Source: Nitrosospira sp. Nsp2 (GTDB lineage: Bacteria; Pseudomonadota; Gammaproteobacteria; Burkholderiales; Nitrosomonadaceae). From it: 64,000 nt of DNA. The stretch is taken from the NCBI RefSeq assembly GCF_003050965.1, contig NZ_QAOU01000005.1:62001-126000 (forward strand). Reading direction: 5' to 3'. A model generated the notes under the pieces. That model was not told where the DNA came from. It saw nothing but the letters and a program-made list of their open reading frames with translations, and did not search any database. How positions within the stretch are numbered: position 1 is the first letter of the stretch; the number at the start of each line of letters is the position of its first letter. Of the stretch, positions 1 to 64,000 are shown one piece after another. The position numbers were made by a program, and so were the translations under genes.

Positions 1-756
1 GATAAGGCGTTCATCGAACCCATCACCCAGCCTCATCACATCACCTTCGATGCGTTGCGGGGCATCGAGAGGCAGAAAAACCTGGTGGATCAGAACACAC
101 GTCAGTTCGTGCGAGGCCATCCCGCCAATAACGTCTTGCTTACGGGGGCACGCGGAACCGGAAAGTCATCCCTGGTGAAAGCAATGCTGAACAAATACGC
201 GCCCATGGGGTTGCGTTTGATCGAAGTGGAAAAGCATCATCTCACTGATTTGCACGATATCGTGGCGCAGATATGCCATCGCCCTGAACGCTTTATCCTG
301 TATTGCGATGATCTTTCATTCGAATCGGATGAGCCCGGCTACAAAGCGTTAAAGGTAGTGCTGGACGGATCGATTGCTACCGCGTCCGAAAATGTCCTTG
401 TCTATGCGACTTCCAACCGCCGTCATCTGATGCCCGAATTCATGCGGGACAATCTGGATACCCGGCATGACGGCGCGGAGATCCATCCCAGCGAAACGGT
501 GGAGGAAAAAAGTTCTCTATCAGAACGTTTCGGGATATGGGTATCTTTTCATTCCTTCGATCAGGATCAATACCTGAACATTGTCGAGCAGTGGTTTGTT
601 CATTTCGGTATCCCGGAACTGGATCTCCGGGCAAGAACAGCCGCGCTGCAATGGGCACTGGGTCGCGGCTCGCGTAGTGGACGCGTCGCATGGCAGTTCG
701 CTCGCGACTGGGCAGGAAAACAAAAATCCAGCGTCAGCGAGAGGCAGGATAGTTGA
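1..756 (+). CDS. DUF815-family AAA ATPase, 5' end cut by window edge
   Basis: The reading frame is open from base 1, so the first residues lie outside the window. A TTG at 55 is only an internal codon. The protein has the DUF815 layout: a conserved lead-in with PANNVLL, a Walker A motif GARGTGKSS and a Walker B-like stretch FILYCDDLSF, followed by the small helical AAA subdomain. DUF815 proteins are cytoplasmic P-loop ATPases of unknown client. In betaproteobacteria they commonly sit beside the Nudix/ThiE gene, as here. Identity as DUF815 is secure; the cellular role is not known. Confidence 0.9.
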   Translation, partial: DKAFIEPITQPHHITFDALRGIERQKNLVDQNTRQFVRGHPANNVLLTGARGTGKSSLVKAMLNKYAPMGLRLIEVEKHHLTDLHDIVAQICHRPERFILYCDDLSFESDEPGYKALKVVLDGSIATASENVLVYATSNRRHLMPEFMRDNLDTRHDGAEIHPSETVEEKSSLSERFGIWVSFHSFDQDQYLNIVEQWFVHFGIPELDLRARTAALQWALGRGSRSGRVAWQFARDWAGKQKSSVSERQDS

Positions 757-982
757 TGACGTGAGGAAAAAAACGCCCGCGGGCTTGAGCTTCTTTTCGG
801 GCTGCCTTTTCCTTTGCCTCCGCGCGGCCTTCAACGCCAGGGAAGCGTTTTTTCTCATTCTCGCACTTCGTTCCGGCGGGGAATGTGGTTGAACCGGCGC
901 AAGAGCGTGGCGTTAGCAACGCTCCCTTAGCGAACTCAGAAAGCTGATCTCCGCTATCTGATGACTGTTTCCCTACTCCACC

Positions 983-1936
983 ATGCCTCATTCTCATAAA
1001 ATTGTTGACGTAGCGGTCGCGGTCATCACCCGCCCAGACGGAAGTTTTCTTCTCGCCCGCCGGCCGGAGGCCAAGCCCTATGCAGGCTACTGGGAATTTC
1101 CCGGCGGAAAGGTGAATGCCGGGGAACCGCTCAGGCATGCCCTCGACCGGGAGTTGCTGGAGGAACTGGCGATCCATGTTCAACGGGCGTATCCATGGAT
1201 AACCCGTATCTTCACCTACAGCCATGCCACGGTACGCCTCTGCTTTTACCGTGTCGTCGCGTGGCATGGCGAGCCGCGGCCATGCGAGAAGCAGGAGCTG
1301 TCGTGGCAATCCGCGGGCAATGTCAATGTGGAACCTATGCTTCCAGCCAACGCCCCGATACTGCAGGCACTTCGTCTACCGGCGGTTTATGCGATTACCA
1401 ATGCCGCCGAGTGGGGAACGGAAACGACGCTGGACCGGGTCGAGCGCGCGTTGCAAGACGGGGTACGGCTGCTGCAGGTTCGAGAGAAAACAATGACGAA
1501 GAAAGCGTTGCATGCTTTTACCGGCGAAATAGTTGCGCTTGCCCATCGTTACAATGCCACAGTGCTCGTGAACGTAAGTGGGAGCGATGAAAACCTCTAT
1601 CCGGACGCCCGCGCAGATGGGGTTCACTTTTCGTCGGCACAACTGATGAATCTTGAGACACGCCCCAACTCCGAATGGTGCGGCGCGTCCTGTCATAACG
1701 CTGAGGAACTTGCCCGAGCCGAGCAGTTGGGACTGGATTTTGCTGTGCTTGCTCCGGTACTGCCCACGCTGAGCCACCCCGGCATCCCCACGCTGGGCTG
1801 GCGAAAGTTCGCCGCGCTCATCCGCGATTGCTCCATCCCGGTATATGCCCTCGGCGGATTACGCCAGGAGGATTTAACCACCGCATGGGAACATGGCGCC
1901 CACGGTATAGCCATCATGAGGGCGATGGGCCGCTAA
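983..1936 (+). CDS. Nudix hydrolase fused to a thiamine-phosphate-synthase-like domain
   Basis: This is a two-domain, 317-residue protein. Residues about 7-130 form a MutT-type Nudix domain with the box GGKVNAGE...RELLEEL; the usual Gly near the end of the box is Ala. Residues about 137-315 resemble ThiE/TenI, a TIM barrel with VREK, GVHFSSAQL and a C-terminal glycine loop YALGG. The Nudix half should sanitise oxidised nucleotides (8-oxo-dGTP type). The ThiE half may be a TenI-like or vestigial TMP synthase. The fusion is known in beta- and gammaproteobacteria. The ATG at 983 starts directly before the Nudix fold. It is encoded head-to-tail after the DUF815 gene and convergent with yacG. Confidence 0.88.
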   Translation: MPHSHKIVDVAVAVITRPDGSFLLARRPEAKPYAGYWEFPGGKVNAGEPLRHALDRELLEELAIHVQRAYPWITRIFTYSHATVRLCFYRVVAWHGEPRPCEKQELSWQSAGNVNVEPMLPANAPILQALRLPAVYAITNAAEWGTETTLDRVERALQDGVRLLQVREKTMTKKALHAFTGEIVALAHRYNATVLVNVSGSDENLYPDARADGVHFSSAQLMNLETRPNSEWCGASCHNAEELARAEQLGLDFAVLAPVLPTLSHPGIPTLGWRKFAALIRDCSIPVYALGGLRQEDLTTAWEHGAHGIAIMRAMGR

Positions 1937-2013
1937 ACTGTTACGACCTGTTCACGCGCCACAGTATGAACCGATGGCGCGGCATTCACCGCTGACCCGT
2001 ATCGTCCCGGCGG

Positions 2014-2202
2014 CTATTTCTCGTCTTCGCCGGTCTCATCTTCTTCCATTTTTTCCACCTCCGGGATGCGATACGCTTCCGATGCCCACTGCCCGAGATC
2101 GATCAACTTGCAACGCTCGGAACAAAATGGACGGTAACGGTTTGCGGGATCCCACTCCATAATCTTGCCGCATTGCGGACAATTAACAATCGGTCGTTTC
2201 AT
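2014..2202 (-). CDS. yacG: DNA gyrase inhibitor / zinc-binding protein YacG
   Basis: A 62-residue protein with the YacG zinc ribbon: CPQCGK near residue 9 and FCSERCK near residue 27, four cysteines in CxxC...CxxxC spacing. The family hallmark [13 protein letters not shown] and an acidic tail follow. YacG proteins bind GyrB and inhibit gyrase in vitro. Length and motif order match the family fully. The gene converges on the Nudix/ThiE gene with a 77-bp gap. Confidence 0.95.
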
Positions 2203-2573
2203 AATTATTCACTCGAAAAACAGAATGGCCGCGACCTGCGCCGGGCGCCTGCCACCCCCTTTTTGGTTCAAACGGCCATTATTCGTCCCAGTACTGTTTT
2301 TTTCCGAATTTAGCGATGCTATTCCGGGTGATTTGGCGTGTTCCACCGCAGAGGAGGTTACTCCGGATTGTGCTGCTGAAAACGGGAGCGAAAAACAGGG
2401 AAGACGTGCCCAGTTCATTGATCTGAAAGTTGAATCTGCTGTACCCTCATCCTGCTCTATGTGTAAGTTTTTCGCAGGAATATTTTATTTTCCAATACAT
2501 ACTATGTTAAAATGGTTAAGTTTTTCAAAATTTTTTAGAACAGTTCCAGACCAACAAACGGGGACTGCAAAAT
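2203..2573. other. Intergenic region between yacG and petA
   Basis: No convincing gene is visible. The last 120 bases are AT-rich and include TTAAAAT-like -10 sequences, so this is the probable promoter region of the petABC operon and, divergently, of yacG. No precise promoter can be fixed by eye. Confidence 0.5.
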
Positions 2574-3179
2574 ATGGCAGATACTGAGAAAAAACAAGAG
2601 ATAAATAGCAGACGGCGTTTTCTCATAGCCGCCACTTCGATTGCGGGCGGAATTGCCAGCATTGGCGTGGCGACTCCCTTCGTGATGAGCATGATGCCCA
2701 GTGAAAGGGCGAAGGCGGCAGGCGCGCCGGTCGAGGTAGACATCACGAAGCTTGAGCCCGGCATGCTGCTTTTGGTCGAATGGCGCGGCAAGGTGGTATG
2801 GGTGCTGAACCGTACCCCAGAAATGCTGGCTACTCTGAAAAAGCTTGATAGCCAGGTGGCCGATCCCAAATCGGAAAAACCTCAGCAACCGCCCTACGCG
2901 AAGAATGATGCGCGTTCGATCAAACCGGAATATCTGGTCGTCGAAGGCGTCTGCACCCACTTGGGATGTTCGCCGGTATACCGCAAGGATATCGCCCCTG
3001 CGGACCTGGGCGCCGACTGGCTGGGCGGTTTCTTCTGCCCCTGCCACGGCTCCAAGTTCGACCTTGCAGGCCGTGTCTACAAGCACGTCCCCGCGCCCAC
3101 CAATCTTGTCGTTCCTCCCCACACGTATTTAAGCGACAACCGTCTGTTGATCGGATCTGATAGCAAGGAGTCCGCATAA
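2574..3179 (+). CDS. petA: Ubiquinol-cytochrome c reductase iron-sulfur (Rieske) subunit
   Basis: A 201-residue Rieske protein. The N-terminus carries a twin-arginine type anchor (SRRRFLIAATS) followed by a hydrophobic segment to about residue 40. The [2Fe-2S] ligands are in CTHLGC and CPCHGS near residues 127 and 148, as in bc1 complexes. It takes an electron from ubiquinol at the Qo site and passes it to cytochrome c1 on the periplasmic side. It opens the petABC operon; its stop overlaps the petB start (TAATG). A purine-rich site GGGGA precedes the ATG. Confidence 0.97.
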   Translation: MADTEKKQEINSRRRFLIAATSIAGGIASIGVATPFVMSMMPSERAKAAGAPVEVDITKLEPGMLLLVEWRGKVVWVLNRTPEMLATLKKLDSQVADPKSEKPQQPPYAKNDARSIKPEYLVVEGVCTHLGCSPVYRKDIAPADLGADWLGGFFCPCHGSKFDLAGRVYKHVPAPTNLVVPPHTYLSDNRLLIGSDSKESA

Positions 3180-4426
3180 TGAGCAAGCGACTGGAATCCA
3201 TGTTGGAGTGGGTAGACGCGCGTTTTCCTTTGACTTCCACCTGGAAGTATCATCTTGCCGAATACTACGCGCCGAAGAACTTTAATTTCTGGTATTACTT
3301 CGGCTCGCTCGCAATGCTCGTGCTGGTCAATCAGCTTCTCACCGGCATTTTCCTCACCATGAACTACAAGCCGGACGCCAGCATGGCATTCGCATCGGTG
3401 GAATACATCATGCGGGATGTGGACTTCGGCTGGCTGATCCGCTACATGCATTCCACCGGCGCGTCCATGTTCTTCGTCGTCGTCTATCTGCACATGTTCC
3501 GCGGAATGATGTACGGCTCCTACCGTAAGCCGCGCGAACTCCTGTGGCTGATCGGCATGGGTATCTTCTTCATCCTGATGATGCTGGCATTTACGGGCTA
3601 CATCCTTCCCTGGGGGCAAATGTCGTACTGGGGCGCGCAGGTGATCGTGAGCATGATAGGCGCGATTCCGGTCATCGGTCACACCCTGTCGAACTGGATT
3701 CTGGGGGATTTCATGTTGTCTGACGCGGCGCTCAATCGCTTTTTCGCCTATCACGTCGTCACGCTGCCGGTCCTGCTGGTGACACTGGTGTTCGTCCATA
3801 TCGTGGCTTTGCACGAGGTCGGCTCGAACAACCCGGACGGTATTGAAATCAAGAAAAACAAGGACCCTGTAACGCATGTTCCCGTGGACGGCATCCCGTT
3901 TCACCCCTACTACACGGTGAAGGATATTGTCGGGGTTGTGGGATTTCTGATCGTATTCTGCGGCATCATCTTTTTCATGCCCGAAATGGGCGGCTACTTC
4001 CTCGAGTACAACAATTTTATCCCGGCAAATACGTTGCAGACCCCAGACCATATCGCACCGGTATGGTATTTCACTCCGTACTACTCGATGCTGAGGGCAG
4101 TCACGGTCAACTTCCTCTGGATAGACGCGAAACTCTGGGGCATCGTGCTGATGGGCGGTTCTGTGGCCATCTTTGCCCTGTTGCCCTGGCTGGACCGCAG
4201 CCCGGTTAAGTCGATTCGCTACAAGGGACCTTATTTCAAGATCGCCCTCACGCTTTTCGTTATCAGCGTCCTGGTGCTTGGCTGGCTCGGCACGAAATCG
4301 CCAACGCCTCTTTACACAGTGCTCGCGCAGATATTCACGGTAATTTACTTTGCCTTCTTCATTCTTATGCCGTGGTACAGCAAGATAGATAAAACCAAGC
4401 CTGAACCGACGCGAGTGACAGAATGA
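3179..4426 (+). CDS. petB: Ubiquinol-cytochrome c reductase cytochrome b subunit
   Basis: A 415-residue integral membrane cytochrome b with eight or more hydrophobic helices. Heme-ligating histidines lie in the helix around YMHSTGAS...YLHMFRG and in FAYHVVTLP...FVHIVALHE. The Qo-site PEWY motif appears as PVWY (APVWYFTPYY), a variant seen in several proteobacteria. It holds both quinone sites of the bc1 complex. Start and stop overlap petA and petC by one and four bases, indicating translational coupling. Confidence 0.97.
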   Translation: MSKRLESMLEWVDARFPLTSTWKYHLAEYYAPKNFNFWYYFGSLAMLVLVNQLLTGIFLTMNYKPDASMAFASVEYIMRDVDFGWLIRYMHSTGASMFFVVVYLHMFRGMMYGSYRKPRELLWLIGMGIFFILMMLAFTGYILPWGQMSYWGAQVIVSMIGAIPVIGHTLSNWILGDFMLSDAALNRFFAYHVVTLPVLLVTLVFVHIVALHEVGSNNPDGIEIKKNKDPVTHVPVDGIPFHPYYTVKDIVGVVGFLIVFCGIIFFMPEMGGYFLEYNNFIPANTLQTPDHIAPVWYFTPYYSMLRAVTVNFLWIDAKLWGIVLMGGSVAIFALLPWLDRSPVKSIRYKGPYFKIALTLFVISVLVLGWLGTKSPTPLYTVLAQIFTVIYFAFFILMPWYSKIDKTKPEPTRVTE

Positions 4427-5160
4427 GAAAAATTGCCGTTGTTTTTTGTATGTTGTGGCTGGTGCCGCTGAGCGCATTCGCCAGCAGTTCGGAATTGAAA
4501 CTGGATCGCGCGCCGCTTGCGCCGAACGATAAGATCTCCCTCCAACGCGGCGCGCAGGTCTTCGTCAACTATTGCATGACATGCCACAGCGCCGAATACA
4601 TGCGATACAACCGTCTCCGTGATCTTGGCCTCACCGAGGGTCAGATCAAGGATAATCTGATCTTTACCGGTCAGAAGGTGGGCGAGCTTATGACCGTCGC
4701 GATGAAAAAGAAAGAAGCCAAGCAATGGTTTGGCGTGGCCCCGCCCGATCTGTCGGTCATAGCCCGGTCCCGGGGACCCGATTGGCTGTACACCTATCTT
4801 CGCAATTTCTATCGCGATGACTCCACAGCTACCGGGTGGAATAATCTCCTGTTTGACAAGGTTGCCATGCCGCATGTGCTGTACGAATTGCAGGGAGAGC
4901 AAACGGTTGCGGTAAACATGGTTGACGATGGCCATGGCGGCAAGCATGAACTAAAAGAACTGAAACTGGACAAACCAGGGGCGCTTTCGAAAATCGAATA
5001 CGATAAATATGTGGCGGACCTGGTGAATTTCCTGGTTTACCTGGGTGAACCAGCGGCGACAAAGCGGGTGCAAGTAGGAATCATTGTGATGCTCTTCCTT
5101 TTCGCCATGTTGGGGTTGACCTATGCGCTTAAACGTGAATATTGGAAGGATATTCATTAA
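4423..5160 (+). CDS. petC: Ubiquinol-cytochrome c reductase cytochrome c1 subunit
   Basis: A 245-residue protein with a cleavable signal peptide ending near AFAS at residue 21. A single heme c site CMTCH lies near residue 50, and a C-terminal membrane anchor sits around residues 215-235. It accepts electrons from the Rieske protein and hands them to soluble cytochrome c. The ATGA overlap with petB shows it is the third gene of the operon. Length matches c1 subunits. Confidence 0.96.
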   Translation: MRKIAVVFCMLWLVPLSAFASSSELKLDRAPLAPNDKISLQRGAQVFVNYCMTCHSAEYMRYNRLRDLGLTEGQIKDNLIFTGQKVGELMTVAMKKKEAKQWFGVAPPDLSVIARSRGPDWLYTYLRNFYRDDSTATGWNNLLFDKVAMPHVLYELQGEQTVAVNMVDDGHGGKHELKELKLDKPGALSKIEYDKYVADLVNFLVYLGEPAATKRVQVGIIVMLFLFAMLGLTYALKREYWKDIH

Positions 5161-5214
5161 ACTGTTCTCATCTGTAAAAACGTTCTCCCAATCACGCCCG
5201 GAAAGTAACAATCT

Positions 5215-5814
5215 ATGATGACGTTGTACTCAGCAACAACCTGCCCGTTCAGCCATCGCTGCCGTATTGTGCTGTACGAGAAGGGAATGGATTTTCAGAT
5301 TATTGATGTTGACCTGCACAACAGGCCGGAAGACTTGGCCGTGATGAGCCCCTATGGCCGGGTGCCGGTGCTGGTGGAACGCGACCTTATTTTGTACGAG
5401 TCCAATATCATCAATGAATATATTGACGACCGCTTTCCTCATCCGCAGTTGATGCCGGCCGATCCTGTCATGCGCGCCCGCGCACGGCTCTTTCTGCACC
5501 GTTTTGAACAGGAATTGTTCTGCCATATTGATGCGGTCGAGGAGGGCAATCCAAAAGCGGTGGAAAAGGCGCGCACGACTATCCGCGATAACCTGACAGT
5601 CATTGCGCCCGTATTCGCCAAACAGAAATACATGCTTGGGGATGAATTTTCCATGCTCGATGTCGCCATCGCGCCATTGCTCTGGAGGCTGGATCACTAT
5701 GGCGTTCAACTACCCAAGCAGGCCGCGCCCCTGCTGAAATTTGCCGAACGACTGTTTAGCAGGCCCGCGTTTATCGATGCCCTGACAGCTTCCGAGAAGG
5801 CGATGCGCAAATGA
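5215..5814 (+). CDS. sspA: Stringent starvation protein A (GST-fold RNA polymerase-associated protein)
   Basis: A 199-residue glutathione-S-transferase-fold protein: thioredoxin-like N-terminal half (TLYSATTCPFSHRCRIVL), conserved ESNIINEYIDDRFPHPQLMP, then an all-helical C-terminal half. SspA binds RNA polymerase and adjusts transcription under starvation or acid stress. It follows petC by 54 bp and overlaps sspB by four bases (ATGA). The petABC-sspAB order is common in beta- and gammaproteobacteria. The start could be either of two adjacent ATG codons. Confidence 0.94.
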   Translation: MMTLYSATTCPFSHRCRIVLYEKGMDFQIIDVDLHNRPEDLAVMSPYGRVPVLVERDLILYESNIINEYIDDRFPHPQLMPADPVMRARARLFLHRFEQELFCHIDAVEEGNPKAVEKARTTIRDNLTVIAPVFAKQKYMLGDEFSMLDVAIAPLLWRLDHYGVQLPKQAAPLLKFAERLFSRPAFIDALTASEKAMRK

Positions 5815-6239
5815 GAGAACTGTCCACCAAGCCATATTTGATCCGGGCCATCTATGAATGGTGCTCCGATAGCGGCTTTACCCCTTACCTATCAGTTAAG
5901 GTGGATGCGCAGACCCGCGTGCCCGAAGAGTTTGTAAAAAACGGGGAAATCATACTCAACGTGAGTCATGATGCGGCGCACCACCTGACCCTGGGCGATG
6001 ATGTGATCCAGTTTTCCGCCCGGTTTAGCGGTGTCTCGCGCGAAGTTTCAATACCGGTCAGCGCGGTTCAGGGAATATTTGCCAAGGAAACGTCAAAAGG
6101 TATTCTTTTTCCGCCGGAGGAAGAGACTCCCACGGCCCAAAATGAATCCAATATTGAAGAGCCGGAAAAACAGCAGCCCTCCCCGCAGGAAGGTTCATCT
6201 GCGGCAGGTAAAAAACGGCGCTTCCAGGTCGTCAAGTAA
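5811..6239 (+). CDS. sspB: ClpXP protease specificity-enhancing factor
   Basis: A 142-residue SspB. The folded substrate-binding domain spans residues 1-100 (KPYLIRAIYEWCSDSGFTPY at the start, then GFTPYLSV and the conserved FSARFSGVSR). A flexible charged tail rich in E, P and Q follows and ends in KRRFQVVK, the ClpX-binding XB-type peptide. It delivers ssrA-tagged proteins to ClpXP. Its start overlaps the sspA stop, so the two are co-translated. Confidence 0.94.
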   Translation: MRELSTKPYLIRAIYEWCSDSGFTPYLSVKVDAQTRVPEEFVKNGEIILNVSHDAAHHLTLGDDVIQFSARFSGVSREVSIPVSAVQGIFAKETSKGILFPPEEETPTAQNESNIEEPEKQQPSPQEGSSAAGKKRRFQVVK

Positions 6240-6265
6240 CTCCAGCCGTTTCCCCGCACTACAGT

Positions 6266-6294
6266 TTGCCCCCCTCCTTCGCAGTCTCTATAAT
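6266..6294 (+). promoter_or_regulatory. Sigma-70 promoter of tRNA-Thr
   Basis: TTGCCC at 6266-6271 and a perfect TATAAT at 6289-6294 are separated by 17 bases. The tRNA begins nine bases after the -10 box, which fits a near-leaderless stable-RNA promoter. Confidence 0.75.
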
Positions 6295-6302
6295 TGCACC
6301 AC

Positions 6303-6378
6303 GCCGGCATAGCTCAGTTGGTAGAGCAGCTGATTTGTAATCAGAAGGTCCCGAGTTCGATTCTTGGTGTCGGCACCA
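6303..6378 (+). tRNA. tRNA-Thr (anticodon TGT)
   Basis: A full cloverleaf can be drawn. The acceptor stem GCCGGCA pairs with TGTCGGC (one G-T pair). The D-arm is AGCTCAGTTGGTAGAGC and the anticodon loop TTTGTAA has TGT at 6336-6338. The T-loop is TTCGATT, and discriminator A plus encoded CCA sit at 6375-6378. A strong promoter lies just upstream. This is the intact copy, next to a tRNA-like remnant 70 bases downstream. Confidence 0.97.
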
Positions 6379-6449
6379 AAAAATCAAAGACTTATAGTAA
6401 TCGTAGGCTACACGAGGATGAAATAGGCAACATCCTAGGCAACAAGTAG

Positions 6450-6499
6450 GCCGCCTTGTAAGCGGCAGGTCGTTTGTTCGATCCGGACATGCGGCACCA
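6450..6499 (+). pseudogene. 3' half of a tRNA-Thr-like sequence
   Basis: From 6450 the sequence folds as an anticodon stem GCCGC/GCGGC around loop CTTGTAA (anticodon TGT). It continues with variable loop AGGTC, a T-arm with loop TTCGATC, ATGCGGC and ACCA. No D-arm or 5' acceptor strand precedes it. Stem bases differ from the intact tRNA in a compensated way, so this is not a simple recent duplication. Such 3' halves are typical of integrase attachment sites or degraded mobile tRNA genes. The status as an att site is inference. Confidence 0.55.
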
Positions 6500-6529
6500 T
6501 CTCTTCTTTTAGGTAAATCTTAGGTAAAA

Positions 6530-7252
6530 TTGGGACCACAAGCTTTGCTTTCGGCCTTACGTGCACATCTGGAAGCTAAGCCAGATTTTTACTCTTCTAG
6601 GATCGATTCCCCTGTTCAGCTTGAATGGCTAGGCAAAGCTGTTACATTGGTTAGCCGATGGAACCGCTCGGAAGGAATCTTGCTGCAAGGTCAAATAAAT
6701 TCCCTCAATCCTTTATTTCTTGCCGCGGGGAGCCTTGTCGGTATTTATACCCGCTTGTATGCAGCCGTTGCCGATCTTGAGTTGCAGGTGCCCGCTAGTT
6801 CGGGTGAAGTTTTCGCTCCTGGCGCCGTTTATGACTTCTTCAGGGCTGTGAGGGAACAGATATTATCCGCAAAAACCTCGTTGCTGATAGTGGATCCCTA
6901 TATGGACGCGGACTCGTTCCATAAATACTTTTATGAAGTGTTGCCTTCTGTCGGGGTTTATTTACTCGTGAAGGCAAAGCGGGACGGAAAGCCGACACAA
7001 TATATACACGCCTTAAAAGGCGCGGTGAACGATTTCATTAACACGTACGGCGGGTCGATTGAGCTTCGTCTCAGCAAGGAATTACACGACCGGGCGGTGA
7101 TACTTGACACGAGTACCGTATGGGTAATTGGCCAGTCGATTAAGGATGCGGCAAGAAGCTCTCCCACATATCTTATCCGCCTTGACGGAGACATTGCTAA
7201 GCTCAAGCGGGAGCATTACGGGAGAATTTGGGATACTGCGCTTTTGGCTTGA
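6530..7252 (+). CDS. Phospholipase D-like domain protein, accessory
   Basis: A 240-residue protein. The start is taken as TTG at 6530 because an in-frame TAG lies at 6521-6523 and no early ATG exists. The N-terminal 100 residues are unrecognised. The rest resembles a phospholipase D-type fold: LLIVDPYMDADSF near residue 120, and HDRAVILD near residue 195 as an HxR-type version of the HxK(x4)D motif, then WVIGQSIKDAA. Only one such motif is present, so it would need to dimerise to act as a nuclease or may be a non-catalytic sensor. It sits directly behind the tRNA remnant and is more AT-rich than its flanks. Confidence 0.65.
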   Translation: MGPQALLSALRAHLEAKPDFYSSRIDSPVQLEWLGKAVTLVSRWNRSEGILLQGQINSLNPLFLAAGSLVGIYTRLYAAVADLELQVPASSGEVFAPGAVYDFFRAVREQILSAKTSLLIVDPYMDADSFHKYFYEVLPSVGVYLLVKAKRDGKPTQYIHALKGAVNDFINTYGGSIELRLSKELHDRAVILDTSTVWVIGQSIKDAARSSPTYLIRLDGDIAKLKREHYGRIWDTALLA

Positions 7253-7353
7253 GATCGCGTTTGCGTAGAACTGCCGGATTTTTTTACAACGTGTTAAGCA
7301 ATAAAAAGTAACCTACTGCGTCTGCAAGAATTAAATACTAGGCACGAAACATG

Positions 7354-7371
7354 CTTAGCTATATAGCTGAG
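7354..7371. promoter_or_regulatory. 18-bp palindrome before the HEPN operon
   Basis: CTTAGCTATATAGCTGAG is a dyad symmetric over 18 bases with one T/G mismatch and a perfect 12-bp core, AGCTATATAGCT. It ends 18 bases before the ATG at 7390, where an autoregulatory operator of a toxin-antitoxin-type operon would be expected. The role is inferred from position only. Confidence 0.45.
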
Positions 7372-7389
7372 CTGCTTACTTGTTAAATT

Positions 7390-8139
7390 ATGCCCATTCC
7401 CGCTCTAGCAACAGATGATCTCATTAACGATCTAAATGCGATCCGCAAAAAGGGGCATCTTCTGATGGAGAATTTGCTCGTGGCGCGGCTTAGGAAGCGG
7501 ATAGACGCGTATAAAAACATTGATATAGTTGAGTATTGGCTCTACCTCTCATCACTTTACTGTTTAACAGGAGATGTAGAAAACACGATCTATGCTGGTG
7601 CTACAGGCCTCAAACTCACTACCGAGCCCCACTGGCATCTTCACCACGTTAAGACCTTGCTCAAACTTGGAAAATTTTCTTTAGCGCGGGAGCTTATGGA
7701 CGAGGTACCGGACTATCATTTCCTTGAGTCTGATCCTTATGAGTGCTATTGTTTATTTCAAGCACTAGATTTTCAGCGATTCAATAGACTTGCTCACGAA
7801 AAGGCTGAGATTATGTTGTCACCCGCAGTTCGTTTAAGTGAGGCAATTCAGAACATTCTTGCCCGTAACGAAGTTCAAGAACAGCAATTACTTGGGATGA
7901 TCGATCTCGCCGGGGACCTATTGCGTGAACGGAAGCTTATCGCCGCTAGCACATCTGAGATTCATCCATATTTAAGCGATGGTACCATTACAGTTAATCT
8001 TCCTATCGTAGCAACGCCAAGCGAAGTTGCCGATCTCGACTGGGAGTATGCCGAGCGATTGTTCAGCATGATGCCGGATGCTCCGGCCACTATTGTACAC
8101 GTCGGGTTTTCTTCCGTGCCAAAGGTTGTGAATGTCTAA
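7390..8139 (+). CDS. Helical-repeat hypothetical protein paired with a HEPN protein
   Basis: I do not recognise the family. The 249-residue product is predicted soluble and mostly helical. Residues 40-130 read like degenerate TPR-type hairpins (YWLYLSSLYCLTGDVENTI, LLKLGKFSLARELMDEV). The last 70 residues look like a separate alpha/beta module. It overlaps the following HEPN gene by eight bases, so the two are translationally coupled. No nucleotidyltransferase motif is present, so this is not a standard MNT antitoxin. A partner or antitoxin role is inference. There is no clear Shine-Dalgarno before the ATG. Confidence 0.6.
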   Translation: MPIPALATDDLINDLNAIRKKGHLLMENLLVARLRKRIDAYKNIDIVEYWLYLSSLYCLTGDVENTIYAGATGLKLTTEPHWHLHHVKTLLKLGKFSLARELMDEVPDYHFLESDPYECYCLFQALDFQRFNRLAHEKAEIMLSPAVRLSEAIQNILARNEVQEQQLLGMIDLAGDLLRERKLIAASTSEIHPYLSDGTITVNLPIVATPSEVADLDWEYAERLFSMMPDAPATIVHVGFSSVPKVVNV

Positions 8140-8533
8140 CACTGCATTAGATCTTCTAGAACACGCTAAGAGCATAAACGAAGATGAGGGCAATCAAGAA
8201 GAAATAAGACAACGAGCCGTTGTCAACAGAGGCTATTACGCGATTTACCATTTGGCCAAAGAAATAGCGGAGAAATTTCCCCTCCCTGAACCCAGAAATA
8301 ACGGGGGTGGTAGCCATCAGAAACTGTTCAATAGGCTTATCGACGCCAGTGTCGGGCCACCAACGGATCCATTGGTTCTGCGGAGCATCGGATATATGGC
8401 GGCAAGAACAAAACAATTCCGGGTATGGGCTGATTACAAACTAAATGAACCGCAGCCGTCGAATGCAGCAGCACAGACACTTGCGAATGCAGCGAAGGTA
8501 CTTGAAAATTCCGCTAACTTAAGCTCGGCATAA
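8132..8533 (+). CDS. HEPN-domain protein, possible ribonuclease toxin
   Basis: A 133-residue all-helical protein. Near residue 32 it has RGYYAIYH, an R-x6-H arrangement with the aromatic pattern YYAIYHLAKEIAE typical of HEPN domains. In catalytic members the Arg and His form a metal-independent RNase site. It is the second gene of an overlapping pair (start inside the last codons of the 249-residue gene). Position in a tRNA-linked accessory segment suits a toxin-antitoxin or abortive-infection function. Family recognition rests on this one motif and on helicity. Confidence 0.6.
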   Translation: MSNTALDLLEHAKSINEDEGNQEEIRQRAVVNRGYYAIYHLAKEIAEKFPLPEPRNNGGGSHQKLFNRLIDASVGPPTDPLVLRSIGYMAARTKQFRVWADYKLNEPQPSNAAAQTLANAAKVLENSANLSSA

Positions 8534-8542
8534 ACGAGCCCC

Positions 8543-8733
8543 TCATCGCCACCCAGGCCGATAATTGTCCGCTTCCATTTGTCTCTGCCGATTGCCTTGA
8601 TCGATCCGCTGCATCTCTGAAAGCTGGCGCCGTTGCTCCCACTCGTCCCCATGCTCCGTTGAAGGTCGTACGCTAAGGCATTAGTGGTTAGTACGGCCGC
8701 CAAGGCGAAAGTCGCAGTTGTTATTATTCTCAC
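8543..8733 (-). pseudogene. Small exported Gln/Arg-rich protein, probably frameshifted
   Basis: A GTG at 8731-8733 follows a strong GGAGGT site and opens a signal peptide of about 21 residues (MRIITTATFALAAVLTTNALA). Shortly after, the coding-like sequence moves to another frame: STEHGDEWEQRRQL and RQRQMEADNYRPGWR, ending at TGA 8543-8545. That stop is neatly ten bases from the convergent HEPN stop. In the original frame the ORF would run antisense into the HEPN gene. I read this as a small periplasmic protein with a one- or two-base indel. Function unknown. Confidence 0.4.
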
Positions 8734-8783
8734 GGTTTTTGTACCTCCAAGCGAAAAAAGGCGGGCCAACCCCGCCCGCTAAA

Positions 8784-8909
8784 TCAAGCCGCGTCCAGCT
8801 CAGACTCCACCGCGACAAATGGCTGCCCATCAACCACGATAACGTAACCACCAACGCTGGTCCGCCGTGAGGCAATTTCTCCGTTTTTTGAAAACGGGCT
8901 CTGATACAT
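8784..8909 (-). CDS. Small hypothetical protein (41 aa)
   Basis: A short ORF with plausible protein-like composition, containing GEIASRRTSVGGYVIVVDGQ and an acidic end. It lies in a different frame from, and overlaps, the 61-codon ORF that begins at 9015. It may be the true C-terminal part of that gene after a frameshift, or a separate coupled gene. Not in any family I know. Ribosome site weak. Confidence 0.3.
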   Translation of the reverse strand: MYQSPFSKNGEIASRRTSVGGYVIVVDGQPFVAVESELDAA

Positions 8910-9015
8910 TGCCACCGTCATACTCTATCGAGATAAGCATGGTTCCTTCCGTACGTACCTCCTTATCCAGAATTAACACTCTTGCTGCATCGTAGTTCTT
9001 GGGCCATATCTCCAT
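8830..9015 (-). CDS. Small hypothetical protein (61 aa), possibly frameshifted
   Basis: The ATG at 9015 has a strong GGGAGGA site five bases upstream on the minus strand, so translation initiation is credible. The first 35 residues (starting MEIWPKNYDAARVLILDKE) look like a beta-rich small protein. After GG the protein quality in this frame drops, while the overlapping 41-codon frame looks better. The two may have been one gene of about 76 residues. Function unknown. Confidence 0.4.
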   Translation of the reverse strand: MEIWPKNYDAARVLILDKEVRTEGTMLISIEYDGGNVSEPVFKKRRNCLTADQRWWLRYRG

Positions 9016-9191
9016 TTAATCCTCCCATCGAACTCCGCTACGTTTGCTTCACGTTCACGCTCCAAATAACTTTTAAAATAAAAATACCCCTTCTCACAAT
9101 ATGGACTAGACTTAAAACCATGTCCAGACTATGGTTGTATTGCTAACGCGACCGTACCCTGCGAAATTTCAATTTAAGAGGAGGAATAGTG

Positions 9192-9287
9192 ATGAAAACG
9201 GACATGACGCTGGTAGCCCTTATCGTGTTGATTCTTGGACTGATTTCGCTATTTGGAATATTTAATCGGTGGTTTATGGTGATGTAA
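9192..9287 (+). CDS. 31-residue single-helix membrane microprotein
   Basis: ATG at 9192 is preceded by AAGAGGAGGAAT, one of the best ribosome sites in the window. The product is MKTDMTLVALIVL followed by a continuous hydrophobic helix and a short NRWF tail. It would be a small inner-membrane protein. No homologue recognised. It stands alone between accessory ORFs and the decarboxylase gene. Confidence 0.5.
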   Translation: MKTDMTLVALIVLILGLISLFGIFNRWFMVM

Positions 9288-9395
9288 ACGCTCGGGCCCT
9301 GCTGTAGCGCACCTGGCTCATCGGCCCGTACGTTATCGACGGAACTCGAACGCCATGTGCCGAGTTGCTCGGCAACAGTCGGGCGTTTGGTGCAC

Positions 9396-10645
9396 CTATT
9401 TTTGTAAAATAGTGCTTTTCCACCCCTTCATATCCGTAACAAAGCTGTCCATGAGTTTTCGATCGACGTGGGGCATGACGACAAAATGAGCGATTTTTCC
9501 GAATTGCGCGCCTTCGTCCGGTGCCAGATCGTATTTTTTCATCAAATGTTCGGGCGGTCGCTCAAAAAAAAGCGTATTTGAGTAAGGGTTTTTCCATACC
9601 CGAATACCGCTTCTCCGAGGCTCTTTAAAAGATACTCGGCATTGCTCATACTATTCCGGGCGGCCGTCCGGAAATCTTCGAGGGAGATTGAATTGATCTT
9701 CCACCAGAATTTGAGAGGGCCGAGGGCGCTGCGCGAAGTGGTAATGGTCGGAACCGCCCCAGCCAGGTAAGGCACATCAAAGGGATTCAGGTTTTTAAAT
9801 GCGTCACGCGTGCAAATAAACACGCCGATGGGTTCGTCAAACCCAAAGAATTTGTGCCCTGAGACCACGATTGAGTCGAATTTTTGTGCCTGCTGATGCA
9901 CGAGTTGCGCAGCCTCTTCATTTACATAGGGGAGAAATCCACCGAAAAGCGCGGCATCGGAGTGAATGTATGCGGGCCCGCGGTGCTTTCCCCGCAGTAT
10001 TTTGCGGATGGCCGACTGGTCATCCATCGCACCCTTGAAAGTCGTGCCCATGGCGATAACCACAAGAGCCGGACGTGCCGGGTCCAATTGTTTCTCGAAA
10101 TCGGCTGTATTCATGTGGCCCATATCCGTCGCCTTGATCAGGCGAAGATCGGTATTTTGGACATCGGCCAATTTTTTTATCGAGTAATGGGCTTCCGCGG
10201 ATACATAAATGATCGGCTTCACGGATGACTTCGATTCCAGGTATTTACGCCCGAAATAAATTCCGTGGTTGTTTCCATCGGTTCCGCTGGCGGTTACGAA
10301 ACCCCAGTAGTCTCCCTCCTTGAACCCATACAGCTTGGCAAAGTAATTCACCACTTCCTGCTCGAACTCATGGGTATTCAAAGTATAAGGACTTTGTTTG
10401 TATGGATCTCCAACGTTGTTCATTGCCACGCGATACATTTCGTGCTTCATGTACCACGCGTAAAAATCGCCTAAAGAGGTGTCCTGGTTGACCGGGTATC
10501 CCGCGGCGGTCTTCTTCTTTTCGAGGATCTTTTGCGCGAATTGATCCAGCCTTTCACGCTGCGACTCGGTAATTGCCGAGGCCGGGTTCGAAAAGGAGAC
10601 GACGCTTAGGAAGATCAGAAGGAGTCTTGTCATAGATTTTGTCAT
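9396..10645 (-). pseudogene. Exported group II PLP decarboxylase (histidine decarboxylase-like), frameshifted
   Basis: The first frame (10645 to 9542, 367 aa) is a fold-type I PLP decarboxylase. It has GTDGNNHGIYFGR, HSDAALFGGFLPY (PLP Asp) and SGHKFFGFDEPIGV (Schiff-base Lys), the signature of histidine decarboxylases. It begins with a clear signal peptide ending NPASA at about residue 24, which is unusual for this family. At a run of eight T (9563-9570) the frame breaks. The family's C-terminus continues in another frame (YDLAPDEGAQFGKIAHFVVM..., VDRKLMDSF) to a TAG at 9396-9398. One inserted base would restore about 416 residues. Sequencing error, slippage or a true pseudogene all fit. It lies 18 bp behind the methyltransferase gene on the same strand. 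Confidence 0.78.
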
Positions 10646-10663
10646 CCGCTCGAGATCGCGTAT

Positions 10664-11701
10664 TTATTTATATGCAATTGCGGCGCTGCACGGGCCTTCC
10701 AAATGCATTATCTCGTAGCGCTTGAACCCCGCCTCCCGGCACCATTCCCAAAAATCCGCCCCGGTGAAATCAAACGCATCACCAAATTCGATCAGCATGT
10801 TTAGCGACATCAGGAGCCCAAACGCGTTTGTGCGCCGCTCATCGTCGATCAGGTTTTCAATGGCGACGAAGACGCCTCCCTCCGGCACTGACTCGTATGC
10901 CAATCTGATAAGGTGTTTCTTCTTCTCCAGATTCCAGTCATGCAAAATCATCCCCATGGTGATGACATCCGCCTTCGGCAAAGGGTTCTTCAGAAAATCT
11001 CCCGATACAACCTCTACCCGGTCAGTTAACCCCGCCTGCTCGATCCATTTCCTGGCGATAGGCTCGACAGCTGGTAAATCAAAGCTCGTGCATTTAATTT
11101 GGGGATGCTGTATCGCGACCAGGCTTGAAAGCAATCCCGTCGCGCCCCCCACATCGCACAACGTGGAATAACGGGAAAAATCAAACTTTTGCGCAAGCGC
11201 CTGGAAGTTAACTCGCGAAATACCGCGCATTGCCCCCATGAATTGTTCAAGCCGGGACAAGTCTTCATAAAGCACTTCAAACATGGGTTTCTGGCTGTGC
11301 TTGATTTCGTTCTGAGGCTTGCCGGTCTTGAGCGCGGGTCCGAGATCACTCCAGAATCTGAACAGGCGCTGGCCGGCCATTTCCAGTATGCCGCCAATGT
11401 ACTCGCCTTTATTCTTGTCCAGGAATCGGCTTGTTTGCCCGGTATTAGAGTAAACCGCTGCTGCGCCAGCCCCCGCCCGGTTCAGGAAACCAAGTGCCAC
11501 GAGCGCATCGAAAAAATCCCAGATGCCGCGTGGATGGAGGTTTAGCGCCTTGCCCAAGGCTATGCCGGTCATGGCCTCATCGCCCAGTATCGTAAAAAGC
11601 TCTAATTCAACCGCCGTGAGGAGAACCTTCGAACCCCAAAAACCAAAGCCTACCTCAAGAATACGAGATGGATCTTCTGCATCAGACATCGTTTCCCTCA
11701 T
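10664..11701 (-). CDS. SAM-dependent O-methyltransferase, family 2 (acetylserotonin/CrtF type)
   Basis: A 345-residue class I methyltransferase. The N-terminal half is a winged-helix dimerisation domain (LLTAVELELFTILG, HPRGIWDFFDALVALGFL). The C-terminal half is a Rossmann fold with the SAM loop CDVGGATGLLSSLVA near residue 180 and the catalytic-region HDW (ILHDWNLEKK) near residue 255. Relatives methylate hydroxyl groups on small molecules such as hydroxyneurosporene or phenols. A second ATG at 11686 is an alternative start. It precedes the exported decarboxylase by 18 bp, so the two are one operon; the shared substrate is unknown. Confidence 0.85.
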   Translation of the reverse strand: MRETMSDAEDPSRILEVGFGFWGSKVLLTAVELELFTILGDEAMTGIALGKALNLHPRGIWDFFDALVALGFLNRAGAGAAAVYSNTGQTSRFLDKNKGEYIGGILEMAGQRLFRFWSDLGPALKTGKPQNEIKHSQKPMFEVLYEDLSRLEQFMGAMRGISRVNFQALAQKFDFSRYSTLCDVGGATGLLSSLVAIQHPQIKCTSFDLPAVEPIARKWIEQAGLTDRVEVVSGDFLKNPLPKADVITMGMILHDWNLEKKKHLIRLAYESVPEGGVFVAIENLIDDERRTNAFGLLMSLNMLIEFGDAFDFTGADFWEWCREAGFKRYEIMHLEGPCSAAIAYK

Positions 11702-12221
11702 TCATGGATTCTTGGAAATCTAAGGTTCCGCCGCGGCCCACTGCTATTAGGCGCCAAACCGCGTTATTCTCCTTGTGATCGACTCGTCCATTTTATCGCC
11801 GCCACAAGAAAAATCGAAGTTCAGCTATAGCGACTGCTGTTGTTACCTGATAATCGTACTGTCTATGCGGGGAACCGCCCGGGCACTTGCAATTAACCGA
11901 CGGAGCGATATGGGTGAGATTATTTCAAGAACCGGAAACGCCAGCGCGAGATTGGACGATGCGACCGAAGAAGGTACTACGGCTAATGAAGGGAACATAC
12001 GGATGAGTAGCCTAAACATGCGGCTACAAGAACAATTGTATACGTAACTGCCCCGGTTATGAAAAAGGCCCGGAATGAAATTCCGGGCCTTTTTCCAAAA
12101 ACGCAAAACGAAATACTGAATATAAGGGACTTATGCTCAGCTTGCACTCAACTTACATCCCCCTTCTCATTTCTGAGAAAATCACTGGCCGGTATGCTGA
12201 TCAGTCGACCCCGCCCATTCA
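11702..12221. other. Intergenic region with terminator
   Basis: Contains an open frame at 11775-12047 (+), GTG start, whose product has no domain and poor coding character. I do not annotate it as a gene. It ends 15 bases before the hairpin at 12062-12094. Otherwise no gene is seen. Confidence 0.5.
12062..12094. terminator. Bidirectional intrinsic terminator
   Basis: AAAAAGGCCCGGAA (12062-12075) and TTCCGGGCCTTTTT (12081-12094) form a perfect 14-bp inverted repeat with a five-base loop. The GC core is flanked by A and T runs, so it would terminate in both directions. Confidence 0.88.
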
Positions 12222-12620
12222 CTAAATGACGATCACCGCGCCAATAATAAGGCCGATAATGATTCTCGCCAGCATATTATCTTTAAGCCAACCGTCCGCC
12301 GTCTTCATGACAACTGAGCGGTTGTGCTCTATGCGTTTCGGATCAAGGAATTTCTCCCAACTATCGGTCTGGGCTTTATCGTCGACCGGTTCTCCAAATT
12401 TGGCAGCCAGGCGACTGGACAGGCGCTCGGCGATTAAGGCAGATCCATAAAGGGCGGCGATTAGAAGAAGGAAGTAGGGAAATGCTATGAAGAACTTGAT
12501 CGACCTGTCCTGATATTGCTCCATCAAGGGGAGGCCGAAACTATTAAGCGAAAATACAATAACGCCCAATAATGGGAGAAAAAAGCACACAATCAGACTA
12601 TGAAAAAACACTTGCTTCAT
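12222..12620 (-). CDS. Hypothetical membrane protein, three transmembrane segments
   Basis: A 132-residue protein with hydrophobic helices at about residues 6-28, 42-62 and 115-132, and a charged soluble stretch between the second and third. The ATG is preceded by AAAGGAGGT at ideal spacing, which makes the start firm. No family recognised. It is alone on its strand after a long upstream gap. Confidence 0.7.
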   Translation of the reverse strand: MKQVFFHSLIVCFFLPLLGVIVFSLNSFGLPLMEQYQDRSIKFFIAFPYFLLLIAALYGSALIAERLSSRLAAKFGEPVDDKAQTDSWEKFLDPKRIEHNRSVVMKTADGWLKDNMLARIIIGLIIGAVIVI

Positions 12621-13353
12621 AGCACCACCTCCTTTATGTCCCCAACGAATAAGGCCATGAATTGCTTAAAGCTTTGCGATGGCCACCCAACCCCGAATGA
12701 TTTTATTATTGTAATACCATGATTCTGCGGAGCTTTTTCTATTCAAGACCGCCAATACGCCGCTTGCGCTTTTTTGGATCTCATGGTATGGAGACTGCCA
12801 TAGTCCATGTGAAGAACTTGTTGCAACAATGTGATGATTGTGTGAAAAATGTGAGGAAGACGTCATATCGATGTGAGGGATTTGTGAACCCGGAACCATG
12901 GAAAATACGGCGGGGAAATGGTGGTCCGCGATCAGCTACGAATCGCACTCTGACCGACCGGTTTCGAAGGGATACTCGAACCGAAGGCGGTTAGTAACGG
13001 GGATTCACAGGAAATGCGACCGCTAAAGAACAGGAAGGCCTATGAGCAGTGAACAAGCAAGCCCTTCTGATGTCAGCGCGATTCTTCATTAGACAATGGC
13101 TTGAATATAGATTCTCTAAACTTCCACGATACATTTGGTTGGGATTGGCTGTAAAAGCCGGGGTGTGCCAAAACTGTGGAATCGAGAACGCAAACCGAAC
13201 CATAAGCGCAAAGGTGCGGTCGGGTCAGGGCGTTAAAACGGATAAAAAAGATTAGGGAATGAGCTGCCGGCGTCTCGATGGATTAATGAACGGAGACGCC
13301 GGAAGTGATATGGTAGGGATATAAGGGCTGGAAGAAGACTTGATGCGAGCTTG
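12621..13353. other. Gene-poor region
   Basis: Short open frames occur on both strands here, but none has a recognisable domain together with a good ribosome site. The longest are 60-90 codons with poor protein-like composition. I see no tRNA, insertion sequence or strong terminator. Confidence 0.45.
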
Positions 13354-13695
13354 TCAATAACCTGTCCCCGACGCTGGTGCAGACCCGCGCTCTTTTTCGG
13401 TGCCATAATCGTAGACACCTTCCTTGCGATGCTCTCGATATTCTCCTTCGCTTAATGATTCTCTCTGATTTCTTTCGAAACGGTTTTTCCTTTCCGCTTC
13501 TTCCCCTCTGGTCGTGCCTTTCTCAAATGGCTTCCCTGGCGTTACCGGCGGTTGCATGGAATCGGAAGGCCGTTGCATGGCGTCGCCTTGGCCGGGCACA
13601 TTGATCTGTGCATAAACCGATCCTGCGACGGTTAAAAGGACCGCGGCGAGCAGTGGCTGCACTGTTTTACTATTCATGATGGACAGGTATTTCAT
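13354..13695 (-). CDS. Small exported hydrophilic protein
   Basis: Start chosen at ATG 13695, which follows AAGGAG by six bases; the open frame extends further upstream without a site. The product of 113 residues has a signal peptide ending SVYAQ near residue 35 (an inner Met is an alternative start). A Pro/Gln segment and a strongly charged helical tail rich in R, E and K follow (GEEAERKNRFERNQRESL). Likely periplasmic. No family recognised. Confidence 0.65.
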   Translation of the reverse strand: MKYLSIMNSKTVQPLLAAVLLTVAGSVYAQINVPGQGDAMQRPSDSMQPPVTPGKPFEKGTTRGEEAERKNRFERNQRESLSEGEYREHRKEGVYDYGTEKERGSAPASGTGY

Positions 13696-13889
13696 GGATA
13701 GCTCCTTATTGTCTATCAGCGAATTGCTGTCTGGAAATGCTACCCATGGATTTGAAACTATACTGTACGACAACGCACAAAAAGGGTGTTTGGGGGGCGA
13801 GAAACCTGGATGAGGGTGGTACGGAGCCTGCCCGGACTCCGTCCGTCTTTATTTCCGCTTCAGGGAGCGATCCCGTTTTATGCGAACTA

Positions 13890-14504
13890 TTAACCGCCAA
13901 ATGTCCGGTCCTGCCGCCGGAACCAGGATAACGCATGCTCGAAATGCTGAGGCTCGAAGTCCGGCCAATACTCGTCCCTCACATAAAAGTCCGCGTAAAC
14001 CGACTGTACCGGAAGAAAACCGCTCAAGCGGCGGCCCCCTCCCCAACGCACGATCAGGTCCAGGCGTGACACATCGTTTGAATGCAGGTTCCCGCTCTTG
14101 AGCCCCCCTAAGTCCCATTCCCAGCCATAGTTGACGAGTAGATTGACCTTCATGCCGCTTCCCTGGCGCGTCCTGAATTTTTCAAGCACCTTGGGAAATT
14201 GCGCAGAGCGCTCATCGCCAACCACAAGCAGCGCCGCGCCACGGCGTTCGATCTCAAAAGCGAATTCCACTGAGGCATCAGTAAATGCCAGCTTTTGCAG
14301 GGTCGGCCGCTTTGTGTTGTCTTGCGTAAAACAATAAATAGACGCTTCCGGAATACCCCGCTCCTTGCATATTTCGTACAAGGCTATTCCGGGCCCAATA
14401 CCATAAGTGTATCCATCCTCTTTTGGGAGGCCCCGATTCAATGCCCAGCGGCGATTGCCGTCAGGAATGAAGCCGATATGCTGCGGAATCCTGTTCTTTG
14501 CCAT
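13890..14504 (-). CDS. Short cis-prenyltransferase (undecaprenyl diphosphate synthase family)
   Basis: 204 residues with clear family motifs: IGFIPDGNRRWA (catalytic Asp and first diphosphate site), NYGWEWDL, and the C-terminal block RWGGGRRLSGFLPVQSVYAD followed by EYWPDF. Typical UppS is about 240-250 residues. The missing stretch lies between NYGWEWDL and the RWGG block. It follows ppsA by 28 bp on the same strand rather than sitting in the usual dxr-uppS-cdsA locus, so it is likely a paralogue with its own, possibly shorter, product. Substrate length is not deducible. Confidence 0.8.
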   Translation of the reverse strand: MAKNRIPQHIGFIPDGNRRWALNRGLPKEDGYTYGIGPGIALYEICKERGIPEASIYCFTQDNTKRPTLQKLAFTDASVEFAFEIERRGAALLVVGDERSAQFPKVLEKFRTRQGSGMKVNLLVNYGWEWDLGGLKSGNLHSNDVSRLDLIVRWGGGRRLSGFLPVQSVYADFYVRDEYWPDFEPQHFEHALSWFRRQDRTFGG

Positions 14505-14532
14505 TTGCGATCCTTATACAAAGCAGTTCAAG

Positions 14533-16944
14533 TTAAGCGCCTCGTTCTGAAATGCTGCCTTTTTTTTTAGCTTCCTCAACAAGATAAAGCCAAGTATCCA
14601 CCACCGTATCAGGATTCAATGAGAGACTACCGATGCCTTCTTCCATAAGCCACCGTGCCAGGTCGGGATGGTCGGACGGCCCCTGTCCACAAATACCGAT
14701 GTATTTTCCCGCTCCACGGCATGCCTGAATTGCGAGCCGCAACAGGGCCTTGACCGCGGGGTCGCGCTCATCGAAGGATTCCGCAACAAGGCTGGAATCC
14801 CGATCCAACCCGAGAGTGAGCTGCGTCAGGTCGTTGGACCCGATGGAAAAACCGTCGAAGTACTCGAGGAACTGATCCGCAAGCAACGCATTGGATGGGA
14901 TTTCACACATCATGATCAGCCGCAAGCCGTTCTCACCCCGTTTCAAGCCGTTTTCTTCCAGCAGGGTTACTACGCGGCGTGCTTCGGTCACCGTCCGCAC
15001 AAACGGTATCATGATCTCCAGATTGGTAAGGCCCATCTCGGTTCGGACTTTCTTCATTGCCCGGCATTCAAGTTCGAAACACTCGCGGAACTCCTTCGCC
15101 ACGTAGCGCGAAGCGCCGCGAAATCCCAGCATCGGATTTTCTTCCTTGGGCTCGTATTGCAGCCCGCCAATGAGGCTCGAGTATTCGTTGGATTTAAAGT
15201 CCGAGAGGCGCACGATAACCGGCTTTGGGAAGAATGCCGCACCTAGCGTGGCGATACCCTCGGCGAGTTTCTCAACATAAAAACTGACAGGATCGGGATA
15301 ACCCGCACTCTGATTTTCCACCTGCTGCTTCAGGTCGGGGGGTAGATCCGGATAGTGCAACACAGCGTTGGGGTGTATTCCGATCATGCGTGCGATGATG
15401 AACTCCAGCCGCGCCAGACCAACGCCATCGTTGGGTATGCGCTGAAAACCAAACGCCAGGTCCGGGTTGCCCACGTTCATGGTGATCTTGACTGGCGGCT
15501 TCGGCATACTCTCGAGCGCCAGGTCGATCACTTCGATTTCCAGCGACCCCCGATAGATATTGCCGGTATCCCCTTCTGTACAGGACACCGTCACCATTTC
15601 GTCCTCAGCCAGTGTACCGGTAGCGTTTCCGCAACCGACTACCGCCGGGATCCCTAGTTCGCGCGCAACAATTGCCGCGTGGCAGGTGCGGCCGCCGCGA
15701 TTGGTCACAATGGCCGATGCACGTTTCATGACGGGCTCCCAATCGGGATCGGTCATGTCGGTCACCAGCACATCTCCCTCTCGCACGCGTGACATCTCGC
15801 TCGCGTCCAGAACCAGCCGGACCGGACCGCTACCGATTTTCTGGCCGATGGCGCGCCCGGATACCAGTATTTCCGATTTGCTTTTCAACCGGTAGCGCCG
15901 CAGCGTATTCACCTTTGCCGCGGATTGCACTGTCTCGGGCCGCGCTTGCAGGATGTAGAGTTTGCCATCCTGGCCGTCCTTGCCCCATTCGATATCCATG
16001 GGCCTGCCATAGTGCCGCTCGATGACGACCGCATGGCGGGCCAATTCCTCTACATCCCGGTCGGTCACGGAGAAGCGGCTACGCGCAGCCTGATCCACCT
16101 CCAGGGTTTCCACCGTACGGCCGATGTCGCCGCTTGCCGCATATTGCATTTTGATGAGCTTGGAACCCAGGTTTCGTCGAAGAATCGCCGGCCTTCCCTG
16201 CGCTAGTGCGGGTTTGTAAACATAGAACTCGTCCGGGTTGACCGCACCCTTCACTACGGTTTCCCCCAAGCCATATGAAGCCGTGATGAAGACCACCTGA
16301 TCAAATCCTGTTTCGGTATCCAGAGTGAAGATCACGCCTGAAGCACCCATATCACTGCGAACCATCTGCTGCACGCCCGCCGATAAAGCCACCTCTGAAT
16401 GGATGAAACCCTTGTCGACGCGGTACGAAATTGCCCGGTCATTGTAGAGCGAGGCAAACACGTCCTGGACCGCCTTTAACAAATTGTCCAGTCCATGAAT
16501 ATTCAGGTAAGTTTCCTGCTGGCCTGCGAAGGAGGCGGTCGCCAAGTCTTCTGCGGTAGCGGAAGAACGCACCGCCACGGAGATTTCGCTGGACTCCGCT
16601 TCCTGCAGCATTTTCTGGTAAGCAGTGGTGATTTCCTGCTTCAACCGCGGCTGCAGCGGAGTTTCCACGATCCAGGCCCGGATTTGCGCGCCAGTAGTAG
16701 CCAGTGCTTTAACGTCTCGCGTATCAAGCGTGGCGAGTATCCGTTCGATGCGCTGTGCCAGACCTCCCTGGGCAAGAAACTCACGATAGGCATCGGCGGT
16801 CGTTGCAAAGCCGTGAGGAACCCGCACCCCGGCCTTTGTCAACTGGCTGATCATTTCGCCCAGCGACGCATTCTTTCCGCCCACGCGGCCTACGTCCGTC
16901 ATGCGCAACTCATCGAACCAGACGACGTATTGTGAATCAGTCAA
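14533..16944 (-). CDS. ppsA: Phosphoenolpyruvate synthase
   Basis: 803 residues in the three-domain order of PpsA: N-terminal nucleotide-binding domain ([14 protein letters not shown]), the phosphohistidine swivel domain with [18 protein letters not shown] around residue 420, and the C-terminal TIM barrel with [15 protein letters not shown] and the [10 protein letters not shown] block. It converts pyruvate, ATP and water to PEP, AMP and Pi, a gluconeogenic entry needed in autotrophs. Length is normal. The divergent upstream gene for its regulator PpsR is present only as a broken remnant. Confidence 0.96.
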
Positions 16945-17475
16945 TTTCTGCTCCTGTTCGCGAGTACGGTTGTGTTAGTTGCCACGATACGTTATTTTCA
17001 TTATAGAAACTTTTAAATAAAATCGTTGCAAACGTTCCGTTGGCAAACGAGGCCCAAATCGATATATCGATAAGCCGGAGATACGAGGTGGTCGAAGCAA
17101 TGTTGCGTTCTCCCCCTTGCGGCGGACCTCAGGCGCAACGTTCCTCAGAGCCTAATTTCCGCGAGGATTTTTTTGCCGTACTCCCGAAAAAGCACCAGGC
17201 TGACATCAGCCTGCAAGGAACAGCTTGGAAAACTTGGACGGCCATGACTCCCAAAGATGCCCAAAAGCGGGGGAAGGAACTAATGAGGCTCGGGTCGGGC
17301 AAAGCCGGACGCGGACCCATGCCCGCTGGGGAGAATACCCGGGGGGGCCGACTCCTGAGAAGAAATCCCGGGGGCGCCCCGTGTGCACTTCAGACACTCA
17401 GCTATGGCTTCAACGTTGTTATTGCGGGCTTGAGAGCCATTCAGGGCCTCTTTACATTATCGGTGAGTTAAAACA
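16945..17475. other. Region upstream of ppsA
   Basis: No convincing gene. The open frame at 17040-17471 (+) has no domain and weak coding character. It probably replaces the deleted 5' two-thirds of ppsR. A perfect 14-bp palindrome, ATCGATATATCGAT, lies at 17058-17071, about 115 bases before the ppsA start; its role is unknown. The AT-rich stretch 16985-17030 is the likely ppsA promoter region. Confidence 0.45.
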
Positions 17476-17800
17476 AATGTCAATTAAAGTGGCACAGCCA
17501 CCGCCAGCAGGCTTCTTTCTGTCGGACCCGTCCCAGATCAGGAACAACCGCAGCAAGCTGTTCGGCTTTACGGTTGAACAGCTATGCCTGCATCAGATGC
17601 GACGCGAGCGCAAGCCCGACAGTGAATATGCCTCGCTCAGGAATTGCGAACACGAAGTCCGCGCAGCGGAAAAAGCTGAGCGGCGCGAAGGAATTCCCTA
17701 TCTCGATGCCTCTAGCAGCCAAATCGATCGACGAGCTTGCTACGGCCGTGCTGCATCAGGCAAACTCAAACGACAGATTTATTAGCGGGCAACGCCGATG
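17476..17800 (+). pseudogene. ppsR: ppsR remnant (PEP synthase kinase/phosphorylase), 5' deleted and frameshifted
   Basis: The translated segment SKLFGFTVEQLCLHQMRRER, then SEYASLRNCEHEVRAAEKAE and GIPYLD, corresponds to the C-terminal third of DUF299/PpsR proteins, where KLFGLTI, RYASL and IPWINST-type motifs occur in that order. Near 17705-17715 the frame shifts by one and continues KSIDELATAVLHQANSNDRF, the normal PpsR end. The N-terminal 190 or so residues, including the P-loop, are absent. Position divergent to ppsA is the normal one. The homology call is from memory of motif order. Confidence 0.7.
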
Positions 17801-17967
17801 CCTCGCTGTGGCACTTTTGCAGCAAGCGGTCGGTAGGCAAGCGGGGATACCTAACCAGCCTGGGGCATTGCCTGCCAGCCGATTGGAAGGTGACCGGAAA
17901 GCTTTGAATGTTCGCTGTACGATCGGCGGAGGCGCCAAAAGCGCCAAAAACGAATTGCGGGGCCGTT

Positions 17968-18582
17968 CTACCCCGCTCCCCCAAACGCTTCGTGTCGGTA
18001 TCTTGTGAGCAACGGCTTTACGTCCGCATCTTCCGAGATTTCTTTTGCTGAATTGTTAAGTGCCTTGTCATCCGGGTATAGATCGGCAAATGCCACAATC
18101 GACATGGCGGCAAGCTCCCATTCTTTTCTGGCGAATTCATTGTCGCTCCCGTCCCTGAATTCCGGGCTCGTATAGACGGACCTCGGCCAGTCCACTCGAA
18201 GACTCATTTGATAGAGAATATATCCCACTACAAACATGAAGATACCGCCCGCAAACATTTCCTTGGCAAAATAGACGACACCCAGCAGAAACGAAGTCAG
18301 GTAGAGAATAACGCTGTTCCTCTGCTTTTTCCATGAAGTGGTGGGATAGGCCAGCGCCATCCAGTATTTGGCGATATATTCCGTCAGATCCTCCGCATTT
18401 TCCCATTTGTCAGCGAGTATTTTCGCTATCCTTGGCAGTGGTATGTCGGTTCTGCCGATCAACGCGTGGGGCGCCACAATGATAGCGTATAGCGCAGGCA
18501 GGACGGCGCCCCAGTACACGCCGTCCGTGTGATTCGATGTAAACGCGAAATAGAGCGCAATGAGATTGAGGATAAATATCAT
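17968..18582 (-). CDS. Hypothetical membrane protein
   Basis: 204 residues. Hydrophobic segments at about residues 1-14, 22-42 and a pair at 92-130 suggest three to four membrane helices. The last 65 residues are charged and cytoplasmic-looking (YPDDKALNNSAKEI). No family recognised. It lies downstream of the phosphoketolase gene on the same strand with a 156-bp gap, so it may or may not be in that operon. Confidence 0.6.
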   Translation of the reverse strand: MIFILNLIALYFAFTSNHTDGVYWGAVLPALYAIIVAPHALIGRTDIPLPRIAKILADKWENAEDLTEYIAKYWMALAYPTTSWKKQRNSVILYLTSFLLGVVYFAKEMFAGGIFMFVVGYILYQMSLRVDWPRSVYTSPEFRDGSDNEFARKEWELAAMSIVAFADLYPDDKALNNSAKEISEDADVKPLLTRYRHEAFGGAG

Positions 18583-18738
18583 CCGTACCTCTCCGCCAAC
18601 TCAGCAAACGTGCTTGCGCCTGGGTGTTGATGAAAAGGATATTTTGCTCGCAATATAGAGGCGGGAACCGTGGTTCCAAGATAAGCATCCATCCCATCCG
18701 TCACTTTTGCCGCGTTTCCGCCTTATCACATAGACCGA

Positions 18739-21156
18739 TCATTGGCCCCCGGAACTGGAAGGCCAGTGCCAGTCGCGTATCTCGGGCATGTCATCGCCGT
18801 ATTCGACGATGTACTGCTTATGTTCGGTCAACTTCTCGCGCATCAGCTGCTTGAGGTACACCCCCTTTGAGCCCAGCGTGGGCACGCGGTCGACCACGTC
18901 CATTACCAGATGGAAGCGGTCAAGATCATTCAGAACCGTCATGTCAAACGGAGTGGTGGTCGTTCCTTCTTCCTTGTATCCACGCACGTGCAGGTTTTCA
19001 TGATTGTTGCGGCGATAGGTCAGACGATGGATAAGCCAGGGATAGCCATGGTAGGCAAAAATGATTGGCCGGGAAGCCGTGAAGAGCGAATCGAAGTCAT
19101 CATCGGATAACCCATGCGGATGTTCCGTTCGGGGCTGGAGGGTCATCAGGTCTACTACGTTTACCACCCTTATCTTCAGTTCGGGGATATGACGCCGCAA
19201 CAGATCGACTGCCGCCAAGGTTTCAAGTGTCGGCACATCGCCCGCGCACCCCATTATTACGTCCGGGTCACTGTCCTGGTCATTGCTCGCCCAACCCCAG
19301 ACCCCAATACCGGTAGTGGCGTGCTTGATGGCCGAGTCCATATCCAGCCATTGCAATGCCGGTTGCTTACCGGCGACGATAACGTTGACAAAGTTACGCG
19401 AGCGCAGGCATTTATCGGCAACATACAGCAGCGTGTTTGCATCCGGCGGCAAATAAACCCGGATGATATCGGCTTTTTTGTTTACCGCGTGATCGATGAA
19501 GCCCGGGTCCTGGTGCGAGAATCCATTGTGATCCTGACGCCAGACATGTGACGTCAGCAAATAATTCAGCGAGGCAATCGGGGCGCGCCAAGAGATTTCC
19601 TTCGTTACCTTTAGCCATTTGGCATGTTGATTGAACATTGAGTCAACGATATGGATAAATGCCTCATAGCATGAGAAAAGACCGTGCCGTCCGGTAAGCA
19701 GGTACCCCTCAAGCCAGCCCTGGCAGGTATGCTCCGAGAGAATTTCCATCACCCTTCCATCCGGGGAAAGGTTTTCATCACTCGGCAAGTTCTGCCCCAC
19801 CCACGTGCGGGGCGTCACCTCATACAGCGCATCGAGGCGGTTCGAACTGGTCTCATCCGGTCCCATCACCCGGAAATTACGGCTGCCGAGATTGAGCTTC
19901 ATTACGTCACGCAATAATTTTCCCATCTCGCGCGTTGCTTCGGCGACCACTACGCCTGGCCCTGGTACAGCGACGGCATAATCGCGAAAATCGGGCATTT
20001 CCAATGCGTTCAGCAACCGGCCGCCGTTAGCATGGGGATTTGCGCCCATACGGCGCTCGCCACGGGGCGCGAGCGCCGCCAATTCCGGCAGGAGAGCGCC
20101 TTTCTCATCGAATAATTCCTCCGGGTTGTAGCTCTTCATCCAGCTTTCCAACAGCTTCAGATGTTGCGGATTTGAGCCGATCTCTGCAAGCGGCACCTGG
20201 TGCGAGCGCCAGAGACCCTCAGTCGTCTTGCCGTCGACCTCTTTCGGTCCCGTCCATCCCTTCGGACTGCGCAGAACGATCATGGGCCAACGCGGATATG
20301 TGATTTCCTTCATTGTTTGACCGCTGGTTCGAGCTTCGCGCTGAATCGCTCGAATCTGATCAACAGCGAGATCGAACGCGGCGGCCATCTGCTGATGCAT
20401 GAGCGCCGGATCCGACCCCTCGACGAAATAGGGTTGATAACCATAACCGAAGAAAAGATCCTGCAGCTCGTCGTGGCTGATGCGAGCCAGCACTGCGGGA
20501 TTGGCTATCTTGTACCCGTTCAGATGCAGGATCGGCAGCACCGCTCCATCACGAGCCGGGTTGAGAAATTTATTGGAGTGCCAGGCGCAGGCGAGCGGGC
20601 CGGTTTCAGCTTCGCCATCACCGACCACGCACGCCACGACCAGATCCGGATTGTCAAAAGCGGCGCCAAAGGCATGAGATACGGAATAGCCCAGCTCCCC
20701 GCCTTCGTGAATCGAACCAGGCGTTTCCGGCGCGACATGGCTGGGAATCCCGCCGGGGAACGAAAACTGCTTAAACAGCCTCTTCATGCCGATCGCGTCG
20801 CGCGAAATATGGGGATAAAACTCACTATAGCTGCCTTCGAGCCACGTGTTGGCCACCATCGCCGGGCCACCATGACCCGGCCCCGCTATATAGATCATAT
20901 CGAGATCGTATTTGTTTATGATGCGATTCAGATGCGCGTAAATAAAATTGAGCCCCGGCGTGGTACCCCAGTGCCCGAGCAACCGGGGCTTCACATGCGC
21001 GACCGTAAGCGGCTCCCTGAGTAGCGGGTTGTCGAGAAGATATATCTGTCCGACGGAAAGATAATTTGCAGCCCGCCAATAGGCATTGATCCTGCGCAAT
21101 TCATCTTCGGAAAGCGGTTTGTCCACTGATTGAGTCTTGGGTTCAGCTTGATTCAT
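18739..21156 (-). CDS. xfp: Phosphoketolase (xylulose-5-phosphate/fructose-6-phosphate)
   Basis: 805 residues, the normal length. The thiamine diphosphate site is [11 protein letters not shown] near residue 180. Other family blocks are [47 protein letters not shown] and the C-terminal Gly-rich domain. It splits xylulose-5-P or fructose-6-P with phosphate to acetyl-phosphate plus glyceraldehyde-3-P or erythrose-4-P. It sits 12 bp after ackA, so acetyl-phosphate is presumably turned into acetate with ATP gain. Confidence 0.96.
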
Positions 21157-21168
21157 AACGATTCTCCT

Positions 21169-22281
21169 TCAGGCTCCTTTTGCCGCCATCAACGCGGTCC
21201 CTTCGCGCGCTAGAACCGCCGCCTCGTCTACAGGAATAACCCACGCCGCCACCCGGCTTTTCTCGCCACTGATACGCGATAATCCGTGGGCATCCCGATT
21301 TGCGTTTAAATCGATTTCGATGCCGCACCATTCCATGCCGGCGAGTATTTTTTCCCGCACTTCCGGTACGTTTTCTCCGACTCCTCCGCCGAAAACAATT
21401 GCCTCGGCGCCAGACAGCACCGCCAGGTAGGCACCGATGTATTTACGCACCCGGTAACAGTACACATCCAATGCCAGCTGTGCCAGCTTGTCGGGCGACC
21501 CCAGTAATTCCCGTATGTCGGCGCTGATCCCGGACAATCCCAAAAGGCCGGAATGCTGATTCAGGAGTTCATCCAGCTGCTCCGCGGTTAAATTTTCCTG
21601 GCGGAGCAAAAACGTAATCAGGCCGGGATCGACATCCCCCGAGCGCGTGGCCATTACTAGCCCCTCCAGGGGGGAAAACCCCATGGAAGTGTCACGCGGC
21701 GACCCGTTCTCTATCGCCGTGATTGAGCAACCGGCCCCGAGCTGCAGTGAAATGATGCGCCCTCCCCGACCGGCGCCGGGCTGCAACCCCTGCCAGCTCC
21801 GCCACATGGCCTGATGCGCCAGCCCATGAAAACCGTAGCGGCGCAGCCCATGCTTTTCGACAAGCGTGTGCGGAAGCGCGTACATGCGTGCGGCTTCGGG
21901 CAGAGCTCTGAAAAACGCGGTATCGAACACCGCTACCTGGGCAACGTCCCTCCCCAGCACACCGCCAGCTGCACGTATCCATCGTAGCGTATTGCGGTTG
22001 TGCAGCGGCGCGAGCGACGCAACGCGGCCGATCTCCTGCTCCACTTCCTCATCGATCAGGCACGGCGCAGTGAGGTTCATCCCCCCATGCACCACGCGAT
22101 GCACCGCCAGTTTTGTTTCTGCCAGCCCATGCGTTTCGAGGAATGCTTTCAGCATGACCTCGGGTTCGCTGCCCGACAGATCGTAACGGGAATTTGCCAA
22201 TCCGCTCAGCGCGCCGCTATCACTGGAGAATGCCGCCAGGCGGACCGATGAACTGCCAGTGTTAACAGTCAGGATAATCAC
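21169..22281 (-). CDS. ackA: Acetate kinase
   Basis: 370 residues, about 30 fewer than the E. coli enzyme but within the range of the phosphoketolase-linked type. Signature features: NTGSSSVRL at the N-terminus (Arg where Lys is usual), HRVVHGG, HNRNTLRWI, VFDTAFF, RYGFHGLAH and DTSMGFSPLEGLVM. It interconverts acetyl-phosphate plus ADP with acetate plus ATP. Its start overlaps the usp stop by four bases (ATGA) and xfp follows by 12 bp, which gives a three-gene operon. Confidence 0.94.
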   Translation of the reverse strand: MIILTVNTGSSSVRLAAFSSDSGALSGLANSRYDLSGSEPEVMLKAFLETHGLAETKLAVHRVVHGGMNLTAPCLIDEEVEQEIGRVASLAPLHNRNTLRWIRAAGGVLGRDVAQVAVFDTAFFRALPEAARMYALPHTLVEKHGLRRYGFHGLAHQAMWRSWQGLQPGAGRGGRIISLQLGAGCSITAIENGSPRDTSMGFSPLEGLVMATRSGDVDPGLITFLLRQENLTAEQLDELLNQHSGLLGLSGISADIRELLGSPDKLAQLALDVYCYRVRKYIGAYLAVLSGAEAIVFGGGVGENVPEVREKILAGMEWCGIEIDLNANRDAHGLSRISGEKSRVAAWVIPVDEAAVLAREGTALMAAKGA

Positions 22282-23210
22282 GAATGCTTGCCGCCCAGGT
22301 CATCCTTTTCCGACTGTTTCAGCAGCCCGGAGCTAACCACCAGGACGTCGCACGAAGTCTCGTAGAGAACATGCTTGGTAACCGAACCGAATAGTGCTTC
22401 ATCCAATTCCGTCTCGCCGCGCTTCCCTATGACAACCAAATCGATATGGAGAGCCCGGACTTGCTGCAATATGACAGCACGTGGGCGGCCTTGCTCGACA
22501 ATGAAAGTAACCTGGGCATTACCTCGGGCACAGCCTTCGGCTATCTTTTCAATCTCCGCACGGGCATGGCTTAATAAATTGTCTCGATGGAGATCAGCAC
22601 GTTCCTCGCTGAGACCGATCTGCTTCATTCGGTGTGCGAACGGCACCTCGGCTACATGCAACACGTAAATCGACGCTCGCGTACCCGTTTTTAATGCCAC
22701 CTCAAGCGCATCGAGCGATGGTTGCGAAAAATCCATCGGTACCAATACATGCTTGTACTCCCCTTTCGGTTCCTGTTTTACGACGAGCAGCGGACGAAAT
22801 CCTTTGCTGAGGGTTTTTGACGCGGTTGTCCCAAGGAAGAATTCCCGAGCGAAGGTTTCCCCTTGATCACCGATGACTATTAGATCGGCATGATTCGCGT
22901 TCGCATACTGATTGATTTTCACGTGCGCTTGACCGATCGCAACGTGATGCATCACGCTTATGCCCCCGCTGGACAACGAAGTTGCCACCTCTTGCAGCGT
23001 TGCCTTGGCGTGATTATAGAGCTGCTGTTCCGTCTCCAACGGGATATCGATCTTCAATCGCCGGAGCGCTTCGAATGTAAGGATGGGAAGGACGTGCAGC
23101 AAATCAAGTTTTGCGCCGTACTCCTTGGCCAGCTGCGCGCCGCGGCGAACCGCTCTGTCCGACCGCGGCGAAAAATCTGTAGCGACGAGAATGTGTTCAA
23201 TTTTCTTCAC
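22278..23210 (-). CDS. Tandem universal stress protein
   Basis: 310 residues made of two UspA domains. Each starts with a conserved strand (HILVATDFSPRSDRAV, then HVLVPMDFSQPSLDAL) and carries an ATP-type loop: VIGDQGETFAREFFLGTTAS in the first, VIGKRGETELDEALFGSVT in the second. GTG is the start, with a weak ribosome site. First gene of the usp-ackA-xfp operon; this grouping is common where phosphoketolase serves a stress or overflow role. A perfect 18-bp palindrome lies 224 bp upstream. Confidence 0.92.
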   Translation of the reverse strand: MKKIEHILVATDFSPRSDRAVRRGAQLAKEYGAKLDLLHVLPILTFEALRRLKIDIPLETEQQLYNHAKATLQEVATSLSSGGISVMHHVAIGQAHVKINQYANANHADLIVIGDQGETFAREFFLGTTASKTLSKGFRPLLVVKQEPKGEYKHVLVPMDFSQPSLDALEVALKTGTRASIYVLHVAEVPFAHRMKQIGLSEERADLHRDNLLSHARAEIEKIAEGCARGNAQVTFIVEQGRPRAVILQQVRALHIDLVVIGKRGETELDEALFGSVTKHVLYETSCDVLVVSSGLLKQSEKDDLGGKHS

Positions 23211-23945
23211 GTAACACCGATTCGGGCAAAGCGTGCCCTCTGAATTTATCTGAAACGTTTCTGCAGGTGTTGCGCTGAAGTATCTTTTTTGGGAAAACCG
23301 CTTTCCTTTATCGACCTCGCGTCATTCGTCATTCAGTACTCACTGCGCTGCTTTGCCTTGGAGGGAGCTTGAACGAGCTGAACGGGAGAAGGAAGAAGTA
23401 TAAGCACAGGCTGCATACGGTCATCTGTGCGGCGCTTATCATATGATAAGCACTTCGCATTCCTGCATGGCGAGGGTACGGGCGCCCTGCGTGCAACAGG
23501 GCAGTTTAATGAATACGCAGCGGCACGAACGGAAAATTGGCAAGACCTGCGCCGAAAAAAAAAGGAAATTGGATGGCAGGACCGACCAACATAATGGCCG
23601 CAGTGCCCAACGCCACTGTGAGCCGATGCGTTCGATAGCAAGTTCAACCCTCCAGGTAGACTAGCGGAAGAAACAAGAAAGGTGGAACAAGCTTAACTTC
23701 ATGAATATCCGGCGGACAGATGGCAAGCGCTGCTGACGTAAGTTTCTTCAAACGGTCGTCGATATTAAGACGGGAAATCTCCGGCCATAGATGTCCATTT
23801 ATTCAATTACTTATCAAACTCGGTACGTGATTACAAACTGCAGTTGGGAACTTGCGCGCAAATAGGTTTTCCGATTCAATTTATGAGATATCAGTAGATT
23901 CGATAGTGTTATACTGCTTTCTTCAACGTTTGCAAGGAGACCATC
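23211..23945. other. Divergent intergenic region between usp operon and Tim44-like gene
   Basis: 735 bases without a convincing gene. It must hold promoters for both flanking transcripts. It contains the 18-bp palindrome at 23434-23451 and an extended -10-like TGTTATACT at 23907-23915 in front of the Tim44-like gene. Confidence 0.5.
23434..23451. promoter_or_regulatory. Perfect 18-bp palindrome, candidate operator
   Basis: GCTTATCATATGATAAGC is a perfect dyad with no spacer. It lies 224 bp before the usp-ackA-xfp operon and 495 bp before the Tim44-like gene. Such a length by chance is unlikely in one intergenic region. The binding protein is unknown. Confidence 0.55.
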
Positions 23946-24830
23946 ATGAAGAAATTATTCACCCTGCTGACCTTGGCTGTTTTTAGCTTCGGATTGGCTG
24001 CCTTCGATGCCGAAGCAAAACGCTTCGGGGGCGGTAAGAGTATTGGCAAGCAACGGGAAGCCATCAGCCCGCAAGCAGCTCCCAAGCCTGGGCAAGCCCC
24101 AGCCGCTGCGGCGGCGCCTGCAGCCGCGGGTGGAAGCAAATGGATGGGCCCTCTCGCTGGTTTGGCCGCTGGAGGATTACTGGCGGCGCTATTCATGGGG
24201 GGCGCATTCGAGGGCATTAAAATGATGGATGTGCTGATGCTCGCAGCGCTGATGGCCGCCATTTTCTTCGTGGTCCGCATGTTGCGCAGACCCCGGCAGG
24301 AAAATACGGCGCGTCCGATGCAATATTCAGGTATGGGAACAACCGGCAGCACCGGCCCAGCCCCGGGAACTGGGGCGCCCGCAGAAGACACATCAGCAGC
24401 CGGAGCAACAACGCCAGCTCAAGCGGTTCCTGTTACCAGAAGCGCAGCTAATATTCCGGCAGACTTTCAGGTCGAGCCGTTCTTGCGCAATGCCAAAACC
24501 TCATTTATTCGGCTTCAGGCAGCCAACGACGCGCGCGACCTGAGCGATATTCGCGAATACACCACTCCGCAAATGTTCGCGGAAATCAGCATGCAGATCA
24601 ATGAGCGCGGCGGCGAACCACAGAGGACCGAGGTCATGGCCATCAATGCGGACGTGCTCGAAGTAGTAACGGAAAATGACACGGCCATTGCCAGTGTCAG
24701 GTTTAACGGACAGCTTCGAGAAGCGCCCAACTCCTCGCCGGAACCATTTGATGAGATCTGGCACGTGCAGAAGGATCTTAAGGATCCGGACGCGGTTTGG
24801 CTGCTGGCGGGCATTCAACAAGTCTCCTGA
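23946..24830 (+). CDS. Tim44-like domain protein, exported or membrane-bound
   Basis: 294 residues. A signal peptide ends near FDAEAK at residue 21. A Gly/Ala/Pro-rich low-complexity stretch follows, then two hydrophobic segments at about 75-115 and an Ala/Thr linker. The Tim44-like domain occupies residues about 175-294 (FLRNAKTSFIRLQAANDARD, YTTPQMFAEISMQI, then the strand region ending in WLLAGIQQ). The family is associated with the inner membrane; its role in bacteria is unclear. A good AAGGAGA site precedes the ATG. ubiJ follows after 11 bp. Confidence 0.88.
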   Translation: MKKLFTLLTLAVFSFGLAAFDAEAKRFGGGKSIGKQREAISPQAAPKPGQAPAAAAAPAAAGGSKWMGPLAGLAAGGLLAALFMGGAFEGIKMMDVLMLAALMAAIFFVVRMLRRPRQENTARPMQYSGMGTTGSTGPAPGTGAPAEDTSAAGATTPAQAVPVTRSAANIPADFQVEPFLRNAKTSFIRLQAANDARDLSDIREYTTPQMFAEISMQINERGGEPQRTEVMAINADVLEVVTENDTAIASVRFNGQLREAPNSSPEPFDEIWHVQKDLKDPDAVWLLAGIQQVS

Positions 24831-24841
24831 TCTGAGCCGCG

Positions 24842-25423
24842 ATGCTGGCCTCCCTCGCGATAGCCCCGCTCAACCACTTGCTGCATGGGGAAAGCTGGGC
24901 GCGCAAGAGGCTGCAGGCCTATGCCGGGAAGACAGCGCGCTTTCGTCTTCCTCCCTTCATTGACCTCGCCCTGACCATAAAAGCCAGCGGCGAGGTGTCC
25001 ACTGCCCCGAGCAATACTCGCGATGACGCGATTCTCACAGTTGACCCGGTGTTGTTGCCGCGTTTGCTTGCCCGTGACGAAGACGCGTTTCGCAGCGTCC
25101 GGGTTTCTGGCGATGGCGCGTTCGCTGACGAGATCCTACATATTGGTAAAAATCTAAGCTGGAACCTTGAAGAGGATTTGAGCGGCATTATGGGCGATAT
25201 CCTCGCGCATCGCGCTGTTCTGGCGGGTCAAAGTCTAGCGCATTGGCACACCGAAACCATCCGGAATTTGTTGCAGATGTCGCTGGAATATTTAACCGAA
25301 GAACGGCCTTTGCTCGCGAAGCCCTTTTACATGTATGAGTTCGTCCATGAAGTAAGCGCGTTGCAAGAGGCCGCCTTAAATCTGGACAAACGTGTGAATG
25401 CGCTCATGAAAAGACCCCGATAA
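24842..25423 (+). CDS. ubiJ: Ubiquinone biosynthesis accessory factor UbiJ (SCP2 domain)
   Basis: 193 residues with the UbiJ plan: N-terminal NHLLHGESWARKRLQAYAGK, an SCP2-type lipid-binding beta/alpha core (VRVSGDGAFADEILHIGKNL), and a C-terminal coiled-coil helix ending in LDKRVNALMKR. It scaffolds the soluble Ubi complex and binds ubiquinone precursors. Located before ubiB, as in many proteobacteria, with 137 bp between. Confidence 0.9.
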   Translation: MLASLAIAPLNHLLHGESWARKRLQAYAGKTARFRLPPFIDLALTIKASGEVSTAPSNTRDDAILTVDPVLLPRLLARDEDAFRSVRVSGDGAFADEILHIGKNLSWNLEEDLSGIMGDILAHRAVLAGQSLAHWHTETIRNLLQMSLEYLTEERPLLAKPFYMYEFVHEVSALQEAALNLDKRVNALMKRPR

Positions 25424-25560
25424 CAACTGGCACAACTGAGAAGACCCTGCCGCACCGCTGGGTTACATTGGGACAGGCGCTGGCAAATTAAGGTTAATCG
25501 CCGGTCGCTATATTTGTTCAGTGGTGCTTAACTACAGACGAACTGCCGTCATTAGAATAA

Positions 25561-27078
25561 ATGCGTTTTCTTCGTCTTCTCACAATTCTGACTGTAGCGT
25601 TCCGTTTCGGCCTGGATGAATTTTTTCTTGCCCATGAGCGGCTACGCTTTGTACGGCCAGTCGTCAAACTCGCCACGTTCTGGCGCCGGCTGGACAAAGC
25701 TCGCGGTGAACGCCTTCGTCTGGCGCTGGAGGCCCTGGGTCCCATTTTTGTCAAATTTGGCCAGATGCTTTCCACCCGGCGCGATTTGCTGCCACAGGAT
25801 ATTGCGGACGAGCTGGCTAAACTGCAAGATCAGGTTCCTCCGTTTCCTTCCAACATCGCGCTGGCTACCCTGGAGCAGGTTTATGGGAAATCCGTCAATG
25901 AAGTCTTTCTGGTCTTCGATGCCGAGCCGGTAGCGAGCGCTTCGATCGCGCAGGTTCATCTCGCGGTACTTCACGATGGCACAGAGGTGGCGGTTAAGGT
26001 GCTTCGTCCCGGCATTGCTCCCGTGATTGCACACGACATTGCATTAATGGAAACCGGTGCGTTGCTGGTTGAATCCCTGTGGCCCGACGGCAAGCGGTTG
26101 AAACCGAGGGAGGTGGTGACCGAGTTCGCGCGACACTTGGACGATGAGCTGGATTTGATGCGCGAGGCATCCAACTGCAGCCAGTTGCGACGAAATTTTC
26201 TCGACTCGCCGCTATTATTGGTACCAGAGGTTTATTGGGATTACTGCTATTCGACTGTCATGGTGATGCAGCGCGTCAAAGGAACGCCAATCAGCCAGGT
26301 GGCGAAGCTGCGCGAACAGGGTATCGATATTCCGAGACTTGCCAGGGTTGGCGTGGAAATCTTTTTTACCCAGGTATTCCGGGATGGCTACTTTCACGCC
26401 GATATGCATCCCGGCAATATTTTCGTGGGTAGCGATGGCCGTTACATAGCGGTGGATTTCGGCATCATGGGTACCCTCACCGACGAGGACAAGAATTACC
26501 TCGCGCAAAATTTTCTGGCATTCTTCCGGCGCGACTATAAAAGGGTGGCGGAAGCCCATGTTGAAGCGGGATGGGCGCCGAAAGACACTCGCGTTAATGA
26601 TTTTGAAACCGCGATCCGCGCTGTATGCGAACCGATTTTCGATAAGCCGCTAAGCGAAATTTCTTTCGGCCGCGTATTGCTGCGACTGTTTCAGACCTCA
26701 CGCCAATTCAATGTGGAGATTCAGCCTCAGCTGGTCATGCTGCAGAAAACACTGTTGAATATCGAAGGACTTGGGCGCGATCTCGACCCCAATCTCGATC
26801 TGTGGACTACCGCAAAACCGTATCTGGAAAACTGGATGTCTGATCAGCTCGGCTGGCGTGGATTCAGCCGCCGCATGAACAAGGAGGCATCAAGCTGGGC
26901 AGTCATATTCCCCCAGTTTCCACGTCTGCTGCACCACGCCTTAAGCGACGATCGCGCGCAGGCGATGGATGAAAAAATCAGCGAGATGCTCATTGAACAG
27001 CGGCGCCAGAGTCGTTTGCTGGCGATGCTCGCAGTCTTGCTGGCAGTGCTGCTGCTGTGGCAGTTATGGTTATGGTGA
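25561..27078 (+). CDS. ubiB: Ubiquinone biosynthesis regulatory protein kinase-like UbiB
   Basis: 505 residues of the ABC1/ADCK atypical kinase family. The KxGQ motif is [16 protein letters not shown] near residue 65, the Ala-rich loop is ASASIAQVH, the ATP-site lysine is in AVKVLRPG, and the catalytic loop is [10 protein letters not shown] with FGIMG. Two C-terminal hydrophobic segments ([19 protein letters not shown]) anchor it in the inner membrane. Needed for aerobic ubiquinone synthesis. Confidence 0.95.
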
Positions 27079-27204
27079 CAGAACAACTTGGTCCGTTTCT
27101 CCAAGCCTTTATTACGGCGGCGTAAAACTTCAGCCACCGCCCCATCGTTCTTTGATAGCTGCACCGATCGTAGAACGTTCCCCACTTGACCCGTCCCCAG
27201 AATA

Positions 27205-27240
27205 TCTCAAACATTGAGACAGGGTGAATTTTGGTAAAAT
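27205..27240 (+). promoter_or_regulatory. Putative potA promoter with overlapping dyad
   Basis: The dyad TCTCAA-ACA-TTGAGA (27205-27219) overlaps a -35-like TTGAGA. A TAAAAT -10 (27235-27240) lies 15 bases on, a short spacer. The potA ATG is at 27265. A repressor on the dyad would block the -35. Both assignments are by eye. Confidence 0.4.
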
Positions 27241-27264
27241 CCCCGTTTTTTTGTTGGCACGACG

Positions 27265-28350
27265 ATGGCGCTACTGGAAATCCGTAATGTTACTCGGCGC
27301 TTTGGCAGCTATATCGCCGTCGATAATGTGACGATCACCGTTGAGACGGGCGAATTCTTCACTCTTCTTGGTCCGTCGGGTTGCGGAAAAACAACGCTGT
27401 TACGGATGATAGCTGGCTTCGATCTTCCCGACTCGGGACAAATCCTGCTTGACGGCCGGGATCTGGTTGGTACGCCGCCGGAAAAAAGGCCTGTTCATAC
27501 TGTATTCCAGACCTATGCCCTTTTTCCTCACATGACGGTTGCAGACAATATTGCGTTTCCGCTCAAGATGGCGGGCAAGGCTTTACCGGAAATAAAAGTC
27601 CGAGTCGGCGAGGCGTTGAACGGAGTCCGCTTGTCGAATTTCGGCCACCGTTTTCCGCATGAATTGTCGGGAGGACAAAAACAGCGTGTCGCATTGGCAA
27701 GAAGTCTGGTTAATCGGCCACGGCTGTTGTTGCTGGATGAGCCGCTGGGCGCGCTCGACGCAAAGCTGCGCGAGGAAATGCAGATCGAGCTTATCAATCT
27801 TCAGAAAGAAGTGGGGATTACTTTCATTTTTGTAACTCATGCGCAGAATGAGGCATTGGCGCTGTCGCATCGTATAGCAGTGATGAACCGTGGCACCGTC
27901 GAGCAGGTTGACGAGCCTTCAAAAATTTACGGTTTTCCAGGAAACCGGTTCGTAGCGGATTTCATTGGCAAGATCAGCATGATGAGCGCACGGGTGCTGG
28001 AAGCCGCGCCGTCTTATCTGAAACTTGAGATCCCTGCATTAGGGGAAGTTATCACTGCAGGTAAAGATGGGGTGAAAGCAGGCGACAACGGCTTGATTGC
28101 AATTCGGCCTGAACAGGTTCGAATATCGCATCCTTCGGAACAACCTCATCTGAAAAATCATTTTCCGGGCAAAGTGCACGATTTTCTGTATGTCGGTGAT
28201 GTCACGACTTATATCGTCGAGCTCTCCAACGGGGCGTATATCGAAGCGTTACTGCCCAATTCCTCGCCGGGAAGAGCCAAGTTTTACGAGGTTGGCGATG
28301 CCGTGGCGGTCTCGTGGCGTCATGACGCAGGAATTTTTTTGCATGAGTAA
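27265..28350 (+). CDS. potA: Polyamine ABC transporter ATP-binding protein
   Basis: 361 residues. ABC ATPase with Walker A GPSGCGKTT near residue 38, Q-loop, signature LSGGQKQRVALARSL and Walker B LLLLDEPLGALD. The C-terminal regulatory TOBE-type beta domain spans about 240-361. It energises spermidine/putrescine import. potB begins inside its last codons (ATG at 28343). Confidence 0.93.
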   Translation: MALLEIRNVTRRFGSYIAVDNVTITVETGEFFTLLGPSGCGKTTLLRMIAGFDLPDSGQILLDGRDLVGTPPEKRPVHTVFQTYALFPHMTVADNIAFPLKMAGKALPEIKVRVGEALNGVRLSNFGHRFPHELSGGQKQRVALARSLVNRPRLLLLDEPLGALDAKLREEMQIELINLQKEVGITFIFVTHAQNEALALSHRIAVMNRGTVEQVDEPSKIYGFPGNRFVADFIGKISMMSARVLEAAPSYLKLEIPALGEVITAGKDGVKAGDNGLIAIRPEQVRISHPSEQPHLKNHFPGKVHDFLYVGDVTTYIVELSNGAYIEALLPNSSPGRAKFYEVGDAVAVSWRHDAGIFLHE

Positions 28351-29254
28351 GGGAGAAACCAGGGAAAGCCGCGCCGCCAGATTATTGATCGGCGGTCCCC
28401 CGCTATTATTCCTGTTAGTATTTTTTGTCGGCCCCAGTCTCATCATGATTCTGACTTCGTTCCGCTTCCCGGGCGAGTTTGGCGGCCTGGCCCCCCTCGC
28501 GGCGCCTGCGGGAAACCTGGATAGCGAGCATGGTTTCACGCCGGAAGCCTACCAGTTCTTCTTCAGCGACCTGCTTTACGCGGAAATTTTCCTTAAATCC
28601 TTCGGCGTGGCGGCGGCCACCACGTCGATATGTCTCGTCATGGCCTATCCGTTGGCGGTGCTGATCGCGCGCAGCGAACAACGTTTCCGTAACCTGCTGG
28701 TCCTGCTGGTGGTCCTGCCGTTCGCAAGCAATTTTCTTATCCGTATTTATGCCTGGATGATCATTCTCGGGCCTGAATCCGCCCTCAGCCATTTTGTTAA
28801 TGGGATTCTCGGCGTATTCGGCGTTGGACCAGTGACACTGCTGTTTTCGCCATTTGCGGTATTGGTGGGCATGGTGTACGTGCATCTGCCATTTATGGTG
28901 CTGCCGCTTTACACCAACCTGGAGAAGCACGACCCGTCGCTTCTGAACGCAGCCCAGGATCTGGGCGCGAACAGTTGGCAGCGGTTTTGGCGGATCACCT
29001 GGCCCCTATCCCTGCCGGGTGTGTTTTCAGGCTCCGCACTCGTATTTATCCCCGTGTTAGGCATGTTCGCCGTTCCCGACATACTCGGGGGCACGGGTGA
29101 TATTCTTATCGGCAACCTGATCAAGGATCAATTCCTCGGCACCCGCGATTGGCCATTCGGCTCGGCGCTTTCAATCATGCTAACGCTGGCAGTGCTATCT
29201 GTCGCTGCACTGGCCACATGGCTCGCGCGACCCGCTACCGGGCAGCGGGCATAG
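28343..29254 (+). CDS. potB: Polyamine ABC transporter permease PotB
   Basis: 303 residues with six membrane helices and the binding-protein-dependent permease EAA-type loop (LLNAAQDLGANSWQRFWRIT). The start is set at ATG 28343, overlapping the potA stop by eight bases; longer in-frame starts would run deep into potA. The long first periplasmic loop is typical of PotB. Confidence 0.92.
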   Translation: MSKGETRESRAARLLIGGPPLLFLLVFFVGPSLIMILTSFRFPGEFGGLAPLAAPAGNLDSEHGFTPEAYQFFFSDLLYAEIFLKSFGVAAATTSICLVMAYPLAVLIARSEQRFRNLLVLLVVLPFASNFLIRIYAWMIILGPESALSHFVNGILGVFGVGPVTLLFSPFAVLVGMVYVHLPFMVLPLYTNLEKHDPSLLNAAQDLGANSWQRFWRITWPLSLPGVFSGSALVFIPVLGMFAVPDILGGTGDILIGNLIKDQFLGTRDWPFGSALSIMLTLAVLSVAALATWLARPATGQRA

Positions 29255-29255
29255 C

Positions 29256-30047
29256 ATGAAGCGCGGCGATATCTGGCTGGGGCTGGCAGCAGCGCTGGTC
29301 TTCGCCTTCCTCTATATTCCTCTCGTTATTGTGGTCGTGTATTCATTCAATGACTCCCGACTGAATGCTGAATGGGTCGGCTTTACTTTGTCCTGGTACA
29401 AGGCGTTGTTCAATAACTCCGAGATGCTAACAGCGGCCGGGAATTCGCTGATCATCGCGCTAAGCGCGAGTTTCAGCGCCACCGTACTGGGCACGATGGC
29501 GGGCCTGGCAATCCATCGATACAACTTTAAAGTTTTGCCGGTGCTGGTCTTCACTCCGGTTGCAATGCCTGAAATCCTTCTCGGCGTGGCGCTGCTGTTA
29601 TTCTTTTTGCAAGTCCTTAATTTAACGCTGGGCATGGTTTCAATCATTATCGCCCACACCACATTCTGCATCGGCTTTGTCGCCATTATCGTGCGGGCAC
29701 GGCTTCAGGACATGGACGAGAGTCTTTTTGAGGCGGCAAGAGATCTTGGGGCATCCTCCTGGCAAACGTTCCGCCTGGTTACGCTTCCGCTTATCACCCC
29801 GGCGGTGGTGGCGGGAGCCCTGATGTCGTTTACACTCTCGATAGATGACTTCGTCATTACTTTCTTTACCAAGGGTGTTGGCGAACCCATCCTGCCCATC
29901 CAGATCTATACCATGATAAAGGTCGCGGTGACGCCTGAAGTGAATGCAATTTCCACGTTACTGATGCTGCTTACCCTGGTCATGATCATTATCGCGGCAA
30001 GGCTCGACTTACGGGCTTCATCGAGCGAAATGAAAACGTCGCGCTAA
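29256..30047 (+). CDS. potC: Polyamine ABC transporter permease PotC
   Basis: 263 residues, six helices, with the EAA loop LFEAARDLGASSWQTFRLV and the PotC-typical SIDDFVITFF. The start lies one base after the potB stop. Partners PotB in the membrane channel. Confidence 0.93.
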   Translation: MKRGDIWLGLAAALVFAFLYIPLVIVVVYSFNDSRLNAEWVGFTLSWYKALFNNSEMLTAAGNSLIIALSASFSATVLGTMAGLAIHRYNFKVLPVLVFTPVAMPEILLGVALLLFFLQVLNLTLGMVSIIIAHTTFCIGFVAIIVRARLQDMDESLFEAARDLGASSWQTFRLVTLPLITPAVVAGALMSFTLSIDDFVITFFTKGVGEPILPIQIYTMIKVAVTPEVNAISTLLMLLTLVMIIIAARLDLRASSSEMKTSR

Positions 30048-30050
30048 GTT

Positions 30051-31175
30051 ATGTGCACCGCACGTTTCTACCGGCCTCTGGCGCCGCTCATTTTCATGCT
30101 CGCGTGGCTAATCGCGTTCACTTCCGGGTGTAACGGTCAGAATGAGAACGTCGCTTTTCCCCAAAAAGACGGGAATGTGCTGTATCTATTCAATTGGAAT
30201 AACTATATCGCACCCGAAACGGTCAGGCGCTTCGAGAAGTTCTGCGATTGCAAATTGTCTCAGGATTATTACTCCGACAACGAGGAAATGCTGGCAAAGC
30301 TCGCAGCCGGCGCGACTGGTTACGATCTCATCGTCCCCACCAGCAATGCGATGGACACCCTGATTCGGCAAGGCGCCCTCAAGCCGTTGGATAAGTCGTT
30401 ATTGCCGAATCTGAAAAACATCGACCCTTCATACCTCGATACGCCGTTCGATCCCGGCAACAGGTATTCCGTCCCTTACGCCTATACAATCAGCCTGCTT
30501 GGCTTCAACCAGGAAAAAATAAAACAACTGGGCCTGCCTATCGACACCTGGGCAATAATTTTCGAACCAAGATATCTCGAAAAGATCAAGGGGCGCGTGA
30601 CCGTGCTCGACAGCCAGCGTGAATTGATGGCCGCGGCGCTTAAATACCTTGGCTATTCGATAAATGACACCGATGAAAAGCATTGGAAGGAAGCAGTAGA
30701 TTTAATCGTTCGCGCCAAGCCCTACTGGGCGGCTTTCAGCAATACCAGCTATATCAAGGAACTCGCCACGGGAAACCTATGGGTAGCGCATGGGTATTCC
30801 AATGACATGTTTCAGGCGGCGCTTGATGCAAAAAAAACCGGAAGAGCATTCACCATTGGATACTCGACTCCAAATGAGGGCGCGGTTCTTGCACTCGACA
30901 GCATGGTGTTGCATAGAAGTGGAAACCGCCCCGACCTGGCCCATCAATTCATCAATTTCATGCTGGAAGGAAAAAATTCCGCCGAACTCACCAACCACCT
31001 GGGTTCGGGCAACCCAAACGCTGACGCGATGCAGTACGTTCAACCGGAACTTGCAACCAACACCGCGATATTTCCCGGTCCCGAATTGCTCCCCCGCCTG
31101 GAAATGTTGCGAGACCTTGACCGAAAGGAGCGGCGCCTGCTGAGCCGCTTGTGGACTGAAATCAAGTTGAGATAG
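30051..31175 (+). CDS. potD: Spermidine/putrescine-binding lipoprotein
   Basis: 374 residues. Lipoprotein signal peptide with lipobox FTSGC at about residue 28, so it is anchored outside the inner membrane. The mature part has the PotD motifs LYLFNWNNYIAPETV, YDLIVPTSNAMDTLI and GYSNDMFQAA, and aromatic residues lining the polyamine site. It starts three bases after potC; last gene of the pot operon. Confidence 0.93.
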   Translation: MCTARFYRPLAPLIFMLAWLIAFTSGCNGQNENVAFPQKDGNVLYLFNWNNYIAPETVRRFEKFCDCKLSQDYYSDNEEMLAKLAAGATGYDLIVPTSNAMDTLIRQGALKPLDKSLLPNLKNIDPSYLDTPFDPGNRYSVPYAYTISLLGFNQEKIKQLGLPIDTWAIIFEPRYLEKIKGRVTVLDSQRELMAAALKYLGYSINDTDEKHWKEAVDLIVRAKPYWAAFSNTSYIKELATGNLWVAHGYSNDMFQAALDAKKTGRAFTIGYSTPNEGAVLALDSMVLHRSGNRPDLAHQFINFMLEGKNSAELTNHLGSGNPNADAMQYVQPELATNTAIFPGPELLPRLEMLRDLDRKERRLLSRLWTEIKLR

Positions 31176-31195
31176 CCATTGACGATCCGTATAAT
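31167..31195 (+). promoter_or_regulatory. Promoter of the ferredoxin-like gene
   Basis: TTGAGA (31167-31172) and TATAAT (31190-31195) are spaced by 17 bases. The -35 lies inside the last potD codons. Transcription would begin about 31202, some 35 bases before the ATG at 31237. Confidence 0.6.
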
Positions 31196-31236
31196 CGTTT
31201 TATCGTTCATATCGAATGTTACGCACAATTATTCCT

Positions 31237-31548
31237 ATGAGTTATTACCAGCGGCATGTATTTTTCTGCGTGAACCAGCGCGAGGCAGGCGCATTATGTT
31301 GCAACAATTTTGGCGCCCAGGCTTTGCGCGACTACGCCAAGGAACGCGTCAAGGCGTTGAGGCTAGATAGCAAAAGCAAAAGAATACGCATCAACAATTC
31401 TGGCTGCCTCGACCGCTGCAATGAAGGGCCCGTGATTGTGGTTTATCCCGAAGGCGTTTGGTACACGTACGTGGATAAGGAGGATATTGACGAGATTATT
31501 GAGGAGCACCTGAAAAACGGCCGTGTCGTGGAACGGTTGCGAATCTGA
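31237..31548 (+). CDS. Thioredoxin-like [2Fe-2S] ferredoxin
   Basis: 103 residues from the ATG at 31237 (a longer in-frame ATG at 31216 lacks the family start). Cysteines at VFFCVN, LCCNN, GCLDRC and the pattern GPVIVVYPEGVWYTYVD are typical of the NuoE-like/Shethna-type thioredoxin-like ferredoxins found alone in proteobacteria. Expected to be a cytoplasmic one-electron carrier. Confidence 0.85.
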   Translation: MSYYQRHVFFCVNQREAGALCCNNFGAQALRDYAKERVKALRLDSKSKRIRINNSGCLDRCNEGPVIVVYPEGVWYTYVDKEDIDEIIEEHLKNGRVVERLRI

Positions 31549-31765
31549 TCGAGTCTTTTCACGACGGATACCTTTCACTCGGTAACTCTACATATTTCTC
31601 TGAGAGCACGGTATCGCCTGGCTTGAAGATTCACGCGATCACGCGCATTGAAGTAACCCAGCACCCGGCCACCTAACCCCATCTCGAGTCAATCCCTCTT
31701 TTCAAGTCGACCGCATATCGGGGCGGAACGACAACACGACCCTATTTAACTGGCTGAGCGTACCG

Positions 31766-32437
31766 TTGAACGAGCATAGTACTCAGAAAATATTCTCTGA
31801 TGGGCCCGCGGGCAAGCTTGAAACGATTCTGGCTGAGCCCAGTTCGCCTTTGCCGCGCGGTATCGCCGTGATTGCACACCCTCACCCGCTGTATGGCGGA
31901 ACCATGAATAACAAGGTAGTACATACCCTGTTCAAATCATTTCTCGATTTAGGATTTATTACAGTCAAATTCAATTTTCGCGGCGTGGAACAAAGCGAAG
32001 GTGACATTAACGCGGGTGACACCAGTTCGGGTGAAGTGGAAGACGTGCTTGCGGTGGTCGAAACGGCGAAAAACAGATTTGCTGATCGTTTTAGCGCCCC
32101 GCCGCCGTTACTGCTGGCCGGGTTTTCTTTCGGCGGCGCGGTTCAGGCATACGCCGCGGAGCACCTCAAGCCGCAAACGGTGGTTATGGTGGCGCCGGCG
32201 GTTCAGCGCCTGAACGCTCCACCCGTCGCCCACCGCGACGTCAAACAGTTCGAAGGGACGCCCGCACGCGTTCTAATCATTCATGGCGATCAGGATGACG
32301 TAGTCTCCCTCGCGTCTGTGCTGGAGTGGGCAGCTCCTCAGGAATTACCTGTCGTTGTCGTTCCAGGAGCCGAACATTTCTTTCACCGGCGATTGCATAT
32401 TCTCAAACACATCGTTCTGGATTGGTGCCGGCCGTGA
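31766..32437 (+). CDS. Alpha/beta hydrolase
   Basis: 223 residues of the serine hydrolase group often listed as 'alpha/beta superfamily hydrolase, YcjX/CocE-like'. It has HPHPLYGGTMNNKVV as oxyanion region, the nucleophile elbow GFSFGG near residue 120, the acid in HGDQDDVV and the histidine in GAEHFFH. Substrate unknown. TTG at 31766 is used as start. The frame stays open upstream, and a CTG or more distal start cannot be excluded. Confidence 0.8.
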   Translation: MNEHSTQKIFSDGPAGKLETILAEPSSPLPRGIAVIAHPHPLYGGTMNNKVVHTLFKSFLDLGFITVKFNFRGVEQSEGDINAGDTSSGEVEDVLAVVETAKNRFADRFSAPPPLLLAGFSFGGAVQAYAAEHLKPQTVVMVAPAVQRLNAPPVAHRDVKQFEGTPARVLIIHGDQDDVVSLASVLEWAAPQELPVVVVPGAEHFFHRRLHILKHIVLDWCRP

Positions 32438-32997
32438 CGAATACGTTCCGTCGAAACAGTTTGGAGCAATGACGCAATAGCGAGCCACGCTCCCCGAATG
32501 ACGCTGCGCGAATGGCCACGAAAGCGAAGATTCAAATGTTTAAGGAATTCGATACTTCAGCGCTCATCTGGCGAACCCCGCGGCCGCGAGCTCCTGCACT
32601 GCCCGATCCCTCCCGCCTTGCGGTCCCTCGGGCAACGCTCCAGGACTCAGATACATCTCAGCATCATTGATCTGAAGTTGTCAAAAAAATCCCATCTGTT
32701 TTGACATTTCGGGCGCGTTCGTTTTCGCGTCTATGGATTTAACCTGGTCTTGAAAGTCGCAATTATCATAAAGGGTGAGGTTGGCCTCTGGACCGACCTC
32801 GAGGCTGGGAACTTTATTTTCCCAGTCGAACCCGAACGGGGAGAAGCCGCGACAGAGAAAAATACGGGAAAGCAGTGCGGCTTTATTCGGGATCACCAAT
32901 ACGGAATGTGATGCAAAATTGATCTTTGGTAATAAACCGCCTACGCTTATCGGCAGGATTCATGGTTCTCTCGCCAACCGGGAATCAGCACATTTCT
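32438..32997. other. Intergenic region with a decayed gene
   Basis: No intact gene. It contains a broken minus-strand ORF (32647-32899). The segment near 32603-32640 (CCTTGCGG...CTCGGG..CAACGCTCC) weakly resembles one at 17112-17145, perhaps a dispersed short repeat. Confidence 0.45.
32647..32899 (-). pseudogene. Fragment of a beta-strand-rich (crystallin-like?) protein with frameshift
   Basis: The minus strand reads FDWENKVPSLEVGPEANLTL, then YDNCDFQDQVKSIDAKTNAP, and hits TGA just after a run of seven T (32683-32689). With one T removed it continues DNFRSMMLRCI and stops at 32647-32649. The composition looks like real protein. YDN-x-F-type strands recall beta/gamma-crystallin or related secreted domains, but this is tentative. 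No good start or signal peptide is seen upstream, so it is probably a remnant. Confidence 0.4.
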
Positions 32998-33201
32998 ATG
33001 CAACGTATACTTATCCTGCTCGGCATATTGCTATTGGTTGCCGGCTTGGCATGGCCCTGGTTATCTAAATTGCCGTTTGGCCGGCTCCCTGGAGATATCA
33101 GCATAGAGCGGGAGAATTTCAGCTTCTATTTTCCGCTGACTACCAGTCTGCTGGTATCTCTGATTCTATCGTTGCTGCTCTGGTGGTGGTTCCGAAAGTA
33201 A
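32998..33201 (+). CDS. DUF2905 family small membrane protein
   Basis: 67 residues: a first membrane helix (ILILLGILLLVAGLAWPWL), the family hallmark KLPFGRLPGDISIERENF, then a second helix (TTSLLVSLILSLLLWWWF). This matches DUF2905 along its whole length. Function unknown. Confidence 0.88.
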   Translation: MQRILILLGILLLVAGLAWPWLSKLPFGRLPGDISIERENFSFYFPLTTSLLVSLILSLLLWWWFRK

Positions 33202-33446
33202 ACAGATCCGGGAGAATCTGAACAAGACGTGCGCGGATCGCTCAGGTAGTAAATGAGCTGGTAAAATTGGCTCTCGCGGAGATCGCTAGTCCGGCTGCCT
33301 GTCGGCGAACGGCGATTGCGGTAGGCTCAGAGCGTCGCCAAAGGACTTTGGATACGGCGGGGAGTACCCCCCCGGCCCCTAGCCTGACTCTACCTCGGCT
33401 GGTATGGTATCGCCTGAAAGAACTTGTTCAGATAGAGAGGATAAAC

Positions 33447-33566
33447 GTGGATTTATATGAATCGATGGTGTTCTGGTTCGCCAAAGAGTTCGTTAAAGCG
33501 ATTCTCGCCCTCGGGTTGATTCTAGGCATTATCATTTTTTTCCAATGGATCAATAGCGATGACTGA
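33447..33566 (+). CDS. 39-residue single-helix membrane protein
   Basis: GTG at 33447 follows AGAGAGG by six bases. The product has one helix (FVKAILALGLILGIIIFFQW) with an amphipathic start and an acidic end. The open frame extends upstream to 33267, but that part is low in protein-like character. Unknown family. Confidence 0.5.
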   Translation: MDLYESMVFWFAKEFVKAILALGLILGIIIFFQWINSDD

Positions 33567-33725
33567 GGATGGTATCTGCACGAATATCCAGGCCACACAT
33601 CCCCACACGCACTGTGAACCACCGGACCCGCCCCTGGAAATGCCGAATCGCTATCAGTTTTGCAATCTTTGATCGCTTGGCGCGACGTGGCCTCGATACA
33701 ACTTGTATTCATCCGCATCACCCTC

Positions 33726-36700
33726 TCAGCTCGAGCTCATTTCTCTTTTTTCCTTGGTTTCTTTTGGCACGCGGTTTTTAGACGATGCCCGCACCATTGA
33801 GCCTTGTTCGGGCAGGGGCTGAGCATTATCTATCAGTGGTTTCAGGGTAGGTAGAAGGTGTTTCATTACCTGGGTGGACAGCGCCGAGGTAAATGTATAG
33901 TTCGCCGCTTCTGCACCCGGCACAAACGCAGTCATCGTCCCGAAGAAGCGATCCCCGATGAAGAATACAAACGTTGCGGAGCGATTGACAGCACGGGATT
34001 CCTTTATGACACCCGGCGACGAAAAGGTAATATGGCGGTGATCCCCGGTTCCTGTTTTTCCACCGATCAGCATTTCAGCCCCATCCTCTTCTACGATCGC
34101 CCGCGCAAGCCTGGAAGCTGTACCCGTCTCCACAACGTCCGCCAGAACGCTCCGCAACGCCGCGGCCAGCTCAGGCGAAAACATTTGTTCACCCCGAACG
34201 GGAGCTCGCTCGACAAGGGTTTCAAACGGAGTATCCGCTGCAAAGCGCATGCGTTCAATCAGCACGTTAGGTACGCGAAGCCCATTATTGAGGATGATAC
34301 CCATCAGTTCCGCCAGCGCAGCGGGATGATCAGCTGAACTGCCGATCGCTGTCGCAAGCGAGGGCACGAGCGAATCAAACGGGTAGCCCAGGCGTTTCCA
34401 GCTTCGATGAATTTCCAGGAAGGCCTCAAGCTCTAACAGGCCGCGAATTCGGACATCCTGGGAGTTCTTGTGTATCGTCTTGAACAGCCACTGGTAGACA
34501 GCTACCCGTTCGCCTCCACTGGCCTCGATCACATCCTTGTACTGAGCATGAGGGTTCGAAATCAGGTAGCGAACCAGCCACAATTCCAGTGGGTGGACTG
34601 TCACGATGTAGCCCTGATCCGCAAGTGAATACTTACCCGGAGCATATTCGTCGTACAGGTCTTGCAGCTTCGCGAATGTCAGGCCTTTGGAACCGGGCAG
34701 GTATTGGGTCAGGAATGCCTGAAACTGTGAGAACGTAGACGCCGGGTAAACATAGCGGTACGCGGCTGCCAACCTCCGGGGTGTGTGCCGAAAGCTGGCA
34801 AAGAATATCTCGCTTGCCGGGCCTGGGTTCGCTGTTTTTCCCTTATATTTTTGATAAAACCGGTGGATGAATTCCCTCCCCTCCCTATCCGCGAAGCGCC
34901 TGAGGTATTCCCCGCGGCCGGTATCCCTGACGTCCTTCAGGATTTTTGCGGACGAACCCGTGACCTGAAACATGTAATGACGCACGATATCGCGCATCAA
35001 GCGGATGTATACCAGATTGACCGAATTGAGTGTCGCCTCCCGCACGCTTAAAATCTGGCGGTCATCCTGCCGCTTGAAATTATGAAAAACATGCAGTCCG
35101 CCTCCAGTGAAGAAGCGTTCCTCGGGACTGGCGGAATACCTGCGGTCCAGGCCCGCGTTCAGCATTGCGGCCAGGCTCTTGTCCTTGGCCTGCAACAGGT
35201 AGCCGACTGCCCAGCGGCTGAGAACGTCGCTCGGATCAATATCTTGTTTTCGTAACGCGTTTGGTGCCAATCCTGCATATTTTCCATGCAGTGTTTCGAT
35301 AATTTCAAGGTATGTCACCAGCGTACGTAACTTTGCCGTTGAACCCAGATCCAGCTTGGTGCCCTGGTTAATATCCAACGGTTGCTCAAAATTGTCCGCC
35401 ATGATGCGGAACTTGGCGCCTTGGGGGGTTAATTCCGACAGCGTGAAGCTGTATATGATTTTTCCAGGGTCTTCTGTCTCCAGCATGCGGTGTCCGTAGA
35501 GACCCGCCGTCCGCGCATACTCGCTGTCCTTGAGATTGCGCAGCAGATCGGTAGTCTTTTTTTGAAGGTCTGCATCGAGCGTGCTCTGCACTGAAAGGTC
35601 CAGCCGATCCAGGTCATATAATCGCCGCAACCCGAGCTGGGTGGCAATACGCACGCGAACAGCATTCACCGCCTTCTGCGCCGAGAAACTCCTCGCTTCG
35701 TCCAGCGCCGCGGTATCACGAAAACGCAACGGTAGTTTGAGCGCGACATTAGTGAGGCCGGGCTCTATCACACCAGCCTGAGCCAATACTCGAAGGTAGC
35801 TATCGGTAAGCTCAGCGAGTTCCTTACGGCCAGCAAGCAGATAATAGGAAGGTCTCCGCTGGGCGATCATGAGACTCAGCACATGCTTATAACGTAGCGC
35901 AGTCTCGACAAGCGCGTCTCCTTGAACGAAGCGTGAATGAAGGATGTGGTTGGTTTCATCAAAATCCATGCCATACCACGCCCACAATGCATCTCCCAGT
36001 CCGTTCGTTTCTCCGAATCCGGGAGCGGCCGCAAGCGGGACCGTATTGAGGTAATCGACTACGATCTGCTTCCGAACCGGTAATGTATTTTCTCCATACA
36101 GGTAAGCCCGCACTGAAGCGGATGCCATCTGCTGAAGCTTATCCTCTGCGCTCATCGTCATGCCATTGGGGGAATGGCGATATTTTTCGATTTGTGTGGC
36201 AAGCGTGCTTCCACCGGGCACATCATGTTCCTCTCGGAAAAATTGGATCGACTTATCCATCACTGCTTTCCCCAACCGAGTCCAGTCGACAGCCGGGTTC
36301 TTTTTTGGATGGGCTGTATCAAGCAAGTCACGGTTTTCGATAAAAAGCAGGCTGTCGGTCACCACTGACGGAACCGATTCAAAATGATCGTAGACGCGGC
36401 CCGGAAAATTGGCGCGATACAATTGCTTCCCGTTTCCTGCGGTAATTTCCAGTCCTGCCTGGGATTTCTCCGGGTAAGGGATGAACAAGCCTTGTTCGAC
36501 CAGTTCCTGCATTCGCGGCGATACTCGCGCTTGAGCCTGTACTTCGAAGCCATGCTTTGTCAAACTCTGGAGCAACTCCGGCAGTCGGCTATAGCCCAGG
36601 CGGATATCGTACGGCCCGGCCTGGGAGAGATGCAAATCGCTTCGCCCGGGTTGCATTTCCCAGCGCACGTCCTGAAGCAACGTCGTCAGATGACGCGCCT

Positions 36701-36809
36701 GATACGCAGACGTTTCCGCTTCCCGGTAGAGCAGGAAAGCTGCGATAGAAAGCGCAACCAGAAGCAGGATTAGAACCGTGAAAGCGAAAAGCTTGAGTAC
36801 ACGCCTCAC
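33726..36809 (-). CDS. Large class A penicillin-binding protein (transglycosylase/transpeptidase)
   Basis: 1027 residues. It has an N-terminal membrane anchor (10-28) and a GT51 glycosyltransferase domain with FIENRD near residue 158 and GGSTLATQIEKYRHSP near 200. A transpeptidase domain follows with the active Ser in GSTAK near 490, SVN soon after, and KTGTG near 920. It polymerises and cross-links peptidoglycan in the periplasm. It is longer than PBP1a/1b (about 850) and has a long insert between the SVN and KTG boxes; the Lys of the SxxK motif is present. It is a divergent type, not clearly 1a, 1b or 1c. Confidence 0.85.
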   Translation of the reverse strand: MRRVLKLFAFTVLILLLVALSIAAFLLYREAETSAYQARHLTTLLQDVRWEMQPGRSDLHLSQAGPYDIRLGYSRLPELLQSLTKHGFEVQAQARVSPRMQELVEQGLFIPYPEKSQAGLEITAGNGKQLYRANFPGRVYDHFESVPSVVTDSLLFIENRDLLDTAHPKKNPAVDWTRLGKAVMDKSIQFFREEHDVPGGSTLATQIEKYRHSPNGMTMSAEDKLQQMASASVRAYLYGENTLPVRKQIVVDYLNTVPLAAAPGFGETNGLGDALWAWYGMDFDETNHILHSRFVQGDALVETALRYKHVLSLMIAQRRPSYYLLAGRKELAELTDSYLRVLAQAGVIEPGLTNVALKLPLRFRDTAALDEARSFSAQKAVNAVRVRIATQLGLRRLYDLDRLDLSVQSTLDADLQKKTTDLLRNLKDSEYARTAGLYGHRMLETEDPGKIIYSFTLSELTPQGAKFRIMADNFEQPLDINQGTKLDLGSTAKLRTLVTYLEIIETLHGKYAGLAPNALRKQDIDPSDVLSRWAVGYLLQAKDKSLAAMLNAGLDRRYSASPEERFFTGGGLHVFHNFKRQDDRQILSVREATLNSVNLVYIRLMRDIVRHYMFQVTGSSAKILKDVRDTGRGEYLRRFADREGREFIHRFYQKYKGKTANPGPASEIFFASFRHTPRRLAAAYRYVYPASTFSQFQAFLTQYLPGSKGLTFAKLQDLYDEYAPGKYSLADQGYIVTVHPLELWLVRYLISNPHAQYKDVIEASGGERVAVYQWLFKTIHKNSQDVRIRGLLELEAFLEIHRSWKRLGYPFDSLVPSLATAIGSSADHPAALAELMGIILNNGLRVPNVLIERMRFAADTPFETLVERAPVRGEQMFSPELAAALRSVLADVVETGTASRLARAIVEEDGAEMLIGGKTGTGDHRHITFSSPGVIKESRAVNRSATFVFFIGDRFFGTMTAFVPGAEAANYTFTSALSTQVMKHLLPTLKPLIDNAQPLPEQGSMVRASSKNRVPKETKEKREMSSS

Positions 36810-37093
36810 GATAAAATAATTATAAATAGCATGTAGTCAGGTACTTACTGTTGTAAACAAACACAGCGCAAGAAGAGCATTTAACAGCTTTCTGAATTGG
36901 CTGCTTTTATGGCTTAATGCGCGTGCTGGAAAAGTGCCTCTCGTCCATGATTTACGGCAATTTAGGAACGTTTTTCAACCCGATGCATGAAGAGCAGCGC
37001 GTCCAAAATACGTACAACACAAGCGATCTGCCGTGCACTGCAAGTTTATTGGTGATTCAGAATTTCCCATCCACGGAATTGACGGAACATTAG

Positions 37094-37903
37094 ATGGAAT
37101 ATCTCAGCCTTATACTTAACACAATAGTTCTTCGCCCCTATGTTTTCATTTTCCTTGCTGCGTTTCTATTCGCGGCCAGTCGGCTGATTGGCTGGCGGCG
37201 GACGATCTGCTTCTGGGGAATCACCTACGTCGTGGCATTTTTGTGTGAGTTCTCCTCCACCCGCACTGGTATCCCCTTCGGCTGGTATCACTATACGGGT
37301 TCGACAGCCGGGCAGGAATTGTACATCGCTGATGTGCCCTTCATGGATTCGCTCTCGTTTCCTTTCCTTCTCTATGCCAGTTATTGCATGTCGCTGGCTT
37401 TTATCCTGCCTTCCACGAGTACTCAGAAATCCCGATGGAGCGTTCCGATAATCAGACTGGAGTTCCCGCTCACTACGAGAACCGGGTGGCCGGTGATGGT
37501 GCTTACAATACTTTTTTTTACATTCATCGACATTATCATTGATCCAATCGCTCTTCAGGGAGAACGATGGTTTCTAGGCCGCATCTATTACTACCCGGAA
37601 CCCGGTACGCACTTCGGGGTTCCGATAGCAAACTACATCGGCTGGGCTGTCGTTGGCCTGCTTTCGCTCCGAGCATACCTTCCACTGGATCGCAGACTTG
37701 GCCAAGCCGGAGCAGCGTCTCCACACGTAACTTTGCCGGTGCTTCTCGGGTGCGGCCTTTATTACGGCGTATTGATCTTCAATCTCGCCGTAACCTTCTG
37801 GATCGGAGAACTTCTCTTGGGAACAACTGGCGTATTTATCTATCTTCCCGTCACGGTTCTGCTTGCACTTCGGCTTTTTGGATACCTGCCGGCAAAGAGT
37901 TAA
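37094..37903 (+). CDS. Carotenoid biosynthesis protein, CruF/DUF422 family
   Basis: 269 residues, seven or so membrane helices. Family hallmarks: FLCEFSSTRTGIPFGWYHYT, VPFMDSLSFPFLLYASYCMS and the Asp-rich helix FIDIIIDPIALQGERW, which resembles the hydratase CruF and archaeal bisanhydrobacterioruberin hydratases. It may act on a carotenoid end group. No phytoene desaturase is in the window, so the pathway cannot be completed here. Confidence 0.82.
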   Translation: MEYLSLILNTIVLRPYVFIFLAAFLFAASRLIGWRRTICFWGITYVVAFLCEFSSTRTGIPFGWYHYTGSTAGQELYIADVPFMDSLSFPFLLYASYCMSLAFILPSTSTQKSRWSVPIIRLEFPLTTRTGWPVMVLTILFFTFIDIIIDPIALQGERWFLGRIYYYPEPGTHFGVPIANYIGWAVVGLLSLRAYLPLDRRLGQAGAASPHVTLPVLLGCGLYYGVLIFNLAVTFWIGELLLGTTGVFIYLPVTVLLALRLFGYLPAKS

Positions 37904-38048
37904 GCAAGCAGACTGATCCGCCTTCGAGTCGAGAGTTCCTCAACTGATTGTCCCATCATATACAAGTACCTCAACCGTCCTTGGGGCGATATAATGCTGC
38001 CCTGGAAACTTGGTTTATATTGTAAAAAAAATCGGAGCAGAGCATAAA

Positions 38049-38357
38049 ATGAAGCAAATCACCTTATTGTTAATCGCTGTTGCATCTGCGGGTTTAATTG
38101 GCTGCTCGAAGACAGATAACTATACGCCGGCCGAGAGCGCTAGCGGAGAAGACATATTTTATGCAAACTGCACGAAATGCCACAAACCGGAAGCGGCTGG
38201 CAACGTCATGACTTTAAACACAGCAATGGCGAATAAGGATGCGATCATCGGGAAAGTTCATAAAGGCAGCATGGGAATGCCCGCCTTTCCAAACATTAAG
38301 GGTGAACCCGCACAACGTCTAGCAGAATTCATATTGGCAAATAGCAAGACCAAGTAG
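38049..38357 (+). CDS. Small lipoprotein cytochrome c
   Basis: 102 residues from ATG 38049, preceded by GGAGCAGAG. A lipoprotein signal with lipobox LIGC near residue 19 is followed by one CTKCH heme site near 48 and the distal Met in GSMGMPAF. It should be a periplasmic, membrane-tethered mono-heme electron carrier. Stands alone. Confidence 0.85.
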   Translation: MKQITLLLIAVASAGLIGCSKTDNYTPAESASGEDIFYANCTKCHKPEAAGNVMTLNTAMANKDAIIGKVHKGSMGMPAFPNIKGEPAQRLAEFILANSKTK

Positions 38358-38528
38358 CTCAGTATGAATAACGGTTGCCAATGATGAGCTGACGCGGCGG
38401 CCGGGACGATTGAATCCAGTCTGCATGCCTCCTTTAACGATTGACGGAATAATCAGCATGATCACCACTTCGGCAAAGGTGCGAGTCGGTTTTATTTCCT
38501 GTCACATCGTTGGGCAGCTTTCTCCAGC

Positions 38529-39035
38529 ATGGTGATGGTCAAGTGGGCGATCATCATCGTCGCCCTCGTTGTTATTGCGGGCTTACTCGCCGGTCAACTT
38601 GGGCTGCTAAAAGGCACTCCGCCTACCGATCTCGGTTTGCATGAAGGGAGGCTCAAACCGCCCTCGAAAACGCCTAACAGTGTTTCCAGCCAGGCTTCGC
38701 TCTACCCTGATCACCCACAGCGCAGCTACGCGGATATCGCACCCCTGCCAGCTAATGGCGAACCCGAGGAGGCTGCACTGGACCGGATCGCCAACATTGT
38801 GGAGGCGATGGATGGCGCAAAAATAGTCAAGAAGGAACCCGGCTACCTGTACGCACAATTCACCACCCGTCTAATGAAATACGTGGACGACGCGGAGTTC
38901 TGGTTCGATTTGGCTGCGGGGGTCATTCAGGTACGATCGGCGTCGCGGCTGGGAAGCTCTGATCTCGGCGTAAACCGTAAACGTATCGAATTCATCCGGC
39001 AAAAGCTGCAAAATTCCAGACACCTCCTCCGTTAA
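38529..39035 (+). CDS. DUF1499 family protein
   Basis: 168 residues: an N-terminal membrane helix, then the DUF1499 core (LKPPSKTPNSVSSQA, IVKKEPGYLYAQFTTRLMKY, DDAEFWFD, QVRSASRLGSSDLGVNRKRI). Secreted or membrane-anchored, function unknown. The penicillin-acylase-family gene follows after 90 bp. Confidence 0.88.
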   Translation: MVMVKWAIIIVALVVIAGLLAGQLGLLKGTPPTDLGLHEGRLKPPSKTPNSVSSQASLYPDHPQRSYADIAPLPANGEPEEAALDRIANIVEAMDGAKIVKKEPGYLYAQFTTRLMKYVDDAEFWFDLAAGVIQVRSASRLGSSDLGVNRKRIEFIRQKLQNSRHLLR

Positions 39036-39125
39036 ATCCTGCCGGTGCAAAGACCGACAGACTCGGCCACCATCCGTCCGCAATAATCCAGCGGCACTGC
39101 GTGGGCTCGATCTCTTTTATCCGCT

Positions 39126-41534
39126 ATGACTACTGCGCTTCGCACCGGATACAGGCTAGTACTCGCGGTATTCATGCTGGCGCTGTTGGCGACCGGCTCC
39201 ATCTGGTTGTTACTGCACGGCAGCCTGCCGGAATACAGCGGCACTGTGAATGTCAGCGCCCTGACTGAACCTGTAACTGTGGAACGCGACAGCCTTGGCA
39301 CTGTAACGATACGCGCGCAGGATCGGTTCGGAATGATCTGGGGATTGGGCTACGTCCACGCCCAGGAGCGCTTTTTCGAGATGGATCTGATGCGGCGCCG
39401 GGCAGCCGGCGAATTGGCCGAGACATTTGGACCAGCAGCGCTGCCGTCGGACCGGGAGGCGCGAAGACATCGCATGCGCTCACGCGCCGCGGCGATATTG
39501 GACGCGTTGCCGGACGAACAGCGACAGCTGCTGGACATCTATCGTGACGGGGTAAATCAAGGTCTGGGCGCACTTGCCATCCGTCCCTTTCCGTATCTCC
39601 TGACGCGCACACGTCCGGTCGAATGGCGCAGCGAAGACAGTATACTGGTCGTGAAGTCCATGTACTTTACCTTGAATGATGTCAATGACTCGCGCGAAAT
39701 TGCCTTCTCTGCCATGCGCGCGGCACTGCCTGAAAGCGCCTACCGTTTCCTGACAGCAAGCGGTGGCTCATGGGATGCGCCGCTGATCGGGGCGGCGCTT
39801 GAGTGGCCCGAACCCCCGTCTCCTGACGAACTCGATCTTCGCAAGCTCGACCCTGCCCTCATATCCCCGAAAAACGGACCACCTCTTGATGAGTCCGTTG
39901 ATCAGCTGCCGGGCAGCAATAGTTTTGCGGTGGCCGGACCACTCGCCGGCGGTGCTGCGCTCATCGCAAACGATATGCATCTGAAGTTGCGTGTACCTAA
40001 TATATGGTTCCGCACGCGCTTGATTTATCCCAATTCCCGCGACCCCGGACTCATGAACGACATCATCGGTGTCAGCCTTCCCGGTACGCCGGCAATCACC
40101 GTCGGCTCCAATCGCAAGATTGCCTGGAGCTTTACCAATACTTACGGTGATTTTATAGATTGGGTTCGTGTCGCACGCCATCCAACCGACGCCTTGCGCT
40201 ACAGAAGCGCAACTGGATGGAAAGCTATTACCGTTCACCACGAAGTTTTGCATGTGCGTGGAGCACAGGATGAAACGCTCGATATTTACGAGACCGAGTG
40301 GGGTCCCATTCTATCGACCGACCACGACGGGACGCCACTTGCACAGGCATGGACCGCCCATCGGCCGGGTTCCGTGAATATGGCGCTTACCGATCTGGAG
40401 CAGGCCGAAACTGTCGACGAAGCGGTCTCAATTGCACACAACGCGGGCATCCCGGCGCAGAATTTCATCGTTGGGGACAAGCAGGGGAAGATTGCGTGGA
40501 CCATCGCGGGACGCATCCCGGCGCGAGCGGGCGGATACGATCCAACAATTCCCGCGGACTGGAGCCATCCGGACACAGGATGGCAGGGCTGGCTTACTCC
40601 AGCGCAATATCCACTCATTCTGGCCCCCTCAACACGGCGCCTGTGGAGCGCCAATGCCCGCTCTGTCGAAGGGCTTATGCTCGAACGACTTGGCGATGGC
40701 GGATATGATCTTGGCGCGCGTGCGAAACAAATACGCGACGGTTTGTATGAACGTGAGCACTTCACCCCGGCTGCTATGCTGGAACTTCAGCTCGACGACC
40801 GCGCGCTATTCCTGAACCGGTGGCGAGAACTTCTGGACCAGACCCTGAGCCGCGCTGAAGCAGCGCCTTGGCGCACCGAGATGCAGCAAGCGCTGCGAGA
40901 CTGGGATGGACACGCCTCTACGGCTTCTGTTTCATACCGCCTTGTGCGCGCCTTCCGTCAGGAGGCGATCCACCGCGCGCTCGAGGGCTTTGAAGCAGCG
41001 GTCCGGCAAAAACATCAGACCTTTGCTATGCCGATCTTGAATCAGGCCGAACATCCCGTATGGATGTTGATCGAGCACCGTCCCCAGCATCTGTTACCGT
41101 CACCATATGTTGACTGGGAAGCCTTGCTGCGCGCCTGCGCCAAAAATGTAGCGAAGCGGATGCAACAGCAACCTGGCGGCATCGCTGCACGCCCTTGGGG
41201 AGAACACAATACGGCAAACATCCGCCACCCCATCAGCCGCGCCCTGCCCGAGCCGATCGCTAACTGGCTCGATATGCCACGGGTCGAATTGCCTGGGGAC
41301 AGCAAGATGCCACGGGTGCAATCACCCGACTTCGGCGCTTCCAACCGTTTCGCGGTGTCGCCGGGCCGTGAAGAGCAGGGCTATTTTGCAATGCCGGGCG
41401 GCCAGAGTGGACATCCTCTCTCCCCCTATTACGGCAGTGGGCACGCCAGCTGGGTTAATGGCGAACAGACTCCATTTCTCCCAGGGCCCCCCGAGCAAAC
41501 GCTATACCTCCGCCCGACCGCAAAGGCGCGATGA
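39126..41534 (+). CDS. Penicillin acylase family protein (Ntn hydrolase)
   Basis: 802 residues. An N-terminal hydrophobic segment (about 10-30) serves as export signal. The alpha-chain region has GYVHAQERFFEMDLMRRRAAGELAE-type motifs. The autocleavage site is LPG-SNSFAVAG, with the nucleophile Ser near residue 264, and the beta chain carries GTPAITVGSNRKIAWSFTN. Members cleave amide bonds of penicillins, acyl-homoserine lactones or cyclic lipopeptides; substrate cannot be told. Periplasmic. Confidence 0.9.
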   Translation: MTTALRTGYRLVLAVFMLALLATGSIWLLLHGSLPEYSGTVNVSALTEPVTVERDSLGTVTIRAQDRFGMIWGLGYVHAQERFFEMDLMRRRAAGELAETFGPAALPSDREARRHRMRSRAAAILDALPDEQRQLLDIYRDGVNQGLGALAIRPFPYLLTRTRPVEWRSEDSILVVKSMYFTLNDVNDSREIAFSAMRAALPESAYRFLTASGGSWDAPLIGAALEWPEPPSPDELDLRKLDPALISPKNGPPLDESVDQLPGSNSFAVAGPLAGGAALIANDMHLKLRVPNIWFRTRLIYPNSRDPGLMNDIIGVSLPGTPAITVGSNRKIAWSFTNTYGDFIDWVRVARHPTDALRYRSATGWKAITVHHEVLHVRGAQDETLDIYETEWGPILSTDHDGTPLAQAWTAHRPGSVNMALTDLEQAETVDEAVSIAHNAGIPAQNFIVGDKQGKIAWTIAGRIPARAGGYDPTIPADWSHPDTGWQGWLTPAQYPLILAPSTRRLWSANARSVEGLMLERLGDGGYDLGARAKQIRDGLYEREHFTPAAMLELQLDDRALFLNRWRELLDQTLSRAEAAPWRTEMQQALRDWDGHASTASVSYRLVRAFRQEAIHRALEGFEAAVRQKHQTFAMPILNQAEHPVWMLIEHRPQHLLPSPYVDWEALLRACAKNVAKRMQQQPGGIAARPWGEHNTANIRHPISRALPEPIANWLDMPRVELPGDSKMPRVQSPDFGASNRFAVSPGREEQGYFAMPGGQSGHPLSPYYGSGHASWVNGEQTPFLPGPPEQTLYLRPTAKAR

Positions 41535-41953
41535 CCCGGGTTACACAGCCGCTCTGCAGTGATTTACGGATGACGTCAATTCTGCTGCCTGCTCTATCCT
41601 GCCAACGGAGTGCGTAATTCACCTAGAGAGCGCGTAAACCCGTTATGCCGCCCTTCACAGGCGCCCCCACTAACTCCTTTTTCATGGGCGATTTACCGGG
41701 GAAAACCGGCTCTACATGGAGCGACCGAACCATTCGCTTTAAGTTCGCCACCGCACAGAACCCGATCGGGTTTTGTAATAAAACGAAGATGGACGCGCCT
41801 GAGCTGTATTCCCCCATATCTTCCGCCATAACAAATGGCCCAAGATAGCGTGAGAAGATTGCGGGCACGCGACCGCAGTCGCCAACGCTATGGACACAGC
41901 CGCTACCCTCAGGTAACAGGCAGGTACTCATAAATTCGAATCAAGGAACAATC
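41535..41953. other. Intergenic region with a long palindrome
   Basis: Open frames exist on both strands (about 67 and 102 codons), but neither has a domain or clear ribosome site. The palindrome at 41755-41776 is the main feature. Confidence 0.45.
41755..41776. repeat. 22-bp near-perfect palindrome
   Basis: ACAGAACCCGA and TCGGGTTTTGT form a dyad of 22 bases with one mismatched pair, including a perfect 14-bp core AACCCGATCGGGTT. There is no loop, so it is better as a protein site than as a terminator. Confidence 0.5.
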
Positions 41954-43210
41954 ATGAAAAAAATAATTTTTACCTTGTTCGCCGCGGGTTTTACCAACCT
42001 CGTATCCGCAGCAATTCCCCCTCTTAAAACTGAAGTCGTTGCCAGCGGATTTAATCGGCCCTTGTTTGCGACCGCGCCCAACGGAGATTCGCGGCTATTC
42101 ATCGTGGAGCAGGGCGGCCTGGTCAAAGTCTTGCAAAACGGAGCTGTGCTGCCGACTCCGTTCCTTGATTTGTCGGCCAAGGTCGACACTACTGGCGAGC
42201 GCGGCCTTGTGGGCATGACGTTTGATCCCGGCTTTGAGACCAATCGGCGCTTCTATGTAGATTACATAGATAAGACCACACTTGATACTGTGGTAGCGAC
42301 TTATCAGGCAAGCGCGTCACTACCCAACGTCGCCGATACGGCTACGGCCCAGACAATCCTGACCGTCGCGCAGCCTGAATTCGCCAATCACAAGGCTGGA
42401 TGGATCGGTTTTCGCCCGGGAGAAGCTACGAACCTCTATATCGCGACTGGGGATGGCGGGTCTGCCAATGATCCTCAGAATCGGGCGCAAAATCTCAATG
42501 AGAATCTCGGCAAAATTTTACGGGTCGATGTGTCGGCTGATCGTTTTCCTGCCGACCCGACCCAATACGGCTATGGCATCCCAAGCGGCAACATCACGAC
42601 CGGCAACCCTGAAATTTATGCCTCGGGTTTACGCAACCCATTTCGCGACAGCTTCGATCGGGAAACCGGTACTTTCTATATCGCCGATGTTGGTCAGAAT
42701 CAGCGCGAGGAGATCAATATCGGCGCAGCCGGAGCCAACTATGGCTGGCGCAAGTTCGAGGGTACTCTAGTAAATTTCCCGGATGACCCTCCGGTGCCGA
42801 ATCATACGCCACCTATCTTCGAATATAACAACGAAGGCAGTGCGGGCGTTATCGGCGGTTACGTATACCGTGGCGAGACGATTGACGGACTGGCGGGAAC
42901 CTATTTTTTTGCGGACCTTGCAACCGACAAAGTCACTTCTTTCCGCTTCACTGAAGGCGGTGGCATTACTGAACTTACCGACCGCACTGCCGAACTCATC
43001 TCTCCGACCGGTATTTCCGGATCCATTACTTCCTTTGGCGAGGATGGATTTGGCAACCTCTATCTGGTGAGCTTTGATGGCGGCAAGATAGGAATGATCT
43101 CCGCCATACCGGAGCCGGAGGGCTGGGCCATGATGCTGGCGGGCATGGCCTTGGTTTCCGCATGGGTCCGGCGCCGGCAAAAAATCGCGGCGCCAGCGAT
43201 GCCATTGTGA
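41954..43210 (+). CDS. PQQ-type sugar (glucose/sorbosone) dehydrogenase with PEP-CTERM anchor
   Basis: 418 residues. Signal peptide ends near SAAIP at residue 20. The six-bladed beta-propeller of the GSDH family has LFIVEQGGLVKVLQNG, GERGLVGMTFDPGF, YIATGDGGSANDPQNRAQ and GLRNPFRDSFDRETG. The C-terminus is IPEPEGWAMMLAGMALVSAW then RRRQ, a PEP-CTERM sorting signal cut by an exosortase. It is expected outside the inner membrane, linked to extracellular polysaccharide. Substrate unknown. Confidence 0.88.
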   Translation: MKKIIFTLFAAGFTNLVSAAIPPLKTEVVASGFNRPLFATAPNGDSRLFIVEQGGLVKVLQNGAVLPTPFLDLSAKVDTTGERGLVGMTFDPGFETNRRFYVDYIDKTTLDTVVATYQASASLPNVADTATAQTILTVAQPEFANHKAGWIGFRPGEATNLYIATGDGGSANDPQNRAQNLNENLGKILRVDVSADRFPADPTQYGYGIPSGNITTGNPEIYASGLRNPFRDSFDRETGTFYIADVGQNQREEINIGAAGANYGWRKFEGTLVNFPDDPPVPNHTPPIFEYNNEGSAGVIGGYVYRGETIDGLAGTYFFADLATDKVTSFRFTEGGGITELTDRTAELISPTGISGSITSFGEDGFGNLYLVSFDGGKIGMISAIPEPEGWAMMLAGMALVSAWVRRRQKIAAPAMPL

Positions 43211-43607
43211 TTCTCAGAGATAGCTGTCTGGCGGCTCGACACGAACGGGCGCGACGCAAGCGGCTCCAGCAGTAATATTCATGTTTCCCCCCAATTCTGG
43301 TGGGGGGACCATCCACCCGCCTCAAGCAGAGTCTCGGCTTGCCCCGTCTTTTCCCGTTTCACCCCCGAAACTATATTTCCCGATCGTAAGCCGTTAGAAT
43401 AGGACATATTCCAATGCGCCAATCGAGGCGTGGGCAATCAGAGCGCATTGCCCGTTGTGACGGCGCCTCGTCAAAAGGACGCCATCCCAGCAGCCTCTTT
43501 CGCTACTCCCCATACCGCGATGACGCTTACCAGCTATGGACAGCTCTTGACCTTCAGCTTCGGCAACCTGTATTGTTCGGCACGTTAGCAGTTCGGAATT
43601 CCTATCC
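43211..43607. other. Intergenic region before the squalene-synthase-family gene
   Basis: No gene seen. CCCCCC (43287-43292) and GGGGGG (43302-43307) can pair across a nine-base loop, a GC hairpin without a T run. It could slow transcription after the dehydrogenase gene but is not a classic terminator. Confidence 0.4.
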
Positions 43608-44648
43608 TTGAGCACGTACGCCGCCTCACATGAACTCCTGCACGGGATTCTGAAGCAGGTTTCCCGTTCGTTTTATCTCACGCTCAACGTGCTGCCGGAT
43701 GGCGTGCGTGATCAGATGGGTTTGTCCTATCTGTTCGCGCGCGCAGCCGATACCATTGCCGACACGGACCTGATCGACCGTGCGCAACGCCTGAAATACC
43801 TGAATCAGTTCCGGGATCAATTTAAAACGGACGCGATTGACTGGGAGGCAGTGCGAGAGATTCAAACAGCTCTCGTTCCTCATCAGAAGGATTCCGGGGA
43901 AAGCATTCTGCTGCAACAGCTGGAAGATTGTTTCAAAGTGTATGAAAGATTCCCCAGCGACGACCGCCAGCGAATTCAGTGGTTGATGACGGTGCTGCCG
44001 CAGGGCATGGAGATGGATTTGACCCGCTTTCACGCCGAATCAAGCGGACAGCTCGCTGCTTTTTCCACACTGGACGAGTTGGACCGGTACACTTACTATG
44101 TCGCGGGATGTGTTGGCGAATTCTGGACCAGGATGGTCTGCGCGCACCGCCCGGGAATGGAGCGGTGGAATGTCGATGAGATGTCGGCCGTCGGCGTGAG
44201 GTTCGGCAAAGGGTTGCAACTTACCAATATCGTCAAGGATATCGCCCGGGATCTGCGAAATGGGCGCTGTTATGTGCCGGAATCGCTGCTCACGGAAGCA
44301 GGGTTGAAACCAGCGGATCTGCTGGTCGAAGCTAATCTGCCTCGGTTCAGGCCGGTTCTGCGTAAGCTTATCACGCTGGCGATGGAACACCTGGATGAAG
44401 GCTGGACCTATACCATGGCCATCCCCGTTTCTGAAATCCGCCAGCGGCTGGCCTGCATCTGGCCGATAATATTGGCCGGGGAGACCTTGAAGCGAGTCGC
44501 AGCAGCTGAGGATTTGTTGAACCCTGCGGTGAATGTCAAGGTACCCCGGAGCGTTGTATATCGGGTGATGGCAATCACGACCTTAACCTGCGCGAACGCG
44601 TTTGTGGCAACCTCTTACTGGAATCACGTGAGAGATCAGCTTGTCTGA
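43608..44648 (+). CDS. Squalene/phytoene synthase family protein
   Basis: 346 residues with both Asp-rich motifs of head-to-head prenyl synthases: FARAADTIADT (DxxxD) near residue 47 and NIVKDIARDLRNGRCYVP (DxxxD) near 206, plus SRSFYLTLNVLP at the start. A C-terminal hydrophobic stretch fits the squalene synthase (farnesyl-diphosphate farnesyltransferase) branch more than CrtB. TTG at 43608 is used as start. Likely makes squalene for hopanoids or a C30 carotenoid precursor. Confidence 0.85.
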   Translation: MSTYAASHELLHGILKQVSRSFYLTLNVLPDGVRDQMGLSYLFARAADTIADTDLIDRAQRLKYLNQFRDQFKTDAIDWEAVREIQTALVPHQKDSGESILLQQLEDCFKVYERFPSDDRQRIQWLMTVLPQGMEMDLTRFHAESSGQLAAFSTLDELDRYTYYVAGCVGEFWTRMVCAHRPGMERWNVDEMSAVGVRFGKGLQLTNIVKDIARDLRNGRCYVPESLLTEAGLKPADLLVEANLPRFRPVLRKLITLAMEHLDEGWTYTMAIPVSEIRQRLACIWPIILAGETLKRVAAAEDLLNPAVNVKVPRSVVYRVMAITTLTCANAFVATSYWNHVRDQLV

Positions 44649-44781
44649 CCCGCAGCCGGGCTCAGTATTGTAGCGACGGATCGCCACCGTAGAAGCAAGG
44701 TAAAGGTGAGTCCTAGCGGCGGCTAAAAACTCATCCCACACGCCTCCCAATCGGTAACACGGCAATGCGAAACCCGACTTC

Positions 44782-46434
44782 ATGGCAACCGTAACACCTA
44801 CCACCGGTCTTGTTTCGACGGTCGGCCGCTGGCTCGATGCCAACATCCTCGCGCTCGGGCGGGAGATGCGGTTGTCGTACCTGCCCCCGCTGATGGTTTA
44901 CGCCGCGGCCGGCATCTCCGGTCTCACGGCGATTGTAGGGACATTTTACGTCAAGGAGCGGCTGGGACTTTCCGCCGAGTTTCTGGCGGCACTTGGGTTC
45001 TGGATGATGCTGCCGTGGGCGCTGAAGATGCCGCTAGGTCATCTGGTTGACCTGCTGTGGCGCTGGAAAAGCTTGCTCGTGTACATGGGCGCGGGTCTGA
45101 TCACACTGAGCGTGCTGATCATGATCGGCCTTCTCGGGCATCCGGAGGCCATGCGGGCAGTTGCGACAGTTGAAGCATGGTACATAGCCGCTGCAATGCT
45201 AGCGCCCGTTGGCTACGTACTTCAGGACGTAGTGGCCGATGCGATGACGGTGGAAGCAGTGCCGCGAGTGGATGAGCATGGCCAGCCGCTGTCGCCGGAA
45301 ACTCGGAAGTCCATGCACGTCACCATGCAGACCCTGGGTCGAGTCGCCATCATTACGGGCGGGATACTGGTTTCCGTCGTTAACGTTTTCGTATTGCGAG
45401 GCGTGGGGGAGCTGCCCGAGTCGGAGAAAGCGGCTGCCTATTTATATGTCTACGAACTCGCCCTGATCATTCCGCTTGTTTCAGTGTGCGGGGTTGTGTT
45501 TGCCGCGTGGTTAAGGCGCCGGGACTTGGCGCGGTTTATGGCGCAAGGGCACAGCCGTGCAGAAAGTGAAGCAATGCTCGGCGCAGACACCATACCGCCA
45601 CCGGTAAACTGGTGGATCTTGGGCGGCGGACTGGCCTTTACTGCAGTATCGCTGAGCGTCGGCCTCAGCCGTATTTCGGGTGGAGAGGAAATTATCTTCG
45701 CCATTTCCATGGCCATCGTATTATTCCTGATGTGGCGATTGACGGGGGAACTGCAACCCGAAGCGCGGAACGTGCTTGTTGGCACCGCCGTTCTCATATT
45801 TGTGTTCCGCGCCATACCGGGGCCGGGCGCCGGCTCAACATGGTGGATGATCGATAGTCTCGGTTTCGACCAGGAATTCCTTGCCACCCTATCGCTAATA
45901 GGCGCGATTCTGACGCTTTTCGGAATGTTTGTTTTCCGCCGCTTTATGGCCGAACGCTCAATTGCGTACATCGTAGGTTTTTTAACCGTGGCAGGGACAC
46001 TGCTATCGCTGCCGACCATTGGCATGTATTTCGGACTGCATGAGTGGACCGCTGCCCTGACCGGCGGCGTCGTGGATGCGCGGTTTATTGCCGTGATCGA
46101 TACCGCGCTGGAATCACCTCTCGGGCAGATCGCGATGATTCCGATGCTTGCCTGGATCGCCAACTCGGCACCAGACAATCTAAAAGCGACTTTTTTTGCG
46201 GTGATGGCGTCGTTCACCAACCTCGCCCTGTCCGCTTCGCAGCTTGCAACGAAGTACATGAACCAGATCTTCGTCGTGACTCGCGAGGTAAAGGACCCCG
46301 AAACGGGTCAGATCGTCGTTCCTGCAGATTACAGCGAACTGGGACTGTTATTGATTTTAGTGACCGCGATCGGGTTTGCACTGCCACTGCTGGTCATCCT
46401 GATCCTGAAATATACGCGCTTCCGCAACGCCTGA
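44782..46434 (+). CDS. Multi-pass membrane transporter (BT1/MFS-like)
   Basis: 550 residues with about twelve hydrophobic helices. The region KERLGLSAEFLAALGFWMML, then PWALKMPLGHLVDLLWRWKS, resembles the folate-biopterin transporter (BT1) group of the major facilitator superfamily. A central loop follows helix six. Substrate unknown. Confidence 0.75.
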   Translation: MATVTPTTGLVSTVGRWLDANILALGREMRLSYLPPLMVYAAAGISGLTAIVGTFYVKERLGLSAEFLAALGFWMMLPWALKMPLGHLVDLLWRWKSLLVYMGAGLITLSVLIMIGLLGHPEAMRAVATVEAWYIAAAMLAPVGYVLQDVVADAMTVEAVPRVDEHGQPLSPETRKSMHVTMQTLGRVAIITGGILVSVVNVFVLRGVGELPESEKAAAYLYVYELALIIPLVSVCGVVFAAWLRRRDLARFMAQGHSRAESEAMLGADTIPPPVNWWILGGGLAFTAVSLSVGLSRISGGEEIIFAISMAIVLFLMWRLTGELQPEARNVLVGTAVLIFVFRAIPGPGAGSTWWMIDSLGFDQEFLATLSLIGAILTLFGMFVFRRFMAERSIAYIVGFLTVAGTLLSLPTIGMYFGLHEWTAALTGGVVDARFIAVIDTALESPLGQIAMIPMLAWIANSAPDNLKATFFAVMASFTNLALSASQLATKYMNQIFVVTREVKDPETGQIVVPADYSELGLLLILVTAIGFALPLLVILILKYTRFRNA

Positions 46435-46587
46435 GAACTGGACGGGTGCGCTTGACAACGTTTGAGCCGGGGCACATCATTCGCCCGGACGAGGCGCTGG
46501 AACAAGGTGAATAATCATTTCGGTACGCGATTTCCTCCCCTGAGCCCAGCTGGGATTCGCGTATCCACAATTGCGGACCATAGCAAA

Positions 46588-46890
46588 ATGCAACCCACAT
46601 CGCGACAAGAACGCTGGATAACACCGTTTATGCTGCTGCTGATCGTTTTTGCGGCCTCAATGTCGTATTGGCTTTGGCGCGCCCATGCTCAGGTATCGCT
46701 GGAAATCGAGTTGGCCTGCCGCCTTCCTGGTGCCGAAGCATGCGCTTCGGCCAACGCGCGCTACATGAATAGTTTCTATGCTGCCTTGCTTTCGCAGATG
46801 TTACCCTGGATTCTTCCGTTTATCCCCGCGTTCATTTATGTCTTCTTTTTTCGTTGGCTCCGAAAAAACAAACCGCCACCTGAGGCTTAG
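46588..46890 (+). CDS. Hypothetical membrane protein (100 aa)
   Basis: Start set at ATG 46588; the frame is open further upstream without a better site. Two membrane helices (residues 12-30 and 65-90), a cysteine pair in CRLPGAEAC between them on the outer side, and a basic C-terminus. Unknown family. Confidence 0.6.
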   Translation: MQPTSRQERWITPFMLLLIVFAASMSYWLWRAHAQVSLEIELACRLPGAEACASANARYMNSFYAALLSQMLPWILPFIPAFIYVFFFRWLRKNKPPPEA

Positions 46891-46977
46891 TTCGGCAACA
46901 TCACAGTGGATCCCTTCGCCAAGAGCATGACAAGGCAGACGCCCCCAAAACCACATCCCATCCTCGGGGGGACTTGT

Positions 46978-48147
46978 TCAGAGGTTCCCCAACGCCAGCG
47001 GAAGTTGTTCCTGCCGCGGAAGGGGCCCGCTTTCTGCAACGCTGCCCGACGATAGCGAGCTGGCGCGCACGCCCAATAGACGCAATCTTCGCTTGAGCGG
47101 CACGCGTCGGAGGCAGTCCTCGGCCGCGCGCCGAATGGCGATAGCATCGGCTGTTGGAAAAGGCAATGTAACGTCCCTGGTCACGGTGTGAAAATCGTCA
47201 TAGCGTAACTTGATGCTGATGGTTCGGCCGACATAACCTTTGCGCTGGAGGTCGTGCGCCACCCCGCCGCAAAGTGAGGTAAAGACTTCCGACAGGATGT
47301 GGCGATCATACCGCGCGTGAAGGTCGCGCTCGAATGTTGTCTCACGACTGATCGACCTGGGCTCCCCATTGGTAACTACCGAGCGATCATCGATCCCGTG
47401 CGAGACCTCATGCAGCCAGCGACCGTAGCTGCGGCCAAAGTTTGACTGAAGAAAACCGGGGTCCGCCTCGGCCAGTTCGGCAATCGTAGTAATGCCCAGG
47501 GCCGCCAGCTTCTGGTTTGCCTTGGGGCCGATTCCGTTAATTTTTGCGACCGGCAAAGGCCAGATCCGTTCAGGAATATCTGTAAAGTCCAGGATGGTGA
47601 GGCCATCCGGCTTGTTCAAGTCCGAGCAGATTTTGGCTAGCAGTTTGTTGGGCGCAATGCCTATGGAGCAGGAAAGCGCCGTGCTTTCCCGCACCACCTG
47701 TTTGATACGCAGGGCAACCGTCCCCGACTCTTCGGGCAGACCGCTCAGATCAATGTAGATTTCATCAATGCCATGATCTTCGATGTGGGGCGCGATACTG
47801 GCAACCGCAGCTTTAAACAGATGTGAATAATGACGATAAGCGCGGAAATCGGCGGGAAGCAAAATTGCATCCGGCGCTAATTGCGCAGCTTTCATCAGGC
47901 CCATGCCGGAGGAAACCCCGAAAACGCGAGCTTCATAGGTTGCAGTAGTCACAACGCCACGGCCGGCGTAATTTCGCAGCCGCACAAAACGGCGAGTGCC
48001 GTCCTCCAGAAGCACCGGGCTTTCATCGCTTCGGCCACCGATCGCCACAGGCTGTCCGCGTAACTCAGGGTAGCGAAGCAACTCGACCGACGCATAAAAC
48101 GCATCCATATCGAGATGAGCGATGCGACGGGGCCCTTTTAATTCCAT
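46978..48147 (-). CDS. dinB: DNA polymerase IV (Y family)
   Basis: 389 residues. Catalytic palm motifs IAHLDMDAFYASVELLR near the N-terminus and HGIDEIYIDLSG near residue 105 give the metal-binding acids. A thumb/HhH segment IGPKANQKLAALGI and the little-finger domain follow. The C-terminal QLPLAL is a sliding-clamp binding peptide. Performs error-prone translesion synthesis. Alone, no visible SOS box checked by eye. Confidence 0.94.
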   Translation of the reverse strand: MELKGPRRIAHLDMDAFYASVELLRYPELRGQPVAIGGRSDESPVLLEDGTRRFVRLRNYAGRGVVTTATYEARVFGVSSGMGLMKAAQLAPDAILLPADFRAYRHYSHLFKAAVASIAPHIEDHGIDEIYIDLSGLPEESGTVALRIKQVVRESTALSCSIGIAPNKLLAKICSDLNKPDGLTILDFTDIPERIWPLPVAKINGIGPKANQKLAALGITTIAELAEADPGFLQSNFGRSYGRWLHEVSHGIDDRSVVTNGEPRSISRETTFERDLHARYDRHILSEVFTSLCGGVAHDLQRKGYVGRTISIKLRYDDFHTVTRDVTLPFPTADAIAIRRAAEDCLRRVPLKRRLRLLGVRASSLSSGSVAESGPLPRQEQLPLALGNL

Positions 48148-48183
48148 TTCGTCAGGAAAAGCGGGGCGAGCCTAAATCGCTCA

Positions 48184-50685
48184 TCAAATGTTCCGCAATG
48201 TCAGCAGCGGTGGCGTCGAAAGCGCCGAACGGGTCCCCATCAACCCCGCCACCGTCACGCCGACCACGCCGCCAGCCAAACCGGTCAGCCATATCCACGG
48301 ATTGAAGGTGTAAGTCAGATTCAACGCATATTCACCGACGACATAGCCCAAGGCAGTCGCGCCTGCCGCAGCGAAAAGCCCGGCCAAGCCGCCAAGAATA
48401 GCAAATTCGGCTGCCCAGGCGCGCGCAAGTTGTCCCCGCTTTGCCCCTAGGGTACGGAAAATGGCAGCCTCATGAATGCGCTCATCCTGTGTAGACACGA
48501 TTGCCGCATACAGTACCGCCAGTCCAGCAAGCAACGTGAACAGAAACACGAATTCCACGGCCTGGGTAACCTGCTCGATCATCTTCTGGACCTGGGTGAT
48601 AATAGACGCCACGTCTATAACGAGAAGATTCGGAAAGGCTTTGATCAGTTGGTTTGTCAGATCCAGGGACCCCGGCGGCAGGTGGAAGCTGGTAATGTAG
48701 CTCGCCGGGTAATTTTCCAGCACGCCCGGTGGTGTCACTACAAAAAAATTGACGCGAAACGAGTCCCAATTCACTTTACGCAAGCTGGTGACTTCGGCGG
48801 AGAATGTACTGCCCGCGATATCGTATGTGAGCACATCGCCTATATTGATCCCAACCGTTTTCGCGATATCCTCCTCCATCGACAGTATCGCTTTCCCGCT
48901 GTCCCCTTCTTTCCACCACCGGCCTTTCACGATCTGGTTATCGCTCTGCATTTTGTCGGCCCATGACAAATTGAATTCCCGCTCCACCAGGCGTTTTGCG
49001 CGTATATCCACAAAATCCTCGGATGCAATTGGCTTGTCGTTGATAGCAGTCAGGCGACCCCGCACCATCGGGAAAATCGGCGGTTGCGCCAATTTATGAC
49101 GAATAAAAAATTCCGCCAGCGGCTGTAGCTGGTCTTTCTGAATATTGACCAGAAAATGGTTAGGCGCGTCGGGCGGCAGGCTGGTGCGCCAATTTTGCAG
49201 CAGGTCGTCCCGAATCAGTGTCAGCGCGAGCAGCGCCATTAGCCCCAACCCCAATGCAACTGCCTGTACTACGCTGGCAGTGGCTCGGCGCCGGATGCTT
49301 GCCAGGCCGTAGCGCCACGGACCCCCTGTCCGGCTACGCATGTGCGTCAGGGCGTTAACCAATACGAACCCGATTAATCCAAATACTGCTATGGCGGCAG
49401 TGAAGCCGCCAATGACCGATGCACCCAAGCGTATATCGCCCGCTTTCCAGAGAAAAAGCGCAGATAATGCAGCCAGTCCCAGCACATATCCCGTTATGCT
49501 ATAGCTGTTCGGCAAGCCAATATCCCTCCGGAGGACCCGCAAGGCAGGCACGCTGCGCAAATTGAGCAAGGGTGGCAGTGCAAAACCAAGCAATAACACC
49601 ATCCCGCTCAGCAGGCCATGTATGGCTGGCCATATGCTCGGCCAGGGCAACTCCGCTTCCACCCAGCCTGAAAGCCAGAAAGTCAGCATCTGCTGTGCGA
49701 TGAAGCCGAGCAGGCAACCAATGCCGCTCGCGATCAGCCCCAATGTAAGGAAGTGATAAAGGTACAGGCGCAACATCGCTGACTGACTCGCACCCAGACA
49801 CCGCATTACGGCACAGCCATCCAGATGGCGTTGGGTGAAGCGGCGCACGGCGAGCGCTGCCGCGGCTGCCGCCAGCACGACGCTTGCAAGAGCAGCGAGA
49901 CTTAGAAATTTTTCCGCCCGCTCCAATGCGGCTTTGATTTCGGGGCGGGCGTCGCGTATGCCTTCAATTCGTTCACCAAGCATCAAACGCGATTGGGCCC
50001 AACTGCGGAAACGCTCCACTGCGCCGGATTCCCCCGCAACCAGCAGACGGTAGCTGATCCGGCTGCCTTGCTGCACCAGGCCGGTCGCCGGCAAATCGGC
50101 CGCATTGATCAGCAACCTTGGTCGGAGATTGATAAAGCCGATGGAATAGTCAGGCTCCTGGGTTATGAGGGCGGCAACCGTTAGGGTCGCCGCCCCCACT
50201 TCAATCATCTCGCCCCGTTTCAACTCAAGGCGTACCATTAGTTTCTCGTCTACCCATGCCGAGCCGGACGCGGGAATTGAGTGGGCAGCCTGGGCAGTCT
50301 GGGCCGAGGCATCGCCAAAATGCTCACTGATGCGAAGATCGCCACGCAATGGATAACCCTCAGTCACGGCCTTGATTTCTGTCAAGAGACTATTGTCCCC
50401 TTTCGCGACCATGCTGGGAAACTTGAGCGCGGTGGAAATGTTCAACCCGCGACGTTTCGCCTCCGCGGCATAATGCGGGGGAAGCGCATGATCGGAGAAA
50501 ATGATCAGATCGGCCCCCAGCAACTGGTTACCCTGACGAGAAAGGGCCAACTGCACGCGGTCAGCAAAAAATCCAACTGTGGTCATTCCCCCCACTGCAA
50601 TGACGAGCGCAAAAGCCAGTACCCTCAATTCGCCTGCGCGCCAATCGCGGCGAAGCATCCGCAATGAAAGTTTGAATAGGTTCAT
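48184..50685 (-). CDS. FtsX-like ABC transporter permease (MacB/YbbP type)
   Basis: 833 residues, the duplicated FtsX-type layout of YbbP: an N-terminal helix, a large periplasmic domain (about 40-250), a block of helices, a second periplasmic domain, then three C-terminal helices (FVFLFTLLAGLAVLYAAIV, then GGLAGLFAAAGATALG). Partner ATPase (YbbA type) is expected upstream on the minus strand but is not found in the window. Likely lipoprotein or lipid export. Confidence 0.87.
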   Translation of the reverse strand: MNLFKLSLRMLRRDWRAGELRVLAFALVIAVGGMTTVGFFADRVQLALSRQGNQLLGADLIIFSDHALPPHYAAEAKRRGLNISTALKFPSMVAKGDNSLLTEIKAVTEGYPLRGDLRISEHFGDASAQTAQAAHSIPASGSAWVDEKLMVRLELKRGEMIEVGAATLTVAALITQEPDYSIGFINLRPRLLINAADLPATGLVQQGSRISYRLLVAGESGAVERFRSWAQSRLMLGERIEGIRDARPEIKAALERAEKFLSLAALASVVLAAAAAALAVRRFTQRHLDGCAVMRCLGASQSAMLRLYLYHFLTLGLIASGIGCLLGFIAQQMLTFWLSGWVEAELPWPSIWPAIHGLLSGMVLLLGFALPPLLNLRSVPALRVLRRDIGLPNSYSITGYVLGLAALSALFLWKAGDIRLGASVIGGFTAAIAVFGLIGFVLVNALTHMRSRTGGPWRYGLASIRRRATASVVQAVALGLGLMALLALTLIRDDLLQNWRTSLPPDAPNHFLVNIQKDQLQPLAEFFIRHKLAQPPIFPMVRGRLTAINDKPIASEDFVDIRAKRLVEREFNLSWADKMQSDNQIVKGRWWKEGDSGKAILSMEEDIAKTVGINIGDVLTYDIAGSTFSAEVTSLRKVNWDSFRVNFFVVTPPGVLENYPASYITSFHLPPGSLDLTNQLIKAFPNLLVIDVASIITQVQKMIEQVTQAVEFVFLFTLLAGLAVLYAAIVSTQDERIHEAAIFRTLGAKRGQLARAWAAEFAILGGLAGLFAAAGATALGYVVGEYALNLTYTFNPWIWLTGLAGGVVGVTVAGLMGTRSALSTPPLLTLRNI

Positions 50686-50962
50686 GTAGTCGCGACGGCC
50701 GTTATGTTGGTGGCTCTGGGAATATGAGATACAAGCAGCGAATGGATTCAGCTTAACAGGGCTGCAACCTTTATCGGTCCGTATTACTAAATTTGCGTTC
50801 GCGGCCCGGAATATCGGTGGTTTGAATCATCATCGTCAAGCTAAACGCCGGCTGATCCGGCCCCGGCAATCCTGGCGGCGGATATAAGATAAAAATTCAA
50901 AAATGGCATTAAGCGAAAATAGGGCCTGTTCTGCCTGACAGGAACGCCGGCTCGCCCGTGAG

Positions 50963-51376
50963 TCAAGGCTCATCCCGCTCAAATTTGGGAAAAATCATTG
51001 TGCCAGGATAATGCCTCTTCCCCCATTTAACGATGACTTCCAATACCGGCCCCAGGTCCTTGCCCTTCTCCGTAAGGAAATATTCGTAGCGCACCGGCCT
51101 ATGTTGGTAAGCTCGCCGGACCACCAGCCCGACGCCCTCCATTTTCTTCAACCGATCGGCAAGTATGTTTGAGGCAATACGCTCCGGCGAGGCTATCAAA
51201 TCCTGGTAACGGCATTTGCCCAGCATCAGGTCCCGGATAATCAGCAGCGTCCACTTGTCGCCAAAAATATCCAGCGCGTTTGTAACGGGACAAACAGACC
51301 GCAAGAACGGTTCTTCCTGCGTCGGTTGAGTGCCAGGTGAGTCTGTAGGGTCTGAAGTTGGGGGCTTCGCAGGCAT
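50963..51376 (-). CDS. HxlR-family transcriptional regulator
   Basis: 137 residues from ATG 51376; the longer frame to 51580 runs through its promoter. Winged-helix HxlR motifs: CPVTNALDIFGDKWTLLIIR, then DLMLGKCRYQDLIASPERIA, ILADRLKKMEGVGLV and RYEYFLTEKGKDL. The cysteine near the N-terminal helix is the usual redox-sensing position in this family. It acts as a dimeric repressor or activator; the target is unknown but probably includes itself. Confidence 0.9.
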   Translation of the reverse strand: MPAKPPTSDPTDSPGTQPTQEEPFLRSVCPVTNALDIFGDKWTLLIIRDLMLGKCRYQDLIASPERIASNILADRLKKMEGVGLVVRRAYQHRPVRYEYFLTEKGKDLGPVLEVIVKWGKRHYPGTMIFPKFERDEP

Positions 51377-51406
51377 GCTTGTAATGGAGAACGCTCTGTA
51401 GAAAGA

Positions 51407-51441
51407 ATTATAATGTAGTTTAATTACTTGCATTTTGCAAG
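51407..51441 (-). promoter_or_regulatory. HxlR gene promoter and candidate operator
   Basis: TATAAT on the minus strand (51407-51412) lies 30 bases before the ATG. The dyad CTTGCA-TTT-TGCAAG (51427-51441) covers the -35 region, where autoregulation by a dimeric winged-helix protein is expected. Confidence 0.45.
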
Positions 51442-51623
51442 GTAACGTTAGTGGGCTACGCTTTTTCTCGCGAGCGTATGCCCATAAAAGCTCAAACGTA
51501 TTGCGACTGTTCGCCGAAATAATCGGCCATATTGATACCTTTCCAATTAGAACGTGCCCGGGGGTAACCCCGAATCTCAAACAGGAATCTCCGGCGGACG
51601 ATGGAAACTAAATACGCTATCAG

Positions 51624-51826
51624 GACGACGCTCCTGTTTATCGTGCGCAAGAGCAGGTTGCCTATGCCCGGCATCGGTTGCTCGAGCAGAAGAGATTTTC
51701 CACGCGGATATGGGCGGTATTGATATTGTCCCGCGACCCTCGGGATAAGGAATATTTTCCGGTCGATCAGCTGACCCGCCAGATGCGATGCTATGGTTTT
51801 CTGATCAATAGCGTCGGCCCCCGATC
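51624..51826 (+). pseudogene. Possible coding remnant without start
   Basis: The plus frame reads YRAQEQVAYARHRLLEQKRF, then RIWAVLILSRDPRDKEYFPV and DQLTRQMRCYGF, which has the composition of a real helical protein. It lacks a start codon and ribosome site and decays after about 65 codons. Family not recognised. Confidence 0.25.
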
Positions 51827-52039
51827 AAGTCTCCGCTCAAGTAGCACGGCGTATTGAAGAGCAAGCCAACGGGTTACGTTGAAAGAATCAAGCCGCTCTC
51901 TGAGCGGATTTGGGCTCCGCCAGGGTCAAGCAGTAATGCACCGGTAGATTCCGCAGTTATCAGGTAATAGTGCGGTCCCAGGAGAATGCCGATATCTTAC
52001 AGGCCGTTGGTACCGTTCCCGACGGCTAGCGCCGAGACC

Positions 52040-52076
52040 AAAAAAAATGCCCGCAGATTTTACTCTGCGGGGCATT
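52040..52076 (-). terminator. Intrinsic terminator of the RTX gene
   Basis: On the minus strand AATGCCCCGCAGA pairs with TCTGCGGGCATT (one bulged base), a GC-rich stem with six-base loop, followed by a run of eight T. It lies 65 bases after the RTX stop. Confidence 0.85.
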
Positions 52077-52140
52077 AGTGGCTATTTACCAATCCATGCT
52101 CACGTAAACAAAATCAGTACGGTTCGCATGGGCACCTAGC

Positions 52141-53409
52141 TTAATACGCCGCCAGGAAAATATCGCTCGCGTCGAGCTCCGGCGCACCGACCAGTTTAGC
52201 CAGGTCAGTCGCGCCATGTCCGCCCTTACCGTCGGCATCGAACGACAGAACACCTGTTTTTTCGTTGTAAACGAAGAAATCGTCCTTATCCTCCGCTTTA
52301 CCCCACTTATTGCTGGCGAAATTATCGTCGTCAAGCTCACCTTTCTTCAAATCGTTGCGGCGGCCTTCAATCGCGTCATTGACGTCCTTCAGGCTGAACT
52401 GCAGGGTGTCTTCTCCTGACTTGAAGCCATCGATTTTGTCGAAGCCGTTGGACCACTTGGTTACACCGCTGAACACGATGGTGTCTTCGCCTCTGCCGCC
52501 GTCGATTTTGTCATCGCCTCTGCCGCCCTCGATTTTGTCATCGCCTCTGCCGCCAAAGATCGTGTCGTTGCCGCCCTTGCCAAACAGCTTGTCATCACCC
52601 CCGCGGCCATCGATAAAGTCGTTGCCGTTCCCACCCTCGAGCTTGTCGTCGCCTCTCGTGCCAACTATGTATTTGCCATAGTGACTGTAGTTGTGATCGG
52701 CGTAGCTGTCATGGTCTTCCCGTTCGCCATAATCCTTCCCGTTCTGGTCCCTGTAATCATTTTTCTTGTCATCCTTCCGATCATCGTCCTTCTTGTCGTC
52801 GTCATCCTTCTTGGCGTGCTTGTCATCCTTCTTGTCATCGTCCTTCTTGTCGTCGTCGTCCTTCCGATGATCATCCTTCTTCTTGTCGTCATCGTCCTTC
52901 TTGGCGTGCTTGTCGTCCTTCCTGTCATCGTCCTTCTTGTCGTCGTCGTCCTTCCGATGATCATCCTTCTTCTTGTCGTCATCGTCCTTCTTGGCATGCT
53001 TGTCGTCCTTCCTGTCATCGTCCTTCCGGTGGTCATCGTCCTTCCGATGATCATCCTTCTTCTTGTCGTCATCGTCCTTCTTGGCGTTCTTGTCGTCCTT
53101 CCGGTGGTCATCGTCCTTCCGGTGGTCATCGTCCTTCCGATGATCATCCTTCTTCTTGTCGTCATCGTCCTTCTTGGCGTTCTTGTCATCCTTCCGGTGG
53201 TCATCGTCCTTCCGGTGGTCATCGTCCTTCCGATGATCATCCTTCTTCTTGTCGTCATCGTCCTTCTTGGCGTTCTTGTCGTCCTTCCGGTGATCGTCAT
53301 TCCGGTGATCGTCCTTCTTATTCTTGTTGTCGTCCTTATAGTCGTCCTTATGATCGTCGTTCTTGCCGCGACCCAGAGTTGCTGTGATATCTAAAGTTGC
53401 TATAGCCAT
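52141..53409 (-). CDS. RTX calcium-binding protein with long Asp/Lys/His/Arg repeat tract
   Basis: 422 residues, three parts. Residues 1-20 are a short lead (MAIATLDITATLGRGKN). Residues about 20-225 are almost only D, K, H and R (with a few N and A) in tandem units such as KNAKKDDDDKKKDDHRKDDD. Residues about 255-320 hold RTX nonapeptides GGxGxDxUx (GGNGNDFIDG, GGRGDDKIEG). A folded end with a hydrophobic terminus (LDASDIFLAAY) is typical of type I secretion signals. No Sec signal. AGGAGAA precedes the ATG. Expected to be secreted and to bind Ca2+; the charged tract may bind metals or act as a stiff spacer. Confidence 0.9.
   Translation of the reverse strand: MAIATLDITATLGRGKNDDHKDDYKDDNKNKKDDHRNDDHRKDDKNAKKDDDDKKKDDHRKDDDHRKDDDHRKDDKNAKKDDDDKKKDDHRKDDDHRKDDDHRKDDKNAKKDDDDKKKDDHRKDDDHRKDDDRKDDKHAKKDDDDKKKDDHRKDDDDKKDDDRKDDKHAKKDDDDKKKDDHRKDDDDKKDDDKKDDKHAKKDDDDKKDDDRKDDKKNDYRDQNGKDYGEREDHDSYADHNYSHYGKYIVGTRGDDKLEGGNGNDFIDGRGGDDKLFGKGGNDTIFGGRGDDKIEGGRGDDKIDGGRGEDTIVFSGVTKWSNGFDKIDGFKSGEDTLQFSLKDVNDAIEGRRNDLKKGELDDDNFASNKWGKAEDKDDFFVYNEKTGVLSFDADGKGGHGATDLAKLVGAPELDASDIFLAAY
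52765..53345 (-). repeat. Tandem repeats encoding the charged tract
   Basis: The DNA consists of imperfect units of about 87-93 bases (29-31 residues), each built of shorter DDHRK and KKDDDD blocks. The first three copies share KNAKK, later ones KHAKK. This array can expand or contract by slippage and is a likely site of assembly error. Confidence 0.85.
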
Positions 53410-54075
53410 GTGAAGTTCTCCTGAGAGTGAGTTTAACTAAAGATTGCAGTTCGCAACTGTTGGCGAATCAGGTTCGCTTAGAACCTGATCGCAGGCACAG
53501 AGTATTTATTGTTCGGAATCAGGTTGCTCCCTCTCACTCAACCTTGAGACATTCCGCTTTGCTTTGCACGCTGCGTGTTTGTGGTGTAGCAGTTACCATG
53601 CCAATCTTCCTATGTCGTTAAATTTACTTAAGGTTGTTTATAAATCATCGTCACGCCACTACCCCTGACCTGAGATGTCCGTCGTCAACAAGCGCGACAA
53701 CAAATCTGTTGAGCAAGAGACTTAGGGCGACTAAGCTATTGAGCCTTAATACTAATACACAGTGTCGCCTCACAACGACACTGCCGACTGCTTATCGCCT
53801 GTTTTAGGCATTAATGTAACGCCCTGAACACGATCAAGCGTTGTCGTCAAAAAACGACAACGGTATTGATTGAAGAATGTGAAAAACAGAACCCTTGACC
53901 GTCTAAATTGCGATTCGAGCACGCTTTGGCAGACCCGCGGCGAGACCGGGGCGCGCCTCAAACGCAACCACTTGTCGCATCCGTGCAGGACTTGAATAGG
54001 TATGGCTTGGGCGGACAGTGCATTACGTTACGTTATGTTACGTCACGCCAATTCGGACGTGCCATCCCTGGCAAT
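53410..54075. other. Intergenic region with several inverted repeats
   Basis: 666 bases without a gene. Holds the RTX promoter region and a cluster of three inverted repeats at 53721-53862. The end has TTACG repeats (54023-54045). Confidence 0.5.
53721..53862. repeat. Cluster of three short inverted repeats
   Basis: CTTAG-GGCGA-CTAAG at 53721-53735. CAGTGTCG/CGACACTG at 53760-53783 with an eight-base loop. CGTTGTCG/CGACAACG at 53839-53862, also with an eight-base loop. The latter two share the TGTCG...CGACA ends and eight-base spacing. They could be hairpins or sites for one dimeric protein. Confidence 0.55.
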
Positions 54076-55989
54076 CTAGCGGTCAGTTAGCGTTTCGGGC
54101 AGTACGCGACTGCTCAGGTAGCTCGGCCAGCCTCCGTAGCGGCTGATATCGATCGCACCAGCAATTGCATAACGCTCACACAGGAAGCCTTGTACCGCGT
54201 CACCGCTCGCCAGCGTGATGGTCCCAATACCGAGCGGGACCGGGATGCCAGCAACAAAGCCGCCGAATTCGCGTTCGGGCATCTCCCAAACCTCGACATC
54301 GATGGACGTTCCTGGCTCATTCGCCTCAACATGCACCAATCCTGGACGATGCGGCGGCCCCCCGGGCAAGGCGTAGAGTTTGTAGTCTGAAGAGGTCGTG
54401 GTTTTGGTCACGAGCCTTCCATTGCGGCCCGTCAGTTCCCCATTCAACGGCAGGCCGGACAAATGCGCTCCGCACACAGCCACCCTTACCCAGCCCGGCT
54501 GCCGGCTCGCACAACCCGTCAGCTTTGATGAGTCGTTTGGCAAAGGTGTTGAAGGTCTTTGCGGTGACGAAGGTTTTTGCAAGGTCATGCCCGTTGCGCC
54601 AAGTGGAAGCGCATGGGTTTGTTGCAAGCGCTCCGCTAAATGTAGCAGCGGGATGTCGCGGTGAGCTTGGGCCACCAGTGTTATGCCAAAGGGCAGCCCA
54701 TCATTTTGAAACCCAGCCGGCACGGCGACGGCGGAGTAATCGAGAAGATTGACAAAATTGGTGTAGTAACCAAGATTCGCATTGAGCCGCACGGGATCCT
54801 GCTGCATCGCACGAATCGTATAAATCGTTCCTGCGGTGGGTGTCAGCAGGCAATCGACTTTAGCCTCCGTCCATATCCGCTCAGTCTCGCGCTTGAGCCT
54901 GCGCAACTCATATTCGCCTTCACAGGCATCCGCTGCCGAATAACGGTTGGCGCCTCCTATGATCTCCCGCACAGGTGCAACCACCTGATCGCTGTGCGAG
55001 TCGAAAAAATCCCTGATTGCGGCATAACGTTCAGCTACCCACGGACCTTCGTAGAGCAGGCGCGCGGTCTCCAGAAACGGAGCGAAGTCTATCTCGGCAG
55101 CGGTGCCACCCAGCGCCTCCATGCTTGCCACTGCCCGACCGAACAGCCGCGCAGCGTCCTGATTACCAAAGAATTGAAGCTGATGCTGGCGAGGGACGCC
55201 AAAGCGGAAGCGGCGGCCGCTAATGCTGAAATCGAAAACATGCTCCTTTCTCTGGCGAGAATAAACGTCCTCCTCGTCATACCCGGCGGATACTTCCAGA
55301 ATGCGACGGGCATCGGTGGCGGTAAAGGCGAAGATGGAAACACAATCGAGCGAACGACAGGCCGGCACCACGCCCCTTGTGGACAGCCAGCCCCGGGTCG
55401 GCTTATACCCGATCAAATTATTGAAAGCCGCGGGAACTCTGCCGGAACCCGCCGTATCCGTTCCGAGACTGAAACACACCATTCCTTTTGCCAGCGCCAC
55501 TGCCGAGCCGGAGCTTGATCCGCCTGAAATATAATCCGGGTTGAATGCGTTCTGGCACGCGCCGTATGGCGACCGCGTCCCGTTCAGTCCAGTGGCGAAC
55601 TGATCAAGGTTGGTCTTCCCGATGGGAATCGCGCCGGCATCGATCAATCTCTGCACCACGGTTGCATTCTTTTGCGGCGTGTAGGCATACGCCGGGCAGG
55701 CCGCCGTGGTTGGGAGACCGGCCAGATCAATATTATCCTTGATTGCAAAGGGAATGCCGTACAGCGGCAGGGCGTCCATTTCCGCGGCCCTCGCCTCCAT
55801 TGCGGACGCATACTGGCGCAACGCCTCGAGGGGCATTATGGATATCCAGGCGCTGTTGTCATTATTCCGGATGTGCCGGTGCACCGTCTCCACCATCCGG
55901 CTCGGGGTGAGTTCGCCGCTCGCATAGCGTTTCAGGAGGGTTTCGATATCACCCAGATATCCGGGTGACGGCCGTTTATCCATATTCAT
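54076..55989 (-). CDS. atzF: Allophanate hydrolase
   Basis: 637 residues from ATG 55989, which overlaps the carboxylase stop (ATGA); a longer frame to 56169 is antisense-like read-through of the carboxylase. It is an amidase-signature enzyme with Lys84 in IPFAIKDN, Ser158/159 in GGSSSGSA and Ser182 in GTDTAGSGRVPAA. The C-terminal allophanate-hydrolase domain starts near residue 470 (WVRVAVCGAHLSGLPLNGEL). It splits allophanate to two CO2 and two NH3. Last gene of the riboswitch-controlled operon. Confidence 0.93.
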   Translation of the reverse strand: MNMDKRPSPGYLGDIETLLKRYASGELTPSRMVETVHRHIRNNDNSAWISIMPLEALRQYASAMEARAAEMDALPLYGIPFAIKDNIDLAGLPTTAACPAYAYTPQKNATVVQRLIDAGAIPIGKTNLDQFATGLNGTRSPYGACQNAFNPDYISGGSSSGSAVALAKGMVCFSLGTDTAGSGRVPAAFNNLIGYKPTRGWLSTRGVVPACRSLDCVSIFAFTATDARRILEVSAGYDEEDVYSRQRKEHVFDFSISGRRFRFGVPRQHQLQFFGNQDAARLFGRAVASMEALGGTAAEIDFAPFLETARLLYEGPWVAERYAAIRDFFDSHSDQVVAPVREIIGGANRYSAADACEGEYELRRLKRETERIWTEAKVDCLLTPTAGTIYTIRAMQQDPVRLNANLGYYTNFVNLLDYSAVAVPAGFQNDGLPFGITLVAQAHRDIPLLHLAERLQQTHALPLGATGMTLQKPSSPQRPSTPLPNDSSKLTGCASRQPGWVRVAVCGAHLSGLPLNGELTGRNGRLVTKTTTSSDYKLYALPGGPPHRPGLVHVEANEPGTSIDVEVWEMPEREFGGFVAGIPVPLGIGTITLASGDAVQGFLCERYAIAGAIDISRYGGWPSYLSSRVLPETLTDR

Positions 55990-58900
55990 TCTTCTTGAAC
56001 AATAAGGAGCATCTGCCCGGCGGAGACGTGCGCTCCTTCTTTGCAAAATAATTGCCCTACCCTGCCCGCCACCGGAGCGGCCACCGGGAATTCCATCTTC
56101 ATGGACTCGACTACCAGAACGGTATCGCCTTCTTTCACGCAGTCGCCTTTCTGCACCAGGAGTTTCCACACCGTGCCCGTAACGTGTGCGCTAATGGCGC
56201 GTGCTCCGTCAGGCAGATCCAGCTCACTCTGCGTATCCGCTTCCTCCAGTACGATCTCGCTGATGTATTCAGCCTTACCCTCGGATTTCCACCGTTCGCG
56301 CTCCGCTTCAAACGCAGCCTGCTGGCTCTTCTTAAAGGCGCTGATCGACGCCGCGTTCTGTTTGAGAAAAGCGTTGTACTGTTTTAAACTGAAAGTGGTA
56401 TCTTCGATGCGCAGCTTGAAGTGACCGGTAATGAAGTCGCTGCGGAGCTTGAGCAATTCGCTCTCGCTTACCGGATAAAAACGGATCTGGTCGAAAAAAC
56501 GCAGGAGCCAGGGTTTCCCGCCTGCGAAATCGGCTGTCTGACGATACCGGTTCCACATCTGCACGGTGCGCCCAACGAATTGGTATCCGCCCGGGCCCTC
56601 CATGCCATAGATGCAGAGATACGCGCCCCCTATGCCCACCGCATTCTCTGGCGTCCAGGTTCGTGCGGGATTGTACTTCGTGGTAACGAGCCGGTGGCGC
56701 GGGTCCACCGGCGTGGCGACAGGCGCGCCGAGGTATACGTCGCCCAATCCAAGCACCAGGTAGCTCGCCTCAAAAACGGTATGCTGCACCTCTTCAATGT
56801 TGTCCAGCCCATTGATCCTTCGGATGAACTCGAGGTTGCTCGGGCACCACGGCGCGTCGTTTCGCACCGACTGCATATATTTCTCGATTGCCAGCCGCGT
56901 TGCCCCGTCATCCCAGGATAACGGGAGGTGCACGATGCGCGACGGGACCTCAACGTGCTCTATATCCGGTAATTTCTTTTCTGTTGCCAACAGGATGTCC
57001 AGCAGCTTGTCGCGCGACAGCAGTGTTGAATCAAAGTGGACTTGCAGCGAGCGGATGCCTGGCGTCAGATCCAGGATGCCCTCGAGTTCCCGGGTATCTA
57101 CCGAGTGCTGCAACGATTGCATAAGCGCATGGGCGCGAAAGCGCAAATTCAGGTCAAGTTCCAGCGGCCCATACTCCACCAGAAAATTCTTGTCACCTGC
57201 CTGGCGGTAAATCACCTGTACCTGTCCGCTGCTCTGCGGCGTAAAGTGCAGGACCGGAGTTGCAGTGGCCGCCGACCCTGCCTCAGGCGCAGCCGTTGCG
57301 GCTTGCGTCTGCCTCAGGTCCCTGATGGCCATCTCCTGCAGTTTCTCCTGGGCAAGTGCCTGATCCATCGACATAGGCCGGAAGCGTACGCTATCGCCCG
57401 GCTTGAGTTGCCCAATTTTCCATAGTTCGGCGTGGACGATTGTGGCCGGGCAAACGAAGCCGCCAAGACTGGGGCCGTCCGGCCCGAGAATCACCGGCAT
57501 GTCGCCGGTGAAATCGACCGTGCCAATCGCATATGCGTTGTCGTGTATATTTGACGGATGCAACCCCGCTTCGCCGCCGTCGCTGCGCGACCACTGGGGT
57601 TTGGGACCGATGAGGCGCACGCCGCTGCGACTTGAGTTGTAATGCACCTCCCAGTCAACGGCGAAAAAGGTTTCTATATCCTCCTCGGTAAAAAAATCCG
57701 GCGCTCCATGCGGGCCGTACAGCACGCCAATGTCCCATCTGTCGCGGTAATCGGGAACCAGTTCATCCGGCAACGCCGCCCGAGAGGGGGAGTCGGGAAG
57801 CAACCTCGCTTCGACGATATGCAGCACATCACCGGTCAGAAGCGCGCGTCCCGCATGACCCCCGAACTGACCGAGCGTAAAGGTGGATTTACTTCCCAGA
57901 TAATCCGGAACCTCAAAACCGCCGTGTACCGCCAGATAAGACCGGCAACCGTGATTCACGAGTTTCCCGAGCTGAACCACTGCGCCAGCCCTTACTTCGT
58001 GCGCTCGCCATTGCACAAGAGGCTCACCATCCAGCCGCACGTCTATGGGCGCGCCGCATATTGCGATCACGCTATCGCAATTGAAGCGCAGCGTCGGGCC
58101 CGCAAGCGTAATCTCGAGCCCAGCCTTGCCGCTGTCATTATCGACCAGGCGATTCGCCAGACGGAACGCCAAGCCATCCATGGGTCCGGATGGCGGCACT
58201 CCCACGCTCCAATAACCGGTTCGCCCCGGGTAATCCTGCACGGTGGTCTGCACGCCCGGACTGAGAACATCGATGGTATGGGCAATGTAATGAAAGCCAT
58301 TCAGAAAGGCGGTCGTATGGCGCCCAGCCTGGAATGCGGTACTGCGGAGAATCTGTTTAAGGTAGTCGAGATTCGTTTCGACGCCGTGCAGAGAGGTCGC
58401 ATCCAGCGCAGCATGCAATCGGGTTATGGCCTCCTCACGATCTGCGGCATGCACGATGATTTTAGCCAGCATCGGATCATAAAAAGGAGAAACCTCGACC
58501 CCGCGCTCCACCCAGGTTTCAACACGCGCCTCGGATGGTTTTGGAAAAAAGGCGCCCGTAAGCACGCCACAGGAAGGCTGAAACTCCCTCGCGGGATTTT
58601 CCGCGTACACACGCGCTTGAATCGACGCGCCACCCGGCTTGACCTTGAACGACTCCAACGGGAGCAAGTCTCCCGCCGCCTGCAGGACCATCCACTCCAC
58701 CAGGTCGATGCCGGTCACTTCTTCGGTCACGCCGTGTTCAACCTGCAGACGCGTATTCACTTCCAGAAAATAGAATTCATCCGTGGATGCGTCCAGAATA
58801 AACTCCACCGTCCCGGCGGACTGATAATTGACCGACTTGGCCAAACGAACCGCGGCATCCAGCAGGGCCTTGCGCACGGATGAAGGCAGATTTGGCGCCG

Positions 58901-59624
58901 GCGTTTCTTCGATGACCTTCTGATTGCGCCGTTGCATGGAGCAGTCGCGCTCCCCCAGCGCGATCACCTCACCCTTGCCATCACCAAAAATTTGCACTTC
59001 GATGTGACGGGCATTCGCGATATATTTTTCGAGGAACAGTCCTGCGTCGCTGAAATTATTCCGTGCCAGATATTTCACGGATTCGTAGGCTCCGCTCAAC
59101 TCATCCCTGTTCCAGCACAGGCGCATGCCAATGCCACCGCCTCCGGCGGTGCTTTTCAGCATGACCGGATAGCCGATATGCCCAGCGTAGCGAAATGCCT
59201 CCTCCACATCGGCGAGCAAGCCAGTCCCGGGCAGCAGCGGCAAACCGTTCTGCGAAGCGAGTTCCCTTGCCGTATGCTTCAGGCCGAAATCACGCATTTG
59301 TTTCGGACTCGGGCCGATAAAACATATACCGTGCGCACTGCATTGTTCGGCAAAATCCGCCTTCTCGCTCAAGAATCCATAGCCGGGGTGTATCGCTTGC
59401 GCCCCCGTGCGCTGGGCGAGTTCCAGAATCTTGTCGGCACGCAGATAGCTATCCGCCGCTACCCCGCTACCAATGCAATAGGCTTCGTCTGCTTCCAACG
59501 CATGCCGCGACAGTGCATCAGCCGCAGTATAGACTGCTACGCTTTTCACATTCATGCGTTGAAGCGTGCGAATAATACGGCAGGCGATGGCGCCACGATT
59601 GGCGATCAAAACTTTCTCGAACAT
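55986..59624 (-). CDS. Biotin-dependent urea/guanidine carboxylase
   Basis: 1212 residues. Biotin carboxylase domain (1-450: LIANRGAIACRIIRTL, GPSPKQMRDFGLKHTARELA, GIGMRLCW, EVNTRLQVEHGVTEE). It is followed by the kinase-inhibitor-like AHS2/AHS1 carboxyltransferase domains (about 470-1050). The C-terminal biotinyl domain has SMKME with the target Lys at 1176. It carboxylates urea to allophanate or guanidine to carboxyguanidine. The ykkC riboswitch and the two DUF1989 genes argue for guanidine. It lies 48 bp after the second DUF1989 gene. Confidence 0.93.
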   Translation of the reverse strand: MFEKVLIANRGAIACRIIRTLQRMNVKSVAVYTAADALSRHALEADEAYCIGSGVAADSYLRADKILELAQRTGAQAIHPGYGFLSEKADFAEQCSAHGICFIGPSPKQMRDFGLKHTARELASQNGLPLLPGTGLLADVEEAFRYAGHIGYPVMLKSTAGGGGIGMRLCWNRDELSGAYESVKYLARNNFSDAGLFLEKYIANARHIEVQIFGDGKGEVIALGERDCSMQRRNQKVIEETPAPNLPSSVRKALLDAAVRLAKSVNYQSAGTVEFILDASTDEFYFLEVNTRLQVEHGVTEEVTGIDLVEWMVLQAAGDLLPLESFKVKPGGASIQARVYAENPAREFQPSCGVLTGAFFPKPSEARVETWVERGVEVSPFYDPMLAKIIVHAADREEAITRLHAALDATSLHGVETNLDYLKQILRSTAFQAGRHTTAFLNGFHYIAHTIDVLSPGVQTTVQDYPGRTGYWSVGVPPSGPMDGLAFRLANRLVDNDSGKAGLEITLAGPTLRFNCDSVIAICGAPIDVRLDGEPLVQWRAHEVRAGAVVQLGKLVNHGCRSYLAVHGGFEVPDYLGSKSTFTLGQFGGHAGRALLTGDVLHIVEARLLPDSPSRAALPDELVPDYRDRWDIGVLYGPHGAPDFFTEEDIETFFAVDWEVHYNSSRSGVRLIGPKPQWSRSDGGEAGLHPSNIHDNAYAIGTVDFTGDMPVILGPDGPSLGGFVCPATIVHAELWKIGQLKPGDSVRFRPMSMDQALAQEKLQEMAIRDLRQTQAATAAPEAGSAATATPVLHFTPQSSGQVQVIYRQAGDKNFLVEYGPLELDLNLRFRAHALMQSLQHSVDTRELEGILDLTPGIRSLQVHFDSTLLSRDKLLDILLATEKKLPDIEHVEVPSRIVHLPLSWDDGATRLAIEKYMQSVRNDAPWCPSNLEFIRRINGLDNIEEVQHTVFEASYLVLGLGDVYLGAPVATPVDPRHRLVTTKYNPARTWTPENAVGIGGAYLCIYGMEGPGGYQFVGRTVQMWNRYRQTADFAGGKPWLLRFFDQIRFYPVSESELLKLRSDFITGHFKLRIEDTTFSLKQYNAFLKQNAASISAFKKSQQAAFEAERERWKSEGKAEYISEIVLEEADTQSELDLPDGARAISAHVTGTVWKLLVQKGDCVKEGDTVLVVESMKMEFPVAAPVAGRVGQLFCKEGAHVSAGQMLLIVQEE

Positions 59625-59672
59625 ACCTTATTCCTGAGTTATGCAGTCATGGCAGGCTTGCCATCCATCACA

Positions 59673-60344
59673 TCACACGTTTGGATCGTCCCAGACCAGC
59701 AACCGGATCGGCGTGGGGTTGTAGGCGTTGCAGGGGTTGTTCAGTTGCGGACAATTTGAGATGAGCACCACCACATCCATTTCCGCTTTCATCTCCACAT
59801 ACTTGCCTGGCGCGGATAAGCCATCGACGAACTCCAGGCCGCCTTCCTCGCCAACGGGCACGTTCATGAAGAAATTGATGTTGCTGGGCAGATCGCGCTT
59901 GCCCATACCCAGATGCTCGCATACGGGATCGTGAGCGAGCGCATGCAGGAAGTTGTCGCGGCAACTGTGCATCGGAAATTTGTCCAGCCCATACCGCACC
60001 GTATTGCTTTCCGCCGCGCAGGCCCCACCCAGCGTATCATGCCGCCCGCATGTGTCGGCCACGATGGTGAGCATGACATTCCCGCAGTTGGAGTACAGCA
60101 TGCTGCCGGTGGTGAGATACAGCATCTGCTGGCGGCGAATCGTATTTGTAGCGCTATATCGCTCGGTCACCCGCGATGCATTGTAGAACAGCGTATCCAC
60201 CGCCTGATTCCCACCCAAATCCACGATTCGGAATATTTGTCCCTGCATCACCAGCTTGACCCAGGGCTCGCCCGCGGGACATATCTCATCCACCACCGCC
60301 GCCTCGGGATCAAGCCTGCTTTCGACAACTTGTGTTGCGCTCAT
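59673..60344 (-). CDS. DUF1989 'urea carboxylase-associated' protein 2, likely carboxyguanidine deiminase subunit
   Basis: 223 residues of the DUF1989/urea-amidolyase-associated family 2. Conserved Cys-rich core: SNCGNVMLTIVADTCGRHDT, then GGACAAESN, SCRDNFLHAL and SNINFFMNVPV. Homologues of this pair were shown (CgdA/CgdB) to deiminate carboxyguanidine to allophanate and ammonium. Which letter applies is not certain. It overlaps the preceding gene by four bases. Confidence 0.88.
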   Translation of the reverse strand: MSATQVVESRLDPEAAVVDEICPAGEPWVKLVMQGQIFRIVDLGGNQAVDTLFYNASRVTERYSATNTIRRQQMLYLTTGSMLYSNCGNVMLTIVADTCGRHDTLGGACAAESNTVRYGLDKFPMHSCRDNFLHALAHDPVCEHLGMGKRDLPSNINFFMNVPVGEEGGLEFVDGLSAPGKYVEMKAEMDVVVLISNCPQLNNPCNAYNPTPIRLLVWDDPNV

Positions 60345-61072
60345 GCCGCACCTCCATCACAGCCATATAGATGTCGAGTATTTTGCAATGCGCGCATATT
60401 CTCCGGGATGCGTGCACACGCCGACGCCGTTGACGGTGGCGTGGCAAAGGCTGCCAGTCCGACTGCGCCCGGGCGGTAAAGCTTTGCGGGATCGAGTGGG
60501 TGCGGTGCGGAGGAAAGGATCACCAGCGTATCCATCTCGAAGCTCAAGTCCACATAATCCCCCGCCTTGCTGTTGCCCGAGTGAAAGGTCACGGCGCCCG
60601 CTGCATCGGCGGTAACCTTACTGAAGAAATTGATATTGGCGACCAGATCGCGCATGCCGAGCCCCCACTTGCCGAGCTCAATCAGCATGCCATCCAGCCC
60701 ACTCCGAAACATCTCATTCCGCTGTTCCTGAAAGCGCGTCATGCCGTATTTTTCACGTACCAATGAGGTGTCGCTCACGCCACACGCCGTATCGTTCCAC
60801 CCCGCGGTATCCTCGGTAATGCAGCAGAAAATACGACCCATGTCCGAGTGACAGGCATGTCCTTTCGTCAAGCGGAACGTGTGCTGCGACTTCAGCGTAT
60901 CCGCCATGTTGTACCGTTCCAGTTTTTCTTCAGGATTAAAAAACAGTACCGCGGCATTCGCCCCGCCATTAATATCCGTCAAACGCAGCGTCAAGCCTCG
61001 GCGCAAAATGCCCGACCAATGGCATCCGCCAGGAATGTACTGGTCCCAAAGAAGTGCGTGCGGCTGGTTCAT
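60341..61072 (-). CDS. DUF1989 'urea carboxylase-associated' protein 1, likely carboxyguanidine deiminase subunit
   Basis: 243 residues of the associated family 1: LRLTDINGGANAAVLFFNP, GRIFCCITEDTAGWNDTACG, LGMRDLVANINFFSKV and HSGNSKAGDYVDLSFEMDTL. It is homologous to the next gene, with which it probably forms a heteromer binding a metal through Cys/His. ATGA overlap with that gene; 122 bp after the permease. Confidence 0.88.
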   Translation of the reverse strand: MNQPHALLWDQYIPGGCHWSGILRRGLTLRLTDINGGANAAVLFFNPEEKLERYNMADTLKSQHTFRLTKGHACHSDMGRIFCCITEDTAGWNDTACGVSDTSLVREKYGMTRFQEQRNEMFRSGLDGMLIELGKWGLGMRDLVANINFFSKVTADAAGAVTFHSGNSKAGDYVDLSFEMDTLVILSSAPHPLDPAKLYRPGAVGLAAFATPPSTASACARIPENMRALQNTRHLYGCDGGAA

Positions 61073-61194
61073 ATTTCTCTCCTTTCTTTCTTATGATTCA
61101 CAAATTTTCTCAAGAGGGTCCGGAATTCGATCGACAGGTCAATTTTTACGCCGTTCCGGAGATCTGGATAAGCCGTGACAGCCATCACCCGTGC

Positions 61195-62667
61195 TTACTG
61201 CGGCGCGATCTTGCGTGGCGCCGTTTTTTTTCGGATTTTGTTTACCAGAATGTACAACGCCGTCACGCCGACGATGCCGCCCAGCACGAGGGGTACCGCC
61301 CAAAGCTGCCACCATGGGGCGGCGGGCGACACCGCATAGGGGCGCGGCCATGCAATATTAATGAGTTCGAACACAGACCAGAGAAAAGCCACCGTATTGA
61401 TCGCCAAACCCCACCCACCGAGCTTGAGCTCGCCCAGCGCCGGGTTCCAGCGACCCGTCAGCCTGGTATACAACCCCACCCCTGTGGTCATCGAGAACAT
61501 GGCATAGAGTCCTCCGGTCCCGAACGCTATTACCGTCGCCACCGCGCCGTCGTTCAGCCCAAACAGCAATCCGAGTCCGGCCAGCGAGACGGTAAACAGC
61601 ACCGCCTTACGGGGCGTCTTGTCCGGCGCGAGCTTGCTTAACACAGCAGGCATGTTCCCTTCCCGCGCCATTGAATAAACAATGCGCGAGGTATATTTCA
61701 CCACTGACGCGCCACAAGCCAGGAACGCAACCATCACAATCCCTAGAAACGGCTTCTCAGCCCAGTGGCCGAAACTGCTGACTATCACGGGAGTGATTGG
61801 ATCAGATGTGTTGCTCGCGGTTTGAAGCGTATCCCGGTCGAATGCCAACGTCAGCGCGGCGGAATTGAAGAGCACGACTGATCCCACCACGCACAACGAT
61901 AAAAATACCGCGCGCGGCACCATCCGCTTGGGCTCATTGGTTTCCTCCGCGATTGTCGAACATGCATCAAAACCGATGAATGCCCAGCCTGCGATAGCAA
62001 GCGCCGCAAGAAACGCCGCGGTTTCGCCGGGGGCGGTTCCGGTGCCGAGATGCTGGAACAATTCCGAGAACGAATGCTGCCTGAAGAAGAGAAACAGCAG
62101 GAGCGCCACACCTAGCGATCCCACCACTTCGGCATAAACCCCAAGCGTGATGACCAGCTTAAAAATATTGACGTTAACCACGTTGACCAGGGTGCAAAGC
62201 AGCAGGAATACGGCTCCCCACATGACTAAAGCATGGCCTGTCTCAGCGGGCAAGCCAGAAAACAGGGATAGCCACACGCCGCCGGTATAAGCAGTTGTGG
62301 TTAGCATGGCGATAGTCGAACTCACATAAATGACGCCGGCGAATTGCCCTGCAGTCGCACCAGCCAACTGATGCGTCCATTTATATGCCCCCCCCGCGAT
62401 CGGGAACTGTGACGACAGTTCGGCGTAAACGGTGGCGACCAGTAATTGCATAGCCAGACACGTAACCAGCGCGGCAAACCAGCCGCCCCCCGTGACCACG
62501 GTCTGTACGCTGATAATCGCGTAAAGGCCGACCACCGGAGAAACAACCGCAAAACCGAGAGTGAAGCTGTTCCAGACGCTCATGCTGCGGTGAAGCTTAT
62601 CGCCCGTTTCTGACGCCAACGAGGGAATGACCTCGGGAAAATTCTCCGGGCAAGGCTTTATCGACAT
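61195..62667 (-). CDS. APC-family permease, probable guanidine or amide importer
   Basis: 490 residues, twelve predicted helices. The amino acid-polyamine-organocation family N-terminus is present (SVWNSFTLGFAVVSPVVGLY), with a PIAGGAYKW-type motif in helix 3 and GFDACSTIAEETNEPKRMVP between helices 6 and 7. First gene of the operon under the guanidine-I riboswitch, so the substrate is most likely guanidine or a related amidine. Many such operons use an ABC importer or an SMR exporter instead. GGAAGGGA precedes the ATG. Confidence 0.88.
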   Translation of the reverse strand: MSIKPCPENFPEVIPSLASETGDKLHRSMSVWNSFTLGFAVVSPVVGLYAIISVQTVVTGGGWFAALVTCLAMQLLVATVYAELSSQFPIAGGAYKWTHQLAGATAGQFAGVIYVSSTIAMLTTTAYTGGVWLSLFSGLPAETGHALVMWGAVFLLLCTLVNVVNVNIFKLVITLGVYAEVVGSLGVALLLFLFFRQHSFSELFQHLGTGTAPGETAAFLAALAIAGWAFIGFDACSTIAEETNEPKRMVPRAVFLSLCVVGSVVLFNSAALTLAFDRDTLQTASNTSDPITPVIVSSFGHWAEKPFLGIVMVAFLACGASVVKYTSRIVYSMAREGNMPAVLSKLAPDKTPRKAVLFTVSLAGLGLLFGLNDGAVATVIAFGTGGLYAMFSMTTGVGLYTRLTGRWNPALGELKLGGWGLAINTVAFLWSVFELINIAWPRPYAVSPAAPWWQLWAVPLVLGGIVGVTALYILVNKIRKKTAPRKIAPQ

Positions 62668-62822
62668 GGCGATCCCTTCCGGCTAAATTCCGGGGACGGG
62701 TTTCGTTCACTGCGCGAGAAGCCTGACCCCCGGCGCGGTAAAGATGTGCCCCTGAAGGCGATTAGCCAGAAGCCGGAACGGGGCGTGGAGAAAAACGTAG
62801 AAGGTACGGAAGAGAAATGCAT
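62658..62822 (-). CDS. Putative 54-residue leader ORF overlapping the permease start
   Basis: ATG at 62822 is preceded by AAAGGAGA with an eight-base spacer, a better site than many genes here. The frame ends ten bases inside the permease gene, which would couple the two. The product is basic and low in structure. It could be a leader peptide or chance. Confidence 0.35.
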   Translation of the reverse strand: MHFSSVPSTFFSTPRSGFWLIAFRGTSLPRRGSGFSRSERNPSPEFSRKGSPCR

Positions 62823-62880
62823 GAACAAGGTCTCCTTTGAAATCGGCTGGGTCAAACCCAAGAGTCAATGTATGTCCTAC

Positions 62881-62990
62881 ATTATCTCCCGGGCTTTTAT
62901 CCCTCCGTGGAGCCTCGTCACGACGAAGCCGGAAACTCTCGGACCAGACGCCTTCTTCTCCGCTAAGGAGAGCAGGCCGGAACCCTAGTT
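62881..62990 (-). ncRNA. Guanidine-I riboswitch (ykkC class)
   Basis: On the minus strand the conserved blocks occur in the right order. CTAGGGTTCCG is at the 5' end (62988-62978), then a hairpin. CTGGTCCGAGAG follows at 62947-62936, then a second hairpin (CTTCGTCGTGACGAGG). The strict 3' block GGATAAAAGCCCGGGAGA is at 62902-62885. This class binds guanidinium and usually turns expression on. It lies 214 bases before the permease start. The expression platform was not resolved; a small stem TGGGT-TTG-ACCCA follows the aptamer. Confidence 0.93.
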
Positions 62991-63108
62991 TCACTTTACA
63001 GCAACCGTACCTGTTGGTCGAAAACGTCCAACTCGAAGTACAGTCAGGTATTACTGATACGCAATTTTTGCACGCCTCACCCAGAAAGGCAAGATATTGC
63101 CAGTCAGA

Positions 63109-63804
63109 TCATTCGGGGAGTTTTTTGCGCGCCACGACCACGCCATCGCGAGTAGGGTTGATGAAGGCATCAAATTCCGGGTCATCGAAAATGAGACGAT
63201 TATGCTCGAGTATTGCCTCTGTCCAACCGGGCACAATGTCGACATACCGTTCGACTGCGACTCGTCCATGCCATAGGACATTATCGGCAACATAAAGGCC
63301 GCCAGGACGAATCCGGTTTTTGGCCATGCGCCAGATCTCGGGATAATCACCCTTGTCCGCGTCGTTATAACAGATATCAAACAGTGCGTCGCTCTGCGCA
63401 AATATCTCCTGGGCGATACCGACCCGGAAATCAATTTTCTCCATTAGACCCGCAGCACCCAGGTATTGTTCAGCCTTGGTTTTATTGAGCGAATCGCCAT
63501 CCGTGCAAATCACCTTACCGCCAGGAGGAATTGCTCTCGCGAACCAGTAGGCGGAATAACCATAGCCACTGCCGAATTCAAATACGTTTTCGGCATTCAG
63601 CGTCTTCGCCAGCGTTTGAAGAAAAACGCCCACCAATCGTCCGACTATTGGAAAATTATTTTTCTCGGCGACAGCCTCCATCTCGATCAGTACAGGATGA
63701 TCCGTAGTCTGGCTTACCAGACTACGCATGTATTTTTCGATTGCCGGGTTAACCGGGACCAACACGGCGGGGTTGAAAATGGTTGGGGATTGCATATTTG
63801 TCAT
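63109..63804 (-). CDS. Class I SAM-dependent O-methyltransferase (caffeoyl-CoA/COMT type)
   Basis: 231 residues, with the SAM loop VFEFGSGYGYSAYWFARAIP, D-box region VICTDGDSLNKTKAEQYL, metal-type DICYNDADKGDYPE and DNVLWHGRV. It resembles cation-dependent O-methyltransferase 3 family enzymes. It lies upstream of the riboswitch on the same strand and is probably a separate transcript. Substrate unknown. Confidence 0.88.
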   Translation of the reverse strand: MTNMQSPTIFNPAVLVPVNPAIEKYMRSLVSQTTDHPVLIEMEAVAEKNNFPIVGRLVGVFLQTLAKTLNAENVFEFGSGYGYSAYWFARAIPPGGKVICTDGDSLNKTKAEQYLGAAGLMEKIDFRVGIAQEIFAQSDALFDICYNDADKGDYPEIWRMAKNRIRPGGLYVADNVLWHGRVAVERYVDIVPGWTEAILEHNRLIFDDPEFDAFINPTRDGVVVARKKLPE

Positions 63805-64000
63805 TAACGGCTCCTCCGAAAGATTACAAAAACGTAAGCGTCCGCTGGTAATAGCCTCTGGATTAAGGGCGTGGTGGACAGACCGGTCGAGGTTTATATC
63901 TGGTTTTCAGTATAGTTGGTATCGCGAAATATATGAAATTGCCGGGTCAAGCGTGACGAATGCAAAGCCATTGTCCCGCCCTGTCCGGATAGCATTGCAA

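Follow-up and report, generated by a model that had tools for sequence, protein, structure and literature searches.

How does a guanidine riboswitch act on an operon when the ribosome-binding site closest to it appears to be placed for a short leader reading frame? This question is raised by a locus on the minus strand of contig NZ_QAOU01000005.1 of Nitrosospira sp. Nsp2, lying in a stretch of 64,000 nucleotides that was analyzed as a whole (the window). We favor, with a probability of roughly 0.6, a reading in which a five-gene guanidine carboxylase operon is under the control of the Guanidine-I riboswitch, whose state is relayed to the permease by translation of the leader ORF. A guanidine gene set behind a riboswitch in ammonia-oxidizing bacteria (AOB) is a previously published system. 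What appears to be new here is a riboswitch-proximal ribosome-binding site that would start a leader ORF, kept open in relatives while its peptide drifts freely; searches of open-access literature gave no earlier description of a leader of this kind behind a guanidine riboswitch.

Gene content and predicted substrate of the operon

The aptamer is a full-length match to RF00442 with a score of 85.1 bits (gathering score 63; E 9.3e-14) and represents the sole match of this family in the genome. The sequence-only reading had placed a ykkC aptamer at 62881-62990, followed by a permease, two DUF1989 genes, a biotin-dependent carboxylase and an allophanate hydrolase. The identity of the aptamer and the order of the genes are borne out, with all families above their cut-offs (Table 1), but the aptamer ends had been off by 3 and 9 nt relative to 62884-62999. 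We infer that the aptamer binds its ligand and that it switches in the ON direction. Coupling of the genes by ATGA overlaps had also been claimed; it is seen at the UAAP1/UAAP2 and carboxylase/allophanate hydrolase junctions, but the permease and UAAP1 genes lie 122 nt apart, and those of UAAP2 and the carboxylase 48 nt. The permease matches PF13520 with 117.6 bits (cut-off 27) and stays below the cut-off of TIGR03428, the urea-carboxylase-system permease (163.4 versus 740.45 bits), and was filed as an APC permease only. Neighboring DUF1989 proteins of the UAAP1 and UAAP2 types, by which carboxyguanidine deiminase CgdAB is recognized, are both present above their NCBIfam cut-offs, and the biotin site of the carboxylase is an ESMKM motif.

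Table 1. Features of the locus, in positions of the window
Feature	Position	Strand	Evidence
Guanidine-I (ykkC) riboswitch aptamer	62884..62999	-	Rfam RF00442, model 1-107 of 107
Alternative hairpin GCCCGGGAGAUAAUGUA / UACAUUGACUCUUGGG	62857..62894	-	Leader fold and position
Leader ORF Shine-Dalgarno AAAGGAG, conserved	62832..62838	-	Comparison of relatives' loci
54-codon leader ORF; 10-nt overlap of its TAA end with the permease ATG start (ATGTCGATAA)	62658..62822	-	Frame conservation
APC-superfamily permease, predicted guanidine importer	61195..62667	-	PF13520/PF00324
UAAP1, DUF1989 protein, predicted carboxyguanidine deiminase subunit	60341..61072	-	TIGR03425 320.9 bits, cut-off 205.95
UAAP2, DUF1989 protein, predicted carboxyguanidine deiminase subunit	59673..60344	-	TIGR03424 339.3 bits, cut-off 284.7
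Predicted guanidine carboxylase (BC, CT and biotin domains; D704, D962)	55986..59624	-	TIGR02712 1948 bits, cut-off 1303.85
Allophanate hydrolase with C-terminal AH_C domain	54076..55989	-	TIGR02713 806 bits, cut-off 511.05; PF21986 154.9 bits

A greater level of detail about the substrate is offered by the active site of the carboxylase. Guanidine carboxylases carry an Asp at Kluyveromyces lactis position 1330, which is Asn in urea carboxylase, together with an Asp at 1584 (Schneider et al. 2020, as given in PMC11410670). In the window's protein, D704 aligns with N1330 of the K. lactis urea amidolyase and D962 with its D1584. These positions were counted by hand against the K. lactis structures 5i8i and 3va7, which represent the same protein; the printed 5i8i sequence ends just short of residue 1584, and the GLGD motif was read from 3va7. 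Both aspartates are present in all 35 carboxylases encoded at 40 relatives' loci, five of these loci having no carboxylase. The alignment, which the sequence-only reading had suggested, supports its proposal that the annotated 'urea carboxylase' is a guanidine carboxylase, with a predicted preference for that substrate. Imported guanidine would be carboxylated at the expense of ATP by the biotin-dependent enzyme, the DUF1989 pair would then deiminate the product, giving allophanate, from which allophanate hydrolase would release ammonium and CO2. Parts and signature residues are evident in the sequence itself, and the aptamer, the DUF1989 pair and the D704/D962 carboxylase make it very probable that the operon carries this predicted guanidine degradation pathway.

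The NCBIfam labels 'urea carboxylase' and 'urea amidolyase associated' would fit an operon that degrades urea through urea carboxylase and allophanate hydrolase and touches guanidine incidentally. We consider this highly improbable, as D704 replaces the asparagine of the K. lactis urea amidolyase, a guanidine aptamer heads the operon, and a urease is encoded elsewhere in the genome. To our knowledge, urea breakdown does not require a DUF1989 pair, which speaks against the urea operon as well. A urea-specific carboxylase was rejected on the basis of D704 and the aptamer. The guanidinase (GdmH) route was also ruled out, the genome having no match to PF00491 (arginase/guanidinase family), a profile that matches 9 of 14 controls.

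The leader reading frame between aptamer and permease

The stretch between the aptamer and the permease holds a leader ORF (62822-62658) that was missing from the sequence-only reading. The riboswitch-proximal ribosome-binding site appears to be positioned for this ORF and not for the permease, whose ATG is preceded by a Shine-Dalgarno-like AAGGG of its own. Among 22 Nitrosospira-genus sequences, the leader frame is open up to the permease start in 20, versus 5 and 5 for the other two frames, and the interval contains 7 stops in the leader frame versus 43 and 37 in the others. The two exceptions, L035 and L052, stop 58 nt short of the permease. This conservation of the open frame, likewise evident at the sequence level, is retained when each permease clade is represented by one sequence (8/9 open, versus 2/9 and 2/9; chance ~ 0.0006 from shuffles). 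The distance from leader to permease takes 15 different values, leaving a remainder of 2 mod 3 in 17 of the 22 sequences. Both the start codon and the Shine-Dalgarno recur in sequence among relatives; the start is ATG or GTG in 21/22, located 53-62 nt past the aptamer GGGAGA, with the ATA of L037 as the exception.

Substitutions in the leader are spread over the codon positions as 76/87/83 (7 pairs), compared with 93/70/546 in the permease. Because substitutions are equal across codon positions, it is the openness of the frame that is conserved and not the peptide. A functional leader peptide was rejected on these grounds, as the leader lacks codon-position bias and its peptide sequence drifts. 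Taken as comparative evidence, the conserved frame suggests that the leader ORF is probably translated. A similar layout, with the ORF at the same place, recurs in 11 of the 13 loci labelled Nitrospira, of which two are identical in the leader stretch. Most placed Nitrosomonas loci have no leader, and the site at the place of AAAGGAG serves the permease itself.

Proposed transmission of the switch state to the permease

The ribosome-binding site near the riboswitch would start translation of the leader ORF, which ends inside the permease gene, and this translation would relay the switch state to the permease via termination-reinitiation, via a ribosome cover that protects the RNA from Rho, or via both. 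Whether the leader is needed for permease expression we judge, from the sequence comparison, at slightly short of even odds. Still more tentatively, we suggest a conserved relay common to ammonia oxidizers of two phyla and missing in most Nitrosomonas loci examined: in Nitrosospira and Nitrospira-labelled (probably comammox) genomes, the riboswitch would gate a leader ORF without conserved peptide rather than the permease start, and translation to the stop at the permease start would turn the import and degradation operon on.

The 5' arm of the alternative hairpin overlaps the 3' strand of the aptamer, and no U-run follows downstream. In an informal comparison, its arms recur with altered letters in relatives. 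An intrinsic terminator as the switch was ruled out, since no terminator-like site was found between aptamer and permease. The stability of the window's leader RNA is not unusual (folding z-score -0.52). Folding with the aptamer 3' strand withheld left the leader Shine-Dalgarno more open in 0 and less open in 8 of 19 Nitrosospira-genus sequences, a count covering the correctly sited members of the 22 (L039, L042 and L043, where the site taken was a GGAG lying 5' of the true one, were left out); in other genera the numbers were 0 and 9 of 17 loci. A translational ON switch that frees the leader Shine-Dalgarno is hence unsupported by constrained folding. The permease Shine-Dalgarno is no more buried by the real leader than by shuffled ones, with real values below the shuffled mean in 10/22 Nitrosospira and 6/11 Nitrospira sequences. 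As modeled, folding did not lend the relay mechanistic support.

These folding results are also compatible with a plain known operon, in which ribosomes enter the permease gene at its own Shine-Dalgarno while the riboswitch acts on transcription and the leader is a functionless by-product. The permease AAGGG, the unconstrained peptide, a permease start that is not specially buried and a bound-like fold that does not release the leader site agree with it, as do the Nitrosomonas loci that manage without a leader and the description of the Guanidine-I class as a transcriptional suppressor in PMC11410670. We nevertheless find a by-product less probable than the relay, given the bias of open frames and stops toward the leader frame, the recurring start codon and Shine-Dalgarno, and an aptamer-to-permease interval free of terminator-like sites. 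This last feature, extending past the switch hairpin, would also suit leader translation that is solely anti-Rho, where an untranslated C-rich leader lets Rho end transcription; the window's leader has a composition of C 0.35 and G 0.24. Several relatives (e.g., L035, L037, L041 and L042) show no C excess, however, and protection from Rho does not need a stop at the permease start, which makes this explanation unlikely. Under the relay that we prefer, control of the operon would gain a further, testable level through the leader ORF, which also offers a comparative example of a reading frame seemingly preserved for the act of translation and not for the peptide made.

Host metabolism and related systems

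The genome belongs to a Nitrosospira-type ammonia oxidizer, with matches to amoA (PF02461, 416.8 bits), amoB (PF04744, 590.4) and an HAO-type cytochrome (PF13447, 522.1), profiles that match 0 of 14 controls; the host had been correctly suspected to be one. According to Palatinszky et al. 2024 (PMC11410670), the guanidine system occurs in 135 of the 145 betaproteobacterial AOB genomes surveyed, and the N. multiformis operon is drawn there. The present operon is the same system, having in common the Guanidine-I riboswitch, APC permease, guanidine carboxylase, carboxyguanidine deiminase, allophanate hydrolase and signature residues, and represents one further genome confirming that ammonia oxidizers are equipped for guanidine. 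The terms 'leader', 'upstream open reading' and 'expression platform' are all absent from the main text of that paper.

The proposal that the released ammonium could feed energy metabolism directly is only partly supported: in the same study none of five AOB strains with the pathway genes used guanidine as sole substrate, and three of the five converted part of the guanidine, provided that ammonium was there as well. Leader coupling could tie the operon to the translational or energy state besides guanidine, and may, speculatively, help to explain this partial use.

A likeness to the leader arrangement is seen in the B12 riboswitch and uORF before ppe2 of Mycobacterium tuberculosis (PMC11260477), likewise a riboswitch-controlled translated leader that overlaps the next start codon. 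There, termination-reinitiation has been shown, whereas the evidence here is comparative; that system also differs in its B12 aptamer, OFF direction, downstream gene and AUGA overlap, compared with 10 nt here. In the SAM-II riboswitch of Sinorhizobium meliloti metA (PMC9373788), a Shine-Dalgarno inside the riboswitch similarly controls a start further downstream, but this is an in-frame second AUG 74 nt away, without a separate overlapping leader ORF. The guanidinase operons of comammox Nitrospira (PMC11410670) share the aptamer class and a related permease; unlike the window's genome, with its lack of a PF00491 match, 46 of 56 published riboswitch loci in these organisms encode a guanidinase beside the permease.

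The guanidine operon and its substrate

The Guanidine-I aptamer of the window is followed on the minus strand by genes for an APC permease, the UAAP1/UAAP2 pair of DUF1989 proteins (carboxyguanidine deiminase subunits), a biotin carboxylase of 1212 residues and an allophanate hydrolase. For four of the five operon proteins the score exceeds the cut-off of a specific NCBIfam model; the permease scores far below the TIGR03428 cut-off and is assignable only to the APC superfamily, its nearest counterpart from a named strain being that of Nitrosospira sp. Nsp14 (92%). The near-complete host genome (3.46 Mb, 21 contigs) encodes, by family search, amoA, amoB and a HAO-type cytochrome for ammonia oxidation, and also a urease, while the arginase/guanidinase family gave no match anywhere in it.

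The sequence-only reading of this region as a guanidine riboswitch controlling a guanidine-to-ammonium operon is correct, but rediscovers an already known, published system. Sections of Palatinszky et al. (2024; PMC11410670) report guanidine-degradation genes, exclusively of the carboxylase pathway, in 135 of 145 genomes of betaproteobacterial ammonia-oxidising bacteria (AOB), most of which encode an APC permease in that region, and draw a riboswitch-controlled N. multiformis operon. The genes are not universal: nitrifier genomes from floodplains contained none in a 2025 survey (PMC12625717). Guanidine-I matches occurred in 101 of the 125 genomes of the family searched and, within the window's genus, in 22 among the 23 genomes listed. 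The further suggestion that the released ammonium could feed energy metabolism directly exceeds the published test: in the incubations described in PMC11410670, none of five AOB strains used guanidine as sole substrate, and three of the five degraded a fraction of it with ammonium present.

Guanidine, rather than urea, is much the likelier carboxylase substrate, since two aspartates, the aptamer and the deiminase pair all favor it. An alignment places D704 of the window carboxylase against N1330, and D962 against D1584, of the K. lactis urea amidolyase (positions counted by hand). Both residues fit the guanidine carboxylase criterion given in a section of PMC11410670, and the same aspartate/asparagine difference is named in a passage of a review (PMC12186494). 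Both aspartates recur in all 35 carboxylases of relatives (40 fetched loci, five without carboxylase).

Coordinates of features in the window and in two loci of relatives (L041, L044)
Feature	Position	Strand	Detail
Guanidine-I aptamer	62999-62884	minus	full-length; 85.1 bits
Alternative hairpin	62894-62857		aptamer 3' strand paired with UACAUUGACUCUUGGG
Leader ORF	62822-62658	minus	54 codons; TAA 10 nt inside permease gene (ATGTCGATAA)
RTX-type calcium-binding repeat protein	52141-53409	-	long N-terminal DDHRKDD/KKDD repeat tract
Shortened carboxylase	L044:3673-5994	+	773 aa
Shortened carboxylase	L041:4409-6730	-	773 aa
bioB + bioC	L044:5991-7100 and 7496-8338		adjoin shortened carboxylase
bioB	L041:241-1278		adjoins shortened carboxylase

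A leader reading frame ahead of the permease

In most placeable Nitrosomonas loci, the distance from the aptamer to the start of the permease itself is ~60-70 nt (95 nt in L182). Members of the window's genus have a Shine-Dalgarno sequence and start codon at that same place, but these open a frame other than the permease's. We compared frames in one sequence from each of 22 genomes, namely the window and loci L034-L054, leaving out L055, a second riboswitch locus of genome G104 at a contig end. The leader starts with ATG or GTG in 21 sequences and with ATA in L037. In 20 of the 22, its frame stays open as far as the permease start, versus 5 for each of the other two frames, and over this interval 7 stops fall in the leader frame versus 43 and 37 in the others. 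With one sequence per permease clade, the leader frame is open in 8/9 (shuffle chance ~0.0006) and the other frames in 2/9 each. Leaders span 30-123 codons, and their distance to the permease takes 15 different values, with remainder 2 modulo 3 in 17 of 22. The leader stop lies inside the permease by 10 nt in 12 sequences, 4 nt in two, 20 nt in one and 26 nt in one, or before it by 4 nt in one, 11 nt in three and 58 nt in two.

What the leaders conserve is an open frame as far as the permease start, not the peptide. Across seven related pairs, substitutions at codon positions 1/2/3 number 76/87/83 in the leader and 93/70/546 in the permease. The first few leader residues are similar in many sequences (MHFSS-like); RNA constraint explains this equally well, because the bases encoding them can also pair with the Shine-Dalgarno.

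Leaders also occur outside the genus. Among 19 additional loci with the label Nitrospira, Nitrospiraceae or Nitrospirae, an Rfam scan detected the aptamer in 12 (8/11 and 4/8 in two batches), giving 13 loci with L172, found by motif. Eleven of these carry a leader ORF of 25-30 codons starting at +57 to +59; its stop falls 4-11 nt within the permease gene in ten of them and 13 nt short of that gene in the other. In L167 the permease is started directly, and L148 no longer has the start. Their frame counts (open in 11 versus 5 and 6; stops 1 versus 8 and 5) are weak evidence for conserved openness, given such short, related leaders; over this stretch L139 does not differ from L142. In four Nitrosomonas-type loci (L064, L180, L183 and L195, two of which bear the names N. 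communis and N. nitrosa), the leader comprises 63-90 codons and ends 30-95 nt before the permease; in genus g4 it comprises 14-21 codons.

Possible routes from riboswitch to permease

Folding offers the 3' strand of the aptamer two alternatives, the last aptamer helix or a hairpin that, by inspection, is seen in relatives with different letters. No U-run follows this hairpin, and a search there for a terminator-like site found none. With the aptamer strand withheld, the leader Shine-Dalgarno became more open in 0 and less open in 8 of the 19 Nitrosospira-genus sequences in which it is correctly placed, and in 0 and 9 of 17 other loci, which gives no support to its simple release by the switch. 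Burial of the permease Shine-Dalgarno by the leader fared no better, as real leaders hide the site no more than shuffled ones.

As neither folding test favored a simple model, we propose, from the conservation of the open frame, a translational relay from riboswitch through leader ORF to permease. Leader translation may pass on the state of the switch by termination-reinitiation or by protecting the RNA from Rho. That relays of this kind exist elsewhere is shown in PMC11260477, in which the ppe2 uORF of M. tuberculosis lies behind a B12 riboswitch. An open-access literature search found no report of an open-frame leader without conserved product behind a guanidine riboswitch, nor did a term search of the PMC11410670 main text. 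The leader ORF would make this locus a new form of a known kind of control, in which a riboswitch acts through a coupled upstream ORF.

Carboxylase and operon variants in relatives

Among 17 hand-picked genomes, most chosen for odd operons, seven (G100, G103, G104, G106, G109, G112, G033) encode a second carboxylase that lacks the biotin carboxylase domain altogether, each alongside a full-length copy. The copies of L041 and L044 begin with a short MFEK stub, followed by the CT and biotin domains. All four shortened copies inspected (L041, L044, L048, L051) retain both aspartates, and both copies checked retain the ESMKM biotin site; the shortened enzyme may borrow biotin carboxylase in trans. 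The adjoining biotin synthesis genes (table) fit a biotin-dependent operon.

Allophanate hydrolase exceeds the TIGR02713 cut-off in only 2 of these 17 genomes; those with carboxylase and deiminase but no such hydrolase may, speculatively, rely on allophanate decay to urea or on another amidase. In g4 loci L059, L060 and L061, the permease directly adjoins the carboxylase with no DUF1989 pair between; DUF1989 had no match in five of six g4 genomes searched and two matches in G119. Genomes G014, G015, G016 and G033 carry two Guanidine-I aptamers back to back on opposite strands, ~200-300 nt apart.
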